Source: Fidelibacterota bacterium (GTDB taxonomy: Bacteria > Fidelibacterota > Marinisomatia > SCGC-AAA003-L08 > TS1B11). From it: 64,000 nucleotides of DNA. Under the pieces are notes generated by a model that saw nothing but the letters and a program-made list of their open reading frames with translations, was not told the DNA's origin and searched no databases. Shown here in pieces: positions 1-64,000 of the stretch (the stretch's first letter is position 1; each line of letters starts with the position of its first letter). The position numbers and the translations under genes are program-made. The stretch is taken from the NCBI GenBank assembly GCA_020354025.1, contig CP070638.1, positions 1,625,243 to 1,689,242 of the forward strand. The letters are read 5' to 3'.

Positions 1-1097
1 CGCGGATCGGTTGCAAAGCCGCAGGGGCAGGGATTCATGGCCGCCACCAGCATGATACTGGCCGGGTAGGTCACCGATACCTTGGCCCGCGAGATGGTCA
101 CATGGCCCGCTTCCATAGGCTGGCGCAGCACCTCCAGCACGTTCTTGCGGAACTCGGGGAGCTCGTCCAGGAACAGTACTCCATGGTGGGCCAGGCTCAC
201 TTCGCCCGGCCGGGGCACCGTCCCTCCACCGACGAGTCCGGCGTCGGAGATGGTATGGTGGGGCGAGCGAAAGGGGCGCTGGCCGATGATACCCACTCCA
301 GGCGGCAGGGTTCCCGCCACGGAATGAATCTTGGTCGTCTCCAGGGCCTCCTCAAGGGAAAGCATAGGCAGGATGGTAGGGATGCGCTGGGCGACCATGG
401 TCTTGCCGCTGCCGGGCGGGCCGATGAGAATGGCGTTATGGCCCCCGGCCGCCGCTACTTCCACCGCCCGCTTGGCGTGCTCCTGCCCCTTCACCTCACT
501 GAAATCGATGTGGGTTGTCCGGGCGCGCTGGAGCAGTGACCGCCCCTCCACCAGCACGGGTTCCAAGGCTGTTTCGCCGTTCAAGATACCCATCACATCC
601 CGGAGGCTCTCCACCGCTCCCACCCGGATGCCATCAATCAAGGCCGCCTCGGTCGCGTTGGCTTTCGGCACCAGGACAGCCCGGTAGCCCGCTTCGCGGG
701 CGGCCATGGTGATCGGCAGCACGCCTTTCACTACCCGCAGGGCTCCATCCAGGCCTAACTCACCTACCAGAATGACCTCCTCCATAGCTTCCTGCGGGAC
801 AAATCCAAGGGCACTCAGGATGCCGACACCAATAGGGAGGTCGAAGGCGCTTCCTTCCTTGCGAATGTCAGCCGGCGCCAGGTTTACGGTCGTGCGCTTC
901 TGCGGAATTTTATAACCCGAGTTCTTCAGCGCCGCCGTGACCCGCTCCTTGCTCTCCCGCACCGCACCTTCAGGCAGGCCCACGGTGGTAAACGTGGGCG
1001 GGACGGCGTTGTCCAGGTGGCACTCTACTTTCACGATATAGGCATCCACACCAAGGACGGCGGCGGAGTAGGTATGGGCCAGGAGGGGACTGCTCAT
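1..1097 (-). CDS. comM: YifB/ComM-family Mg-chelatase-like AAA+ ATPase (3' end beyond window)
   Basis: The visible part is about 365 residues of a minus-strand gene that runs off the left edge. It begins with the family's N-terminal ChlI/Lon-protease-like domain ([20 protein letters not shown]) and continues into the AAA+ module. The Walker A motif GPPGSGKT lies at residues 226-233. Near the cut comes the family signature [10 protein letters not shown]. Relatives such as ComM are helicase-like ATPases that aid branch migration during natural transformation; that role here is inferred from the family. I chose the ATG at 1097 because it opens the conserved N-terminus; no strong ribosome site precedes it. 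About 140 C-terminal residues should lie outside the window. Confidence 0.9.
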
Positions 1098-1166
1098 TCG
1101 GGCCTCAGCTTATACATCCCGGGAAGGATCATGGCTCTCAAGTCCGACGTGCCCCAGGAAATTACT

Positions 1167-2447
1167 TCAATCCTCTCTACCAGCTGGTTTCATCTTAAGC
1201 TGCGTTTGAAATTCCGTATAGTGGGTATAATCCCCATGCATCCAGATCAAATCGGGACCGTTTTGCCTGTCTCCGTGGGGTACAACGGGACGAATGTTGT
1301 TTTTCAGGGATCCCGCAGTGACTGCCTCTGAGGTCCAGATCGCACCACCGTCGGTTGTCGTCCACTTCTCAATCTCGAAAACGCCCCGAACAGGCCGGGA
1401 GAGGTACACAACTGATGGATCTTGATGGTCAAGATAAATCCCGCCGGAATAGTAGGTCTCCCGCTCTTTTACTCCTTCGAGCGTCTGGGGGAACCACCCC
1501 CCGGCAGCCACGACCTCACGGTCCAGCCAGCGCCCCCCCGTCCAGCGGGCGTAGCGATAGCGATGGTCGGTCTCAAGCGGTAAAGCTGTGTAGACGATCA
1601 CCGGCTGGCCTTCGTGGTCCAGAGCGATGTCCCAGATCCAGGCCCGGCCTTCAGGTCTCAGACCATCATAAACCAGGTGGGCTTCCGCCGGATCGAAAGG
1701 CAGGTCGGCCATGGTCCTGATAAGGGTGTCGTCGGCCTGGTAAAAGGCCCCGTTTTCGTAAAAGGCATAGTATATGCTGTTGGCCAGCTCTTTACGCGGG
1801 TGGCCATCGGTGAAGGCGAAGTGAATCCGCCTATCTCCGTCGGTGACATATTTTACATAGGGCCTGGCGCCCCGTCCCTCGATAAGGGTCAGGGCTGCTG
1901 ACCATGTCTTGCCCCCATCATCACTCGTTGAAAAACTTGGCTTGTAGTTGGCGCCTCGCCAGAACAGGTAAATGCGATTCTCTTCTCCTGATAGAAGCAC
2001 GGGATTGGGATAGGTGTAGCCGTGTCTGCCTTCGGTATTGACACCCAACTCCCGCGCCTCCGTCCATGACGAGATGTCACCGGGACGCTCTGTGATCCGA
2101 TAATACATCGGCGCACCGCTGTGGGGAGAATAGAATGCCATCAACCGGCCAGCGGGCAAAACTAGCAGGGCGGGATTGGCATGATCGTCCACCTGAAGCG
2201 CTGGATGGAGGGTAGTGATATTCCATTCCTGTGCATGGCCATCATAAGCGCCAACCTGGATATCCCCAGCGTCGTTGACCCAGCCAACATAAGTCCGTCC
2301 TTTGTAAACCACTGCCCGGGGATCGGCGAACCAGCACCATGCCGCACTGTCGGCAATGATCTGGTGGGAATCTTCCCGGGGCACAAACCAGGGGATACAG
2401 CCCACCAGCGAAAGCCCCACCACCAGGGGCAGCCAACCCTTCATCAT
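1167..2447 (-). CDS. BNR-repeat (BNR_4-like) secreted lipoprotein
   Basis: A 426-residue protein with a short hydrophobic leader ending in a lipobox, L14-V-G-C17, so it should be a membrane-anchored lipoprotein. The rest resembles BNR_4 beta-propeller proteins: repeated Asp-box-like segments (SDDGGKTW, TTDGGAIW) and an aromatic N-terminal stretch (AAWCWFADPRAV). Such folds occur in sialidases and in ulvan- and rhamnogalacturonan-type polysaccharide lyases and accessory proteins. The substrate cannot be read from the sequence. Its ATG overlaps the ispG stop codon (ATGA), so it should be translated by coupling to ispG, an odd partnership between an isoprenoid enzyme and an exported glycan-type protein. 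No SusC/SusD pair adjoins it. Confidence 0.75.
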   Translation of the reverse strand: MMKGWLPLVVGLSLVGCIPWFVPREDSHQIIADSAAWCWFADPRAVVYKGRTYVGWVNDAGDIQVGAYDGHAQEWNITTLHPALQVDDHANPALLVLPAGRLMAFYSPHSGAPMYYRITERPGDISSWTEARELGVNTEGRHGYTYPNPVLLSGEENRIYLFWRGANYKPSFSTSDDGGKTWSAALTLIEGRGARPYVKYVTDGDRRIHFAFTDGHPRKELANSIYYAFYENGAFYQADDTLIRTMADLPFDPAEAHLVYDGLRPEGRAWIWDIALDHEGQPVIVYTALPLETDHRYRYARWTGGRWLDREVVAAGGWFPQTLEGVKERETYYSGGIYLDHQDPSVVYLSRPVRGVFEIEKWTTTDGGAIWTSEAVTAGSLKNNIRPVVPHGDRQNGPDLIWMHGDYTHYTEFQTQLKMKPAGRED

Positions 2448-3520
2448 ACCTTATCCATTCCTTCGAAAGCTTCGATTTCTTCCATGAGCCTATCCACCGC
2501 CGCGGCTTCGGAAACCTTCCCGACCTTCTCCCCGCCACGGTAGAGCAGCCCGTCACCCTTGCCAAAGGCTATACCGATATCGGCACCGGCGGCCTCGCCG
2601 GGACCGTTTACTGCACAACCCATGAGGGCTACAGTGAGTGTCTTACTTACCCCCTCCAGGCGCTTTTCAACCTCACCGGCGATCCTGATCAGGTCCACCT
2701 CCAGACGGCCACAGGTAGGGCAGGACACGATAGTCACTCCCCGGCTGGCCAAGCCCAGGGACTTGAGCAGCTCAAAACCTATTTTCACTTCCTGCACCGG
2801 ATCTTCGGTGAGTGATACGCGGATGGTATCCCCGATGCCCTCGGCCAGCAGGGTACCGATGCCTACCGCGGACTTGATGGTACCCGTCCCAGCGGGGCCG
2901 GCCTCAGTGACTCCCAGATGCTGGGGATAGTCGTACTTTTCGGCAAAGAGGCGACAGGCGGCAATCATGAGGGGTACATCACTGGCCTTGAGGGAGACCA
3001 CGATGTCCTCGAAGCCATGCTCCCGGCAGATCGCGATGTGCTTCTCCGCGCTCTCCACCATGGCTTCCGGGGTAGGATAGCCGTACTTCTCGATGAGCTC
3101 CTGCTCCAGGCTGCCGGCATTCACGCCGATACGTATGGGCAGGCTCGCCGCCTTCACCTTCGCGGTGACTTCCTGCACACGCTCGCGGGAACCGATATTG
3201 CCGGGATTTATGCGGACCTTGTCGGCCCCCGCGTCAACGGCAGCGAGGGCTATGCGGTAGTCGAAGTGAATGTCAGCCACCAGTGGCAGGTCAGTCCGCT
3301 TGCGGATTTCGGCAAAGCCCCTGGCCGCTGCCTCATCGGGAACGGTCAGGCGGACGATCTGACAGCCCGCTGCCTCAAGGCGTTGCACCTCCCGCAAAGC
3401 CGCATCCACGTCGCTGGTTTTGGCAGTGGTCATGGACTGCACCGGAATCGGTGCGCCGCCCCCGATAGGCAAATCCCGCACTATAACCTGTCTTGTATGG
3501 CGGCGACTTATAACCTTCAC
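2444..3520 (-). CDS. ispG: 4-hydroxy-3-methylbut-2-en-1-yl diphosphate synthase
   Basis: IspG (GcpE) makes HMBPP from MEcPP in the MEP isoprenoid pathway using a [4Fe-4S] cluster. Family marks are the N-terminal TIM-barrel segment (GGGAPIPVQSMTTAKTSDV), the cluster Cys pair in VSCPTCGR and a third Cys in LMGCAVNGPGEA. Length (about 358 residues) is typical of the short bacterial form. I prefer the GTG at 3520 because AGGTGA sits seven bases before it; a TTG at 3538 would add six residues but has no visible ribosome site. The stop codon overlaps the start of the downstream lipoprotein gene by four bases. Confidence 0.92.
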   Translation of the reverse strand: MKVISRRHTRQVIVRDLPIGGGAPIPVQSMTTAKTSDVDAALREVQRLEAAGCQIVRLTVPDEAAARGFAEIRKRTDLPLVADIHFDYRIALAAVDAGADKVRINPGNIGSRERVQEVTAKVKAASLPIRIGVNAGSLEQELIEKYGYPTPEAMVESAEKHIAICREHGFEDIVVSLKASDVPLMIAACRLFAEKYDYPQHLGVTEAGPAGTGTIKSAVGIGTLLAEGIGDTIRVSLTEDPVQEVKIGFELLKSLGLASRGVTIVSCPTCGRLEVDLIRIAGEVEKRLEGVSKTLTVALMGCAVNGPGEAAGADIGIAFGKGDGLLYRGGEKVGKVSEAAAVDRLMEEIEAFEGMDKV

Positions 3521-3816
3521 GCGTTTATCACCTATCAAAGCTTGAAGTTACATGGTAACGGCATCCAGGCCAAGGCCGTGAGAGACAGGACTTCCTTGAA
3601 AAAAAATACCTCTTAGTCCATCGGCCTTTACCGTAGCCTGTCCCTGCAAACCCCTCCGGTGGAGAATCCCGGGGATACAGCGATCTCGTACCTTCTAGCT
3701 TCATCCCCCCTTCCCCTCACCGTTTAATAGAGCAGGAGCATTATAGATTTAAGGGGATTGTGTAAAAAAACCAGTCTTGGGCAGACATTAGGGCCGGTCT
3801 TTCACGAGAGTAATCC
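3521..3816. other. Intergenic region between ispG and the chemoreceptor gene
   Basis: About 300 bases that should hold the promoter of ispG, read on the minus strand. I see no convincing gene. The end of the chemoreceptor gene is followed on the minus strand by a run of seven T at about 3765-3771, but the sequence before it has direct rather than inverted repeats, so I do not call a terminator. Confidence 0.4.
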
Positions 3817-6180
3817 TTATGGAAGGTGCGATGGATGGTAGTCGGACCGTAGCTCCACCTTGAACTGGTTGATGAGCCCATTCAGGCTCTGCACTTCCCT
3901 GCTTAGTTGCTTCGCCGAGACCGTTAGCTCCTGGGCGCTGCTGGCTGATTCTTTCGCCACAGTTATTGCTCCCTCGATGTTCCTCGAAATTTCCTCGGCA
4001 CCACTACTCTGCTCTTTGGAGAAATTGGCGATCTGCCCGACGGCTCCCGCTACCTGGCTGATAGACTCGGAAATCTCATGCAGCGAGCGGCCTGACAGAT
4101 CCACCAGGTGCAGGTTGTCATTGGACTGATCTTGGATGACCTCCATGGAACTCGCCGCCTCCTGGACGTTCCCCTGTATGCTCTCAATCATTCCGCCAAT
4201 CTCGCCCGCAGCGTTCACCGTCCGATCGGCCAGCTTGCGCACATCGTCGGCTACTACCGAGAAGCCGCGTCCGGCCTCTCCCGCCCGGGCCGCCTGAATG
4301 TTCGCATTGAGTGATATCAGGTTGGTCTGGTCGATGATGTCATCGATGACTTGGATAACATTCCCGATCTCCTCCGAGTGCTTGCTCAGCTCCTGAATCT
4401 GATTGGCCGCCTGCTCTACTGCTGTGGCCACCATCTCAAAGCCGGAGGCCATCTTGATGACTACATCCCGACCCTGACTAGTGGTGGTGCCAGCATGCTG
4501 GGCGTTCTGGCGAGTCTCGGTGGCGTTCTTACTGGCTTCCAGGACCATAGCTCTCATCTCCTCCATGGCGGTGACTGCCTCGGACAGCTGCGACTGCTGC
4601 TCCTCAGCCCCGGCGACAAGCTGCTCGGAGGCGGCTGATATCCAGGACGATGCGTTCTCCACCTGACTGGAATTGCTCATAATCTGCTTGAGTACGTCTC
4701 GCAGATTGGCGGAAGTCTCGTTGAAAGAACTGGACATGATGCCGAACTCATCCCTGGTCTCCACTTTGACTGCGGCTGTTAGGTCACCCTCACCCAGTGC
4801 GGTTATACCCATCATCAGCTCGCGGATGGGATTAGTGAAGCTCCTAGAAACCGCAATAGCGATAAACACCACCAACGCAGCGATGACTACGGTGATGATA
4901 ACGACGACATTCCGCAAAGCATATATGGCATCGAAAGCCTCCGCCTCGTCTATTTCCGCCATGAGTACCCACTCCAGTCCCTCAATCTTCAGCGGTGTAT
5001 AGGCTGAAAGTACCGACACGTTTCGATAATCCGGGAAGATATCGAAGCCGGTAGCTTTTGCCTCAATTGCAGCCACGGTCCCCTTTGTCCTGACCGACTG
5101 AAAGAGGATCGACGTGCCGGTAGCCTTGATGTTATCAATCAGCTCATCTGAAAAGTCGCCACCCTCCAGGGTCTGGAAATAACTCTGCTCATCATCAATC
5201 AGTAGGCGCGAGTCGCTTCTCAAAGTATAGTCGGATGCGACCAGGTAGCTCTCACCTGACGCACCGAGTCCTACCTCGCTCCACCGCTTGCCGCTCAGCA
5301 TTACGTAGTTAATCTTGTCCACCGGCACCCGGAACAGCAGTACTCCCACCTTCTTGTCCCCGTCATATATTGGCGAGGCGATAAAGGAGGCCGGGAAGTT
5401 GAAGGAAGGCTCGTACTGCTCGAAATTCACCAAGGCCACGTAGTCGTTGTCAGTGGCACTCAGCGCGCTTTTGAACGCCCGGGCCAGGTTGGTGTCGCTA
5501 TAAGGACCGTTGAGCAGGCTCGTAGTGTAGTCCACCTCTTTTAAGACCGAGTAGACGATATGCCCGGTTTGGGATTCTACCAGAAAGATATCGCTATACT
5601 CGAACTTTTCCAGGAAGCCCCGGATAATGGGGTGATACTTGCGGTGGAGCCGGGAATAGGTGGTGTTATCCGGGGAATAATCCAGTTCTTGTTTACTGCC
5701 GATGGGCCTTGGATTCCTGGATATATAAAGTGCTTGGAGGATGTGTGATACCTTCATTGAGGGCATCCACTTTAAGGCTGCATCTTCGGCAGCGCCTAGC
5801 GTATTCTCCTGCTGGTACCGGTATCTCTCGATAAGCCCCCTGAGCAGGTCATCACGATTGCGCTGAAACGTCCGGCCATACTCCGCTTCCATCAAGAAGA
5901 ACGCCTCGGTGAACTCTTTCATAGCATCGATTATCATCTGGTCCTCAGACAGGGTTATGATCTGGTTCCGGATCGAGCCGAAATAGTCTTCGATCATTTC
6001 CTTTTTCATCTCCCGGACAGTAATGAGCTGGTTCGAAACCTGCTCCTGCAGGGCGGCAGCGGTCTGCGAGTAGACCAGGAAACCCACCGCGGCCAGCGGG
6101 ATGACACCAACGGTAAGGAAGAAGATGATCAGCTTCTTGCCGATCTTCACGTTCTTGAAGATGGTTAGTTTATTAGCCAT
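3817..6180 (-). CDS. Methyl-accepting chemotaxis protein with periplasmic Cache-type sensor
   Basis: A 787-residue chemoreceptor. A first membrane segment near residues 13-35 (KLIIFFLTVGVIPLAAVGFL) leads into a periplasmic region of nearly 400 residues resembling double-Cache domains. A second membrane segment (NVVVIITVVIAALVVFIAIA) is followed by a HAMP domain and the long signalling coiled coil. The hairpin tip is recognisable (IDDIIDQTNLISLNANIQAA, then RAGEAGRGFSVVADDVRKLADRT), although SLNANIQ replaces the usual ALNAAIE. There is no C-terminal CheR-binding pentapeptide. No other chemotaxis genes lie in the window, so its partners are elsewhere. The ligand is unknown. Confidence 0.93.
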   Translation of the reverse strand: MANKLTIFKNVKIGKKLIIFFLTVGVIPLAAVGFLVYSQTAAALQEQVSNQLITVREMKKEMIEDYFGSIRNQIITLSEDQMIIDAMKEFTEAFFLMEAEYGRTFQRNRDDLLRGLIERYRYQQENTLGAAEDAALKWMPSMKVSHILQALYISRNPRPIGSKQELDYSPDNTTYSRLHRKYHPIIRGFLEKFEYSDIFLVESQTGHIVYSVLKEVDYTTSLLNGPYSDTNLARAFKSALSATDNDYVALVNFEQYEPSFNFPASFIASPIYDGDKKVGVLLFRVPVDKINYVMLSGKRWSEVGLGASGESYLVASDYTLRSDSRLLIDDEQSYFQTLEGGDFSDELIDNIKATGTSILFQSVRTKGTVAAIEAKATGFDIFPDYRNVSVLSAYTPLKIEGLEWVLMAEIDEAEAFDAIYALRNVVVIITVVIAALVVFIAIAVSRSFTNPIRELMMGITALGEGDLTAAVKVETRDEFGIMSSSFNETSANLRDVLKQIMSNSSQVENASSWISAASEQLVAGAEEQQSQLSEAVTAMEEMRAMVLEASKNATETRQNAQHAGTTTSQGRDVVIKMASGFEMVATAVEQAANQIQELSKHSEEIGNVIQVIDDIIDQTNLISLNANIQAARAGEAGRGFSVVADDVRKLADRTVNAAGEIGGMIESIQGNVQEAASSMEVIQDQSNDNLHLVDLSGRSLHEISESISQVAGAVGQIANFSKEQSSGAEEISRNIEGAITVAKESASSAQELTVSAKQLSREVQSLNGLINQFKVELRSDYHPSHLP

Positions 6181-6231
6181 GATTGGGATCCTATATTTTT
6201 CACTCTGCTATTTTTTATCTCCGATAATTGG

Positions 6232-6345
6232 CTAGAAGGTAAACGTGTATTCCACAACCACGCTGGTAAATCCAGGTTGGCCGTGGAGTTGGTTAGGACG
6301 GTAATGCTGGGATCCACAGAACTGCTGATTGACAGGTTATATATT
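6232..6345 (-). pseudogene. Possible remnant of an outer-membrane barrel C-terminus
   Basis: On the minus strand this stretch reads, with no upstream open frame, a run ending PGFTSVVVEYTFTF and a stop at 6232-6234. Alternating hydrophobic residues and a terminal phenylalanine are typical of the last strand of outer-membrane beta-barrels. An in-frame stop lies only about 35 codons upstream and no start is present, so if real it is a leftover gene end. The call rests on a short pattern and could be chance. Confidence 0.25.
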
Positions 6346-6365
6346 TAGCGTTTTCTTTCCTTTCC

Positions 6366-6434
6366 TGGATCAGCCGGGCGCTACCCATTTGACTGGTTCC
6401 CGGCGGACCCAGATGAGCCGCCGCTCCGACATTT
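6366..6434 (-). pseudogene. Second, diverged copy of the miaA 3' end
   Basis: Just past the miaA stop, a different minus-strand frame reads SERRLIWVRREPVKWVAPG followed by a stop. It lines up with the last residues of the adjacent miaA (ARRQLTWFRKEPVRWVRST), keeping R, L, W, R, E-P-V and W-V at matching positions. Most third codon positions differ, so this is a diverged homologue rather than a recent duplication. It may be the tail of a resident miaA displaced by an incoming copy. Confidence 0.5.
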
Positions 6435-6478
6435 GTCGGGACTTCGTTTGACCCAGCCGGGTAGTCTCCCAGCGTCAC

Positions 6479-7390
6479 CTAAGTGGATCGAACCCATCGC
6501 ACGGGTTCCTTCCGGAACCAAGTGAGCTGCCGCCGGGCGAAGTTACGCGTCCGCTGCTGGACGATGGGGATGGCTTCGTCCATTGTGAGTTCACCCGCCA
6601 CGACCTGCACTAACTGGCGGTAGCCGACTCCCTGCATGGGGTGGGCTTCGGGAGAGATGCCTGCCGCCAGCAGCTGCTGTACCTCCCCCAGCCAGCCCCG
6701 GTCAATCATCTCCTGCACCCGCCGATTGATCCGGCTGTAAAGCTCTTCCCTCGGCCGCTCAAGGCCGATGAGCTCGAAAGTCACTTCGCCAGCTCCCTCG
6801 ACGGTAATATTGGGAGTTTCCGTATATCCTTTTTCTCCCCTGCGCCAGACTCGCACCTTGCTGGGGAGCTGGCCGGTGGTCTCCATAATTTCCAGGGCCC
6901 GCGCCAGGCGCTGGACGTTGTGCGGGTGGAAGGCGACCGCGTATTCGGGATCAATCTCGGCAAAGCTGGCGTACACCGCTTCAGTTCCCTCATCCTCGAT
7001 GCGCGCTATTATCCTCCCGCGCAGCTCCGGATCAGACTCACCTAGAGAGGCTAATCCCAGCCGGACGGCCCGCACGTACAATCCCGTTCCCCCGCAGAGT
7101 ATGGGCACCCGGCCCCGCGCCTTGATATCGGCGATCCGCTCGTATACCAACCCGACATAGCACCCGGCAGTTATCTTCTCGGTCGGATCCAGGATATTGA
7201 CCAGGTGGTGGGGCACTTGCGCCTGTTCCTCGGGCGTCGGTTGGCCGGTCCCGATAACAAAGCCCCTGTAGACCTGGCGGGAATCCACCGAGACGATCTC
7301 CCCGCCCAGCTCCAGGGCACGTCCGATCGCGTAGGCTGTCTTGCCCGAAGCAGTGGGGCCAACTATGGTAAGGATGGCTTGACAAGCCAT
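6479..7390 (-). CDS. miaA: tRNA dimethylallyltransferase
   Basis: MiaA transfers a dimethylallyl group to the N6 of A37 in tRNAs that read UNN codons, the first step of (ms2)i6A synthesis. At 303 residues it has the expected length. Visible motifs are the P-loop GPTASGKT (residues 11-18), the D36-SRQVYR substrate motif, LCGGTGLYVRA, and the C-terminal tRNA-binding segment ending WFRKEPVRWV. It lies between the chemoreceptor and the TonB receptors, reads the same way, and is 45 bases from the receptor stop, so it could be co-transcribed with it. A diverged duplicate of its 3' end follows it. Confidence 0.95.
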   Translation of the reverse strand: MACQAILTIVGPTASGKTAYAIGRALELGGEIVSVDSRQVYRGFVIGTGQPTPEEQAQVPHHLVNILDPTEKITAGCYVGLVYERIADIKARGRVPILCGGTGLYVRAVRLGLASLGESDPELRGRIIARIEDEGTEAVYASFAEIDPEYAVAFHPHNVQRLARALEIMETTGQLPSKVRVWRRGEKGYTETPNITVEGAGEVTFELIGLERPREELYSRINRRVQEMIDRGWLGEVQQLLAAGISPEAHPMQGVGYRQLVQVVAGELTMDEAIPIVQQRTRNFARRQLTWFRKEPVRWVRST

Positions 7391-7435
7391 GAGTTTATTT
7401 AAAGACCGGCGAGGATAAAGGCAAGCTCTATTTGC

Positions 7436-9901
7436 TTAAAACTCCAATGTTACTCCCCCGGAAGGGATCATCTTAAACTGCAAGACCTTTTCTCTGGTAC
7501 CATCGTCCAGGTACGCGTAATTCAAAGGATTGTCGCGGTTGAATACATTCAGGATACCCAGGAATATAACCAGGTTCATCTTCTTATAATAGAACCGCTT
7601 ATTGAACATTATATCGAAACGCAGGAAATAGTCGTAGCGTTCGGTATTCAGAGCTTGGGATGTATAGTTATACCACTTGCGCAGATTATGGTCATAGACT
7701 TTTGGTGTATAGGGGGCACCCCCGATGTAGCGGATACGGAAGCTGGCTTCAAACTCGTCGGAAGGCCAGAAAGGTAGGAATGACAACGCTCCAAACCAGA
7801 AAGTATCCTTAATGCGATTATACCAGTCGTAATCCATGTACTTGATCTTATAACCGCCAATAATGGTCAGCATATCGCCATAATCATAATCCCAGGGATA
7901 GGTGCGCTTTTCGCCTGGATAGCGCGGATCATATCCCTCGGCCACCGACCGGGCGTAGCTCAACGTCCCATACCAGTGGCTGGAGAACTTCTTCTGGACG
8001 AACAGCTCAATACCGTAAGCGTGCCCCGCCCCGGCGTTCACCCAACCACCATGAGTATCGGTCGTATCCAGGGTCGTCAAGGCGTCGGAAATGGCCATAT
8101 CGTCGTAAGCGCGATAATAGCCCTCCAGTGTGGTACGCACATCTTCACGGAACAGGAACTCCAGCCCCAAGACAGCCTGATCGGCATAGTAATTACGTAG
8201 ACGGTTGATTCCCTCCTCATCCTCGATAAGTTGATCGTAGTAGGGGGTCTGATAGTACCGGCCCGCGCTGGCATTCAGTTTCAACTTCTCCGACAGGTGA
8301 TAGGAAAGTCCCAGTCGCGGTGAGAATGTAACCGCTTTGGTAAGCTCCATATACTCGGCTCTGGCCCCCGCGATCAGCTCAAGACGAGCTGTCGGTTGCC
8401 AGTTGATTTGCCCGTAAAGCCCCGACCTCAGAACGCCATCCCGGGATCCCCGGCTCCAGGGTGCCCCATGATCAAGGGTATCCAGAGGCATCACCACCGC
8501 GTCGGATTTCTCATAGATATACTGGTAGAAGTAGTCCCTGGATACAGCCGCAGGCGTGGTTGAGGAGTCGGCAGCATAACCGTAAAGCACCTGGGGACTT
8601 GCGGCAGCCCAATCCGCATAATCCAGCGCGGTGTACTTAAGCTTGAAGCCCCCGCTCAACTCCAGACTGCGGTCTGGTATATAGACCCAGTCACCTTTCA
8701 GCGTAGTTTCAGTTTCGATATTGTCCTTCAGGTATTGATCAAAACGGGCTCCACTCTCACCAATCCTGTACATCTGCCAATCGAAGGTAGTCCGGCTGTG
8801 GCCCAGGGACAAAAGCGAATACCCTTTTAGCGAGAAAAGGTCTTTATAGGTCACACCCACAGTATACTGATTGCTCTCCATATTGACGTTATCAATCCCT
8901 TGGGCCTGGATCATCTTTTCACCTTCAATGGTGATAGCGTCCAGCATACCCAGAAAGTTGACCTTGAGCTTCTTCCGAGGGGTCAGATCAAACACCAGCT
9001 TCCCCTGAACGGTTGAATACCTGGGAACGGCCGAAATGCCTACCTCAACAGTCTGCATCACCAGGTCCAGAAAGGACTTGCTCAACGAGACCAGGTAGGA
9101 GCCTCTGTCTGTAAGAGGTCCCTCCATGAGGGCGCTTACCCCACCGATACCAAGATCGAGTTCGGCCATATGCCGTGTGCGGCTGCCTTCCCTCAGGGTC
9201 ACATCCATCACTGAAGATAGTCTGCCACCAAAACGGGCCGGAAAGGCACCGGCGTAGAAGTCGATGCGCTCCACAAATTCGGTCCTCACCGCCGTGATCG
9301 CTCCGCCATCGAAGCCCTGAATAGGGAAATGATTGGGATAGGGAATCTCCAGGTGGTCGATGACAAACAGGTTCTCACCAGGGCCGCCCCCCCGTACAAT
9401 AATCTCATTCGTATGGTCTCCGCCTGAAGCTACCGAGGGAAGGGCCTGCATCATCATCATCATATCATAGGAGCCTACCGGGTCAGAGCGCATCTCCTCG
9501 ATATCCACTGTCCGGGTGCTCACCACGGCGTCTTTCGCCCGCTCGAAGAAACCCGCCGTTATCGTCACGCCTTCACTCAATAGTATCGTTTCTTCAAGGG
9601 CCATGTTGAAGACTGTCTCCCTCTGAGGGACCACATGTATATTGGCTCGGGCCTGGGTCTTGTAACCCATCATCATTACCCGGATGGTGTAGCTGCCAAC
9701 GGGGATGTTGACAATCCTGAATCTGCCCTCCGCATCAGCAGCAGCTCCCAGGTTAGTACCCTCCAGGACGATATTTGCACCCACCAGGGGTTGGTGGGTA
9801 TCAATGTCGGTAATCTGCCCCGTCAGTGCACCCACACTCTGAGCACTCAGTCCTGAAAGCAAGAGCGCCGTACTGGCAAATAAGCAAGTGAGAATATTCA
9901 C
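7436..9901 (-). CDS. TonB-dependent receptor with carboxypeptidase-regulatory-like N-domain (copy 1)
   Basis: An outer-membrane receptor of about 821 residues. Order of parts: signal peptide (NILTCLFASTALLLSGLSAQ), a carboxypeptidase-regulatory-like beta-sandwich (GQITDIDTHQPLVGANIVLE), a plug domain (NEIIVRGGGPGENLFVIDHL) and a 22-strand-type barrel ending MIPSGGVTLEF. I chose the GTG at 9901: AAGGGA precedes it by six bases and the leader aligns there with the tandem paralogue. An upstream ATG at 9940 would add 13 charged residues. No SusD-like partner is adjacent, so the cargo is unknown. It is clearly a paralogue of the gene upstream, sharing long identical stretches from leader to C-terminus. 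A CRP/FNR-type palindrome lies 95 bases ahead of the start. Confidence 0.9.
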   Translation of the reverse strand: MNILTCLFASTALLLSGLSAQSVGALTGQITDIDTHQPLVGANIVLEGTNLGAAADAEGRFRIVNIPVGSYTIRVMMMGYKTQARANIHVVPQRETVFNMALEETILLSEGVTITAGFFERAKDAVVSTRTVDIEEMRSDPVGSYDMMMMMQALPSVASGGDHTNEIIVRGGGPGENLFVIDHLEIPYPNHFPIQGFDGGAITAVRTEFVERIDFYAGAFPARFGGRLSSVMDVTLREGSRTRHMAELDLGIGGVSALMEGPLTDRGSYLVSLSKSFLDLVMQTVEVGISAVPRYSTVQGKLVFDLTPRKKLKVNFLGMLDAITIEGEKMIQAQGIDNVNMESNQYTVGVTYKDLFSLKGYSLLSLGHSRTTFDWQMYRIGESGARFDQYLKDNIETETTLKGDWVYIPDRSLELSGGFKLKYTALDYADWAAASPQVLYGYAADSSTTPAAVSRDYFYQYIYEKSDAVVMPLDTLDHGAPWSRGSRDGVLRSGLYGQINWQPTARLELIAGARAEYMELTKAVTFSPRLGLSYHLSEKLKLNASAGRYYQTPYYDQLIEDEEGINRLRNYYADQAVLGLEFLFREDVRTTLEGYYRAYDDMAISDALTTLDTTDTHGGWVNAGAGHAYGIELFVQKKFSSHWYGTLSYARSVAEGYDPRYPGEKRTYPWDYDYGDMLTIIGGYKIKYMDYDWYNRIKDTFWFGALSFLPFWPSDEFEASFRIRYIGGAPYTPKVYDHNLRKWYNYTSQALNTERYDYFLRFDIMFNKRFYYKKMNLVIFLGILNVFNRDNPLNYAYLDDGTREKVLQFKMIPSGGVTLEF

Positions 9902-9973
9902 ACGAGTTCCCTTTTTAGCTGCTGTGACTCTGTCATACAATTCAAATCATTAGAGTCTGCCGCTCGTGGAAAG

Positions 9974-10062
9974 GTTGCCCGGGGTGAATTACGGTTGTGA
10001 CTTCAATCACATTAAAGGAAAACTGGACTCGATATCCGCTGAAACCACTTGTCCAGCTCGGG
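9974..10062. repeat. Duplicated receptor-upstream block, copy 1
   Basis: This block and 12627-12715 are near-copies containing the palindrome plus conserved flanks (AATTACGG before it, ATATCCGCT and CTTGTCCA after it on the plus strand). On the minus strand both can be read as L-x-E-L-D-K-x-F-x-R-I, so the repeat may also carry the tail of an ancestral upstream gene. It shows that the receptor duplication included its control region. Confidence 0.7.
9996..10011 (-). promoter_or_regulatory. CRP/FNR-family-type operator upstream of TonB receptor copy 1
   Basis: A perfect inverted repeat, TGTGA-N6-TCACA, with central bases CTTCAA on the plus strand. It matches the classical CRP half-sites exactly. 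It lies 95 bases before the chosen GTG, and the same 16 bases recur at the same distance from the paralogue. The binding protein is inferred; no crp-like gene is in the window. Confidence 0.6.
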
Positions 10063-10090
10063 CAAGGATATAATGACAGGCGATATTCGC

Positions 10091-12550
10091 CTAGAACTCC
10101 AGCGTCACGCCCCCTATCGGAAAAGTCTTAAACTGCAACACCATTTCTCTGGTGCCATCTTCATAGTATTGCCAGTCCCAAGGATTGTCTCGGTTGAAAA
10201 CGTTCATGATATCCCAGAAGGCCACCAGGTTCATCTTCTTAAAATAGAAGCGCTGGAGCAGCATGATATCAAAGCGGAAATAGTGGCCGAAACGCTCCGT
10301 GTTCCATTCCTGATCCCCATAAGTATACCATCGGCGTACGTTGTGATTATAAATCCTCGGTGTATAAGGCCTACCGCCGACGTAGCGGGCGCGGAAACTC
10401 GCCTCGAACTCATCGGCAGGCCAGAATGGGAGCCACGAGAACATACCAAACCAGAACTTATCCTTCATGCGGCGATACCAGTCGTAGTCCATATACCTGA
10501 TCTTGTAGCCACCGATAAGGCTCATCACGTCGCCGAAGTCATAATCCCAAGGATAGGTCTTATCCTCTCCCGGATAGCGGGGATCGATTCCTTCGGCCAC
10601 AGACTTGGAATAGCTGAGCGTCCCATACCAGTGGCTGGAGAACTTCTTCTGGATGAAGAACTCAACGCCGTAGGAATGCCCGGCACCCGCGTTGACCCAA
10701 CTCCCGAAATCGTCGCTGGTGTCCCTGGTAGTGCTGGCGTGAGGAATCACCATATCGTCGTAGGTCTTGCCATAGATTTCAAGGGTGGCCCGTACGTCTT
10801 CCCGCAGCAGATATTCCAGCCCCAACACGCCCTGATCGGCATAAAAATTCTTAAGGGAATCCGTTTTCACTCCTCCGGAAAAGAGCTGGTCATAGTAGGG
10901 CGACTGATAATACCGGCCTGCACTCGCATTTAGCTTCAGCTTGTCAGTCAGGCTGTAGGATATACTCAGTCGGGGTGAAAAGTTGGCGGCCCCGGTAAAT
11001 TCCATGTGCTCGATCCTGCCACCCAGGATCAGTGCCAGGCGGGCCTGTGGCTGCCAGCGAACCTGTCCATAAAAGCCGATTTTCAGAAAACTGGGTTGGT
11101 AAGTCCGGCTCCAGGGATTTCCGTCAAGCAGCGTATCGAAGGGAACAACCACAGCCCGGGGATTATGGAATATATGATCATTAAAATACTCCCGCGATAC
11201 TACTTCAGGCATTGTCAGGGAGTCGGGCGCATAGCCGTAGAGGACAAGGGGTTCACCGGCGTAGCTATCGAGATAGTCAAGCACCACGTGCTTGAGATTA
11301 AATCCACTACCAAGCTCCAGGCTTGGATTGAGTTTATAAAACCAGTCCCCTTTCAGCGTGGTTTCGATCTCGACATCGTCCTTGTTGAAATAATCATTGC
11401 GCTCACTATTCGCGAGAATTTTATACACATCGACGTCAAAACGAGTCCTGCTCTGACCAAGCGACAGAAGAAAATGACCGTTCTGCGAGAAAAGATCTTT
11501 ATAGGTCAGTCCCAGGGTGTACTGGTTGCTGCCGAAGTCCACATTTTCGGCGCCCCTGGTTTGCGGTGTACCCTCCTCCTCGATTACAATAGCATCGATC
11601 CCCCCCAGAAAGTTGAACAGGAGCTTGCGTCTGTGGTCCAGATCATAGGCCACCTTAGCCTGGGCCGTCCAGTACTGAGGGACCGCCATAAGACCTGTCT
11701 GGCGTATCACCAGATCCAGGAATGAGCGGTTCAAGGCAGCCAGGTAGGAGCCCTTGTCTGTGATAGGCCCTTCTACGAGAAGTCCGGCTCCGGACATGTT
11801 TAAATTGAATTCCGCCAAGTGCCGGCTCCGGCGGCCTTCTCTCAAGGTTACATCCATGACCGAGGAAAGCTTATCCCCGTAGCGGGCGGAGAAGGCACCG
11901 GCATAAAAGTCAATGCGATCGATGAAAGCCGTATTCACCGTAGTTACCGGACCTCCGCCCAATCCTTGGTTCGAAAAATGATTTGGATAGGGTATTTCCA
12001 GGTGGTCCATAATAAACAGGTTTTCACCGGGGTGTCCTCCCCGGATAATGATCTCATTCGTCTGGTCAGCATCCGAAGACACTGATGGGAGTGCCTGCAT
12101 CATCCGCAAAATATCGTAGGCACCCACAGGATCGGAGCGTATTTCCTCGATATTTACCGTTCGAGTACTCACCATGGCATCCTTCGCCCGCTCGAAGAAA
12201 CCTGCCGTGACCGTGACGCCTTCAACTTCCAACACTGTTGGTTCCAGGGCAATATTAAGGATGGTCTCCCTTTGAGGAACCACGTGCACATTCGCCCGCG
12301 CCTGGGCCTTGTAGCCCATCATCATTACCCGGACGGTGTAGCTACCGACGGGGATATTGACAATCCTGAATTTGCCTTGCGCATCAGCGGCAGCTCCCAA
12401 GGTGGTCCCTTCCAATATGACGTTTGCCCCCACCAGGGGTTGATGGGTGTCAATGTCAGTAATCTGCCCAGCTAAAGAGCCGACAATCTGGCCTTGCAGC
12501 ACTGCAGCGAAAAGGGGAATAGCGAAAAATAAGCAGGTTGTCGTTTTCAT
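10091..12550 (-). CDS. TonB-dependent receptor with carboxypeptidase-regulatory-like N-domain (copy 2)
   Basis: An 819-residue paralogue of the next receptor, with the same parts: signal peptide (TTCLFFAIPLFAAVLQGQ), regulatory-like domain, plug (NEIIIRGGHPGENLFIMDHL) and barrel ending FPIGGVTLEF. The ATG at 12550 has AGGATAGT just before it. The leaders, plugs and last barrel strands of the two proteins are very similar. They diverge more in mid-barrel segments, as expected if surface loops evolved to different ligands. The gene is first in the pair and the duplicated control block lies directly upstream. It might transport glycans or metal chelates; nothing in the sequence decides. Confidence 0.9.
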   Translation of the reverse strand: MKTTTCLFFAIPLFAAVLQGQIVGSLAGQITDIDTHQPLVGANVILEGTTLGAAADAQGKFRIVNIPVGSYTVRVMMMGYKAQARANVHVVPQRETILNIALEPTVLEVEGVTVTAGFFERAKDAMVSTRTVNIEEIRSDPVGAYDILRMMQALPSVSSDADQTNEIIIRGGHPGENLFIMDHLEIPYPNHFSNQGLGGGPVTTVNTAFIDRIDFYAGAFSARYGDKLSSVMDVTLREGRRSRHLAEFNLNMSGAGLLVEGPITDKGSYLAALNRSFLDLVIRQTGLMAVPQYWTAQAKVAYDLDHRRKLLFNFLGGIDAIVIEEEGTPQTRGAENVDFGSNQYTLGLTYKDLFSQNGHFLLSLGQSRTRFDVDVYKILANSERNDYFNKDDVEIETTLKGDWFYKLNPSLELGSGFNLKHVVLDYLDSYAGEPLVLYGYAPDSLTMPEVVSREYFNDHIFHNPRAVVVPFDTLLDGNPWSRTYQPSFLKIGFYGQVRWQPQARLALILGGRIEHMEFTGAANFSPRLSISYSLTDKLKLNASAGRYYQSPYYDQLFSGGVKTDSLKNFYADQGVLGLEYLLREDVRATLEIYGKTYDDMVIPHASTTRDTSDDFGSWVNAGAGHSYGVEFFIQKKFSSHWYGTLSYSKSVAEGIDPRYPGEDKTYPWDYDFGDVMSLIGGYKIRYMDYDWYRRMKDKFWFGMFSWLPFWPADEFEASFRARYVGGRPYTPRIYNHNVRRWYTYGDQEWNTERFGHYFRFDIMLLQRFYFKKMNLVAFWDIMNVFNRDNPWDWQYYEDGTREMVLQFKTFPIGGVTLEF

Positions 12551-12626
12551 ACTATCCTATAAAAATACTCGTATTTAACATCTACGATGTTGTACCAAGC
12601 TTCCGACCCTACTACTGTAGAAAAAG

Positions 12627-12715
12627 TTGTCAGGGGGAAATTACGGCTGTGACTTCAATCACAATAGGGGAAAGCTGTACCCTATATCCGCTTGAAGCGC
12701 TTGTCCAACTCGTGC
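12627..12715. repeat. Duplicated receptor-upstream block, copy 2
   Basis: Partner of the block at 9974-10062. On the minus strand it can be read as an open stretch (PDDLPIVVNLCLHELDKRF, then KRI and a stop) without a usable start, which suggests a truncated gene end that was duplicated with the receptor promoter. Confidence 0.6.
12648..12663 (-). promoter_or_regulatory. CRP/FNR-family-type operator upstream of TonB receptor copy 2
   Basis: The same perfect TGTGA-N6-TCACA palindrome as at 9996-10011, with identical central bases, 98 bases before the ATG at 12550. Conserved sequence and spacing in both copies, amid diverged flanks, argue for selection on the site. Confidence 0.6.
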
Positions 12716-12877
12716 AGGCAAAGGTTTACCACGATGGGCAAGTCGTCAGGGCCCCGCTGAACCGGAAAAAACTGAGAACTGGATCGTCATATCCCTTGAA
12801 ATGTCTGCAGCCCGCCTATATATTCGTGTAAACCTATTCCGCTGATTCCATCCTCGGTTCTTCCAGAGAGCAGTCGG

Positions 12878-12891
12878 AATCGAAACCGATT
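12878..12891. promoter_or_regulatory. Small inverted repeat before the Tat-exported oxidoreductase gene
   Basis: AATCG-AAAC-CGATT lies 20 bases ahead of the start codon and just before the ribosome site. Position and symmetry would suit a repressor operator. The arms are only five bases, so chance is possible. Confidence 0.25.
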
Positions 12892-12910
12892 TCACTTAAG
12901 GAGGCTTGCC

Positions 12911-14148
12911 ATGTCCCGTCAAAATCATTCCTCGGATGATCCCAAATCTAATCGTTCCATGAACCGCCGCCAGTTCATTACAGGGGTGGGGGCGGCCGCG
13001 CTATCTGTTTCCATAATGAAACCGAGCCTGGTGAAGGGGTACACTGCTGCTTCAAAGATACCTGTTGGCCTTATCGGTTGTGGCAACAGGGGCAGATGGA
13101 TTGCCGACCTATTGGAAAACACGGTGGTTTCAAGATTACAGCCGTGGCCGATTATTTCAAAGACCGCGCCGATCTCGCTGGTGAGCAATTCAAGGTCTCA
13201 AGGAAGCGCCGGTACACGAATCTATCCGCCTATAAGAGCCTCATTGAAAATGGTGGGGTTGAGGCCGTCGCCATTGAGAGTCCCCCATATTTCCATCCTG
13301 AACAGGCAGCAGCAGCAATTGAGGCCGGGAAGCATGTCTATCTAGCAAAGCCAGCTGCCGTAGACGTACCAGGGTGCCAGACTATCGAAGAGAACGGCAA
13401 GAAAGCCACAGCAGCCAATCTGGTTTTCCTGGTGGATTTCCAGACAAGGAATAACGGTTTTTTCCAGGAAGCAGTAAAACGAGCCCAATACGGTGACATC
13501 GGGGTTCCCATGTACGGTGATGCCAACTTCCTTTCCGGCAGTGTGGGCCTGGTGACCGACCCCGGTGGCCCGGAAGAGACCTTGAGAAACTGGATGTCTA
13601 ACAAGCTGCTGTCCGGGGATGTCATCGTCGAGCAGTCTATCCACTCCATTGATGTCGCTACATGGATTCTGGATGAACACCCCCTTTCGGCCTACGGTCT
13701 CAGCGCTCGCAATACTGAATATGAAGATCCCAATGATTATTCCCACTATTTTACCGTGAATTACCTGTTCCCAGATGATGTATCCATCATCTTCTCTGGC
13801 AAACGTGGTGGAAAGGGTGCCGGTGATATCTTGTGCCGGATCTTTGGCACTAAGGGCACTATCGATACCCATTATATGGGGCAGGTTAGTATCAGTGGCG
13901 ACACCCCTTATAAAGGTGGAAATACTTTCAATATTTATACAGAGGGAGCCGTCAATAATATCGCCACCTTCCATGATAATATCACCAAGGAACGCTACAC
14001 CAACACAACTGTTGGTCAGAGCGTACGCAGCAACCTGGCTGCCATTCTAGGGCGCATGTCTGCTTACACCAGGGAAGAGGTGACCTGGGATGAGATGCTT
14101 GCCAAAGGTGATAAATGGGTAGCTGACCTTTCTGGACTTAAGAGCTGA
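12911..14148 (+). pseudogene. Tat-exported Gfo/Idh/MocA-family oxidoreductase, interrupted by a one-base frameshift
   Basis: The first frame gives a twin-arginine leader (MNRRQFITGVGAAALSVSIM) and the start of a Rossmann fold (VGLIGCGNRGR). At 13116-13119 there are four A where five would keep the frame. After that the protein continues in the preceding frame (KHGGFKITAVADYFKDR...) to a stop at 14146-14148. The downstream part has the Gfo/Idh/MocA substrate half, including the Lys of GKHVYLAKPAAVD and the SIHSIDVATWILD stretch. A strong AAGGAGG ribosome site precedes the ATG. The repaired protein would be about 412 residues. The lesion may be a sequencing error in a homopolymer or true decay. 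Relatives oxidise sugars or cyclitols with bound NAD(P) in the periplasm. Confidence 0.85.
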
Positions 14149-14210
14149 TAGCAATACCGGGAAGACCAATAGCGTATAGCATCGACACAGCTGTTGCCAT
14201 TCTCCTCCTT

Positions 14211-14942
14211 GTGTCCGGATGCTCTCGCTCCGGCGGCGAAATCGAAGATCCAGCCGCCGTATACATCAATTCCATTGGAATGGAGCTGGCATTTATCTCC
14301 GCCGGGACTTTCGCGATGGGAAGTCCCGACACAGAGCGAGGCCACCAGGCAGATGAAAGTCTTCACCAGGTAACCCTCTCACAGCCCTTCCGGATGGGTA
14401 CCAAAGAGGTAACCCAAGCCCAGTGGCTGGGGATTATGCCTCATAACCGGAGCAATTTTCCTGGCGAACACCTGCCAGTCGAGAAAATCTCCTGGCGTGA
14501 GGCTGTAGCCTTTTGCGAGAAATTATCTGAGCGGGAAGGGCATAAATACCGGCTGCCAACGGAGGCTGAGTGGGAATATGCCTGTCGGGCCGGTACTGAA
14601 GGCCCCTTCAGCGGCGGGGAAAGCCTGGACAGTCTGGGGTGGTACCAGCGAAACAGCAACCGGCGCTCACACGAGCCTGGTTTAAAAATCCCCAATGCCT
14701 GGGGTCTTTACGATATGCATGGCAATGTCTCCGAGTGGTGCCTTGATTTCTATCAGGCGGAATATCCAGAGGATGCCATCATTGATCCTGTAGGCCCAGC
14801 GAAAGGCAGCAGCCGGGTAATCCGTGGCGGATCATGGGGCTATTTTGACAAGGCTTGCCGCAGTGGAGCGCGGAGCAGTGCACCGGAGTCCTACCAGTTC
14901 GTACAGACGGGTTTCAGGGTCGTTGTAGAACTTGGCCACTGA
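14211..14942 (+). CDS. FGE-sulfatase (SUMF1-like) domain lipoprotein
   Basis: The domain is the formylglycine-generating-enzyme/sulfatase-modifying fold: MELAFISAGTFAMGSPDTE, RLPTEAEWEYACRAGTEGPF, DMHGNVSEWCLD, RVIRGGSWG and GFRVV. The catalytic cysteine pair of true FGEs is not complete: ACRSGARSS keeps only one, so this is more likely a binding or accessory protein. The GTG at 14211 cuts a signal peptide in half: in the same frame the upstream codons read TAVAILLLVSGCS, an excellent lipobox. The frame is open back to 14142, and the only upstream candidates are non-ATG codons (for example CTG at 14145, overlapping the previous stop). So the true start is uncertain. It follows the Tat oxidoreductase closely and is probably co-transcribed. 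Confidence 0.8.
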   Translation: MSGCSRSGGEIEDPAAVYINSIGMELAFISAGTFAMGSPDTERGHQADESLHQVTLSQPFRMGTKEVTQAQWLGIMPHNRSNFPGEHLPVEKISWREAVAFCEKLSEREGHKYRLPTEAEWEYACRAGTEGPFSGGESLDSLGWYQRNSNRRSHEPGLKIPNAWGLYDMHGNVSEWCLDFYQAEYPEDAIIDPVGPAKGSSRVIRGGSWGYFDKACRSGARSSAPESYQFVQTGFRVVVELGH

Positions 14943-15359
14943 GGGATGAGGGCCTTCTTGTGAAGAAAGGTCAGTAAGCCCTCTATATGAGAAATGGAAT
15001 GGTGATATTGCGCGTATAGTCCAGTCCAATATCAATACACCGACCAGGACAAACAAGAGCGTATTATTCCTGCCAAGAGGAACCGGTCTCATGAGGCGGG
15101 AATCCGCCAGTTGGCTCTGTGGTTTGAATCGAGAATACTCCTAGAACAAGGCTTGGAAATATCCAAGCATATATATATCTTTAAGGGTCAGTTAATCATA
15201 GTTTCGGTAGAATGTTCGAAGTGCGTTCGTATACTCCGTGTTCGATATTAAATATTCACGTGATGTTTATGTTAATGGGCGATGATCATCCTTTTGTCCG
15301 TTCCCTTACTGGATTACATTTGGTAATACTTTATAACACAGTTAATTAGGAGAATCATA
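14943..15359. other. Intergenic region before the MFS-oxidoreductase-methyltransferase cluster
   Basis: About 417 bases, AT-rich toward the right, that should hold the promoter of the downstream plus-strand cluster. Near 14949-14986 an imperfect hairpin (AGGGC ... GCCCT with an inner CTTC/GAAG stem) could end the upstream transcript, but it has no T-run. A clear inverted repeat is listed separately at 15151-15168. A minus-strand frame (15092 downward) starts with a membrane-like stretch but overlaps the FGE gene, and I do not call it. Confidence 0.5.
15151..15168. promoter_or_regulatory. Inverted repeat, candidate operator for the catabolic cluster
   Basis: GCTTGGA-AATA-TCCAAGC, perfect seven-base arms, about 190 bases before the MFS gene and followed by alternating AT. 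It could bind a dimeric repressor. It lacks a T-run, so it is not an intrinsic terminator. Confidence 0.35.
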
Positions 15360-16577
15360 ATGAGCGTCAAATTACGTTTAAGTGTGATGATGTTCCTCCA
15401 GTATGCTATATGGGGTTCCTGGTTCCCGGTATTATCAGCGTATATGCAGAACGACCTGGGATTCAGCGGTACACAGATAGGCTTCATTTACAGTCTACTA
15501 CCGCTGGCCACCATAATATCCCCCTTTATCGCTGGTCAGATAGCGGACCGCTATTTCTCCACTGAAAAATTCATTGCTTTGTTACAGTTGGTCGGAGGGG
15601 CTTTTCTAATCCTGACTGCCTCAACGACTGACTACAAATCGATGATCTGGCTAATGCTGATCTACTGCCTCTTATATGCTCCCACCCTAGCCTTAACTAA
15701 TTCCATTGCGATGATAAACCTGGACAATTCTGAAAAAGAATTCGGGATCATCCGGGTATGGGGCACGATAGGCTGGATAGTAGCCGGTCTGTGCCTGGCC
15801 TTCTGGCGTAGCCTGGCGGAGGCGCAGCAGGTCATCTCATTACAGGGAGATACTCTAGTTCTCGCTGGGATTTTCTCAGTTCTGATGGGCTTGCTTTCCT
15901 TCGGTCTGCCACATACACCACCACGTAAAGAAGGCACTAATCCCTGGGCCTTTCTGGAAGCCCTGAAAATGCTGAAAAACGTAAACATCGCCATCTTCTT
16001 CCTCATCGCTTTTGTCGTGGCCACGGAATTGCAGTTCTATTATGTCCTGACCGCGCCTTTCCTCACTTCAGACCAGATCGGCATTGCCGATACGAAGGTA
16101 TCTGCCTGGATGGTAATAGCCCAGTTGGCAGAAATCATCGTTATGGCTATTTTATTGCCGCGTTTCCTGCCGAAATACGGTATTCGTAAGGTTATGACTA
16201 TGGGTATTGTTGCCTGGCCTCTACGGTACGCAGTTTTCGCCATTGGAGGACCCGTCTGGTTGGTGATAGCGTCGCTGGCGCTGCACGGATTCTGCTATGT
16301 TTTCTTTTTTACTGCTGCTTTCATCTATGTGGATGAAATTGCACCCGAAGACATTCGCCATTCCGCCCAGAGCCTCATCACGCTGACCGTGATCGGCTTC
16401 GGTATGTATTTTGGAAGTCTTTTTGCAGGCTGGGTGCAAACCCTATTTACCAGCGTTGAACTTGGAACAAATTGGACCGGTGTATTTCTGGTTCCATTTT
16501 TCCTGACACTGCTCTGCGCCTTGGCATTCCTGGTCTTTTTCAAAGAAGACAAGAAGGAAAGTCTGGAACAGGCCTGA
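15360..16577 (+). CDS. MFS permease, nucleoside:H+ symporter (NHS/NupG-like) family
   Basis: A 405-residue inner-membrane carrier with about twelve hydrophobic segments. The opening ([20 protein letters not shown]) and GQIADRYFS loop match the nucleoside/H+ symporter branch of the major facilitator superfamily (NupG, XapB). In gene clusters with Gfo/Idh/MocA oxidoreductases, members of this branch often import sugars or cyclitols rather than nucleosides. The substrate here is inferred to be that of the next three genes. AGGAG seven bases upstream supports the ATG. A 64-base gap separates it from the oxidoreductase. Confidence 0.85.
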
Positions 16578-16641
16578 CAAAAAAGGCTGGCCTTCTGGAT
16601 GGCTGGTATACAAACCTTCACAGGAAAAGGAGGATAGTATC

Positions 16642-17847
16642 GTGCATAAACCATACAACATTACCATGTTGGGAACAGGCTTTATCGGCATGTTCTATAC
16701 CATGACGCTTCATGGGCAGCGCCGCCGCGACCGTGTCGTCAATGTATACTCAAACGATGCCGAGGAAGCCAGGGCTTTCGCTAAAGATTGGAATATCCCG
16801 AGATCGACAACTGACATGGCTGAAGCCATTAACGATCCCGAGTCGGACGTGGTAGTGATCGGCCTGCCGAACTTCCTCCACGAGGAGGCCGCGTTACTGG
16901 CAGCAGAAGCGAAGAAACCCGTCCTTTGCACCAAGCCGCTAGGTCGGAATGCTGCCGAAGCAAAGCGCATGCTGGAAGCAGTCGAAAGCGCCGGTATCTT
17001 TAACGGCTACCTGGAAGACCTGGTCTACGACGCAAAAATGCTTAAATCCGTTGATTCTGTTAAAAGTGGTACACTCGGCGATATTCTCTGGGTGCGCGCC
17101 CGTGAAACTCATTCCGGACCACATGCAGCCTGGTTCTGGGACAATGAGAAGGCCGGCGGTGGTGCTATCATTGATCTCGGGTGCCATTGTATTGAGATCT
17201 GCAGGGCGTTCATAGGCAAAGATGTGAGGCCCGTGGAAGTGATGTGTTGGGCGGATACTCTGGTTCATCCCACAACCGCCGAGGACCACAGCATCGGGCT
17301 CGTACGCTTTGAGAACGGAGCAATTGGACAGTTTGAAGTCAGCTGGGGATTCCGGGGAGGCATGGACCTGAGGGATGAGGTATCCGGAACGGAAGGTACC
17401 ATCTGGTTGAACCACTTCCTGCGTACTGGCTTCGAGATGTATACTTCCGGTGAACGCGGTGCTTATGTTGCCGAGAAAGCTGAAAGTGAAAGCGGCTGGC
17501 TGTTCCCGGTTGGCGACGAACTAGAGGAACTGGGCTACCCCCCCATGTTTACTGACATGTTCGATGCTATGGATGAGGGTAGGAAGCCGACGGAAGATTT
17601 CTATGACGGATATGTGGTGAATGTCATTATTGATGCCTGCTACAAGTCAGCGAAGACGAAGCAGTGGGAACCGGTGGAACTGGAGATATGGCGCGGTGCC
17701 GAAACCACGCCGAAGATCAGCCCGCCGCCATCGGAATATGAAGGCAAGCTGCTCGTGAAGCGCGAACGACTTCCCAGTGGGAAGGTTCGCCTGATCCTCC
17801 AGGACAAGGAGACCGGTGAGGCAGAGCAGAAATTCATCGAGGGTTGA
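16642..17847 (+). CDS. Gfo/Idh/MocA-family NAD(P)-dependent oxidoreductase
   Basis: A 401-residue cytoplasmic protein. It has an N-terminal Rossmann fold ([20 protein letters not shown]), the family EKP-like motif as [14 protein letters not shown], and the substrate domain with [19 protein letters not shown], whose conserved Asp and His serve catalysis in the family. There is no Tat leader, unlike the first oxidoreductase of the cluster. The GTG start at 16642 has AAAGGAGG seven bases upstream, a very strong site. It probably oxidises the imported sugar or cyclitol, or a demethylated product. The exact substrate is unknown. Confidence 0.87.
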
Positions 17848-17994
17848 TAAAGAATTCCCGGAAAACTGGGGAGTACTGCACCGGTTGAACTGCACGAGGC
17901 CCGAACGGTTATTTCCAGACCACCTCGTTCGAGTGGGCTGAAATATAGTCGATCGCTCAATCATTTTCCGTGAACGAGGACTCATTAAATTAGC

Positions 17995-19140
17995 ATGACC
18001 CACAGAGAACGGGTTTTAGCAGCCTGTAGTCATCAGGAACCGGATCGGGTACCCGTGGACATTGGCGCAACCAAGGTCACAAGCATCCACCGGGTAGCCT
18101 ACCAGAATCTCCGCCAACACCTGGGTCTGGAACCGAGGGAGGAAACAGTGTGGGACCGGATGCAGCAGATCGTGCTCCCTGATGAAGACCTGCTGCAGTA
18201 CTTCGATGTAGATACCCGCCCCCTTTTCGCCGGACCGCCTGATCACTTCAAATCCGTTGAACTGGATGGAGATAGGTACCGTGATCAGTGGGACGTCGTA
18301 CGCAAGAGACCGGAAAACGGATTCTACTACGATATCGTGGAATCACCCCTGGCTGGTGAACCCACCCTAGATGACCTGGACAGGTTCAGCTGGCCTGATC
18401 CGGACGATCCCGGTATCGTACGAGGCCTGGACCAAAGGGCAGCTACCTTACATGAGGAAACCGATTACGCCGTTGTCTTAAATCTAAGCGCCACTATCCT
18501 GCATACAAGTCAGTATTTACGGGGCTTCGAGGGATGGTTTATAGACATCGCATTGAGGCCCGACTTCATGGCAGCCCTAATGGACCGGATTCTTGAGCTC
18601 CATCTTAGGACCATCAACAACCTGTTCAGGGAAGTGGACGGCGCCCATGTGGATGTCGTCTTTCTCTCCGACGATCTGGCAATCGACCAGGGCCCGATGA
18701 TTTCACCAGCTTCATACCGAGAACTCCTCAAGCCTCGCCATCGAAAGCTCATCGAGACCGTCAAAAACCATACGGATGCGAAAATCCTATACCATTCCTG
18801 TGGTGCTGTTCACCACTTTATCGATGATCTGATTGAAATCGGCGTCGATGCCATCAACCCGGTACAAGTGACCTCCCAGGGAATGGAAACCAGCTACCTG
18901 AAGGAATCCTTCGGGGATCGGATTGCTTTCTGGGGAGGTATTGACACCCGCTACATCCTGCCGCAGGGAAGCGTCGATGAGGTAAAGATAGAGGTGAAAC
19001 GGGTAATTGGTGACCTGGCTCCTGATGGCGGATATGTGCTGAATTTCGTACATAATGCCCAACCCGACGTTAAGCCGGAAAATATCTGTGCCATGATCGA
19101 AACTGCCCGCGAAGTCGGCACTTATCCCCTATGCGTATAG
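17995..19140 (+). CDS. UroD-family methyltransferase-like protein (corrinoid demethylation type)
   Basis: A 381-residue TIM-barrel protein of the uroporphyrinogen-decarboxylase superfamily. The start MTHRERVLAACSHQEPDRVP is typical of the MtaA/CmuA-like branch rather than HemE. Putative zinc ligands are H267 and C269 (HSC of YHSCGAV) with H353 (FVHNAQPDVKPEN) in place of the third Cys of MtaA. The cognate corrinoid-protein gene follows 34 bases later, and the two together resemble a split version of CmuA, which fuses these domains. In such systems UroD-type enzymes move methyl groups between a substrate and the corrinoid or from the corrinoid to a pterin. Which half-reaction this one does cannot be told. 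Confidence 0.85.
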   Translation: MTHRERVLAACSHQEPDRVPVDIGATKVTSIHRVAYQNLRQHLGLEPREETVWDRMQQIVLPDEDLLQYFDVDTRPLFAGPPDHFKSVELDGDRYRDQWDVVRKRPENGFYYDIVESPLAGEPTLDDLDRFSWPDPDDPGIVRGLDQRAATLHEETDYAVVLNLSATILHTSQYLRGFEGWFIDIALRPDFMAALMDRILELHLRTINNLFREVDGAHVDVVFLSDDLAIDQGPMISPASYRELLKPRHRKLIETVKNHTDAKILYHSCGAVHHFIDDLIEIGVDAINPVQVTSQGMETSYLKESFGDRIAFWGGIDTRYILPQGSVDEVKIEVKRVIGDLAPDGGYVLNFVHNAQPDVKPENICAMIETAREVGTYPLCV

Positions 19141-19174
19141 GGCGACGTCGTATTTTAAAAGGAGTAGCAGATAA

Positions 19175-19816
19175 GTGGTTGATCTCAAAGAACTATATGA
19201 CGCAATTCTAGAAGGCAACTCAGCAGATGCTGTGACCATCACCCGGCGAGCCCTTGGGGAAAGTCTTGATCCCATGCATATCGTCCACGAGGGCATGATC
19301 CCAGCCATGGAAGAGGCCGGCCGCCGGTTTGAAGCCTTTGAGTTTTTTATTCCCGAAATTCTCGTCGTCGCCAGCGCCATGAAGAAGGCCATGGCCCTCA
19401 TCCGTCCCCTGCTGGCGGACCGGGGGGGAGACTACACCGGAAAGGTAGTCATCGGAACCGTTAAAGGTGATCTCCACGATATCGGCAAGAACCTTGTTGC
19501 TTCCATGCTGGAGGGAGGCGGCTTTGAGGTACTTGATCTGGGTGTTGACGTACCGCCAGCCCAATTTGTAGAGCAGATCAACACTGGCGGTGTGGACATC
19601 ATCGCTATGTCTGCCCTGCTTACAACTACCGTTGGGGCTATGAGCGAGACTATTGCTGCCATTGAAGAGGCCAGCCTCAGGGACCGAGTAAAGATAATGG
19701 TTGGAGGCCCCCCGGTGAACCAGGCGTTCGCGGACGAGATTGGAGCAGACGGCTACAGGGACAATGCCAATGCTGCGGTCTCCCTGGCTCGTGAGTTGGT
19801 CCAGCCTGGCAGGTAA
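19175..19816 (+). CDS. Methyltransferase corrinoid protein (B12-binding)
   Basis: A 213-residue cobalamin carrier of the MtaC/MtbC/MetH-fragment type. Residues 1-90 form the helical cap domain, and the Rossmann-like B12 domain carries the base-off ligand motif D99-L-H101-D-I-G, followed by the nucleotide-tail loops (SALLTTTV and GGPPVNQAFADEIGADGY). The methyl group would ride on the cobalt bound through H101. It starts with GTG at 19175 after an AAAAGGAG site rather far upstream (about 10 bases). It ends the cluster; no corrinoid-reactivating ferredoxin (RamA/RACo) is present in the window, so that function must be elsewhere. Confidence 0.93.
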   Translation: MVDLKELYDAILEGNSADAVTITRRALGESLDPMHIVHEGMIPAMEEAGRRFEAFEFFIPEILVVASAMKKAMALIRPLLADRGGDYTGKVVIGTVKGDLHDIGKNLVASMLEGGGFEVLDLGVDVPPAQFVEQINTGGVDIIAMSALLTTTVGAMSETIAAIEEASLRDRVKIMVGGPPVNQAFADEIGADGYRDNANAAVSLARELVQPGR

Positions 19817-19900
19817 GTAAGACGCGCCTTGGCGACAAGATAAGGCTAGCCTTTAGTCCCCAGATAACCGCATATCGCCCGGGAGGGCATAGCCAGCATG

Positions 19901-20344
19901 CTAATGTCCGGATAGGATCCCGGTGATATAATGCTCTAGCTGTTGAATGGCAAATTCCTGGCCGGAGATTATCGCTTTGACCACATCACCGATCGAGATC
20001 AATCCTATAAGATTCTTGCCTTCATAAACGGGCAGGTGGCGTAAGTGCTTATCCGTCATCAGTGCCATGCACTCTTCGATCGTCTGGTCGGGACGAACGA
20101 AAAGAATATTTGAGCTCATGATTTCCTTAACGGGAGTATCCTTGGAGAATTTTCCTCGTAGTACAACCTTTCTGGCGTAATCTCGCTCAGAAAAGATACC
20201 CACCAACTCCTCCTTTTGAAGCACCAGTAAAGCCCCCACGTTCTTCTCAGACATAAGTTGGAGGGCTTCATACACCGAACTGTCCGGAGAGACCGACCAT
20301 ACCTCCGAGCCCTTTAACTTCAGGAGATCCCTGACGTATCTCAT
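19901..20344 (-). CDS. Tandem CBS-domain protein
   Basis: A 147-residue protein made of two CBS domains and little else: residues about 8-65 (VYEALQLMSEKNVGALLVLQ) and 75-135 (LFVRPDQTIEECMALMTDKHLRHLPVY). Such stand-alone pairs bind adenosyl ligands and act as regulators or sensors; the ligand is unknown. It converges on the corrinoid gene and diverges from the cysK leader, so it is a single-gene unit. An AGGAG site lies eight bases before the ATG. Confidence 0.9.
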   Translation of the reverse strand: MRYVRDLLKLKGSEVWSVSPDSSVYEALQLMSEKNVGALLVLQKEELVGIFSERDYARKVVLRGKFSKDTPVKEIMSSNILFVRPDQTIEECMALMTDKHLRHLPVYEGKNLIGLISIGDVVKAIISGQEFAIQQLEHYITGILSGH

Positions 20345-20540
20345 AGCATAACTCCTCTGCTAAAATAATTTGGTGATGAAAATCAAAAGTGATTCGTCGG
20401 AATTTGGTTTTATGTTAAAAGCACGGTAATGCTGAAGTCAAGGATGGCAATCTACCAGGACTCCGCCCGAAATAATCAAACAGGAATCACTGGCATTTGC
20501 CCCGACCGCTTTTCTGAAATCCCGCTGGCAATAATTATCC

Positions 20541-20570
20541 TTGCATGATAACTTTGACAAAGGATAAAAT
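20541..20570 (+). promoter_or_regulatory. Candidate sigma-70-type promoter for the cysK leader
   Basis: TTGCAT at 20541-20546 and TAAAAT at 20565-20570 are 18 bases apart. Transcription would begin near 20577, about 28 bases before the leader ORF. A second -35-like TTGACA lies at 20554. This is a match to consensus only. Confidence 0.4.
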
Positions 20571-20604
20571 CCACTTCGTAAAAAAGTCACTTTAGACCGG
20601 ATTA

Positions 20605-20703
20605 ATGCGCGCGACAGCCCACACCAGCCCTGATAAGTACATCGAGATGATGTGCATGATGATGCTTTGCCCAGGTTCAGCGGGCGTGGAGTGGGAGTTG
20701 TAG
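20605..20703 (+). CDS. Met/Cys-rich leader peptide upstream of the cysteine operon
   Basis: A 32-codon ORF, or 18 codons if the internal ATG at 20647 is used. Its centre reads MMCMMMLC, with both Cys codons and most Met codons packed into 24 bases, and it ends GVEWEL. The stop is 22 bases ahead of an intrinsic terminator, and cysK starts 46 bases after that. This is the layout of a ribosome-mediated attenuator in which scarce charged Cys-tRNA (or Met-tRNA) stalls the ribosome and prevents termination. Neither start has a strong ribosome site (GAG directly before 20647). No homologue is known to me. Confidence 0.55.
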
Positions 20704-20725
20704 CTCGAGCGAGAAGACAGATTAT

Positions 20726-20762
20726 AACCCCCTCTACCCCGCCGGTAGAGGGGGTTTTTTAT
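20726..20762 (+). terminator. Intrinsic terminator/attenuator before cysK
   Basis: A perfect 13-base-pair stem (20726-20738 with 20744-20756, loop CCGCC) is followed by a T-run through 20760. The T-run exists only for plus-strand transcription, and the sole plus-strand unit that could be ended here is the leader of cysK itself, because the gene to the left reads away. Bases 20688-20700 (GGAGTGGGAGTT) can pair imperfectly with the 5' arm and could act as antiterminator. Confidence 0.85.
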
Positions 20763-20807
20763 TTGGATATAGTAGAGAGAAATGATCAATCAAAGGATAG
20801 GATAGTA

Positions 20808-21740
20808 ATGACCAGAATAGCCAATGATATTACCGAGCTTATCGGAGGAACTCCACTTGTCAAGCTCGGCCGGATCGGCCGCGGCCTGCCCGGTATCCTC
20901 GTGGCCAAGCTGGAATCTTTCAATCCGTGCTCCAGCATTAAGGACCGTATCGGCCTGAGTATGATCGAGGCGGCCGAGCAGGAGGGCCGGATAGGCAAGC
21001 AGACCGTCATTCTTGAACCTACCAGCGGTAATACAGGGATCGCGCTGGCCTCTGTCTGCGCGGCCAAGGGCTACAAACTTACGCTGACCATGCCCGATAC
21101 CATGAGTGTTGAGCGGCGCCAGCTGCTGAAGATCTTTGGTGCGGAGCTGATCCTGACACCGGGCTCCGAGGGGATGCCGGGTGCGGTACGCAAAGCTGAG
21201 GAACTTGCCGGTTCCGATCCCAAGTACTTCATCCCACAGCAGTTTAAAAACCCTGCCAACCCGGCGGCTCATCGGGATACGACTGCTCTGGAAATCTGGG
21301 ATGATACCGGTGGTGAGATTGATATCCTCATCACCGGCGTGGGTACAGGCGGCACGGTAACCGGTGTAGCCGATGTAATCAAGCAGCGCAAACCAAGCTT
21401 GAAAGCAATAGCGGTCGAGCCTATGGACTCACCGGTACTCTCAGGAGGCGCGCCCGGATCACATAAGATCCAGGGCATTGGAGCAGGATTTATTCCGGAA
21501 GTACTCCGTCAGGAACTGCTGGACGAGATCATCCAAGTGGAGCACGACGATGCCGGTACAGCAGTCCATAGACTCGCCCGAGAAGAGGGTATCCTGGCTG
21601 GTATTTCCTCAGGAGCTGCCCTGTGGGCCGCGATCGAGGTGGCCAGGAGACCGGAAAGCCGGGACAAGCTGATCGTGGTCGTGCTCCCTGATACCGGTGA
21701 GCGCTATCTGAGCACCTGGCTGTTCGAAGAGGAGGTTTGA
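20808..21740 (+). CDS. cysK: Cysteine synthase (O-acetylserine sulfhydrylase)
   Basis: CysK makes L-cysteine from O-acetylserine and sulfide with PLP. Seen: the start [13 protein letters not shown], the PLP lysine K45 in SSIKDRIG, the TSGNTG substrate loop, and the GTGGT phosphate-binding loop. Length 310 is standard. I start at the ATG at 20808 (AGGATAGG just upstream) because the family N-terminus begins there; reading farther upstream would pass through the terminator hairpin. It heads an operon whose next gene, cysE, supplies its substrate. Expression is probably controlled by the attenuator in front of it. Confidence 0.95.
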
Positions 21741-21747
21741 CAACATC

Positions 21748-22710
21748 ATGAGACCTGGCTATCACCAGTCCGAAAGCTGTAGCTTTCCCGACGAAGTGGA
21801 AGAGAAAACACTGACAGAGGTAGTGGAGGAATTGTGCATGGTCAGCGATGAACCGACCGGATCAGGGGAGAGGAGATTTCATATCCAATCCCACCCTTCG
21901 CGTAAGGTTGTTATCGAGGCAGTCGAAGCGCTCAGATCGGTGCTTTTCCCGGGCTACTTCGGCCGCTCTGAGCTGAACAGCGAGGGCATCCGCTATCACA
22001 TCGGCTCCACGCTGGACCAAGTTCTGCATACCCTGCGGGAGCAGGTGCAGCGCGGTCTGTGTTTCGTATGCGAAGAGGATCCGGACCAATGCCCCACGTG
22101 TGATAGTCGCGCCCTGGAGATAACCAGGGAATTCCTGGTCCGGCTTCCTGCTGTCCGGCGGCTGCTGGCCACCGATGTGCAGGCGGCCTACGAGGGCGAT
22201 CCAGCTGCTACCAGCCCGGATGAAACCATTTTTTGCTATCCGGGTGTGCGGGCGATCACAGACTATCGGCTGGCTCATGAGCTCTACAGGCTCGATGTAC
22301 CCCTCCTGCCAAGAATAATTACCGAACATGCCCATAGCATCACCGGTATCGATATCCATCCCGGAGCTACCATCGGCGAGAGCTTTTTCATCGATCACGG
22401 CACCGGTGTGGTAATCGGCGAGACCTGCATTATCGGTAAAGGGGTACGGATTTACCAGGGGGTAACCCTTGGGGCCAGAAGCTTCCCACTTGACGAGCAG
22501 GGAAAGCCAATCAAGGGCATCGAGCGACATCCGATCGTTGAGGATGATGTTATTATCTATTCCGGAGCAACGATACTAGGCCGGGCGGTGATCGGACGGG
22601 AATCGGTTATCGGCGGTAACGTGTGGCTCACCCGCAGCGTGCCGCCTTTCAGCCACATTACCCAGGCGGCGACTCGTCAGGAGGGCTTTGAGAATGGAGC
22701 AGGAATATGA
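21748..22710 (+). CDS. cysE: Serine O-acetyltransferase (SatA/EpsC type) with a four-cysteine insertion
   Basis: A 320-residue serine acetyltransferase that makes O-acetylserine for the adjacent cysK. The C-terminal half is a left-handed beta-helix with the catalytic region DIHPGATIGESFFIDHGTGVVIGET and IYQGVTLGARSF. The N-terminal helical domain is long, like SatA/EpsC. It contains C105-x2-C108-x6-C115-x2-C118 (CFVC ... CPTC), a possible metal site that E. coli CysE lacks. The C-terminus (GFENGAGI) does not end in the usual Ile-containing tail of E. coli but still ends in Ile, as needed to dock on CysK. Its stop overlaps the next start by four bases. Confidence 0.92.
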   Translation: MRPGYHQSESCSFPDEVEEKTLTEVVEELCMVSDEPTGSGERRFHIQSHPSRKVVIEAVEALRSVLFPGYFGRSELNSEGIRYHIGSTLDQVLHTLREQVQRGLCFVCEEDPDQCPTCDSRALEITREFLVRLPAVRRLLATDVQAAYEGDPAATSPDETIFCYPGVRAITDYRLAHELYRLDVPLLPRIITEHAHSITGIDIHPGATIGESFFIDHGTGVVIGETCIIGKGVRIYQGVTLGARSFPLDEQGKPIKGIERHPIVEDDVIIYSGATILGRAVIGRESVIGGNVWLTRSVPPFSHITQAATRQEGFENGAGI

Positions 22711-23897
22711 GCAGAATCTTTCTGGACTATAATGCTACCACCCCGGTTCATCCGGCCGTGCTGGAGGAAATGCTTCCCTATCTCCACGATATATTCGGCA
22801 ATCCTTCGAGCATTCACTGGTTTGGCCAGGAGGCGCGCCAGGCAGTAGATCGTGCCCGGCAGCAGGTTGCAGACTTGATCGGAGCCGAGCCACCTGAGAT
22901 CGTATTTACCAGTGGTGGTACCGAATCGATCAATCATGCGATACGCGGTACCGCTGAGATGAATTCGGGAAATTCGAGGCGGATAGTAACTTCTCTCATC
23001 GAACACCGGGCTGTTCTCAGCACTTGCGAGTTTCTCAAGAGTAAGGATTTCCAGGTTATTCACCTACCGGTCGATGAATATGGTGCCGTCAGCCCGGAAT
23101 CGGCAGCTGACGTCATCACCGATGACACTGCACTTACCACAATAATGCTCGCTAATAACGAGGTGGGTACGATTCAGCCCGTCCAGGAGATAGCCGGAAT
23201 TGCCCGGGAACGGGGCATCGTGATGCACACCGACGCGGTTCAGGCTATGGGGAAGATACCAGTGGATGTGCAGCAGCTCGGCGTGGATTTGCTTTCCCTT
23301 TCAGGACACAAGGTTTACGCCCCGAAGGGAATCGGTGCTCTTTACATCAGACGCGGGGTAAAGGTGGCCCCACTGATCTACGGCGGGCACCACGAGAGGA
23401 CCCGGCGCGCCGGGACAGAGAACGTTCCAGCGATTGTGGGATTGGGCAAGGCCTGCGAGCTCGCCCGTAAGGAACTCGATAACGGCATTACCCGACTGGC
23501 TGCGCTCCGCGATCGGCTGGAGGAGGGAATCCTTTCGCACATACCTGACGTACAGCTCAACGGGCACCCTGAGAATCGCCTGCCCAACACGCTGAACGTG
23601 AATTTTTCCTCAATCGAGGGTGAGTCGCTGCTGATGAACCTGGACCTGCTGGGCATCGCCGTTTCCGCCGGATCGGCCTGCACCTCCGGTGCCTCTGAGC
23701 CTTCACACGTGCTGACCGCCATGGGTATCAGCCCCGAGCAGTCCCAGGGTTCGATCCGATTCTCGCTGGGTCTGGGGACCACCGAAGCCGACGTGGACGC
23801 AACAGTGAAGGCTCTCATTGAAATAGTTGGCCGACTGCGAGAGCTGTCGCCATTATCCACGAACCCCAAATCCGGGAATCAACCATCGGAGGAGTAG
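22707..23897 (+). CDS. Cysteine desulfurase (NifS/IscS family)
   Basis: A 396-residue PLP enzyme that takes sulfur from cysteine for Fe-S clusters, thiolated tRNA or cofactors. The PLP lysine is K202 in LSGHKVYAPKG and the catalytic cysteine is C325 in SAGSACTSGASEPSHVL, in the short loop seen in NifS/IscS enzymes. The start ATG overlaps cysE (ATGA). Next come nadA, which needs a 4Fe-4S cluster, and a ThiF/MoeB-like protein that could pass on the sulfur. No iscU or iscR adjoins it, so I leave the symbol open between nifS and iscS. Confidence 0.93.
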   Translation: MSRIFLDYNATTPVHPAVLEEMLPYLHDIFGNPSSIHWFGQEARQAVDRARQQVADLIGAEPPEIVFTSGGTESINHAIRGTAEMNSGNSRRIVTSLIEHRAVLSTCEFLKSKDFQVIHLPVDEYGAVSPESAADVITDDTALTTIMLANNEVGTIQPVQEIAGIARERGIVMHTDAVQAMGKIPVDVQQLGVDLLSLSGHKVYAPKGIGALYIRRGVKVAPLIYGGHHERTRRAGTENVPAIVGLGKACELARKELDNGITRLAALRDRLEEGILSHIPDVQLNGHPENRLPNTLNVNFSSIEGESLLMNLDLLGIAVSAGSACTSGASEPSHVLTAMGISPEQSQGSIRFSLGLGTTEADVDATVKALIEIVGRLRELSPLSTNPKSGNQPSEE

Positions 23898-23988
23898 TAC
23901 TGTCTGGTGAGTCTTACAAGCGTCTTAATAGGATTATGACCTGGACCTCCAGCGGACTTGTACCACTCTGTAATGATCGGGAAGAACA

Positions 23989-24909
23989 ATGCGAGTAGAT
24001 GATCGGTTAGATTTACACGAGAGAATCAACGAACTGCGTGCCCGGCGGGGTGCCGTGATTCTCGCGCACAACTATCAACTCGGTGAGGTGCAGGATATCG
24101 CCGATTTCGTTGGCGACTCGCTGGACCTGAGTAGGAAGGCGGCGTCTACCTCAGCCGAGGTGGTTGTTTTCTGCGGTGTGCGCTTCATGGCAGAGACCGC
24201 CGCTATTCTTTCGCCGGATAAAATCGTACTGCTTCCGGCGCTGGAAGCCAATTGCCCCCTGGCCGATATGGCGGATGCCGAAAGGTTGGGCCGAATGAAA
24301 GCGGAGCATCCCGGAGCGAAGGTGGTATGCTACGTGAACAGCTCAGCTGAAGTGAAAGCGGAGAGTGACATCTGCTGCACCTCGGCCAATGCCACTGATG
24401 TTATCGCGCAGATAGAGCCGGATCGAGAGATCATCTTTCTGCCGGATCAGTATTTGGGGGACTACGTGCGGAGGGTGACGGGCAGACCTATGATCCTGTG
24501 GCCGGGATTCTGCCCTACGCACATGCGGATACTTCCCGAACATATCGCCCTTAAGAGAAAGCAATACCCGGATGCCAGGGTGATAGTACATCCTGAGTGC
24601 CGGAGCGAGGTCGCGCTTGAGGCCGATGAGGTACTGAGTACCGGCGGGATGTGTCGCTATGCCCGTGAGACCGACGCTTCGACGATCATTGTGGGAACTG
24701 AAGTAGGTATGATCCATCGCCTTCAAAAAGGGAATCCGGACAAACACTTCGTGCCGGTGACCGAACAGGCCATCTGCCCCAATATGAAGATGATCACCTT
24801 GGAACACGTCCTGTGGGCTTTGGAGGAGCTTGAGCATCGAATCGAGATTCCCAATGAGATAAGCTCCAGAGCCGAAGCGGCTGTGCAACGTATGATCGCT
24901 ACCGGTTGA
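23989..24909 (+). CDS. nadA: Quinolinate synthase
   Basis: NadA condenses iminoaspartate and dihydroxyacetone phosphate to quinolinate for NAD synthesis, using a [4Fe-4S] cluster. Seen: the family start (GAVILAHNYQLGEVQDIADFVGDSL), CGVRFMAETAAILSP, EANCPLADM, VHPECRSEV and the late Cys in QAICPNMKMITLE; three cysteines of this kind hold the cluster. At 306 residues it is the compact form. It lies 91 bases after the desulfurase, a sensible neighbour for building its cluster. NadB and nadC are not in the window. Confidence 0.95.
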   Translation: MRVDDRLDLHERINELRARRGAVILAHNYQLGEVQDIADFVGDSLDLSRKAASTSAEVVVFCGVRFMAETAAILSPDKIVLLPALEANCPLADMADAERLGRMKAEHPGAKVVCYVNSSAEVKAESDICCTSANATDVIAQIEPDREIIFLPDQYLGDYVRRVTGRPMILWPGFCPTHMRILPEHIALKRKQYPDARVIVHPECRSEVALEADEVLSTGGMCRYARETDASTIIVGTEVGMIHRLQKGNPDKHFVPVTEQAICPNMKMITLEHVLWALEELEHRIEIPNEISSRAEAAVQRMIATG

Positions 24910-24936
24910 CAAGGAAAGGACGGGTGAAAGACCATT

Positions 24937-25959
24937 ATGACACACGTGAATGATAGATACGCCCGACAGCGGGTACTTCCAGAGATTGGTTCAAAGGGGC
25001 AGGAGCTGCTGCTGAATGCCTCGACAGCCGTAATCGGCTGCGGCGCACTGGGCAGCGTCCAGGCTCAACTGCTCGCCCGGGCCGGCGTGGGCCGGATTCG
25101 CATAGTCGACCGTGATGTGCTGGAGGAAAATAACCTGCAGCGGCAAGTCATCTTCGATGAGGAAGACGTGGCGGCGGGGCTGCCCAAGGCCGAGGCCGCG
25201 GCCCGGAAACTAAAGAAAATTAACTCCAGCATTGAGATCGAAGGACTGGTCGAGGACGTTACTCCCCGGAACATCGAGGGGCTGATAGCTGATATGGATT
25301 TAATCCTGGACGGGACTGACAATATCGAAACGCGATACCTGATCAACGATGCCTGCGTTAAGCATACGAAGCCATGGATCTACGGCGGCGTAATCGGCAC
25401 TACCGGCATGACCATGACCGTCCTGCCGGATGAAGGACCTTGCATAAGATGCTTCTTCCCTGAGACTCCCCCACCTGGGAGCCTGCCTACGTGCGATACG
25501 GCGGGAGTGCTGAACACGGCTCCGGCCACAGTTGCCTCGATCCAAGTGACCGAAGCACTCAAGCTGATCATCGGTGTTGAAGCAGAGGACTACACCCTGC
25601 TGACGCTCGACTTGTGGACCGGGTCTTATCGGTCAGTTGTCGTGCAGAAGGATAAGAACTGCCCCTGCTGCGGGCAAGGCCGGTTCGACTTCCTGGGAGC
25701 TGAAGAGGTATCGTGGACTACGACCCTCTGCGGACGCAACTCGGTTCAGATTTCCCCATCGCGTGTGACGGTTCTGTCCCTGGATGACTTGAGCAGGCGT
25801 CTTTCGCAGGCAGGGAAGGTCTCCTACAACGGCCTTCTACTGCAGTTCCAGATCAACGACCACGAGCTGATAATTTTCCCCAACGGCAGGACCATCGTGA
25901 AAGGCACCACGGATGAGTCGGTGGCCAAGACTCTGTATTCAAAGTACTTGGGTAACTAG
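24937..25959 (+). CDS. ThiF/MoeB/HesA-family sulfur-carrier adenylyltransferase
   Basis: A 340-residue E1-like enzyme that adenylates the C-terminus of a small ubiquitin-like sulfur carrier. The Rossmann nucleotide loop is GCGALGSVQAQLLARAGVG, followed by RIVDRDVLEENNLQRQ. Two zinc-type CxxC pairs are present (CIRC and CPCC). The C-terminal extension of about 80 residues is small-domain-like (IIFPNGRTIVKGTTDES) and has no rhodanese domain. Partners could be ThiS, MoaD or a CysO-like protein, none encoded here. Its place after cysK, cysE and the desulfurase suggests sulfur transfer for cysteine, thiamine or molybdopterin. Confidence 0.9.
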   Translation: MTHVNDRYARQRVLPEIGSKGQELLLNASTAVIGCGALGSVQAQLLARAGVGRIRIVDRDVLEENNLQRQVIFDEEDVAAGLPKAEAAARKLKKINSSIEIEGLVEDVTPRNIEGLIADMDLILDGTDNIETRYLINDACVKHTKPWIYGGVIGTTGMTMTVLPDEGPCIRCFFPETPPPGSLPTCDTAGVLNTAPATVASIQVTEALKLIIGVEAEDYTLLTLDLWTGSYRSVVVQKDKNCPCCGQGRFDFLGAEEVSWTTTLCGRNSVQISPSRVTVLSLDDLSRRLSQAGKVSYNGLLLQFQINDHELIIFPNGRTIVKGTTDESVAKTLYSKYLGN

Positions 25960-26075
25960 ATTGGCGGTAATCCGGCTGTGACGTACTCATCAGAGAGGTC
26001 GCATAGGTAATCATCGCGCACTGGACACAAGACCTTCAGTAAAGGACGCACCTTAACCAGCCACAGGGAAATATC

Positions 26076-26918
26076 ATGACCAGGTTACTTCGATTCTACA
26101 TCCGGCTGATCAAAACGCCACAGACCGCACTGCTCCTGTTTACAGCTGTAGCGGGGTACCGCAGCGCTGGCGGTAATTTGGCGCTATTGGAAATCCTGGT
26201 TGCGCTAGCCGGGCTGCTGTTTACTATCAGCGGGACTACCGCTCTGAACATGGTGTTTGACCGCGATATCGACGCCATTATGGAAAGAACCAAGACCCGC
26301 CCGATACCAACCGGAGTGATTTCACCAAATGCCGCTTTCGTTTTCGGATCAATCCTGATCGTCGCCGGTATGGTCGGCAATTACTGGGTTTCCCTGTCAT
26401 ACGCAACAGTAGTCCTGGCGGGAGTATTCTTTAATCTGGCGGTTTACACGCTGTGGCTGAAGCGGCGCTCACCCTGGTCAATCGTTTTTGGCGGCCTGGC
26501 GGGTGGGATGCCGATCCTGGCCGGGCGGACCCTGGCGCTGGGTTACACAGACTGGATCGGGATTCTGCTGGCTTTGGTAATCCTGCTGTGGATTCCTTCA
26601 CATATCCTGACGTTGGCGATGAATCATTCCAGGGATTATAAGCTAGCCGGGGTGCCAACTTTCCCAAATGTATTCGGCTTTAATAGCGCCCGCTATTTCA
26701 TGGCCTTATCCAACCTGGCAGCGGCGGGGATTATGCTCGCTGTTTTTCTATGGTTGGGTGTTGCTGTTGCCGGGATTGTCGTTCTGAGCCTGGGTAGCTT
26801 GATGCTGCTGGGCTTTTCGGTGCGAAATATCCTGCATCCCTCGGAGAGAGTAAACTTCACGATGTTCAAATTTGTTTCTCTCTATATGGCCAGCGCGATG
26901 CTGATCCTGATTTTATAG
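26076..26918 (+). CDS. ctaB: Protoheme IX farnesyltransferase (heme O synthase)
   Basis: A 280-residue UbiA-type prenyltransferase with about nine membrane segments. The prenyl-diphosphate motif is NMVFDRDIDAIMERTKTRPI, diagnostic of CyoE/CtaB. Heme O and A serve heme-copper oxidases, yet the terminal oxidase encoded nearby is cytochrome bd, which uses hemes b and d. A heme-copper oxidase is probably encoded elsewhere. Gap to the previous gene is 116 bases with nothing notable. Confidence 0.92.
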   Translation: MTRLLRFYIRLIKTPQTALLLFTAVAGYRSAGGNLALLEILVALAGLLFTISGTTALNMVFDRDIDAIMERTKTRPIPTGVISPNAAFVFGSILIVAGMVGNYWVSLSYATVVLAGVFFNLAVYTLWLKRRSPWSIVFGGLAGGMPILAGRTLALGYTDWIGILLALVILLWIPSHILTLAMNHSRDYKLAGVPTFPNVFGFNSARYFMALSNLAAAGIMLAVFLWLGVAVAGIVVLSLGSLMLLGFSVRNILHPSERVNFTMFKFVSLYMASAMLILIL

Positions 26919-27012
26919 GAATTTATCTTGGGATTCTCAAGCTTCCTGAAATAGCGTGCTCTCGGAGTAGCTTTTTAATCCATTAATTTCAATAATATAA
27001 AGGAAAAGGACA

Positions 27013-27966
27013 ATGGAAACCAGGGAATGGGACAGACTGCTGGTCGGTGAACACGAAATGATTGAGCGGGCTATGGACGTCCTGCGAAAAGAACTGGAAA
27101 TACTTCCTGATATGAACTATAACGCCTTTACCATGCAGCGGGCGATTGATTTTCTGCTTGAGTTCGGTGATCGGATCCATAATACAAAGGAGGAAAAGGT
27201 ACTTTTCCCCCTCATGGTTGAGCGGGGCATTCCCGAGGACGGCCCGATTCGGGTGATGCTGCTGGAACATGAATCTGAGAGAAAAATCCTGCAGCAGATG
27301 CTTGCTGAGATTACCGACTTGGAAAAAGCTGCTGAAGAAGCCAGGGCTGGATTTAGGCGAAATGGAATAGAGTATCTCGAAATACGGGCAAATCACATCT
27401 GGAAAGAAAACGACGTGCTCTACCAGATGGGACGGCAGATTTTTACCGAAGAGGACAATCAGTTCCTAGTGGAAGGTTTTGGCGGTATCGATACCTCAAC
27501 CTATGGGGAAACTGCAGCGCAGCACTATTACCAAATGCTGGAAGAAGTCGAGCAGGGGAGCAAGGCCAGAAAGAGTCTCATTCATAACCTTTCATTGGAA
27601 CAGATAGATGCGATTATGGAGACTCTACCAGTCGAGGTGACCTTTGTCGACGCCGATGATACGGTTGCCTACTTCAATCGCCTCGACAAGGAAAAAATAT
27701 TCGACCGGACCCGGTCAGTGGTAGGCCGGAAAGTCCAGCAGTGCCATCCTGAAAAAAGCTTGCACCGGGTACAGCAGATAATTGATGGCTTCAAGGGCGA
27801 TTCACTGGAGAAAGCCGATTTCTGGATCGACTTCGCGGGAGACAAGGTGTTGATTCGCTATTTCCCGGTGCGCGATGAAGAAGGTTCCTATCTGGGTGTA
27901 CTGGAGGTTACTCAAAGAATTGGCGAAATCCAGAAACTCACCGGAGAGAAAAAGCTTCTGGATTAG
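27013..27966 (+). CDS. Hemerythrin-like and PAS-domain sensor protein
   Basis: A 317-residue soluble protein. Residues about 1-150 are a hemerythrin four-helix domain with the expected di-iron ligands in order: H of VGEHEMIE, H and E of RIHNTKEEKVLFP, H and E of LEHESERKI, and H of ANHIWKENDVLY. Residues about 200-310 form a PAS domain (VEVTFVDADDTVAYFNR ... YLGVLEVTQR) of the kind often joined to hemerythrin. No output domain follows, so it probably senses oxygen, NO or redox and signals by protein contact. It lies just before cydAB, which fits an oxygen-linked role. Confidence 0.88.
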   Translation: METREWDRLLVGEHEMIERAMDVLRKELEILPDMNYNAFTMQRAIDFLLEFGDRIHNTKEEKVLFPLMVERGIPEDGPIRVMLLEHESERKILQQMLAEITDLEKAAEEARAGFRRNGIEYLEIRANHIWKENDVLYQMGRQIFTEEDNQFLVEGFGGIDTSTYGETAAQHYYQMLEEVEQGSKARKSLIHNLSLEQIDAIMETLPVEVTFVDADDTVAYFNRLDKEKIFDRTRSVVGRKVQQCHPEKSLHRVQQIIDGFKGDSLEKADFWIDFAGDKVLIRYFPVRDEEGSYLGVLEVTQRIGEIQKLTGEKKLLD

Positions 27967-28233
27967 CCAGGGACTTTCGTCTGAAAAAAGCCAATAAACG
28001 ATGCCAGGCAAGTAAAGGTATGCCCCGGGCTAGCAGGGTGACACACCGTCTTCAGTTTAAGCAGCTGAAGTGGTTATAAAAAAATTTAAGAGCAAATGAA
28101 AAATAATTTCTGGAGATGTTACCGACTGCAAGAACCACTTGACCATTATCGGCCCGTTGTATACATTTTGCCATCGCAAGGCTGATCGTGCCCTGCTTAA
28201 GTCCTCTATTCACCCAGCTCAGGAGGTGTACCG
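27967..28233. other. Upstream region of cydAB
   Basis: About 270 bases likely holding the cyd promoter. There is a small hairpin CTTCAG ... CTGAAG at 28050-28070 followed by an A-rich stretch. I find no clear FNR or ArcA site. Confidence 0.4.
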
Positions 28234-29568
28234 TTGGAACTTGACGTTGTCCTACTCTCCCGTCTGCAATTTGCCCTCACCATAGGGTTTCATTACATCT
28301 TTCCCCCAATCACCATCGGCCTAGCGTGGCTGCTGGTAATGATTGAGGCAAAGGGCTATAAATCCGGTGAGCAGGTTTATGAGCAGGTAGGGATTTTTTT
28401 CGGGAAACTGCTGGGGATTACCTTCGTGGTCGGGGTAGCTAGCGGGATCGTAATGGAGTTCCAGTTTGGCACCAACTGGGCCACCTATTCAGAATTTGTC
28501 GGTGATCTCTTCGGGGGACCACTGGCAGCGGAGGGCATTTTTGCTTTCTTTCTGGAATCAACTTTTCTCGGGCTCTATCTGTTCGGACGCCATAAAGTCT
28601 CCCGCGGGGTACACCTGCTTTCAACCATTATGGTGGCTCTGGGTGCAACACTCTCCGCCTTCTGGATCGTTGCCGCCAATTCCTGGCAGCAGACACCCAG
28701 TGGTTTTATCATCCAGCACGGCAGGGCAGAGCTCACTAATTTCTGGGAGGCGGTTTTCAATCCTTCCACCCTGCCCCGCTATTTCCACACGGTTAACGGC
28801 ACCCTGATTACCGGGGCCTTTTTTATGGCGGGGATCGCCGCCTACCTGCTCCTGAAAAACAAGGCATCTGATGCCGCCAAAATCAGCCTGAGGTATTCCA
28901 TCATTTTCGGACTGGTGACCTCCATTCTGGCCGGATTTCCCACGGGTCACGAACACGCTCGTCAGGTCGCCCGAACCCAACCGGAAAAATTCGCAGCCCA
29001 GGAAGGTCTGTATACCACCCAGGAGGGGGCTCCTATGCTACTCTTCGGCCTGCCAAAGGACAATCCCCCCGAGATGAAATTTTCTATCGAAATCCCCGGG
29101 TTACTCAGCTGGATAGCCTATGGCGACGTGAATGCCACTGTACGAGGGATCAACGATTTTCCTGAAGACGAACGCCCGCCCCTCTTCTTGACCTTCGCCT
29201 CATTTCACACCATGGTAGGATTAGGCGTTTACTTCGTTCTCATAATGCTCCTGGCGGCAATAATGCTCTATCGCAAAACCCTTTGGCACAACTCTTTGCT
29301 GCTGAAGGTATTGGTATTGTCTATCCCTTTGCCATGGCTGGCCAACCAGCTGGGCTGGGTCGCAGCCGAAGTAGGACGGCAGCCGTGGATCGTTTACGGT
29401 CTCCTGAAGACCAGAGACGCCTATTCCATAACCGTATCGGCCGGGGAAGTACTGTTCTCCTTAATCACATTCGGCCTGATCTACCTGTTATTAGGGGCAC
29501 TGTATATCTACCTTCTAATCCGGAACATCAAGCGTGGGCCTGAACCCATTCAAGCAGGAGTTGCATGA
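28234..29568 (+). CDS. cydA: Cytochrome bd ubiquinol oxidase subunit I
   Basis: CydA carries hemes b558, b595 and d and reduces oxygen with quinol. Seen: the N-terminal His in TIGFHYIFPP, the Glu in FFLESTFLGLYLFGR, the Q-loop (GHEHARQVARTQPEKFAAQE) with its conserved Lys and Glu, and GRQPW. At 444 residues the Q-loop is the short type. The start is TTG at 28234, supported by AGGAGGTG six bases upstream and by the family N-terminus. It overlaps cydB by four bases. High-affinity bd oxidases protect anaerobes and microaerobes from oxygen, in line with the genes that follow. Confidence 0.96.
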   Translation: MELDVVLLSRLQFALTIGFHYIFPPITIGLAWLLVMIEAKGYKSGEQVYEQVGIFFGKLLGITFVVGVASGIVMEFQFGTNWATYSEFVGDLFGGPLAAEGIFAFFLESTFLGLYLFGRHKVSRGVHLLSTIMVALGATLSAFWIVAANSWQQTPSGFIIQHGRAELTNFWEAVFNPSTLPRYFHTVNGTLITGAFFMAGIAAYLLLKNKASDAAKISLRYSIIFGLVTSILAGFPTGHEHARQVARTQPEKFAAQEGLYTTQEGAPMLLFGLPKDNPPEMKFSIEIPGLLSWIAYGDVNATVRGINDFPEDERPPLFLTFASFHTMVGLGVYFVLIMLLAAIMLYRKTLWHNSLLLKVLVLSIPLPWLANQLGWVAAEVGRQPWIVYGLLKTRDAYSITVSAGEVLFSLITFGLIYLLLGALYIYLLIRNIKRGPEPIQAGVA

Positions 29569-30584
29569 TGGACCTAAACACGACCTGGTTTCTACTCATT
29601 GGTGTACTGCTCACCGGATACGCGATCCTGGATGGCTTTGACCTGGGAGTGGGAGTGCTGCATCTGTTCTCCCAGGACGACCGGGAACGACGGGTGAACC
29701 TGACCGCTATCGGCCCCGTCTGGGACGGCAACGAGGTCTGGCTACTCGCCGGAGGGGGTTCCCTGTTCGCGGCCTTCCCACGGGTCTATGCCACCGTCTT
29801 CAGCAGCTTTTACCTGCCGTTCATGCTCCTGCTCCTGGCCCTGATCTTCCGCGCCGTTTCATTTGAGTTCCGCAGCCAGGTAGACTCGCCCGGCTGGCGC
29901 CGCTGCTGGGACTGGGCCTTCGGTCTAGGCAGCACGATACCCGCTCTGCTGTACGGTGTGGCGGTTGGCAATATTCTCCGGGGAATTCCCCTGAACGAAG
30001 AAGGCGTTTTCACCGGCTCGTTTCCTGGATTGCTCAATCCCTACTCCCTGCTATTGGGGCTGCTTAGCCTCACCATGTTCACCATGCACGGAGCTGCTTA
30101 TATGACCCTTAAGACCAACGGCGAACTTCGGGAACGCATGAAACGGTGGGCTTCACGGGCATGGATCGTATTTGCGGCGCTCTTCATCCTGAGTACCTTC
30201 GCTACTTTCTTGATATCACCCTACCTGTTCGAAGGCGCACCGGGCAAGCCTTTATGGTGGCTCTTTCTTATCCTCTTCCTGGGTTCCATGATCTACTTGC
30301 CAGTTGTCGAAAAGAAAGAAAAATACCTCCATGCTTTCTTGGCCTCGTCTCTCGTGATAACTGGTATGATCGGTTTAGCCGCTGTGAGCATCTTTCCCCG
30401 GTTAGTGCCGTCGATCACCGACCTGGCCTACAGCCTGACTATCTATAATGCCGCATCGACACCAAAGGCCCAGAGAGTGATACTTATCATCGCCTTGATC
30501 GGCATGCCCCTGGTTATTGCCTACACCTCCTACGTGTACTGGGTCTTCAAGGGCAAAGTGGAACTCTCGGAGAAAGGTTATTAG
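29565..30584 (+). CDS. cydB: Cytochrome bd ubiquinol oxidase subunit II
   Basis: CydB pairs with CydA in the membrane. The opening (FLLIGVLLTGYAILDGFDLG) is diagnostic, followed by the loop GPVWDGNEVWLLAGGGSLFAAF and eight to nine membrane segments; 339 residues is the expected length. The start overlaps the cydA stop (ATGATGG region), so translation is coupled. No cydX-like small subunit or cydCD exporter follows: the next gene is a metal transporter 95 bases away. Confidence 0.96.
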   Translation: MMDLNTTWFLLIGVLLTGYAILDGFDLGVGVLHLFSQDDRERRVNLTAIGPVWDGNEVWLLAGGGSLFAAFPRVYATVFSSFYLPFMLLLLALIFRAVSFEFRSQVDSPGWRRCWDWAFGLGSTIPALLYGVAVGNILRGIPLNEEGVFTGSFPGLLNPYSLLLGLLSLTMFTMHGAAYMTLKTNGELRERMKRWASRAWIVFAALFILSTFATFLISPYLFEGAPGKPLWWLFLILFLGSMIYLPVVEKKEKYLHAFLASSLVITGMIGLAAVSIFPRLVPSITDLAYSLTIYNAASTPKAQRVILIIALIGMPLVIAYTSYVYWVFKGKVELSEKGY

Positions 30585-30678
30585 CGGCGGTCACACTTGC
30601 TCAAAGCCGCACACTGGTGCATGAAATTCTTCAGGAACGACCATTCATGGAACTACGGATGTCAGGAAGGGATCAATC

Positions 30679-31494
30679 ATGATAATTGAATGGTTTATTA
30701 ATCTGAGCCCAATATGGCAAGCGCTGCTCGGAACGTGTTTTACCTGGCTTCTAACTGCGCTTGGAGCTAGTGCGGTTTTCATTTTCCGAAGTATGAACAG
30801 AAGGTTGCTGGACGGCATGCTGGGCTTTGCGGCAGGTGTTATGATAGCCGCCAGTATCTGGTCCCTCCTGATGCCGGCGATAGAAATGGCGGAGGGATCA
30901 GGATTACCCGGGTGGATCCCCGCGGTGATAGGATTCCTGCTGGGTGGGGCATTTCTCCTGGGAGTAGATAAAGTGTTGCCCCATCTCCATCTTGGCTTTC
31001 CGATGGAAGAAGCCGAGGGCATTAAGACAAGCTGGCAGAGAAGTGTACTCTTAGTGCTGGCTATCGCCTTGCACAACATACCTGAGGGACTAGCAATTGG
31101 AGTTGCATTCGGCGCGTTAATTGTCGGTGTACCTTCTGCATCATTGGCTGGAGCTGTGGTCTTAGTGCTGGGCATAGGCATTCAGAATATCCCTGAGGGT
31201 ACCGCCGTTTCCGTGCCACTACACAGGGAAGGTGTGAGTCGTTTGAAGAGCTTCTGGTATGGCCAATTATCAGGGGCTGTCGAACCCATATTTGGAGTCC
31301 TTGGTGCAGCAGCTATAGTATTCATAAAGCCAATTTTACCATATGCTTTGGCATTTGCGGCGGGAGCGATGATATATGTAGTCGTTGAGGAACTGATACC
31401 AGAGTCACAGCTGGAAAAGAACACCCACGTTGCTACTCTGGGCACGATGGTAGGCTTTGCTGTTATGATGATATTGGATGTGGCTTTGGGCTAG
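30679..31494 (+). CDS. ZIP-family metal transporter
   Basis: A 271-residue inner-membrane transporter of the GufA/ZupT branch with about eight membrane segments. The two metal-binding signatures are [16 protein letters not shown] (TM4) and [16 protein letters not shown] (TM5), in which the second keeps E but has Q for H. Family members import Zn, Fe or Mn. Lying next to a PerR-like regulator and ferritin, iron or manganese uptake is likely here, but the ion is inferred. Confidence 0.9.
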
Positions 31495-31548
31495 AAAATG
31501 CTTATATCGCAATTGGTCACAAATCCCTTGATTGAGGAATCTTATTGC

Positions 31549-31590
31549 TGTAATATTACTAGAGGAAAATGATTATCTATTAGTAATGAT
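31549..31590 (+). promoter_or_regulatory. AT-rich inverted repeats before the perR-like gene (candidate operator)
   Basis: GTAATATTAC is a perfect ten-base palindrome at 31550-31559. ATTACTA at 31555-31561 is matched by TAGTAAT at 31581-31587. AT-rich symmetric sites directly before a Fur-family gene are typical of autoregulation. The match to the PerR box consensus is partial. Confidence 0.4.
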
Positions 31591-31604
31591 GCTACCGATT
31601 GCAT

Positions 31605-32045
31605 ATGAATGAACATCAGACGAGGCTGGAAGAAGTAATCGCCAAGCTGAGAGCAAATGGCCATCGCCTGACACCACAGCGGATGGCTGTCCTGAAGGTT
31701 CTGGTCAGAGACAGGGAACATCTCAATGTCGAGCAGATATATGAGCACGTTAAGGCAGACTTTCCCATGACCAGTCTGGCCACCATCTACAAAACGGTGA
31801 ATGTGTTGAAGGAAATGGGAGAGGTAATGGAACTCGGCTTCCATGATGATTGTGCTCGTTTCGACGGTAACCCATGTCCCCACCCCCACCTGATTTGTAT
31901 CAACTGCAAGAAGATAATGGACATTGACATTGATGATCTGGATGAGTTACCACGGGAGGTAGCCCGTAGGAAGGGCTACCAAATAATCAGCCACCGGTTC
32001 GAATTCTACGGAATCTGTCCCCGATGTCAGGAAACCTCGAATTAG
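31605..32045 (+). CDS. perR: Fur-family peroxide-sensing repressor (PerR-like)
   Basis: A winged-helix Fur-family protein of 146 residues. All five residues that hold the regulatory metal in B. subtilis PerR have counterparts: H39, D87, H93, H95 and D106 (REHLN, RFD, PHPH, MDID). D87 in place of Glu favours PerR over Fur. The structural zinc is held by two CxxC pairs (C98/C101 and ICPRC near the end). I use the ATG at 31605; a TTG at 31599 is possible, and neither has a good ribosome site. Ferritin, peroxiredoxin, rubredoxin and rubrerythrin genes follow, the usual PerR targets. Confidence 0.85.
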   Translation: MNEHQTRLEEVIAKLRANGHRLTPQRMAVLKVLVRDREHLNVEQIYEHVKADFPMTSLATIYKTVNVLKEMGEVMELGFHDDCARFDGNPCPHPHLICINCKKIMDIDIDDLDELPREVARRKGYQIISHRFEFYGICPRCQETSN

Positions 32046-32078
32046 CATTAAGAAAAACTTGAAAGGAGAATAATTGTT

Positions 32079-32603
32079 ATGTTCAGTAAAAAAGTTCAGG
32101 ATGCAATGAACGACCAGATCCAGCGAGAGCTTGAATCGGCCCATATTTATCTCTCAATGGCAGCCTATTTTGATTCGGAAAATCTCCCGGGATTTGCCCA
32201 TTGGATGAACGTACAGTTCCATGAAGAGCAGGCCCATGCGTTTAAGTTCTACAACTTCGTCAACGATCGCGGCGGTCAGGTAGTACTTCAGGCAATCGGC
32301 CAGCCACCGGTTAAGTTTCAATCGCCTCTTGCTGTTTTTGAAAAAGCTCTGGCCCACGAAGAAAAAATCACGGGTCATATCAACGATCTCTACGCGTTGG
32401 CCACCGAGGAAAATGACTTTGCTAGCCAGAGTCTTCTACAATGGTTTATTGACGAACAGGTCGAAGAAGAGAAGAATGCCGGTGACATCGTTGACACACT
32501 CAAGAAGGTCGGTGACAATTACCAGGCGCTTCTGATGATAGACCGGGAACTGAGCCAGCGGCAGCTCCCGGCTGAAGCCGGAAACGACGCAGCTGCTTCT
32601 TGA
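32079..32603 (+). CDS. ftnA: Non-heme ferritin
   Basis: A 174-residue bacterial ferritin that oxidises and stores iron. The ferroxidase residues are in place: E17-type in IQRELESAHIYLSMAAYF, E and H in FHEEQAHAFKFY, and Glu residues in LAHEEKITGHI and LLQWFIDEQVEEEKNA. An AAAGGAG site precedes the ATG by about eight bases. It sits 33 bases after the PerR-like gene and is probably co-regulated with it. A decayed second ferritin copy follows directly. Confidence 0.95.
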   Translation: MFSKKVQDAMNDQIQRELESAHIYLSMAAYFDSENLPGFAHWMNVQFHEEQAHAFKFYNFVNDRGGQVVLQAIGQPPVKFQSPLAVFEKALAHEEKITGHINDLYALATEENDFASQSLLQWFIDEQVEEEKNAGDIVDTLKKVGDNYQALLMIDRELSQRQLPAEAGNDAAAS

Positions 32604-32649
32604 TTCCAGGCCGAATGTATGGTGCTCTCAACTTAAAAAAAAGAGCAGT

Positions 32650-32960
32650 CATGACAGACAAAAACACAGAAAGAAATCGGCAGGGCAATCACAAGTGAAA
32701 TTCCAGTCATTTGTTAACACTTATGGAAATACTAGAGCTCATGAAGAATAAAATAAGGTTCATATCAACGTACTATGCACGCTGGATGCTATGGAAAAAG
32801 ACCATACAATCCAGAATCTTCTTTAACGGCTTATAGAAAAGCAGGTTCAAGAAGAGAAAAATGCCGGGAACATGGTGAAAATACACAAGAAAATCGGTGA
32901 CAGCGGTTACGTACCGATAATGTTGATAGGGAATTGGGCCAGGGGCAGCCGACGCCCAAG
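32650..32960 (+). pseudogene. Decayed tandem copy of the ferritin gene (3' part)
   Basis: The DNA lines up with the 3' half of the intact ferritin gene just upstream. In one frame it reads VKFQSFVNTYGNTRAHEE, a stop, then HINVLCTLDAMEKDHTIQNLL, another stop, then RLIEKQVQEEKNAGNMVKIHKKIG. Each part matches the ferritin at the same spacing (VKFQSPLAVFEKALAHEE, HINDLYAL, EQVEEEKNAGDIV). At least two in-frame stops and the lack of the 5' half make it a pseudogene. It marks an old tandem duplication. Confidence 0.85.
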
Positions 32961-33214
32961 CTCTGTTGGATATCCCTATCACGGACCATCGTCCCCATCA
33001 ATTAGTGACTATGGGCACCTCCGTATCCGGGGTAAACACCCCCCCACTTTTACAGGATTATAACCAGGCTAAGGTACACTCCTCCGCTTATGTCTGTTTT
33101 GACCCATCCATTAGCCCCCCAACCATCGATCAAGCGGAGCTACAGGTATTACTCAGATAAGTGGTTTTCCACGGCGGTCAGACCATCGTCCTATCTTCCA
33201 AGGAGAAAATTCCG
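32961..33214. other. Intergenic region after the ferritin remnant
   Basis: About 250 bases with C-rich patches (GGGGTAAACACCCCCCC at about 33030). I see no gene. It should hold the promoter for the nitroreductase-peroxiredoxin-rubredoxin genes. Confidence 0.35.
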
Positions 33215-33775
33215 ATGGACGTAAAACAAGCCATTCTCTCAAGAAGAGCGTATCGCTCACTGGAACCCGTTGAAATAACTGAAGAACTCACCAGGGACTT
33301 GGCAGAGAGCGCTCAACTAGCTCCTTCCTGTTTTAACAACCAGCCCTGGAGATTCGTCTTTGTCCATGATCCTGAGGTTTTAAAACAGTTGTATGGCGTA
33401 ATGTCCAAAGGCAACGCGTGGGCTCAAACTGCTGCTATGGTCGTCGCGGTATTCAGTACAAAAGATGCTGATTGCCTCATCAGAGGCAGAGAGTATTACC
33501 TGTTCGATACAGGCATGGCGACGGCCTTTATGCTGTTGAGGGCAACAGAGTTAGGGCTTGTGGCACATCCTATAGCCGGGTACGATGAAGCTGCAGTTAA
33601 GGAAATCCTTAATGTATCCGAGGAGATGAAAGTAATTACCCTGGTCATCATCGGTCAACACTCTGAAACCATTGGCCCGCTCCTCACAGAGCAACAGGCA
33701 GTATCCGAGAGGACCCGACCGGAGCGACTACCGGTGGAGGAATTCTCTTATATAAATGGTATTCCCATGTCGTGA
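33215..33775 (+). CDS. Nitroreductase-family FMN oxidoreductase
   Basis: A 186-residue flavoprotein of the NfsA/FrnE-like nitroreductase fold. The FMN-binding start is AILSRRAYRSLEPVEI, with APSCFNNQPWRFVFV and late GLVAHPIAGYDE. I place the start at ATG 33215 because AAGGAG lies nine bases before it and the family N-terminus begins there; the frame is open farther upstream without a good start. Substrates of such enzymes are quinones, nitro compounds or flavins, and here it may supply electrons for oxygen or peroxide detoxification. Confidence 0.9.
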   Translation: MDVKQAILSRRAYRSLEPVEITEELTRDLAESAQLAPSCFNNQPWRFVFVHDPEVLKQLYGVMSKGNAWAQTAAMVVAVFSTKDADCLIRGREYYLFDTGMATAFMLLRATELGLVAHPIAGYDEAAVKEILNVSEEMKVITLVIIGQHSETIGPLLTEQQAVSERTRPERLPVEEFSYINGIPMS

Positions 33776-33850
33776 GCCACAAAGTAGCATGGCATCGGGG
33801 CAATACTCCGATCCTTGCCTGAATACAAACACAACATGAGGAGGTAAGTG

Positions 33851-34318
33851 ATGACAGACGTGAAGAAAGTAGGAGATCCAGCCCCCGACTTCACTCTCAA
33901 AGATCAGAACGAGAATAGCGTCACCCTTAGTGATTTCAGGGGGAAGAAAATGGTGGTGCTCTCCTTCCATCCTCTGGCCTGGACGAACGTGTGCAAAGAC
34001 CAGATGCAGGACCTGGAGAAGCATAAGCAGGACTTCGACAGGCTAGGTAGCGTAGCCCTGGGTCTGAGCGTAGATAGCGCAGCGTGCAAAAGAGCCTGGG
34101 CGGAAGCCATAGGTGTGAAGGGGACTGCTCTCCTGGCTGATTTTTGGCCTCACGGGAGTGTAGCCGGGGCTTATGGCATCTTCCGGGAGAGGAACGGCTT
34201 CAGCGAACGGGCCGCATTTATTGTGGGAAAAGAAGGGGAAATTCGGTTTGGCAAAATATACCCAATAACGGAAGTACCTGACATCGGAGAGATCCTCGAG
34301 GTGCTGGAACGATTGTGA
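33851..34318 (+). CDS. Peroxiredoxin (AhpC/TSA family)
   Basis: A 155-residue thioredoxin-fold peroxidase that reduces peroxides. The start [20 protein letters not shown] is standard. The peroxidatic Cys lies in [13 protein letters not shown], where the usual P-x-x-x-T-x-x-C is altered to LAWTNVC. A second Cys in DSAACKRAW could be the resolving residue, as in AhpE/BCP-like members. The ATG at 33851 follows AGGAGG at good spacing; a GTG three bases earlier is also possible. It lies between nitroreductase and rubredoxin genes. Confidence 0.92.
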
Positions 34319-34410
34319 GAGGAGAAAGTGGGGCATAAGAATTATGATCAAGTCATCTGTTACACAACCGCCTACGGAAAATCCTAATACTTAGATAAAG
34401 GAGTCAGAAA

Positions 34411-34572
34411 GTGGAAAAGTGGGAATGTTCAGCATGCGGATATGTCTATGATCCGGCATTAGGCGATCCCGACAATGGGATTACTCCCGGTACCGCTTTT
34501 GAGGATATCCCCGACGACTGGGTTTGTCCCGAATGTGGTGCGGACAAGGATATGTTCGAGAAGCTGGAATGA
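34411..34572 (+). CDS. Rubredoxin
   Basis: A 53-residue one-iron electron carrier. Both metal-binding knuckles are clear: [20 protein letters not shown] and [14 protein letters not shown]. It starts with GTG at 34411, preceded by AAAGGAG eight bases upstream. In anaerobes rubredoxin feeds electrons to superoxide reductase and rubrerythrin, both encoded just downstream. Confidence 0.95.
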
Positions 34573-34590
34573 ATCGATCTTTTGAGACCG

Positions 34591-34612
34591 GGAATATTAC
34601 ATGGTATATTCC
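34591..34612. repeat. Inverted repeat between rubredoxin and superoxide reductase genes
   Basis: GGAATAT-N8-ATATTCC, seven-base arms, 19 bases after the rubredoxin stop and about 110 before the Tat-leader ORF. It has no T-run, so it may be an operator or a weak processing hairpin. Confidence 0.3.
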
Positions 34613-34721
34613 ATTAGGTAGGCATTGTTCACTGAGGTTGCCAGCCGTTTGAAGCTGCCACAATCCCAGAAAAACAAAAGGCTCCAAAATGACCTGAATC
34701 AAAGTTTAATAGGGGTGTATT

Positions 34722-34871
34722 ATGGAGACTGAAGCTATCGGCAACCGGCCTCGGCGGGAGTTTCTGACTACTGCACGGGTGGCCGCAATTATTGCTGGAT
34801 TTCCATTTTTTACATCGCTGAATGAAGCGAATAAGGAAGAGAGGAGACACTCATGGCCAATACTAGATTAG
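34722..34871 (+). CDS. Short ORF with a twin-arginine leader, overlapping the superoxide reductase start
   Basis: A 49-codon ORF, with AGGGG six bases before its ATG. Residues 8-32 form a convincing Tat signal: NRPRREFLTTARVAAIIAGF followed by PFF. The rest (NEANKEERRHSWPILD) has no domain, and its DNA supplies the ribosome site and ATG of the superoxide reductase gene in another frame. Either it is a tiny exported or coupled leader protein, or it is the signal peptide of a once longer Tat-exported superoxide reductase that a frameshift has split off. Tat-exported superoxide reductases exist, which makes the second reading plausible. Confidence 0.5.
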   Translation: METEAIGNRPRREFLTTARVAAIIAGFPFFTSLNEANKEERRHSWPILD

Positions 34872-35254
34872 GCGACAAGATCCAGGAAGCAGACTGGAAG
34901 AAAGAGAAACACGCGCCGGTGATCGAGTGTCCGGACAAGGTGAAAGCGGGCGAGATCTTCGAGGTGACCGTCGGTCTAGGCAAGGAAATCGCCCACCCCA
35001 ACACCACCGAACACCACATCAGCTACATCACTCTTTTCTTTCACCCGGAGGGGAAGCCGTTTTCCCATCAGGTGGGGCACTTTGAGTTCTCCGCCCATGG
35101 TGAGTCGACTACGGGGCCAAACGAAGGCCCCGTCTACACCCACCACCAGGTTACGACCTCGCTGAAGATCGACGGACCCGGCATTCTGCACGCCCTGGCC
35201 CTGTGCAACATCCATGGGCTGTGGGAAAGCAGCAAAGAGATCGCTGTAGACTGA
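34853..35254 (+). CDS. sor: Superoxide reductase (neelaredoxin/class II desulfoferrodoxin)
   Basis: A 133-residue Fe(His)4Cys enzyme that reduces superoxide to peroxide without making oxygen, a mark of anaerobes. Ligand motifs: EKHAPVIE (Glu and Lys of the catalytic loop and first His), the HPNTTEHHISYI His pair, and CNIHGLWESS with the axial Cys and last His. The N-terminal desulforedoxin iron domain is absent, so this is the one-iron class. The start has GAGAGGAG before it. Rubredoxin upstream is its likely electron donor and rubrerythrin downstream would remove the peroxide formed. Confidence 0.94.
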   Translation: MANTRLGDKIQEADWKKEKHAPVIECPDKVKAGEIFEVTVGLGKEIAHPNTTEHHISYITLFFHPEGKPFSHQVGHFEFSAHGESTTGPNEGPVYTHHQVTTSLKIDGPGILHALALCNIHGLWESSKEIAVD

Positions 35255-35337
35255 ACCTTTATTACATATGGGTATAATTATTCCAGGCCAAGCCCTGGAA
35301 TTGGCACTGTATATCACATTATATAGGAGGAAAACCA

Positions 35338-35841
35338 ATGCGTGCAATGACCAAAGCCAACCTTGAGGCAGCCTTTTCCGGTGAAAGCCAGGCACACATG
35401 AAGTACGCCATTTTCGCCGACAAGGCTGAGAAGGAAGGCTATCCCGAAGTGGCGAGGCTGTTCCGGGCCATTTCTTATGCGGAGCGAGTTCACGCCACCA
35501 ATCACCTGCGGGAACTGGGCGGTATTGGCAATACTGCCGCTAACCTGGAGACTGCGGCCGCTGGCGAGAACTACGAGAACACCGAGATGTACCCCGCTTT
35601 CGACGCCGTCGCCCATCTCCAGGTAGAAAAGGGCGCCGTTCGCAGCATTCACTATGCCCTGGAAGCTGAGAAGATCCACGAGGCTATGTACACCGAGGCG
35701 GGTGAATCGATAGCGGCAGGTAAGGATATCAGGTCGGCGGCTGTGTATATATGTCCCGTCTGTGGCCATACGGTCATCGGTGAAGCCCCCGATAAGTGTC
35801 CCATCTGCAGCTTACCCAAGGACAAGTATCGCGAATTCTAA
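35338..35841 (+). CDS. rbr: Rubrerythrin
   Basis: A 167-residue peroxide reductase. The N-terminal ferritin-like di-iron domain has its Glu and His residues in AFSGESQAHMKYAIFADKAE, ISYAERVHATNHL and ALEAEKIHEAMY. The C-terminal rubredoxin domain has YICPVCGHTV and CPICSLPKDKY. An AGGAGG site precedes the ATG. It ends the oxygen-defence run and is closed by a clear terminator. Confidence 0.96.
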   Translation: MRAMTKANLEAAFSGESQAHMKYAIFADKAEKEGYPEVARLFRAISYAERVHATNHLRELGGIGNTAANLETAAAGENYENTEMYPAFDAVAHLQVEKGAVRSIHYALEAEKIHEAMYTEAGESIAAGKDIRSAAVYICPVCGHTVIGEAPDKCPICSLPKDKYREF

Positions 35842-35876
35842 TCCGCGACCGTCAAAATCACCAGTCCAGACAATCC

Positions 35877-35914
35877 AAAATGCCGACGGGGATTCCTTCC
35901 CCGTCGGCATTTTT
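35877..35914. terminator. Bidirectional intrinsic terminator between rbr and the DUF5916 gene
   Basis: A 12-base-pair GC-rich stem (35881-35892 with 35898-35909, loop TTCCT) flanked by AAAA on the left and TTTTT on the right. It would stop transcription from both sides of this convergent pair. Confidence 0.9.
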
Positions 35915-35961
35915 CCATCGCCCCTTCTTGGGAAATACCCAGCCCCGGTCAGCCGAGCTGC

Positions 35962-38235
35962 CTATCGCAGAAATGTAATGGAATACTTCAGCAGCACGGC
36001 CCGGGTGTCGGAGAAGGGCAGGGTCGGTACCTCGCGTTGGCGGTCCGTGTTCAGGTTGTCGTTGTAGACCAGGTAAAGGTCGGTGCCCTCGCGGGGATTG
36101 TAGCGCAGGCGCAGGTTGACGATCACCGCGTCAATGGCGCTGTTGTACTGGATGAAGCCAGCCACCGATGTGGTCACACTCAGGGAAGATTTCACCCGCA
36201 GCTGTACAATGCTGTTGACATATTCCTGGTCTCGCTTGGGAAAGGCTACGTAGTCCAACCGGGCCGAACCCCCTACTTCGATAAACCGTGATGACTTCCA
36301 CCTCGGCGAGATCCTGGCCGTCAGTTGCCACCCATCGTAGTACTCCCCTCCACGGACCCAGCCAGTTCCCCCTAACAGGTTCCCCGAAGGCAGACTGTAA
36401 TAAGCATAGACCTGCGTGAACCGGTAGTCTCCAGTGGGCACGTAGGCATCCGGTGCTAGACTTCTCAGTTTTAGGGAATCGGCCAGGTGTTCAAAGTATG
36501 AGTATAGAACAAACCTAGCAGCGGCATCCTTTTTTGTCTCAATATACCAGTTGAGTTCGGCTTCTACCGACTCAACCTGGCCCGTACTGGTACTCCGGTA
36601 CTCGGTCCACCAGATAGAGGGCAATTGCCGCAGGATGAGAGAAGACTCGGGGGAGAACCAGCCATAGCCTACCTGCCCCTGCAGCAGGGTAATATCGGTG
36701 CGGTCCACGAAGCCGAGCCCGGGCTGGAATCTATTCCCCCGGCGGGTGATTTCTGCGCCGTACACCATCCCTTTAATACTCCGGCGTTGCCAGTTCAACC
36801 GCAGTTGGCCGGCATCCAGGACGCTGGGTGCCTCTTCCCAGCCGCTGTCAATGGTCTGAGCCCAACTGGCCGCCAGGTAGTCTTCACCGAACAGGCGCAG
36901 GATGCCGTCCAAGCCGCCAGCGTAGTTATAGCCGCCTTCGCTACCCACCCGGCTGGTAACCATACCGCCCACGTATGAGTATGGATTGAATACCTGGCGG
37001 CGCAGGCGGGCCACGCCCAGGTTTTCCGAGGACAGCGTGGTCTGGCCGTCCTCGTCCAGCAGGGGCGCCGTCTGCATGTCGATAGCCCCTACATCCCAAT
37101 TCCCCACCCGGCCCACCAGGCGGGCACCACCGTAGATGGGCACTTGGTCCCCCTTATAGATACCAATGCGTCGACTGTGAAAGAGGCGGTTGTACTCACC
37201 CAGGCCGAACTCGAAGGTAGAAGCGCGCTCCTGGAAGAACAGGCGCTTTTCGGGGAAGAAGAGCGAGAACCGTGTAAGGTTGATCTGCTGGTCATCGGCC
37301 TCCACCTGGGCAAAGTCAGTATTGAGTGTCAGGTCCAGGGTCAGGTTGCTGGTCAGGCCGTACTTGACATCCAGGCCTAGATCTCTGGCCGGGGTGTTGT
37401 CAGTCTCGTAGTTCGTACCGGCCGGATTCAAAGCCGCTGCCTGGTCCAGTCCACCCATAGCGTAGGGGGTGACGTACAGCGGATTACGGGAGTAAACGCC
37501 AGTGAAACGCACCCGCTGAGCCTGGGAAGGTTTCCAGGTGCTGACTGGTTCCCAATTTGGGGGAATGGCCGGAAAAACGTGGGACTCACCCTTCCTGGCA
37601 ATGCGGCGGGAAACGCTGAGTCCCATGATGACCGCTCCGTGCTCATCTTGAAAACGTAAACTGGAGAAGGGAATGCGCAGCTCGGCGAACCATCCCTGGT
37701 CATTGCGCTGGACCGCGGCGTCCCAGAACGTACTCCAGCTATTGTTGAAGTCGTACATGCTTTGCATGTCGTTTGAAACCGAAAAATCAGTGCGTATACC
37801 CGCTGGATTGGTGAAGAAAGCTAGAGCATTTTCATTGTCATTGAAGCTATCGAGAATAACACCAAACCAGTCATTCTGAAAATTTGCAGCATCCCGCACT
37901 ATATCCACCGCCTGAATACCTGACGGATTTGAGTCGTACATTCTTCCAGCCAAGTAGAGGTAATCGTCGTCATAGGCTACCCGGATTTCAGTGCGCTCGG
38001 TCATCGCACCTTCAAAGGTGGGCACGTGCATGACCAGTGGCAGGGGCTCAATGACCTGCCAGGCTGGCTCGTCGCTGGGGCCGTCCAAGGTAATTGAGTC
38101 GCTAAGGCGCGACAGCTTCAGGGGCGTAGCCCGGTTTTCATCAGCCCCTGACGCGGCCAGTGCTGCGAAAGTCGGGAACAAGCAAAGTATGAGTAGAGTG
38201 GATAGCCGGGGGGAAATTATCGATCGTCTCCTCAT
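35962..38235 (-). CDS. DUF5916 protein: CBM9-like domain plus outer-membrane barrel
   Basis: A 757-residue exported protein. After a signal peptide (LLILCLFPTFAALAASG) comes a carbohydrate-binding-family-9-like beta-sandwich (ITLDGPSDEPAWQVIEPLPL ... VAYDDDYLYLAGRM), followed by the DUF5916 barrel region with the signatures FSLFFPEKRLFFQER and a final aromatic strand ending KYSITFLR. Such proteins are common in Bacteroidetes and related phyla and sit in the outer membrane; their function is not established. It is a single-gene unit, convergent with rubrerythrin. Confidence 0.9.
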   Translation of the reverse strand: MRRRSIISPRLSTLLILCLFPTFAALAASGADENRATPLKLSRLSDSITLDGPSDEPAWQVIEPLPLVMHVPTFEGAMTERTEIRVAYDDDYLYLAGRMYDSNPSGIQAVDIVRDAANFQNDWFGVILDSFNDNENALAFFTNPAGIRTDFSVSNDMQSMYDFNNSWSTFWDAAVQRNDQGWFAELRIPFSSLRFQDEHGAVIMGLSVSRRIARKGESHVFPAIPPNWEPVSTWKPSQAQRVRFTGVYSRNPLYVTPYAMGGLDQAAALNPAGTNYETDNTPARDLGLDVKYGLTSNLTLDLTLNTDFAQVEADDQQINLTRFSLFFPEKRLFFQERASTFEFGLGEYNRLFHSRRIGIYKGDQVPIYGGARLVGRVGNWDVGAIDMQTAPLLDEDGQTTLSSENLGVARLRRQVFNPYSYVGGMVTSRVGSEGGYNYAGGLDGILRLFGEDYLAASWAQTIDSGWEEAPSVLDAGQLRLNWQRRSIKGMVYGAEITRRGNRFQPGLGFVDRTDITLLQGQVGYGWFSPESSLILRQLPSIWWTEYRSTSTGQVESVEAELNWYIETKKDAAARFVLYSYFEHLADSLKLRSLAPDAYVPTGDYRFTQVYAYYSLPSGNLLGGTGWVRGGEYYDGWQLTARISPRWKSSRFIEVGGSARLDYVAFPKRDQEYVNSIVQLRVKSSLSVTTSVAGFIQYNSAIDAVIVNLRLRYNPREGTDLYLVYNDNLNTDRQREVPTLPFSDTRAVLLKYSITFLR

Positions 38236-38393
38236 GATGAGTGCGCGCTACATTAGGAAACCGAACGGCAGTACGCCAAGTCGCTATAAAGTGACTTGTT
38301 ACAATTTATTATGGATGATATCAGATAACAATATCACAAGATCCACAACTTCAGTCGCGGGCTAGCCAGATAGATCGAAGAGAATTAAGGAGA

Positions 38394-40655
38394 TTAGTGC
38401 AGAAAGATATCGTCGTCGGGGTGGTAGCGGCGGGTATCCACGCCGGTGTGCACCTGGCACTGGTCCGGGGGCTCGGTACCTTCCAGGAAGATTTCCTTCT
38501 CGCGGGGGCAGTACTTGGTGGGACGGTCTTTGGTCACCTGGCAGACTTCCATTACCATAACATCGTCGGGCATTTTCCAGTTGGTGGCGGGCAGGTTGAA
38601 GGTTTGGTGAATCTCTTTCATGATGCGGGCCCAGATGGGGAGGGCGGCCACGTTGCCATAGCGCTTCTCACCCAGGCTCACACGGGGATCGTCGATACCC
38701 AACCAGACACCAGCGGCCAGCTGAGGTGTAAAGCCGATGAACCAAGCGTCGGTCCAGCGATCGGTGGTGCCGGTCTTACCGGCAACTGGGCGGTTGAAAT
38801 TGAACTTCCAGCGCAGACTTCCACCGGTACCGCCAGTAATCACACCTTTCATCAGGTCCAGCAGGACGTAGGCCTTGTCTTCCCGGATCACCTCCCTGCG
38901 CTCGGAGATGAACTCACGCAGGGTTTTGCCCCGTCGGTCGACCACTTTGAAGACAGCGATAGGCTCAACCCAGACCCCACGGTTAGCCACGGCGGCGTAA
39001 GCGGCGGTGATATCAAGGGGCAGGACCTCGCTGGTACCCAGGGAAATGGCCCGTACTGCCCGCATAGGCGTGCTGATATGGAACCGCTTGGCCATCGTCA
39101 CCACTTGTTGAGGTGTAACCAGCTCCTGAATTATCCGGGATGATACGGTATTCAGTGAATGCTGCAAGCCTGCCCGGAGGGTAACCAGCCCGCTGGAGGA
39201 GCCATCGTCATTCAGGGGGCTCCAGTAGCTGGTATCGATATCGACGAGAGCATCCCCGGTACTGGCGAGGGGCTGATCCAGTAATTGAGTAGACACAGGA
39301 TAGCCCTTGTCGATGGCCGTTATGTACAGGATGGGTTTGAAAGTAGAGCCGGGCTGGCGTCGGGCCTGGGTAGCCCGGTTAAAATAATCCGGATAGTCCA
39401 TGCGCCCACCAACCATAGCCAGAATATGGCCGGTGTCATTCTCCAACAAGATGACCGCTCCCTGGACCAGCAGCCTGTCCCCCAAGCGCTCATCAAGGGG
39501 AATCTCGCCGCGGATCATCGCCTTGACCGAGTCAAGCGGGTAAACGGTAGTGTCGATAACACTGTATATTAGTGAGTCAGCGGAAAGGAAGGACTCATTA
39601 AGCACTTGTTGATTCTGCTGGATTTCATCCATGAATACCCGCTCAACGATCTCCTGTATACGGGAATCTAGGGTGGTATGAATCTCCAGGCCATCCCGGT
39701 ACAGGTTGATACCGAGGCGTTCATCCTCCAGTTCCATCTTACGTCGTACGTGCTCAGTAAAGTAGGGAGCGAAACCTGGCGCTGATTTGGGCCGGCCGAC
39801 GTCGATGGGTTTATACCGGATTCGTTCATATTCCTCCTGATCGATGAATCCCCGCTCCTCCATGACTTTCAGGACCAGGTTTCTCCGCTTGAAAGCCCGG
39901 TCGGGGTGAGTCAGGGGGCTATATCGGGCGGGGGAAGGAAGTGCTCCGATGAGGAGCGCCGCTTGCTCCAGGTTCAGATCCCGGGCATCTACTTGGAAAA
40001 ACTTCCGCGCCGCGGCCTGAATCCCATATGTGCCATGACCGAAATGGATGGAGTTGAGATACATCACCAGGATCTCTTGCTTGGTGTAGGTGCGTTCGAT
40101 CTGAATAGCTGTCAGCACCTCTTTTAGCTTCCGGGTGAGGGTTTTACGGAATCCGATGGTGTCGTAGAGGTTCCGTGCCAGCTGTTGGGTTAATGAGCTG
40201 AATCCCTCAGCGTAACGCAGGCTGGCAATGTTCACCAGGACGGCCCGGGCGAAACTGCGCATGCTCACTCCCCAATGGCTGTAGAAGCGCTGATCCTCCA
40301 TGGAGAGGAGGGCATGGCGGACGTCCACCGGCATCATCGTTCCGGGAATGAGAACCCGTTGTTGTGTGAACAGCTCCTCGATGACTTTCCCGTCACGGGA
40401 GATGATCTTAGTGGCGACGGCAGGGCTGAAATCCTGGAGCTGCCGGAGTGAAGGGAGATCTCTCGATAGATACCACAGGTAGACCGTAATCGCCGCCCCG
40501 ATAACCATCAGCGTTACAAAGGCACTGCGGAAAGCCTGTCTCCAGCCGTTGGAGGGCTTGGCAGCTTGGCTGTCTTGCTCCCCGCCAGTACGAATTACAG
40601 GCTCTTTAGACTCCCCCCGCTTTTGATTGACTCCATATTTGTCCTTGGATCGCAT
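38394..40655 (-). CDS. mrcA: Penicillin-binding protein 1A, bifunctional transglycosylase/transpeptidase
   Basis: A 753-residue class A PBP that polymerises and cross-links peptidoglycan. It has a cytoplasmic tail, one membrane segment near residues 43-65 (AFVTLMVIGAAITVYLWYL), the GT51 glycosyltransferase domain (MEDQRFYSHWGVSMRSFARA, SSLTQQLARNLY), and the transpeptidase domain with catalytic S-x-x-K in QPGSTFKPILY, S-x-N in SLNTVSSR and KTGTTDRWTDAW. The C-terminus has a few cysteines (MEVCQVTKDRPTKYCPREKE). No other cell-wall gene adjoins it. Confidence 0.94.
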   Translation of the reverse strand: MRSKDKYGVNQKRGESKEPVIRTGGEQDSQAAKPSNGWRQAFRSAFVTLMVIGAAITVYLWYLSRDLPSLRQLQDFSPAVATKIISRDGKVIEELFTQQRVLIPGTMMPVDVRHALLSMEDQRFYSHWGVSMRSFARAVLVNIASLRYAEGFSSLTQQLARNLYDTIGFRKTLTRKLKEVLTAIQIERTYTKQEILVMYLNSIHFGHGTYGIQAAARKFFQVDARDLNLEQAALLIGALPSPARYSPLTHPDRAFKRRNLVLKVMEERGFIDQEEYERIRYKPIDVGRPKSAPGFAPYFTEHVRRKMELEDERLGINLYRDGLEIHTTLDSRIQEIVERVFMDEIQQNQQVLNESFLSADSLIYSVIDTTVYPLDSVKAMIRGEIPLDERLGDRLLVQGAVILLENDTGHILAMVGGRMDYPDYFNRATQARRQPGSTFKPILYITAIDKGYPVSTQLLDQPLASTGDALVDIDTSYWSPLNDDGSSSGLVTLRAGLQHSLNTVSSRIIQELVTPQQVVTMAKRFHISTPMRAVRAISLGTSEVLPLDITAAYAAVANRGVWVEPIAVFKVVDRRGKTLREFISERREVIREDKAYVLLDLMKGVITGGTGGSLRWKFNFNRPVAGKTGTTDRWTDAWFIGFTPQLAAGVWLGIDDPRVSLGEKRYGNVAALPIWARIMKEIHQTFNLPATNWKMPDDVMVMEVCQVTKDRPTKYCPREKEIFLEGTEPPDQCQVHTGVDTRRYHPDDDIFLH

Positions 40656-40793
40656 CTCGGTGACTCAGAACAATTTACGCTTTGAAAGGCCAAAGGTTCA
40701 GCGGAATTTCGCGTAATACCACTTTAGAAGCACATCGACTTCCATATGAGCATCCGTTATTTAATAACTTAGCGCGGTAGCTACCTATGCCCC

Positions 40794-42185
40794 CTACCCC
40801 TTCGGTTTCGTCATGCTCATGGGATCCAGCAGTCGGGTGAGCTCCTCTTCGGAGACCAGTCCCTTCTCCCGGGCTACCTCCCGCACGGTCTTCCCGCTCT
40901 GGTAGGCTTCTTTGGCTACGGCAGCGGCGGCGTCATAACCAATGACCGGGGCTAGAGAAGTGCACATAGCCAGGCTGCCCTCGATGTAGTCGGCACACTT
41001 CTGCTCATCGGCCTCTAGTCCCTCCACCAGCTTCTCGCGAAACATGTTTGCCGCCCCAGCCAGGAACTCAATGCTCTCCAGGAGGTTACGGGCAACCAGC
41101 GGGAGCATGAGGGTCAACTCGAAGAAACTGCCCAGTCCGCCGTGAGCGATGGTGGCATCATTGCCGATGACCTGGGCACAGGTCTGGATCATGGCCTCAC
41201 AGATGACCGGGTTGACTTTGCCGGGCATGATGCTGGAACCGGGTTGTACCGCCGGCAGCTTCAGCTCGCCCAGGCCGGCCCGGGGACCTGATCCCAACCA
41301 GCGTATGTCGTTGGCGATCTTGCTCAGGCTCACGGCTACGGTCTTCAGCGCACCGGAAACCTCTACCGCCCCATCAAAGGCGGCCTGGGCTTCAAAGTGG
41401 TTGGAGGCCTCTACGAACTTCAATCCGGTCAGCTTAGATAGCTCCTTGGCCACCCGGCTGCCGAATTCCACGTGGGTGTTGATGCCGGTGCCAACAGCGG
41501 TCCCCCCGATGGCCAGTTGGCTCAATTCTTCCCCGGCGCGAGTCAGGCGGTCAACACCAGACTTGACCATAGCCGCATAACCGGAGAATTCCTGCCCCAG
41601 GCGGATAGGCGTAGCATCCTGGAGGTGTGTGCGGCCGATCTTGAGGATATGATCGAAAGCCTTGGCCTTTTTATCAAGTGACTTGTGCAAGGCTTCAAGG
41701 GCAGGGATAAGCTGGCCTGATAAGGCAGTAGCGGCAGCTACATGAATGGCAGTGGGGATGACGTCGTTGCTGGACTGTCCTTTGTTGACGTGATCATTGG
41801 GGTGCACGGGCTCCCGGGTGCCGATCTGGCCACCCATGACCTCGCTGGCACGGTTACCTATCACTTCATTGGCATTCATATTGCTGGAGGTGCCTGAGCC
41901 GGTCTGAAAGACATCGATGGGGAACTGGTCATCGAATTTACCGTCGATGACTTCCTGGGCGGCCTGCATTACAGCCTCCGCCCGCTCCTTATCCAACAAT
42001 CCCAGGTCGAGGTTGACCTTGGCAGCGGCTTTCTTGATCATCCCTAAGGCCCGGATCATGCCGATGGGGATGATAAGTCCGCTGACGGGGAAATTCTCTA
42101 CAGCCCGCTGGGTCTGGGCGCCGTAATAGGCGGTATCCGGAACCTGCATCTTGCCCATGGAATCACGTTCGACTCGGGTTCCCAT
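40794..42185 (-). CDS. fumC: Class II fumarate hydratase
   Basis: FumC interconverts fumarate and malate in the TCA cycle without an iron-sulfur cluster, so it works under oxidative stress. The 463-residue protein has the full-length alignment of the family: DSMGKMQVPDTAYYGAQTQR at the start, GSGTSSNMNANEV, the TGLKFVEASNHFEAQAA stretch and the superfamily signature GSSIMPGKVNPV. AGGAGG lies ten bases ahead of the ATG. It is a single-gene unit diverging from selD. Confidence 0.95.
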   Translation of the reverse strand: MGTRVERDSMGKMQVPDTAYYGAQTQRAVENFPVSGLIIPIGMIRALGMIKKAAAKVNLDLGLLDKERAEAVMQAAQEVIDGKFDDQFPIDVFQTGSGTSSNMNANEVIGNRASEVMGGQIGTREPVHPNDHVNKGQSSNDVIPTAIHVAAATALSGQLIPALEALHKSLDKKAKAFDHILKIGRTHLQDATPIRLGQEFSGYAAMVKSGVDRLTRAGEELSQLAIGGTAVGTGINTHVEFGSRVAKELSKLTGLKFVEASNHFEAQAAFDGAVEVSGALKTVAVSLSKIANDIRWLGSGPRAGLGELKLPAVQPGSSIMPGKVNPVICEAMIQTCAQVIGNDATIAHGGLGSFFELTLMLPLVARNLLESIEFLAGAANMFREKLVEGLEADEQKCADYIEGSLAMCTSLAPVIGYDAAAAVAKEAYQSGKTVREVAREKGLVSEEELTRLLDPMSMTKPKG

Positions 42186-42525
42186 TTTGATTTATCCTCC
42201 TGAATTCGTTATAGTGATAGCGCAACCTGGCCGGCTGGCGTGAAAAGTTCTAGCGTTCAGCCGCCTTCCCACTGATCGCCCTTGCGCGCGGGGCGTGGGA
42301 AAATATTATGGCACTTTCGGCAGTTTCCCGTCAGTCAGGGATACTGTACCCGCCGATTTTTAAAATAAAAGTTACCCATCAGGATGAACGGGCGGTATGA
42401 TTTTCGGGGCGGATTTAACTTACCGGCACTGTGCAATCCTCATCACTATCTGAGCAACTCTATTCGCACACCTCCCTGCAAAAATCCCTGCCCTTTCTCC
42501 CGCCTGTAGCTAAATTCACCCCGTC
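42186..42525. other. Divergent control region between fumC and selD
   Basis: About 340 bases that must hold both promoters. The most notable element is a GC-rich hairpin at 42266-42301: TTCCCA and CGCCC pair with GGGCG and TGGGAA, leaving a five-base bulge and a GC-rich loop. It lacks a T-run in either direction. No selC-like tRNA is seen here. Confidence 0.45.
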
Positions 42526-43572
42526 ATGCACAAGCGCCTGACGCAACTCAGCCACGGCGCGGGTTGAGCCTGCAAGCTAGGTCCTGAGGACCTGGCCCGG
42601 GTTCTGGGTCAGCTGCCGCACCAGCCCGCCGACGAGCACATTATCGTCAGCTTCGAGTCAGCTGACGACGCCGCTGTATTCCGTCTCGGCGAGGATCGCC
42701 TCCTTGTTCAGAGCACGGATTTCTTTACTCCCATCGTGGACGATCCCTACCAGTTCGGACAGATAGCAGCCGCCAACGCTCTCTCCGACATCTACGCCAT
42801 GGGTGCCCGGCCTCTGTTCGCCCTGAACATCGTGGCTTTCCCCCGCGAAGAGCTCCCCCTGGATACCCTGACAGAGATCCTCCGGGGCGGTATGGACAAG
42901 GCTAACGAGGCGGGTATCCACATTATCGGCGGCCATACCATCGACGACTCTGAGCCCAAGTACGGACTGGTAGTCACCGGCGAGGTCGCCGAGAAAGACC
43001 TTGTCCGCAACGACGGCGCGAAGATCGGTGATCAGCTGGTGCTTACCAAGCCGCTGGGCACTGGCATTATAGCTACTGCCATCAAGCAGGGGAGAGCACC
43101 CGAAGATGTAGTGGTACGAGCCGTAGAGACCATGACTGAACTGAACCGCGATGCAGCGCAGGCGGCGCTTGATGCAGACATCAACGCCATGACCGATGTT
43201 ACCGGTTTTGGCCTGCTGGGTCACCTGCTGGAGCTGTGCACGGCAAGCAATGTCCAAGCCGCCGTGGACTTTGCCGCCCTACCGCTGTTGCCCGGTGTGG
43301 TTGACATAGCTGAACAAAATGCAATCCCCGGCGGCACCCGGCGCAATCTGGACCACGTCCGCAGAGCACTCACCCTCGAAGGAGAGGTTTCTGAGCTGGA
43401 TCAGCTCCTGGCCGCCGACGCCCAGACATCGGGGGGATTGCTCATTGCCGTCAGCCTTGATAAAGTGCACGATCTTGTCGACCGTTTGACCGAAAAGGGC
43501 ACGCCGGCCACGGCGGTCATAGGTGAGATAACCGGTGGGGGGCAGCCTGGTATTACCCTGCGCGGCAGCTAG
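42526..43572 (+). CDS. selD: Selenide, water dikinase, itself a selenoprotein (in-frame TGA at 42565-42567)
   Basis: SelD makes selenophosphate for selenocysteine and selenouridine. The frame starting at ATG 42526 reads MHKRLTQLSHGAG, then TGA, then ACKLGPEDL; in other SelDs the TGA position is the catalytic Cys (or Sec) of HGAG(C/U)xCK. With TGA read as selenocysteine the protein has 348 residues, the family's normal length, and continues with STDFFTPIVDDPYQFGQIAAANALSD and TSGGLLIAV. A small hairpin 11 bases after the TGA would serve as SECIS. A caller that stops at TGA reports only 42736-43572. Sec-containing SelD is known in several bacteria; it implies selA, selB and selC elsewhere in this genome. 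Confidence 0.93.
42579..42593 (+). promoter_or_regulatory. Candidate bacterial SECIS hairpin in selD
   Basis: AGGTCC-TGA-GGACCT is a perfect six-base-pair stem with a three-base loop. The loop begins 18 bases after the recoded TGA and has G in its first two positions. Both fit the published bacterial SECIS consensus (loop 16-37 bases downstream, G among its first two bases). Confidence 0.65.
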
Positions 43573-43681
43573 AATAAACTGAGCATTTGGTTGAGCTCAT
43601 GTCGAAGCTTTGACGTCGTGCTGTAACGACACCTCTCATCTTCTTTCGAACCTGTTCCGACCCATTGCATCCTAGCAGACG

Positions 43682-46477
43682 TTACTCTGCTGGTGTTCCC
43701 TTCAGCCGGAAGGAATACGTACCGGAGCCGGTCTCGAACGTGATATAACTTTCACTTTCCTCCGCACCGTTGATGCCCGCGACTCCGCCTTTGTATGTTC
43801 CTCCTTCCCAGACGACCCTACCGCTCTCTTTAACCACCACCTCCTCCAGATCCAGTTTCGGGACGCTCACGTTCCCCCGGCTGTTAGCTGGGATGATTAC
43901 TTCCAGCGTCAGGGCATTGCCATCCTTGACCCAGGCTGAGGATATCAAGCCCCTGACCGTTCTGGTCTTGGCCTGCGCATCTTCCAGATCACCGACGACC
44001 TGTGGTTTTATGGCAACGTGCTGGTAACCGGGGCTGGCGGGTCTTATCCCCGCTATATCGCCGTAGAAAAACTCGTCAACGCTGCCAAACATGATGTGAT
44101 TCAGTGAGTTCATGCCGGCGTCGAAGTACTTGTAGCCGCCCCAACGCTCCCAGAGGGTTGTCGCGCCATGCGAGATCATATAACCCCAGCTTGGGTAAGT
44201 GGTCTGGACAGCCAACTGGTACATGAGCTGCTCCTGTCCCCGGGCGGGTAACACCTCCACCAGTGCTTTCGTGCCGATGATGCCAACCCAGAGATGGGTA
44301 TCATGCTCGGCCACTATATTGTGGACGAGGTTCTCTACTACCGCCACCTCTCTATCTTCGGGGACCAAGCCCAGGGACAAGGGAAAGGCGTTGCTGGTCT
44401 GCGAGCCGGTGCCGTACTGGTTGGTCTCCGGGTCCAGGAACTTTGTGTTGAACGCCTTTTTTATCTTCATAGCTAGATTAGAATAACTCTGGGCATCCTC
44501 GGCTTTGCCCAGGACTTCAGCCATCCAGGCCACAATCCGGGCACCGTGGTAGTAATAGCCGGTGGAGGTTATCGGGAGGGAACCGTCGTCCGGCTCGGTC
44601 AGTTTCGGTGGCACCCAGTCACCGCGACCCCATTCCACAATGTAATCCTTGGCCGTGCCCCCATAATAATCGACCCATTTCTTGACACTGGGATAATGAA
44701 CCTCCAGGATGCGTGTATCTCCATAGTAGCGGTACATGTCCCAGGTAATCACCGGGTAGGCCACCTGCCAGGCAGGGGTGCCGGTCTCAAACACTATCCA
44801 GTGGGGCGGCGTTAGATCGGGGAGGGCTCCATTTTCCAGCTGGGCATCCTTGATATCCTGCAGCCACTTGGTATAGAAAGCCGCCATGTCAAAATTATAC
44901 ATGGCTTCTTCAGCCGACAGGTGCGCATCACCCATCCAGCCCAGACGCTCGTCCCGTTGGGGACAGTCGGTGGGTATACTGAAAAGGTTGCTGAGCTGTC
45001 CCCAGACCGTGTTATCGTGAATCTGGTTGATCAGCTCATCAGAGCAGTGGAAATCCCCTACCGGTTCCACGGCACTGTGAACCACCCTCACTTCCAGGTT
45101 GTCCAGCGTCGGCTTTCCGGGGAAACCCTCCAACTGGACGTAGCGGAAACCGTGATAAGTGAAATGCGGTTCGTAGACTTCTGTGCCTTCTTTCCCAGCC
45201 AGGATATAGCTGTCCTGCGCCTTGGCCGAGCGGTTAGGGCTGGGATCAATCGTCCCTGACATCCCGTCATCGCTTTCACCTTTCATGCGCGCCATTTCCG
45301 GCCTCGTTATTTCCGCCGTCCTGAGGATCACCTCGGTACCCGCCGGGCCGCTGACGTGCAGCCGGGGCCATCCCGTTAGGTTCTGCCCAAAATCAAAGAC
45401 GTACACACCCGGTTCCGGCTCGGTTAATGCGACCGGCTTGAGCGTCTTGTTTACCCTGATCGGCGGCAACAGCTGTGAGTCAAACCAGCCGCCGGGGGAA
45501 TTCACGACCGAAGCGTTATCCCAGGCGGAATCATCAAAGCCAGGGTTTTTCCAACCCGGTTGCTCCAACCGGGCATCATAACTCTCGCCGTCCCAGATAC
45601 TGTTCATGGTTATCGGACCCCCGGAGACCTTCCAGCTCTCATCGGTAACAACGCTCGCCGTTGTGCCATTGGTATACTCAAAATTCAATTGCAGGAGCAG
45701 CTGGGGCCGGTCGGCGTACAGTCTCAGCGGCACAGGACTCTGCTCCACCATTCCCTTCGAGCTAAACCAGCCATCCCCCAGCATGACTCCCACGGCATTA
45801 TCTCCGACCTGTATAAAATCAGTGATGTCGTAGGTTACATACAGTACCCGCTTGCGGTAGTCGGTTGTACCTGGATCAAGAACATGGTCGCCGATCTTCT
45901 CGCCGTTGATGTATAGTTCGTAGTAGCCCAGGCCGCAGATATAGGCATAGGCTCGCACAAACTCATCATCCAGGGAGAACTCCTTACGCAATAGCGGCGC
46001 AGAAACATTCCCGTCGGCAGCGGCGATCCACATCCCCTCCCACTCGGAGGCTTCCAGCAGCCCCATCTGGAAAGTCGCTACCGCGCTCCAGGGGCTTGCC
46101 GTGCTATCCTGATCCCAGACGCGTACCCTCCAGAAATATGTTCCACCGCTTTCTAAAGGACTGCCTTTGTAAACAACATTGACCGACTCATCCGATTCCA
46201 CTTTACCCGAATCCCACCTATCAGTCCTCTCACTTTCAAGTGCCTCTTCACTGCTTGCCACTAGAATCCGATATGCAGTTTGAGAAATCCCCCGCTTTGG
46301 ACTTTCGAGCACCCAGGAAAACCGGGGCTGGAGTACATCGATCCCTAACGGGACTTCGAGGTACTCGCAGCGCAGGTTCGTTACCGTGAGTCTTTGAGCA
46401 GTTGAGACACAGGCTGATCCAATCATTAATCCTGCTGTTAGCGCTGCTAACAATATGAGTTTGGGAGTGGATAACAT
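43682..46477 (-). CDS. Alpha-L-rhamnosidase (GH78)
   Basis: A 931-residue exported glycosidase that releases terminal L-rhamnose from plant or algal glycans and glycosides. The leader is MLSTPKLILLAALTAGLMIG, cleaved probably after STAQ. Domains in order: an N-terminal fibronectin-like domain (RLTVTNLRCEYLEVPLGIDV), the rhamnosidase beta-sandwiches (LGDGWFSSKG), the (alpha/alpha)6 barrel with the catalytic-region motif FSIPTDCPQRDERLGWMGDA, and the C-terminal beta-sandwich (ATTLWERWGG, GDIAGIRPASPGYQHVAIKP). AAGGAG precedes the ATG. It follows a permease and rhaA, so liberated rhamnose is imported and isomerised. Confidence 0.94.
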   Translation of the reverse strand: MLSTPKLILLAALTAGLMIGSACVSTAQRLTVTNLRCEYLEVPLGIDVLQPRFSWVLESPKRGISQTAYRILVASSEEALESERTDRWDSGKVESDESVNVVYKGSPLESGGTYFWRVRVWDQDSTASPWSAVATFQMGLLEASEWEGMWIAAADGNVSAPLLRKEFSLDDEFVRAYAYICGLGYYELYINGEKIGDHVLDPGTTDYRKRVLYVTYDITDFIQVGDNAVGVMLGDGWFSSKGMVEQSPVPLRLYADRPQLLLQLNFEYTNGTTASVVTDESWKVSGGPITMNSIWDGESYDARLEQPGWKNPGFDDSAWDNASVVNSPGGWFDSQLLPPIRVNKTLKPVALTEPEPGVYVFDFGQNLTGWPRLHVSGPAGTEVILRTAEITRPEMARMKGESDDGMSGTIDPSPNRSAKAQDSYILAGKEGTEVYEPHFTYHGFRYVQLEGFPGKPTLDNLEVRVVHSAVEPVGDFHCSDELINQIHDNTVWGQLSNLFSIPTDCPQRDERLGWMGDAHLSAEEAMYNFDMAAFYTKWLQDIKDAQLENGALPDLTPPHWIVFETGTPAWQVAYPVITWDMYRYYGDTRILEVHYPSVKKWVDYYGGTAKDYIVEWGRGDWVPPKLTEPDDGSLPITSTGYYYHGARIVAWMAEVLGKAEDAQSYSNLAMKIKKAFNTKFLDPETNQYGTGSQTSNAFPLSLGLVPEDREVAVVENLVHNIVAEHDTHLWVGIIGTKALVEVLPARGQEQLMYQLAVQTTYPSWGYMISHGATTLWERWGGYKYFDAGMNSLNHIMFGSVDEFFYGDIAGIRPASPGYQHVAIKPQVVGDLEDAQAKTRTVRGLISSAWVKDGNALTLEVIIPANSRGNVSVPKLDLEEVVVKESGRVVWEGGTYKGGVAGINGAEESESYITFETGSGTYSFRLKGTPAE

Positions 46478-46521
46478 AACTTTTCTCCTTCTAGATATAT
46501 GATAACAGACGAGTTGTATCC

Positions 46522-48255
46522 TTATTTCCCCTTCTCTCTGTTATATACCCACACGGTACCGCTTATGAAATAGACCAGGGTCAACAATGATAGTACATCC
46601 TTAGCCCATTTCACTCGGGCTGCAAGGCCTTCAGTCCCCATCAGCAATACCTGGAGTGGTAACGCGAGAGTGAATAGTAAGGCCACTAACGCAATAATTC
46701 CCGCTATTTTTGCCAGCATGGGATATTGCGAGCTCGAACCACCAACCGGCTCTTTCTGTGTCGAGATCCTGGCTGCAGCATCATCATGCTCGCTGCTTGC
46801 GCCTTCGACAGACTTTTCATTCTCAGCAGGTATTGTTTTCCGTGCTCCGGCTGCAGCAGCGAAGGCAATATATAGAGTTGAAGTAATAAACCACACGGGG
46901 ATGAACAGGAAAAACAGGTGCAGAACGCCGGTCTGCCAGAGTATCATGGCAATAAGAATGGCTAGTGCCCACGCCATCAGGGCAGGCCAGTTCAGCAACC
47001 GTCCTTGCCCGGTAGCCCAGTAGCGCGTAAATCCGATCCTGGGAAAAATCCAGTGCTCCACTACCACCACCGCCCCAATGGGCATCAACAGCAGGCCGTA
47101 TAGACCCACGAAGTCAAGCAGCTTCGTGAAAACAAAGGGCGAACAGGCAATGAGCGTAGTAATCGAACCGGCGACTAGGGTTACCAGCCACCGAGGCCAG
47201 TTCGGTGTCACCACCTGCAAGGCCAGACCAGCGCGGTATAACGTTGGGTTCGAGGTGGTCCAGCCCGCAATCACGACTGCCACCGCGCCGGAGACGCCCA
47301 GGGCGTAGAAAGCGACGCCCCCGGCGTCCAGTTCGATTAGCGGCCGCTGCACTGCGGCTGCGGCTGCGGCACCCATAATACCGGCGGCTATCCACGCCAG
47401 GTAATGCCCCAGGTACATCCCGAAGGCCGAATAGAAACCGTATGCCGCCCGCTTGGCATAGCGAAAAATCGCCATATCGGACATGCCGACATGCATTGCC
47501 AGATTAGCGATCCAGGCGAAAGCGGCCACATGCCAGAAGCCAAGTGGTGTTATCTGCCCGGCGGCCTTCCCGGTCCAGATGGTCTGACCAGCCAGGTCCC
47601 AGAAATCCGCGAAACTCCTTATCTGCCCTATTTCAGGCACACTGGCAGCCAGCAGGGGTAGCGATACCAGGGCACCGGCAACAAACATTATTATCATCCA
47701 GGGAGCGCTTACAGTGGAAAATTGTGCTACCCGTTTAAATCCCAGAATGGCAAACGTTACAACCACAGCTCCGACAACGAGCACTACGAGAATAAACCGT
47801 ATGTCTTCCGGGAACCATGATGTTTGCGCTGGTATATGGAAAGGAATCCTCACAGCCGAGGCGGCGACGGTTATCATGGCTCCCGCAAGGACGCAATACA
47901 GCACGGCGTTAAGGACGTTATAGATGATAGTGACGATAGGGCCGACTATTCTCCTGAGATACCAGTACAAGGTTAAACGAACCTCTACGGCAATGGGAGC
48001 GGTGATACAAGCCCATGATAGTACTGCAAATAAATTGCCCAGAAGTAGGCCGAAAATGATATCCGCGACCCCGGCCCCCCAGCTGACAAACAACGCACCA
48101 ATCACGAATTCCGTTGCGGCAACATGCTCCCCGGCAAAAAGACCTGCGAAATACCGTCCGCCGTGATGATTTTTCTGGGAGATCGGCTCTCGATCATACT
48201 CGTAGGTCTGATCAAGCCTTTGGATTATCTTCTCTGCAAAACCGCGCTGAGTCAT
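46522..48255 (-). CDS. NCS1-type (purine-cytosine-permease-like) transporter, candidate L-rhamnose importer
   Basis: A 577-residue inner-membrane protein with about twelve to fourteen hydrophobic segments. The loops (FVIGALFVSWGAGVADIIFG, GAGVADI and GWTTSNPTLYRAGLALQ) resemble the nucleobase:cation-symporter-1 family. An unusual hydrophilic insert (about residues 475-515, rich in S, E and A) lies before the last two segments. It is encoded between rhaA and a rhamnosidase in the same direction, with short gaps, so a sugar substrate is a better guess than a nucleobase. That function is inferred from context only. Confidence 0.8.
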   Translation of the reverse strand: MTQRGFAEKIIQRLDQTYEYDREPISQKNHHGGRYFAGLFAGEHVAATEFVIGALFVSWGAGVADIIFGLLLGNLFAVLSWACITAPIAVEVRLTLYWYLRRIVGPIVTIIYNVLNAVLYCVLAGAMITVAASAVRIPFHIPAQTSWFPEDIRFILVVLVVGAVVVTFAILGFKRVAQFSTVSAPWMIIMFVAGALVSLPLLAASVPEIGQIRSFADFWDLAGQTIWTGKAAGQITPLGFWHVAAFAWIANLAMHVGMSDMAIFRYAKRAAYGFYSAFGMYLGHYLAWIAAGIMGAAAAAAVQRPLIELDAGGVAFYALGVSGAVAVVIAGWTTSNPTLYRAGLALQVVTPNWPRWLVTLVAGSITTLIACSPFVFTKLLDFVGLYGLLLMPIGAVVVVEHWIFPRIGFTRYWATGQGRLLNWPALMAWALAILIAMILWQTGVLHLFFLFIPVWFITSTLYIAFAAAAGARKTIPAENEKSVEGASSEHDDAAARISTQKEPVGGSSSQYPMLAKIAGIIALVALLFTLALPLQVLLMGTEGLAARVKWAKDVLSLLTLVYFISGTVWVYNREKGK

Positions 48256-48403
48256 TCAATAATCCTTTTTATGAATTGTCTTGGTAAATAAAAATTGTAT
48301 CCCTGCTGCCTGGCTCATTGTTCTTTCGATAGGATCTTGATATACATTTCCAGCCTGATCCCGATAACCGGAGCTCTGATGAAGTTCAGAACGAAGGCGC
48401 TGC

Positions 48404-49672
48404 CTATCTCGAAGCAAGCACCTTTTTCTCGTATTCCCTGATCTCACCCAGCCAGTCCGTGCCGACGGGTACATCTTGCTGCAGGCAGTAGTAGTCCCAG
48501 ACCGGACCGAATGGCAGCGATTTAAGCTCTTCCAGGAATACCAGACGTGAGGTAAAGTCACGGCCGACCTCAAAATCGCGTAGCATTTCCCACGGCTCAA
48601 GCAGGGCGAACAGCAACGCCTTTAGCATACTGCGGGTCCCGATAATCCAGGCGGCCACCCGGTTGATGCTCGCATCGAAATAATCCAGCCCGATGTGGGT
48701 CCGATCAAGATATTTGCCCCGTACAATTTCCAGGGCAATCTCGCGTACCGCATCCGACAGCACGACCACGTGGTCGCTATCCCAACGCACACCCCGGCTG
48801 ATGTGAAAGAGGATCTCGTCAACGAATGCAAAAATGGCTGAAACCTTGTCGGAAATCTGCTCCGTCGGGTGAAAATGACCCATATCAAGGCAGAGCAGTA
48901 TGCCGTTTCTTATGGCATAGCCCAGGTAAAACTCGTGCGATCCAACCACATAGCTTTCCGAGCCAATCCCGAATAGCTTGCATTCAACCGAATCCCGGAT
49001 GTTGCTCCTGTCGAACTTTTCGGACAATATTTCATCAAGCGATTTCCTCAGTGTTTCTCGAGGAGTCGTACGATCAGCGGGAGTATCTTTGTAGCCGTCC
49101 GGAATCCATATGTTGTTCACGCATGGACTGCCAAGCTCCCGGCCAATGTTGTCGGCAATTCTCCGGCAGGCGATGCCGTGGCCAACCCAGAACCTGCGGA
49201 CGCTGCTGTCGTAGCTGGCGAGCGTAAAGCCACTTTCCGCTTTCGGGTGGGCAAAGAAGGTGGGATTGAAATCGATACCGATGCCCAGGCTTCGTGCCCA
49301 GGCAACCCAGTTAGCAAAATGCCGGGGCTCCAGCTCGTCCCGTTCTACCTTCTTCCCCCCGGTCTCAGCATAGATCGCGTGAAGGTTTATGCGGTGGGTT
49401 CCCGGGATAAGGCTCAAGGCTTTCTCAAAATCGGCCCGGAGCTGTTCGGCGGTCGTGGCCTTGCCCGGATAGTTGCCGGTCGTCTGGATACCGGCACCCT
49501 CCAAGCCTGCATCGCTCTCAAAGCCGCCCACGTCATCCCCCTGCCAGCAGTGGATGGAAATGGCGATACGGGCTAACTGTTCAAGCACCCCAGCAGTGTC
49601 GACTCCGTATTCCGCGTACCGTTCCCCGGCGATAGCATACGCCTTCTCTATACTGCTGCCAGATTGAATCAT
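48404..49672 (-). CDS. rhaA: L-rhamnose isomerase
   Basis: RhaA converts L-rhamnose to L-rhamnulose. The protein (about 422 residues) matches the E. coli enzyme along its whole length: SIHCWQGDDVGGFE, TTGNYPGKA, LNLHAIYAE, NIWIPDGYKD, KLFGIGSESYVVGSHEFYLG, CLDMGHFHPTEQISDK and RWDSDHVVVL carry the metal- and substrate-binding His, Asp and Glu residues. I take the ATG at 49672; a TTG at 49681 would add three residues and neither has a clear ribosome site. Rhamnulokinase and the aldolase are not in the window. Confidence 0.94.
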   Translation of the reverse strand: MIQSGSSIEKAYAIAGERYAEYGVDTAGVLEQLARIAISIHCWQGDDVGGFESDAGLEGAGIQTTGNYPGKATTAEQLRADFEKALSLIPGTHRINLHAIYAETGGKKVERDELEPRHFANWVAWARSLGIGIDFNPTFFAHPKAESGFTLASYDSSVRRFWVGHGIACRRIADNIGRELGSPCVNNIWIPDGYKDTPADRTTPRETLRKSLDEILSEKFDRSNIRDSVECKLFGIGSESYVVGSHEFYLGYAIRNGILLCLDMGHFHPTEQISDKVSAIFAFVDEILFHISRGVRWDSDHVVVLSDAVREIALEIVRGKYLDRTHIGLDYFDASINRVAAWIIGTRSMLKALLFALLEPWEMLRDFEVGRDFTSRLVFLEELKSLPFGPVWDYYCLQQDVPVGTDWLGEIREYEKKVLASR

Positions 49673-49681
49673 TGCAGACAA

Positions 49682-49942
49682 CGCCCGTATTGAGTTATTA
49701 TTCTTCTGGTTTTCTGACAGACGTAGTTTACACTTCAGGGTATCTTAATGTCCCGGTTTTTTTATTGGGCTCCTGTAGCTTGAGGGACTTTCATAAGATG
49801 CTTAAATGTAGTTGATGCGGGAAATGCTGACCGGCCGGATAGCTCACTACTGCGGTCATGCAACCTCTCTCCCCTTCCCCCTTGTTTTCCCTTAGGCACC
49901 CTCGTAACTTGCCATGGCACGATTATTGTAAACCGTCGAAAA
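49682..49942. other. Divergent control region between rhaA and the gatC operon
   Basis: About 260 bases shared by the rhamnose genes on the left and the envelope operon on the right. TGGCACGATTATTGTA at 49914-49929 resembles a sigma-54 -24/-12 element, but the -12 GC is GT and transcription would start almost at the gatC ATG. I see no other convincing motif. Confidence 0.35.
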
Positions 49943-50284
49943 ATGGCTACCAAACAGACCGTTTCAGCGGATGAGATCCAGAAGATCGCGCGCCTGGCCA
50001 AGCTGCACCTTAACGAGGAGCAACGCGACCTCTACGCACAGCAGATCAATGCCATTCTGGAGCACGTCCAGAAGCTCCAGACACTGGACGTGGCCGAAGT
50101 GGAACCCCTGTCCCATGTTCTTGACCTCGTCAACGTCACCCGCAAGGACAAGCCAGCCAAGTCTCTGCCGCGGGACAAGGTACTGGCCAATGCGCCACTT
50201 GCAGGCCCGGCCGATGATCCCGAAAAACGGGCCACCGACGGCGAGTTCTTCCTGGTCCCCAAGGTCATCAAGACCGACCAATGA
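49943..50284 (+). CDS. gatC: Asp-tRNA(Asn)/Glu-tRNA(Gln) amidotransferase subunit C
   Basis: GatC stabilises GatAB, which amidates mischarged tRNAs. The 113-residue sequence shows the family's helical start (SADEIQKIARLAKLHLNEEQ), the middle VEPLSHVLDLVNVTRKDKP and the end FFLVPKVIKTDQ. It is slightly longer than usual (about 95-100). GatA and gatB are not next to it. Instead it heads the Kdo/LPS operon and overlaps kdsB by four bases. Confidence 0.93.
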   Translation: MATKQTVSADEIQKIARLAKLHLNEEQRDLYAQQINAILEHVQKLQTLDVAEVEPLSHVLDLVNVTRKDKPAKSLPRDKVLANAPLAGPADDPEKRATDGEFFLVPKVIKTDQ

Positions 50285-50991
50285 TTGCTGTAGGCATCAT
50301 CCCCGCCCGCTACGCAGCTACCCGATTCCCCGGCAAAGTCCTCGCCCCCATCCAAGGCTATCCCATGGTGCATCATGTATACCAACGGTCATCACAGTGT
50401 ACTAGCCTGAAAGAGGTGATTATCGCCACCGATTCCTCCCAGGTGGCCGAGGCCTGTACGCTCCTGGGAGACAGGGTGATGCTCACCGGGTCCGAGCATG
50501 AAAGCGGCACCGACCGGGTGGCCGAAGCAGCCCGGAATTATCAGGCAGACCTGATTGTCAACATCCAGGCGGATGAACCCAAGCTGGATCCGGGGATCGT
50601 CGACCAGTTAGTCGTCTATATGGATGACAATCCAGAATTATCCATGGGAACTGTAGGCTCCACCACCCTTGATCCTGATGATGTGCCGAATCCAAACGTG
50701 GTGAAAGTAATCGGTCGGGACGGTCTGGCAGTGGGTTTCTATCGGCAGCTGCCCTCACCACTCCCCGAGGGCGATGTGCTGCGGCATTTAGGCCTGTATG
50801 CCTACCGCCGCGAATTCCTGTTTAAATTTACCGATCAACCCCCCTCTCATGATGAACAGAAATTTCACCTTGAACAGCTCCGGGCAGTCGATATGGGCAC
50901 CTCCATCGGGCTGGTAGTCGTGGATTTCGCTTCAATGGCGGTGGATACGCCTAACGACCTGGAGCAGGTGGTGACCACCTGTAATGGCTAA
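50281..50991 (+). CDS. kdsB: CMP-Kdo synthetase (3-deoxy-manno-octulosonate cytidylyltransferase)
   Basis: KdsB activates Kdo with CTP for lipid A-core assembly. The 236-residue protein has the nucleotide-binding start GIIPARYAATRFPGKVLAPI, ATDSSQVAEAC, SGTDRVAEAA and NIQADEPKLDP. Its CTP comes from pyrG, the next gene, and its Kdo from kdsA, kdsC and kdsD farther along. The start overlaps gatC (ATGA) and its end overlaps pyrG by eight bases. Confidence 0.95.
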   Translation: MIAVGIIPARYAATRFPGKVLAPIQGYPMVHHVYQRSSQCTSLKEVIIATDSSQVAEACTLLGDRVMLTGSEHESGTDRVAEAARNYQADLIVNIQADEPKLDPGIVDQLVVYMDDNPELSMGTVGSTTLDPDDVPNPNVVKVIGRDGLAVGFYRQLPSPLPEGDVLRHLGLYAYRREFLFKFTDQPPSHDEQKFHLEQLRAVDMGTSIGLVVVDFASMAVDTPNDLEQVVTTCNG

Positions 50992-52624
50992 CAAGCGACC
51001 ACCGGTAAAGTATATTTTTATTCTGGGCGGTGTTATCTCCGGCCTGGGGAAGGGCATCCTGTCAGCCTCACTAGGCTACCTGCTTAAGTCCCGCGGAGTT
51101 AAGGTGACCACCCAGAAGCTGGACCCCTACCTTAACGTGGACCCGGGCACCATGAGCCCCTACCAGCATGGGGAAGTCTTCGTCCTGGATGATGGCTCCG
51201 AGACCGACCTGGACCTAGGCCACTATGAGCGCTTCATTGATATCAACATGTCCCTGCTAAATAACACCACTACCGGCCAGGTTTACTGGGAAGTTCTCAA
51301 TAGGGAGCGCAAGGGCGACTATCTGGGGCAGACCATCCAGGTGATCCCCCACATCACCGATGAGATCAAGCGGCGCATCAAGCTGGTGAATCCCCGCCGT
51401 AAATATGACCTGATTATCAGCGAGGTGGGCGGCACGGTAGGCGATATCGAGGGCCAGCCTTTCCTGGAGGCTATCCGCCAGCTCTGTCTAGAGGTTGGGC
51501 GGGAGAACTATCTCATTATGCACCTGACGCTGGTACCGTTCATTCCCAAGAGCAGCGAGTTGAAGACCAAGCCCACCCAGCATAGCGTCCAGCGACTACG
51601 GGAGATCGGTCTGCAACCCGATATCGTGGTTTGCCGTACGATGGAAGATCACCACCTTATCCCCGAGGTGCGGGCCAAGATCGCCCTGTTCTCCAATGTT
51701 CTCCCAGAACACGTCTTCGAGTCCCCCGATGTGGAAAGCATATACGAGATACCTCTGGTATTGCAAAAGCAGGGCCTTGACCGCGAAGTAGCCTGGCAGC
51801 TGGGACTGAAAGTTGCCGATGAATCCTCCTCCTTCCTGCAGGAGTTCATAACCCGTTTCAAGCAGCCCACCCACGAGGTCACCATCGCTGTGTGCGGCAA
51901 ATACAACGCTCTCCCCGATGCATACAAGAGCATCCTTGAGGCGTTGATCCATGCCGGTGTGGAAAACGATGCCCGGGTGAATGTCAAGTGGGTGGATACG
52001 GAATGGCTGCAGAAGAGAGCCGATCCGACTCTGGCATTCAAAGAAATACAGGGTATTCTAATCCCGGGCGGATTTGGCGAGCGCGGCATTGAGGGCAAGA
52101 TCCTTTCGTCACGCCATGCGAGGGAGAACCAGGTACCGTTCCTAGGCATCTGTCTGGGACTCCAGTGCGCCGTTATAGATTTCGCCCGACACGTCTGCGG
52201 ATTGGAGGGTGCTGACAGTACCGAATTCAATCCCAAAACTCCCCACCCTGTCGTAGACCTCATGGACAGCCAACAGGGTGTTAAACTGAAGGGCGGCACC
52301 ATGCGGCTTGGAGCCTATTCATGCGAGGTTAAGACAGGCACCAGAACCTATGCCGCTTATCGTGCCCGCCGGATCAGTGAACGCCATCGCCATCGTTACG
52401 AAGTAAACAACACCTACCGCAAGCGTCTAAGCGATGGCGGCATGATTTTCAGCGGTATCAATCCCGAACTTGACCTGGTGGAAATCATCGAGGTCCCGGA
52501 CCATCCCTGGTTTGTGGCAGGGCAATTTCACCCCGAACTCAAGAGCCGGCTGGTAAGGGCTCACCCGATCTTCAGGGATTTCATCAAGGCGGCGGTGAAC
52601 TACAAAATGAGCGACAGGCAATGA
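50984..52624 (+). CDS. pyrG: CTP synthase
   Basis: PyrG makes CTP from UTP, ATP and glutamine. The 546-residue protein has the synthetase domain ([40 protein letters not shown]) and a C-terminal class I glutaminase domain with its nucleophile in [11 protein letters not shown] and the final His/Glu ([12 protein letters not shown]). Placing it between kdsB and kdsA links CTP supply to CMP-Kdo synthesis. Both ends overlap neighbours by a few bases. Confidence 0.97.
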
Positions 52625-53442
52625 GGTTCGGCCCTTATACCTTCTCTGATGATGCTTTCCCCGTCATCGCCGGACCATGCGTGATCGAGTCCGAACGGCA
52701 CGTTCTAAGAATCGCCCATCTATTAGCGGAAGCTGGCACTCAGCTTGGTCTGCAACTCATTTTCAAGGCCAGCTTCGACAAGGCTAACCGTACCTCATCC
52801 CAGTCGTATCGCGGTATTCCCCTGGAGGATGCCCTGCCCATTTTCCGGCGGATCAGGGAAGAGGTGGACCTGCCCGTGCTCACCGATGTCCATACACCCG
52901 ACCAGCCCGCCCGTTTACAGGAAGTAGTGGACGTGATCCAGATTCCCGCCTTCCTGTCCCGGCAGACCGACATGCTTACCGCCGCCGCCGAAACCGGCCT
53001 GACGGTGAACGTGAAGAAAGGCCAATTCCTTTCTCCCTGGGAAGCAGGCAATATCGTGGACAAACTCAAGGAAGCGGGCTGCGATAGCTTCGCCCTTACC
53101 GAGCGGGGAACCAGCTTCGGCTATAACAATCTGGTTGCTGACATGCGGGTTATTCCCATAATTCAGGAGCTGTGTGCGCCGGTTATCTTCGACGCTACTC
53201 ATTCCGCCCAGCTGCCCGGTATCCAGGGTAATCAGACGGGGGGAATGCGCCAGTATGTTCCCGCCGTAGCTCGGGCGGCAGTTGCCGCTGGATGCGACGG
53301 CCTGTTCCTGGAAGTACACGACCAGCCGGATAAGGCCTTGAGCGATTCCGCGACCCAATGGCCCTTTGAGCACTTCGAAAGTCTGATGACCGATTTATTG
53401 GCTTTTCGTAAAACCTACCTGGAAACTCATCGGGATGACTGA
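52621..53442 (+). CDS. kdsA: Kdo-8-phosphate synthase
   Basis: KdsA condenses phosphoenolpyruvate with arabinose-5-phosphate. The 273-residue TIM-barrel has the family motifs IAGPCVIESE, IFKASFDKANRTSSQSYRG, LTDVHTPDQP, VKKGQFLSPW, LTERGTSFGYNNLV and VIFDATHSAQLPG. A Cys in EAGCDSFALTERG precedes the motif; the metal-type signature Cys (N- or C-terminal forms) cannot be judged with certainty. It overlaps pyrG (ATGA) and kdsC (eight bases). Confidence 0.96.
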   Translation: MRFGPYTFSDDAFPVIAGPCVIESERHVLRIAHLLAEAGTQLGLQLIFKASFDKANRTSSQSYRGIPLEDALPIFRRIREEVDLPVLTDVHTPDQPARLQEVVDVIQIPAFLSRQTDMLTAAAETGLTVNVKKGQFLSPWEAGNIVDKLKEAGCDSFALTERGTSFGYNNLVADMRVIPIIQELCAPVIFDATHSAQLPGIQGNQTGGMRQYVPAVARAAVAAGCDGLFLEVHDQPDKALSDSATQWPFEHFESLMTDLLAFRKTYLETHRDD

Positions 53443-53989
53443 TCCGTTGCAGGCCCGCGTCAGCCGGGTGAAAGCCCTTTTCATGGATGTGGACGGCATC
53501 CTGACCGATGGTTCCATCTATGTCGGGCCCGGTGAGCTAGAGTTAAAACGCTTTACCGTGGAAGACGGGGTGGGGAGGGCGCTGGCCCGGCAGGCTGACC
53601 TGCCCTTGGCCTTGATCTCCGGACGCAGCTCGGAAGCTACCACCGCGCGCGCCCGGCAGCTAAAAATCGAGGAAGTATACCAGGGCTTCATGAACAAACT
53701 GGAGCCCTTTGAAATACTCCTGGATAAGTTTGGCATTGGTGACCATGAAGTAGCCTACATCGGCGATGGCTTCATCGACCTGCCGGTAATGGAACGAGTA
53801 GGGGTGCCGGTGAGCGTGCCCACCGCCCATCCGCTGGTAAAGAGCGTGGCCGTATATATCACGGAGCGTATGGGCGGCCAGGGAGTTCTAAGAGAAGTGG
53901 TGGAATGGATCTTGACGTATCAGGGACGGTTTAATGAGGTAGTGGCCAACCTGCGGGCTGAGCTTCACGAGGTAAGCAAAAATGAGTAA
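53435..53989 (+). CDS. kdsC: Kdo-8-phosphate phosphatase
   Basis: A 184-residue HAD-superfamily C0 phosphatase that frees Kdo from Kdo-8-phosphate. The catalytic loop is FMDVDGILTDGSIYV, with the nucleophile Asp and acid Asp. Later motifs are LISGRSSEATT and YIGDGFIDLPVM, where Asp residues bind magnesium. No second domain is present. Overlapping starts and stops with kdsA and kdsD show tight coupling. Confidence 0.94.
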   Translation: MTDPLQARVSRVKALFMDVDGILTDGSIYVGPGELELKRFTVEDGVGRALARQADLPLALISGRSSEATTARARQLKIEEVYQGFMNKLEPFEILLDKFGIGDHEVAYIGDGFIDLPVMERVGVPVSVPTAHPLVKSVAVYITERMGGQGVLREVVEWILTYQGRFNEVVANLRAELHEVSKNE

Positions 53990-54971
53990 CCGGAAGAAGA
54001 AAGACCTCCTGGCTATTGCCAGGGCTGTAATCCTCGAGGAAGCGGAGGCAGTTTCCGCTCTGGTGAAAAGAATTGGCCCGGAGTTCGAGCGGGCAGTAGA
54101 CCTGATGTACCGCTGTGATGGCCGTGTGGTGGTAACCGGCATGGGTAAATCGGGCCAGATCTCCCGGAAGATCGCCGCCACCCTTACCAGTACCGGAACC
54201 CCGGCACTCTACCTGCACCCCAGCGAAGCCCTCCATGGTGATCTCGGTATGCTCGAGAAGACCGACCTTCTGCTGGTGGTTTCTAACAGTGGCGAGACCG
54301 AAGACATTTTGCGGATGTTGCCGACAATTGAGGTGTTGAAGGTACCGATTGTGGCTATCCTGGGCCGCATGGATTCCACCATCAAACGCAGGGCTGATAT
54401 CGCTCTGGACGCCAGCGTGGAGCGGGAGGCCTGCCCTATGGACCTAGCTCCCACCACAAGCACCGCCGCCGCCCTGGCCCTGGGCGACGCTCTGGCTATG
54501 GCCTTATTGGAGCTGCGGGAATTCAAACCGGAGGATTTCGCTCTCTACCACCCCGGCGGCTCCCTTGGGAAAAAGCTGCTTACAACCGTGGTCTCCCTGA
54601 TGCACAGTGACGACGACCTCCCTATCGTTCACCTTGACACCGTCATGCGCCAGGCAATATTCGTCATCTCGGAGAAAGGCCTGGGGATCGCTGGTGTGGT
54701 TGACGATGACGGTCGGTTGGTAGGCTGCATTGCCGATGGCGATCTGCGCCGGGGGCTGGAACGGGATGATCACATACTCAACCTGAAAGCCAGTGAGGTA
54801 ATGACACCCAGTCCCAAGTGCATCCTCAGGACCGACCTGGCGGTACGTGCCCTGGCGATGATGGAGGATCATGCTATTACCTCCCTGTTCGTTGTTGATG
54901 AGAAAGACCACCAACATCCCCTGGGACTTATCCATATCCACGACATCCTCAAATCAGGGATTCGCCGGTGA
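53982..54971 (+). CDS. kdsD: D-arabinose-5-phosphate isomerase
   Basis: KdsD makes arabinose-5-phosphate, the KdsA substrate, from ribulose-5-phosphate. The 329-residue protein has an N-terminal SIS domain (VVVTGMGKSGQISRKIAATL, SNSGETEDI, LAPTTSTAAALALGDALAMAL) and two C-terminal CBS domains (LDTVMRQAIFVISEKGLGI and EVMTPSPKCIL). It completes the Kdo set in this operon and overlaps kdsC and lptC. Confidence 0.95.
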   Translation: MSNRKKKDLLAIARAVILEEAEAVSALVKRIGPEFERAVDLMYRCDGRVVVTGMGKSGQISRKIAATLTSTGTPALYLHPSEALHGDLGMLEKTDLLLVVSNSGETEDILRMLPTIEVLKVPIVAILGRMDSTIKRRADIALDASVEREACPMDLAPTTSTAAALALGDALAMALLELREFKPEDFALYHPGGSLGKKLLTTVVSLMHSDDDLPIVHLDTVMRQAIFVISEKGLGIAGVVDDDGRLVGCIADGDLRRGLERDDHILNLKASEVMTPSPKCILRTDLAVRALAMMEDHAITSLFVVDEKDHQHPLGLIHIHDILKSGIRR

Positions 54972-55525
54972 TGTCTCACCAGATACACAGCGCATGGCCT
55001 ATCATCCTGCTGGTGCTCCTGGGTGCCTGTCGGGAGCCGGCGGTTGTCAAACAACGTGGTGTATCCAAGGATATGTATCCCGACCATGAAAGTTGGGAAA
55101 GCACGATCATTATCTCCCGGGAGGGCCTGCTGTTGGCGGTGGCCGACTCCCGGCGGATGATCAAGTATAACGAACAGAACATAGCCTACCTCACAGATGA
55201 GGTGAATGTAGATTTTTACAATGAACAGGGTCGACATGTGAGCCACCTGTCCGCCGACAGTGCCGAGGTGAATACTCAGACCAGTTCGATGAGAGCGTTC
55301 GGGCAGGTCGTCATCCATTCAGACAGCGGATTGGTCCTGGAGACCGAGACCCTGAGGTGGGACGACAAATACGATATGATAGCAACTGATGACACGGTGC
55401 TGTTCACCACTCCCGAAAGCGATACCCTCTATGGTATCGGCTTCGAATCGGACGTAGACCTGACACATTGGAAAATCTATAAGCCCTGGGGAGTAACGGA
55501 GCGAGGCTTTGGCATCGGTGACTGA
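54968..55525 (+). CDS. lptC: LptC-family LPS export protein, apparently a lipoprotein
   Basis: A 185-residue protein of the LptC/OstA fold that passes LPS from LptBFG across the periplasm. The body shows the repeated beta-jellyroll pattern (GLLLAVADSRRMIKYNEQNI, FYNEQGRHVSHLSADSAEV, SGLVLETETLRWDDKYDMI). Its leader WPIILLVLLGACREP carries a good lipobox (LLGAC), so it would be lipid-anchored, unlike E. coli LptC with its membrane helix. It overlaps kdsD by four and lptB by 17 bases. Confidence 0.88.
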   Translation: MMSHQIHSAWPIILLVLLGACREPAVVKQRGVSKDMYPDHESWESTIIISREGLLLAVADSRRMIKYNEQNIAYLTDEVNVDFYNEQGRHVSHLSADSAEVNTQTSSMRAFGQVVIHSDSGLVLETETLRWDDKYDMIATDDTVLFTTPESDTLYGIGFESDVDLTHWKIYKPWGVTERGFGIGD

Positions 55526-56279
55526 CGAAAAAACCGGTAATCGGCAAGTTCTTGAAGGCATGGGATTGTACCGGAACTACGGCCAGCGTGAAGTAGTGCG
55601 TAATGTCTCCCTGGAAGTCCATCGGGGGGAGATCGTAGGCCTCCTGGGGCCCAATGGCGCCGGGAAAACAACTACTTTCTATATGCTCACCGGCATGATC
55701 CGCCCGACGGCCGGGGAAGTAGGACTGAATGGAGAAGATATTACCCAGATGCCCATGTACCTGCGGGCTCGGAAAGGGATTGGCTATCTGTCTCAGGAAC
55801 CGTCGGTCTTTACCCGATTGACGGTTGAGGAAAACCTGCGCCTTGTTCTAGAAGTAAGTGACCTGAACGAGGATGAGCAGAAAGAGCGCCTGGAAAAACT
55901 ATTGACGGAGCTTCACATTACCCACATCCGCAAAAGCAAGGCCACCACCCTGTCCGGGGGTGAGCGCCGCCGTACGGAAATCGCCCGCAGTCTGGTAGCA
56001 AATCCCAGTTTCATGCTCCTAGATGAACCCTTCTCTGGGGTCGATCCCATTGCGGTGGAGGAAATCCAACACATTGTCCTGCAGCTGCGGGAGAAGAACA
56101 TCGGAGTCCTTATAACCGATCATAACGTACGAGAGACACTCAGTATTACCGACAGGGCATACTTACTGTATGACGGCATCATGATGAAATCAGGGACTGC
56201 CGAAGAACTTGCTGCGGATGATGAGACACGACGGCTCTATCTGGGCCGCAGTTTCAAGCTGGATCGGAAACGGGCCTGA
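55509..56279 (+). CDS. lptB: LPS export ABC transporter ATP-binding protein
   Basis: LptB powers LptFG in lifting LPS from the inner membrane. The 256-residue ATPase has Walker A GPNGAGKTT, the Q-loop region YLSQEPSVFTRLTVEEN, signature LSGGERRR, Walker B FMLLDEPFSGVDP and switch His in ITDHNVRET. The long overlap with lptC means coupled translation; a later start (ATG at 55560) would shorten it but lose the family's N-terminus only slightly. LptFG are elsewhere. Confidence 0.96.
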   Translation: MASVTDEKTGNRQVLEGMGLYRNYGQREVVRNVSLEVHRGEIVGLLGPNGAGKTTTFYMLTGMIRPTAGEVGLNGEDITQMPMYLRARKGIGYLSQEPSVFTRLTVEENLRLVLEVSDLNEDEQKERLEKLLTELHITHIRKSKATTLSGGERRRTEIARSLVANPSFMLLDEPFSGVDPIAVEEIQHIVLQLREKNIGVLITDHNVRETLSITDRAYLLYDGIMMKSGTAEELAADDETRRLYLGRSFKLDRKRA

Positions 56280-56282
56280 AAG

Positions 56283-57677
56283 ATGCCGGCACCGACCCTC
56301 CAGCAAACTCAGAAACTGGCCCAGCATCTGTCTCCACAACAGATCCTTCAGTCAAGTATCCTGCAGCTGAATAGCCTAATGCTCGAGGAGCGTATACTTG
56401 CGGAGCTGGAACAGAACCCGGCCCTGGAAATGGAGGAGCAGGACCTACCCGCCGACTCCGATGGGGAATCCGAAACCAACGAGAGCGACGAGGAGGAGTT
56501 TGATTGGGAAGAACTACTTAACAGTCCCGAAGATTATAACGTTTCCCGCTTTGATGATCACTCCAGGGAAAAGTTCGAGATTCAGCTGGCGGCCTCCGAG
56601 GAATTCGTGGAGAACCTGTCCCGCCAGCTGATTGACTTGGGCTTGTCCGAGAAGGACCTGGAGATCGCTGACGAGATCTTGGGCAACATCAATGGTGAAG
56701 GCTACTTCACCGCAGAGCCGCTGCTGGTAGCTGATAGATTACAGGTCCCGGAGGAGGCCGTGGAAAAAGTCAGGCATGAGATTATGCGTCTGAATCCGCC
56801 TGGCGTCGGCGCCCTCGACCTGCAGGAATGTCTCCTAGCACAGCTGGACGTCGCGAACGATAACGGCTTGACCAGCCTGGATCTGGCCGTCAAGATCATA
56901 CAGCATCATTTCGAGGACTTCGCCAACCGGAGATATCAACGGGTTATGCGGGCTCTGGGCTGCAGTGAGGAAGACCTGCAGGAAGCCATCGACATCGTCA
57001 CCCGCCTTAATCCCAAGCCGGGGATAGGTGGTACTACGGTAAGTGGGGAGTATATTGTGCCAGACCTGCTGGTGGAAGAGCAGGACGGCAAGTGGGTGAT
57101 AACCCTGAACGATACCACATTCCCCGCACTTAATATCAGCCCCACCTACGTGAATATGCTCTCCAGCAGGAAGGGATTAGACTCCGAAACCCGGCAGTTC
57201 GTACGCCACAAGGTGGAGGCGGCCCGATGGTTTATACAGGCAGTGCAGCAGCGGCGGGAAACCATGCAGCGAGTCATGAGGGCCATAATCGTCCGGCAAG
57301 AAGACTTCTTCCGTGAGGGGACGGGGCATCTGAAACCCATGGTTCTTAAGGACATCGCCGAGGATGTGGGCATGGATATTTCCACCATCAGCCGGGTGAC
57401 CAACGGCAAGTATGTGCAGACACCGCACAAAGTCTACGAGCTGAAGTACTTTTTCACCGAGGGTATGACGACCGACCAGGGAGAAGAGGTTTCGACCCGT
57501 ATCATCAAGGAAGCACTGCAGAAGATCATCGACGGCGAGGACAAGCAGAAGCCCCTGAACGACCAGGCGCTGGCCGAGCAGCTGAACGAGCAGGGCTATC
57601 CGGTTGCGCGCCGCACAGTGGCCAAGTATCGCGAGCAGCTGAAAATTCCCGTGGCCCGGCTGAGGAAGGAGCTGTGA
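56283..57677 (+). CDS. rpoN: RNA polymerase sigma-54 factor
   Basis: RpoN directs transcription at -24/-12 promoters with enhancer-binding activators. The 464-residue protein has region I (PTLQQTQKLAQHLSPQQILQ), an acidic region II, the core-binding domain, and the C-terminal RpoN box as ARRTVAKYREQL. It follows lptB by three bases. The lptB-rpoN neighbourhood is common in Gram-negative bacteria. No sigma-54 activator lies in the window. Confidence 0.97.
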   Translation: MPAPTLQQTQKLAQHLSPQQILQSSILQLNSLMLEERILAELEQNPALEMEEQDLPADSDGESETNESDEEEFDWEELLNSPEDYNVSRFDDHSREKFEIQLAASEEFVENLSRQLIDLGLSEKDLEIADEILGNINGEGYFTAEPLLVADRLQVPEEAVEKVRHEIMRLNPPGVGALDLQECLLAQLDVANDNGLTSLDLAVKIIQHHFEDFANRRYQRVMRALGCSEEDLQEAIDIVTRLNPKPGIGGTTVSGEYIVPDLLVEEQDGKWVITLNDTTFPALNISPTYVNMLSSRKGLDSETRQFVRHKVEAARWFIQAVQQRRETMQRVMRAIIVRQEDFFREGTGHLKPMVLKDIAEDVGMDISTISRVTNGKYVQTPHKVYELKYFFTEGMTTDQGEEVSTRIIKEALQKIIDGEDKQKPLNDQALAEQLNEQGYPVARRTVAKYREQLKIPVARLRKEL

Positions 57678-57695
57678 GGGGATAGCACTGCCTGT

Positions 57696-57783
57696 CACCC
57701 TTCGACGAGTTCAGGGTGATAGTGAATTTGTGTCTGGAACATGGAAAAAAATGGATGCGTCATGCTGAGCTTGTCGAAGCATG
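57696..57783. repeat. REP-like inverted pair of palindromes between rpoN and hslV
   Basis: Two palindromes, 57696-57718 (CACCCT...AGGGTG) and 57761-57783 (CATGCT...AGCATG), share the core CTTCGAC(A/G)AG(C/T)TCAG and lie in opposite orientations. Such units, with a TTCGACAAGCTCAG core, are widespread intergenic repeats. A degenerate relative may lie at 43594-43612. They can act as transcript stabilisers or weak terminators. Confidence 0.6.
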
Positions 57784-57852
57784 AGTTATTCTCGCCGGGA
57801 TAATTATTACGGGTTTTTACCACTATAGACATTGTAAGGACTGAAAGATATC

Positions 57853-58395
57853 ATGAACCAAACACCCATCTACACTACCACCATCCTGGGGGTTCGCCTT
57901 GGTCGGCAGGTCGCCATGGGCGGCGACGGCCAGGTGACCATGGGGGAAATGCAGCTGAAGAGCAGGGCGGTGAAGGTGCGGGCCTTCGCCGGGGAAAAGG
58001 TCCTGGGCGGCTTTGCCGGGGCGGTAGCCGACGCCCTCACCCTGTTCGAAAAGTTTGAGGCCAAGCTGGAGGAGTACAGCCAGAACCTCCAGCGCGCGGC
58101 GGTGGAGCTGGCCAAGGAGTGGCGTACCGACAAGTACCTGCGGGAACTGGACGCCTTCCTGGCCCTCATGGACCGACGTAACAGCTATATCCTCTCCGGC
58201 TCCGGCGACGTCATCGATCCCGAAGACAACGTCATCAGCATCGGTTCGGGCAGTGGATACGCCATGGCGGCGGCTCGGGCCCTGATCAAGGTCGGTGAGA
58301 AGAACCCCAAAACCGTAGTCAAAACCGCCCTGGAAATCACCGCAGATATTTGCATCTATTCCAATGACCAATTGACCATACTCGAGCTCCGATGA
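57853..58395 (+). CDS. hslV: ATP-dependent protease subunit HslV
   Basis: HslV is the proteasome-like peptidase of HslUV. The 180-residue protein carries a short propeptide (MNQTPIYT) before the catalytic Thr of TTILGVR, then GGDGQVTMG and GFAGAVADALTLFEKFEAKLE. Normal HslV starts at or one residue before the catalytic Thr, so this propeptide of about eight residues must be removed. It overlaps hslU by four bases. The chaperone-protease pair degrades misfolded proteins after heat stress. Confidence 0.96.
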   Translation: MNQTPIYTTTILGVRLGRQVAMGGDGQVTMGEMQLKSRAVKVRAFAGEKVLGGFAGAVADALTLFEKFEAKLEEYSQNLQRAAVELAKEWRTDKYLRELDAFLALMDRRNSYILSGSGDVIDPEDNVISIGSGSGYAMAAARALIKVGEKNPKTVVKTALEITADICIYSNDQLTILELR

Positions 58396-59756
58396 AAGAA
58401 CTGACCCCTCGTCAGATTGTGAGAGAGCTGGACCGCTACATCGTGGGTCAGCAGGCCGCCAAGAAGTCGGTAGCCATCGCCATGCGCAATCGCTGGCGTC
58501 GCCTGCAGGTCCCCGACCAACTCCGGGAAGAGATCATGCCCAATAATATCATTCTCATCGGTACTACCGGTGTGGGCAAGACCGAGATCGCCCGGCGGCT
58601 GGCCATGCTGGCCAACGCACCCTTCATCAAAGTGGAAGCATCCAAGTTCACCGAGGTTGGCTACGTAGGCCGTGATGTAGAAAGCATCGTCCGCGACCTG
58701 ACCGAGGTGTCGGTGGGCATTGTGCGCCATGAGAGAGAGGCCGAAGTTGAAGAGAAGGCCTCCGAACTGGCCAACGAGCGGCTGCTGGATATCTTGTTCC
58801 CAGTGGATGACACCCCAAAACCCGCGCTTGTAGAAGACGGTGATGCTGACCATGTAGAGGAGTTGCGCGCCCGCCACCAGCGCACCCGCGAGAAACTCCG
58901 CGAGCGGCTGGAGGAGGGCGATTATGAAGACCACCTGGTGGAGATAAAGACCCATACCGACAGTACCCCTATCCTGCAGGTGATGGGCCCCTTCGGCATG
59001 GACGACGTCACGATGAACCTGCAGGAAATGCTGGGAAATGTCCTGCCCAAGAAGCGCCGCACCCAGAAAACCACCGTTGCCGAAGGGCGGAAAATCTTGG
59101 CCTCCGAGGAAGCCAGCAAGCTCATTGACATGGAGGAGGTTATCCGCGAGGCCCTGCAGCGGGTTGAGGAAATGGGCATCGTCTTCATTGACGAACTCGA
59201 TAAGATCGCCGGTGAGCACGCCACCTCCGGCCCGGATGTCTCGCGGGAGGGGGTTCAGCGGGACATCCTCCCCATCGTGGAGGGCAGCAGCGTGGTTACC
59301 AAGTACGGCGTGGTGCGCACCGAACATATTCTGTTCCTGGCTGCCGGAGCCTTCCACGTGAGTAAACCCTCCGACCTGATCCCAGAACTGCAGGGGCGCT
59401 TCCCCATCCGGGTGGAAATGGACGACCTGACCCGGAAGGATTTCGTAAAGATCCTCACCCATCCTCGCAACGCCCTCATCAAGCAATATACCGCCTTATT
59501 GAGCACCGAGGGAGTGGACCTCAAGTTCGACAAGGCCGCTATCAACGAGGTCGCCCGGGTAGCTTACGACGTGAATATGAGCACGGAGAACATCGGCGCC
59601 CGCCGGCTGCACACCATCCTCACTACGCTGCTTGAAGATGTCCTGTTCGATCAGCCCGAGGATAAAACCAAGCAGATCATCATTACCAAGCAGCTGGTGC
59701 ATGACAAGGTAGAGGCCATCTCCAAGGACCAGGACCTCAGCCGGTATATACTGTAG
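58392..59756 (+). CDS. hslU: ATP-dependent protease ATPase subunit HslU
   Basis: HslU is the AAA+ unfoldase that feeds HslV. The 454-residue protein starts with LTPRQIVRELDRYIVGQQAA, has Walker A GTTGVGKTEIARRL, the pore motif region KFTEVGYVGRDVE, an intermediate domain rich in charged helices (about residues 110-230), Walker B GIVFIDELDKIAG and sensor 2 with ENIGARRLHTI. The C-terminus SRYIL, which inserts into HslV, is intact. Its start overlaps the hslV stop (ATGA). Confidence 0.97.
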   Translation: MKELTPRQIVRELDRYIVGQQAAKKSVAIAMRNRWRRLQVPDQLREEIMPNNIILIGTTGVGKTEIARRLAMLANAPFIKVEASKFTEVGYVGRDVESIVRDLTEVSVGIVRHEREAEVEEKASELANERLLDILFPVDDTPKPALVEDGDADHVEELRARHQRTREKLRERLEEGDYEDHLVEIKTHTDSTPILQVMGPFGMDDVTMNLQEMLGNVLPKKRRTQKTTVAEGRKILASEEASKLIDMEEVIREALQRVEEMGIVFIDELDKIAGEHATSGPDVSREGVQRDILPIVEGSSVVTKYGVVRTEHILFLAAGAFHVSKPSDLIPELQGRFPIRVEMDDLTRKDFVKILTHPRNALIKQYTALLSTEGVDLKFDKAAINEVARVAYDVNMSTENIGARRLHTILTTLLEDVLFDQPEDKTKQIIITKQLVHDKVEAISKDQDLSRYIL

Positions 59757-60265
59757 GGCTAAAATAAATTATAAAGTGCAAAGCGGTTTGAGCGTGTGAA
59801 CCGCTGGCAAGGGGCTGAGGAGCTCAGGGGGGCGAAGGGGACGGGAACATCTGCGTTCGCTTCTCGCTATCTGGTCTACCCGGTACTAAACAGCTTGAAG
59901 CTGCATTCCCGGTCTTTGCTCTCCGCCTTTCGGAGCGAAGGACATCGGATTAGCCTCATTCAGGTTCCACCTTCGACCGTCCCCTGAAACTCCTCCTCAC
60001 TGATCACACCCCCATCTACTTCAGGACCCAGCCTACACCCTCACAGCCGCGCTTCGTTCATAAGGGGCAGATTTACACTGAAGGATTTGAAAAATCACAT
60101 CAAGGAATGGTCTGTAATGGATTAGCCGCTGCAAGCTCTAAAGATCAGGTCCAAACAGCTATGGTAACTATTCCACTGAATAAGTTCCTCAATTGATTAA
60201 TGTTAATTTATGGTTAACTTTTGTATACAATAGTTTTAATCTGCCGAATCGCCTTGGGAGAGACC
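59757..60265. other. Intergenic region after hslU
   Basis: About 510 bases without a gene I can support. At 59782-59805 AGCGGTT and AACCGCT form a seven-base stem with a ten-base loop that may end the hsl transcript, though no T-run follows. An open frame at 59796-59987 has no domain or ribosome site. The right part is AT-rich with a -10-like TACAAT near 60226-60231, probably the promoter of the next lipoprotein gene. Confidence 0.5.
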
Positions 60266-61498
60266 ATGAAGCACCTTTATACCCCACTCGTCATTTTTAT
60301 GCTCATATCTGCCTGCCAGGATAAGATTACCGTTTATCTCGAAAAAGAACCTGGTGCCGTCACGGGCATTGTTCATCCCATAAACATTCAGGCCACCGTC
60401 GGCCTTTACCAGGACACTCTCATTGCCGAAACGACCAGTACGAGTGATGGGAGCTTCCGATTGGAGGACATCCCCGCCGGCACCTATTACCTGCGCATCT
60501 CGGCCGAGGGGTATGGGACCGTGGTTCGTGAGGGCATTGCCGTGAAGGAAGGCCAGACCACCTTCGTGGGGGATCTGCTTCTGAGCCGGTTCCCCTGGCC
60601 GGTCCGTAGCGTTACCCCCGGCAATGGCGCTTCAATCGATAACGTGGATTTAACTATCATGATCCGGTTCTACGAGGACATTGTCGACGCTAGCTTCCTT
60701 GATGCTTTTTCCATCATTCCCGAGGTGGCCAATCTCGAGATCGAAATCAGTTACTATAGTGCGGGAGACAATGTAAAGATCAGTGGGGATTTTGTACGCG
60801 GTGCCAACTATACCATATCTTTAGATACCTTACTGGCTACCCATTTTGAACAGCGCTTGGAATTCCCCCTCAGCAGTTCGTTTTCCATTGTACCATTCCG
60901 GATCCTGACTGTCAACCTCCCGGGGAGTAATACCCAAAGTCTGGAAATCATTTTCAACGCATTAGTTAAGCACGATAGCCTGCTAGCACACCTGTCTATT
61001 GTACCAGAGACACCCGTGAGCTTCGATAGCTACTACGGCCGTCGTTATCGTTCTATCGAAACAAATAGAATCAATCTACGCCCTGATTTAGCCTGGCGGG
61101 CTGGCACAACTACTTCCATTACCATTGATGGGAATCTAGCCGAGGAGCGGGGCGCCACGCTGGGAGCTGATACTACTTTGTTTTTCAAGATGGACAGCTT
61201 GACCGTTGAAATTACAAAACCCTACAACGGCCAGCACTTCGTATCCCCCGATGCGCAGATAGTGATTACCTTCAATACTTACCTCGATGAAAGTACCATC
61301 GCCGGGGCCATTTCTATCTCACCCAGCCAGGCTTTGGAATTCAGTACTGATCAGCGTTATTCATACTCTTCGCTTACGGTATACCCGGACACGCTGATTA
61401 GCACCACTACCTATACGGTCATGGTAGATACGGCAATCACGGACTTCTGGGGGGGCAGGATGAGCGCCCCATACAGTTTCTCATTTGCCACCCAATGA
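60266..61498 (+). CDS. Lipoprotein with carboxypeptidase-regulatory-like and Ig-like (Big_5) domains
   Basis: A protein of about 410 residues. The ATG at 60266 starts a lipoprotein leader (MKHLYTPLVIFMLISAC) with GGGAG upstream; an earlier frame start at 60221 is unlikely. Next comes a regulatory-like beta-sandwich (GAVTGIVHPINIQATVGLYQ, SFRLEDIPAGTYYLRISAEG), then three SbsA-type Ig-like (Big_5) domains with the pattern SVTPGNGASIDNVDLTIMIR, YTISLDTLL and SAPYSFSF. Such proteins sit at the cell surface and bind unknown partners. It converges on ligA and stands alone. Confidence 0.82.
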   Translation: MKHLYTPLVIFMLISACQDKITVYLEKEPGAVTGIVHPINIQATVGLYQDTLIAETTSTSDGSFRLEDIPAGTYYLRISAEGYGTVVREGIAVKEGQTTFVGDLLLSRFPWPVRSVTPGNGASIDNVDLTIMIRFYEDIVDASFLDAFSIIPEVANLEIEISYYSAGDNVKISGDFVRGANYTISLDTLLATHFEQRLEFPLSSSFSIVPFRILTVNLPGSNTQSLEIIFNALVKHDSLLAHLSIVPETPVSFDSYYGRRYRSIETNRINLRPDLAWRAGTTTSITIDGNLAEERGATLGADTTLFFKMDSLTVEITKPYNGQHFVSPDAQIVITFNTYLDESTIAGAISISPSQALEFSTDQRYSYSSLTVYPDTLISTTTYTVMVDTAITDFWGGRMSAPYSFSFATQ

Positions 61499-61535
61499 GT
61501 GTTATTACGGATAGGGGTGCGCGACGGTCGCGAGG

Positions 61536-64000
<2,465 letters not shown>

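Follow-up and report, generated by a model that had tools for sequence, protein, structure and literature searches.

The selD gene in the stretch of DNA analyzed here (64,000 nt, hereafter the window) almost certainly encodes a selenophosphate synthetase (selenide, water dikinase) that is itself a selenoprotein, with UGA codon 14 predicted from sequence to specify selenocysteine (Sec). The gene spans positions 42526 to 43572 of the + strand, from an ATG at 42526 to a TAG at 43570-43572, and its product is 348 amino acids long including Sec14. The only in-frame TGA (42565-42567, + strand) lies between MHKRLTQLSHGAG and ACKLGPEDLARVLGQ. When this TGA is translated as Sec (U), the product matches SelD models over its full length (TIGR00476, 408 bits with a cut-off of 125; PRK00943, 384 vs 299) and contains the Pfam domains AIRS and AIRS_C. 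We aligned the product to the Cys-type SelD of PDB 3u0o, and Sec14 and Lys17, three residues further on, fell on catalytic Cys17 and Lys20. The alignment agrees with an earlier note on this DNA, which held that the TGA separates the SelD N-terminus from the remainder of the protein at the catalytic site. That note also correctly expected gene callers that stop at TGA to drop the first 70 residues: under table 11 the gene is started at GTG 42736. Reading through the TGA restores the full annotation of an enzyme that is central to selenium use and that ORF callers shorten by 70 residues.

The genome that contains the window is a single contig of 3.40 Mb and 95% complete. It carries selA (530 bits) followed directly by an adjacent selB (328 bits), as well as one tRNA-Sec with the anticodon UCA (75 bits). 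Searching for selA, selB, and the selC tRNA was a check proposed in the earlier note, and finding all three together with selD bears out its expectation that Sec implies a full selenocysteine system. The selD gene in the window, with one TGA inside, is the only SelD member above cut-off in this genome. The note had further suggested that other selenoproteins may be present; searching family by family, we predicted at least two. One is a SelW-like protein of the SelT/W/H family (genome G000, contig C1, positions 3040618-3040833, - strand; 78 aa; PF10262; TIGR02174 over cut-off) with a CAQU motif, and the other is a peroxiredoxin-like protein (same contig, 2343893-2344201, - strand; AhpC/TSA fold, PF00578) with a UPPC motif. 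Sequence downstream of the SelW-like gene can pair, when read by eye rather than as a computed minimum fold, as a hairpin with a short GGUCU loop, which resembles the loop of E. coli fdhF. For the peroxiredoxin-like gene, the computed fold is a hairpin with a GGA loop, and in both genes the candidate SECIS hairpin lies 21 nt after the UGA. The start of the peroxiredoxin-like gene is uncertain, because a Gfo/Idh-type frame runs into it through another TGA. No in-frame TGA was found in the genome's members of the Molybdopterin (including FdhA), Thioredoxin, and CMD families, and no selenouridine synthase (mnmH/ybbB) matched above cut-off. A search for GrdB/PrdB gave no match, and its controls likewise gave none.

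We surveyed SelD across the phylum and detected it above cut-off in 141 of the 199 genomes searched. Most of the frames are about 350 aa long with one TGA, and the remainder are mainly about 740 aa long without a stop, so that Sec-SelD is the form of the enzyme met most often in the surveyed genomes of Neomarinimicrobiota. Judged by SelD, the nearest named relative is CP070656.1, the chromosome of a Candidatus Neomarinimicrobiota bacterium (74%). The frames of about 740 aa have Cys (TGT or TGC) in a CxxC motif and fit known Ndh-SelD fusions (PMC2398784, PMC4561486). Two relatives (G126 and G061) have both a stop-free frame of Ndh-fusion length and a Sec-SelD, and two others (G103 and G165) have two Sec-SelDs each. 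No SelD above cut-off was found in genus g18 (family f4, with genomes of about 0.7-1 Mb), in family f23, or in G195, a single-contig, 70% complete genome from the same genus as the window. Selenium use has likely been lost in some lineages of the phylum.

Extending the comparison beyond the phylum, we aligned 186 SelD genes, which belong to isolates as well as MAGs and some of which were drawn from one genome via two collections. The records examined include Bacillota, Verrucomicrobiota, Desulfobacterota-type bacteria, Actinomycetota, and Zixiibacteriota. The catalytic codon is TGA in 159 of these genes and a Cys codon in 27, and the Cys forms are mostly Ndh-SelD fusions. Comparing SelD with Cys and Sec forms, which the earlier note had also recommended, therefore places the TGA at the catalytic Cys, with its flanks kept and a Cys codon in its place in other SelDs.

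These comparisons bear on three other readings of the TGA. It might be a true stop, with translation restarting at GTG 42736 or the gene decaying, and the standard ORF call does begin at that GTG. Such a shortened form would lack the segment with the catalytic Cys and Lys, yet RLTQLSHGxG upstream and ACKLGP downstream of the TGA are both conserved in relatives, and the genome has the full Sec machinery; we regard a true stop as very improbable. Less probable again is a sequencing error, for which one substitution in a TGC or TGT would be enough, but TGA occurs independently at this codon in most of the 186 genes, in isolates and MAGs from several phyla. For practical purposes, both a real stop and a sequencing error are excluded. 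TGA might instead be reassigned throughout the genome, for example to Trp or Gly, but we found nothing in favor of this reading and hold it to be just as remote as a sequencing error. In the selA/selB region, table 11 gives open ORFs that require no internal TGA, the only tRNA with a UCA anticodon in the loci scanned is tRNA-Sec, and in-frame TGAs sit at Cys/Sec redox positions.

With the TGA taken as a Sec codon, UGA codon 14 would be read by tRNA-Sec(UCA) delivered by SelB, which would bind an mRNA hairpin shortly 3' of the UGA. SelA would form the Sec-tRNA from selenophosphate supplied by SelD itself, and in the mobile N-terminal loop of the enzyme Sec would stand in for the catalytic Cys. 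In the bSECIS consensus, the stem-loop lies 16-37 nt after the UGA and the loop mostly starts with G[G/U] (PMC13188914). We number nucleotides from the U of the UGA as nt 1. Two hairpins follow the UGA of the window's selD, a proximal one (H1), which was the one seen in the earlier note, and a distal one (H2) directly downstream, which that note missed. A scan of the region against Rfam gave no relevant match.

H1 (42576-42596, + strand; nt 12-32) reads GCTAGGTCC-TGA-GGACCTGGC in the DNA and GCUAGGUCC-UGA-GGACCUGGC in the RNA, an exact stem of nine pairs, one of them G-U, with UGA as its apical loop. As a fold of a single sequence, H1 alone is unexceptional: folding 42562-42616 gave z = -1.5 relative to dinucleotide shuffles, 13 of 200 of which were equally good. 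Comparison across genes gave a stronger signal. Among 133 Sec genes that are distinct over their first 60 nt, a mean of 3.48 of 4 core pairs form, where the codons of these genes would by themselves give 2.35, and this excess occurs in all groups of Sec-SelD, including those that have no H2, and in no Cys form. Where Asp is replaced by Glu, nine of ten genes form a hairpin again in another register (as CUCG/CGAG or nearly so in eight), and the rebuilt hairpin outdoes nearly all synonymous versions; these genes are from Neomarinimicrobiota, Alkalibacillus, and one actinomycete. In three Sec-SelDs (L084, L085, and L098, from Zixiibacteriota and other bacteria), H1 is moved by 3 nt and has a GGU or GUU loop, an arrangement that is another variant of SECIS position.

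H2 (42592-42612, + strand; nt 28-48) also has nine pairs and closes on the apical loop GUU at 42601-42603. It fits the bSECIS model in its G[G/U] loop (G36/G37-U38) and in its distance of 33 nt from the UGA. In the 90 of these Sec genes that have the motif LxQVL, on average 6.31 of 7 pairs of H2 form, compared to 3.87 expected and to 5.22 after column-wise permutation of the codons; the 27 Cys genes have excess pairing in neither H1 nor H2. We also scanned all 4-bp helices without preselection, using cluster representatives and synonymous-codon nulls. For the LxQVL genes, this codon-aware scan ranked H2 and then H1 highest (z of about 12 and 11), with a background maximum of 3.3, and for the Sec genes without LxQVL it returned H1 alone (z of about 10). 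Cys forms also produced large z values in the scan, which we dismissed since their observed pairing is low (no helix listed exceeds 2.3 of 4) and the null varies too little. Within H2, nt 36 and 40 pair as either G-C or A-U, depending on which synonymous codons are used for Gln and Leu, and none of 92 sequences has a mismatch. The pair changed about 10 times on a tree from which these codons had been left out, and both nucleotides moved together in all five supported independent pairs, a number at which the sign test has a floor of 0.06. Judged by these codon-level comparisons, both hairpins are under selection, and H2 is better supported than H1.

Because H1 and H2 share 42592-42596, at the base of H1, they can coexist only when one or the other is shortened at this place. 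When we folded the full-length RNA of the window, H1 was part of an outer stem that shuts out H2 (probability of the H2 core, 0.001); when the first 12 nt were removed, mimicking a ribosome at the UGA, both hairpins formed (0.82 and 0.99). This ribosome-like fold is a computation and not evidence of regulation.

The remaining question is which hairpin SelB would recognize. H1 might be the SECIS by itself, with H2 incidental or serving another purpose, a reading that competes with our assignment of the hairpins and leaves the Sec-SelD reading untouched. In its favor, H1 is kept in every Sec-SelD group, also where H2 is absent, and is rebuilt after an amino-acid change; its spacing of 17 nt and the G at the second loop position (followed by A) formally satisfy the bSECIS model (PMC13188914), and that spacing is nearer than the 33 nt of H2 to the 21 nt of the genome's other candidate SECIS elements. 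Against it stand the strong covariation in H2 and the release of the H1 loop from G[G/U] wherever H2 is present: the proximal loop fits G[G/U] in 29 of 30 representatives without H2 and in 10 of 41 with H2, and the H2 loop fits in 51 of 51. Part of this loop contrast comes from the amino acids, because the H2 loop is a Val codon. That conserved Val codon also means that conservation of the GU loop in H2 is not, taken alone, independent evidence. Synonymous choice at a Pro codon follows the same division, since the codon before Glu is CCG in 7 of 8 genes without H2 and in 3 of 16 with H2 (p = 0.002, from counts that ignore descent; the contrast is absent before Gly or Lys). We therefore consider it unlikely that H1 acts alone.

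Our preferred reading is that H2 is the likelier site of SelB binding in the window's selD, which we judge probable from these sequence patterns, and we have similar confidence in the joint claim that adds H1 as an accessory element. The recoding signal would then most likely be bipartite, with H2 and its canonical GU apical loop recognized by SelB and the conserved H1, situated at the mRNA entry of the ribosome, probably aiding recoding. The claim in the earlier note that a perfect hairpin follows the TGA at the SECIS distance stands in that H1 is exact and conserved in Sec-SelDs, but H1 is probably not the SelB-binding SECIS by itself. More tentatively, Sec-SelD mRNAs of several phyla may share a bipartite signal in which SelB binds a distal hairpin and a proximal one is accessory, the canonical loop being proximal in lineages where the distal hairpin is absent; we offer this generalization as a possibility that we would not yet favor. 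If the bipartite signal is real, H1 and H2 would compete in the window's RNA until a ribosome reaches the UGA, and recoding, hence the supply of selenophosphate, could be tunable. The evidence for two hairpins provides a testable statement about the RNA element read by SelB in a large group of SelDs, and it suggests that SECIS searches that look for a single hairpin may choose the wrong element.

Sec-SelD, or SPS2, selenoproteins have long been known, also from marine bacteria (PMC1794560, PMC2398784, PMC4561486), and in the GOS selenoproteome SelD ranks with the selenoproteins that are most widespread in marine samples (Zhang and Gladyshev 2008, PMC2398784). The bSECIS elements of Sec-SelDs are reported in a supplement of Mariotti et al. 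2015 (PMC4561486), which may already show the two hairpins. In the literature searched, we found no description of SECIS hairpins in tandem in selD; what is new here may be the two-hairpin refinement only, Sec-SelD itself being known. The window's selD resembles the Sec-SelD/SPS2 genes described by Zhang et al. 2006 (PMC1794560) and Mariotti et al. 2015 in enzyme family, Sec position, a bSECIS within the coding region, and exchange for Cys in relatives, and it differs only in its lineage (Neomarinimicrobiota) and in the resolution of two conserved hairpins. The Ndh-SelD fusions of the same phylum share a homologous SelD domain but are fused, have Cys in CxxC, and contain neither hairpin. Compared to bacterial SECIS elements of the E. 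coli fdhF type, H2 is alike in its spacing and its small G[G/U] apical loop and H1 also lies within the distance range, but the window's selD has two consecutive conserved hairpins rather than one.
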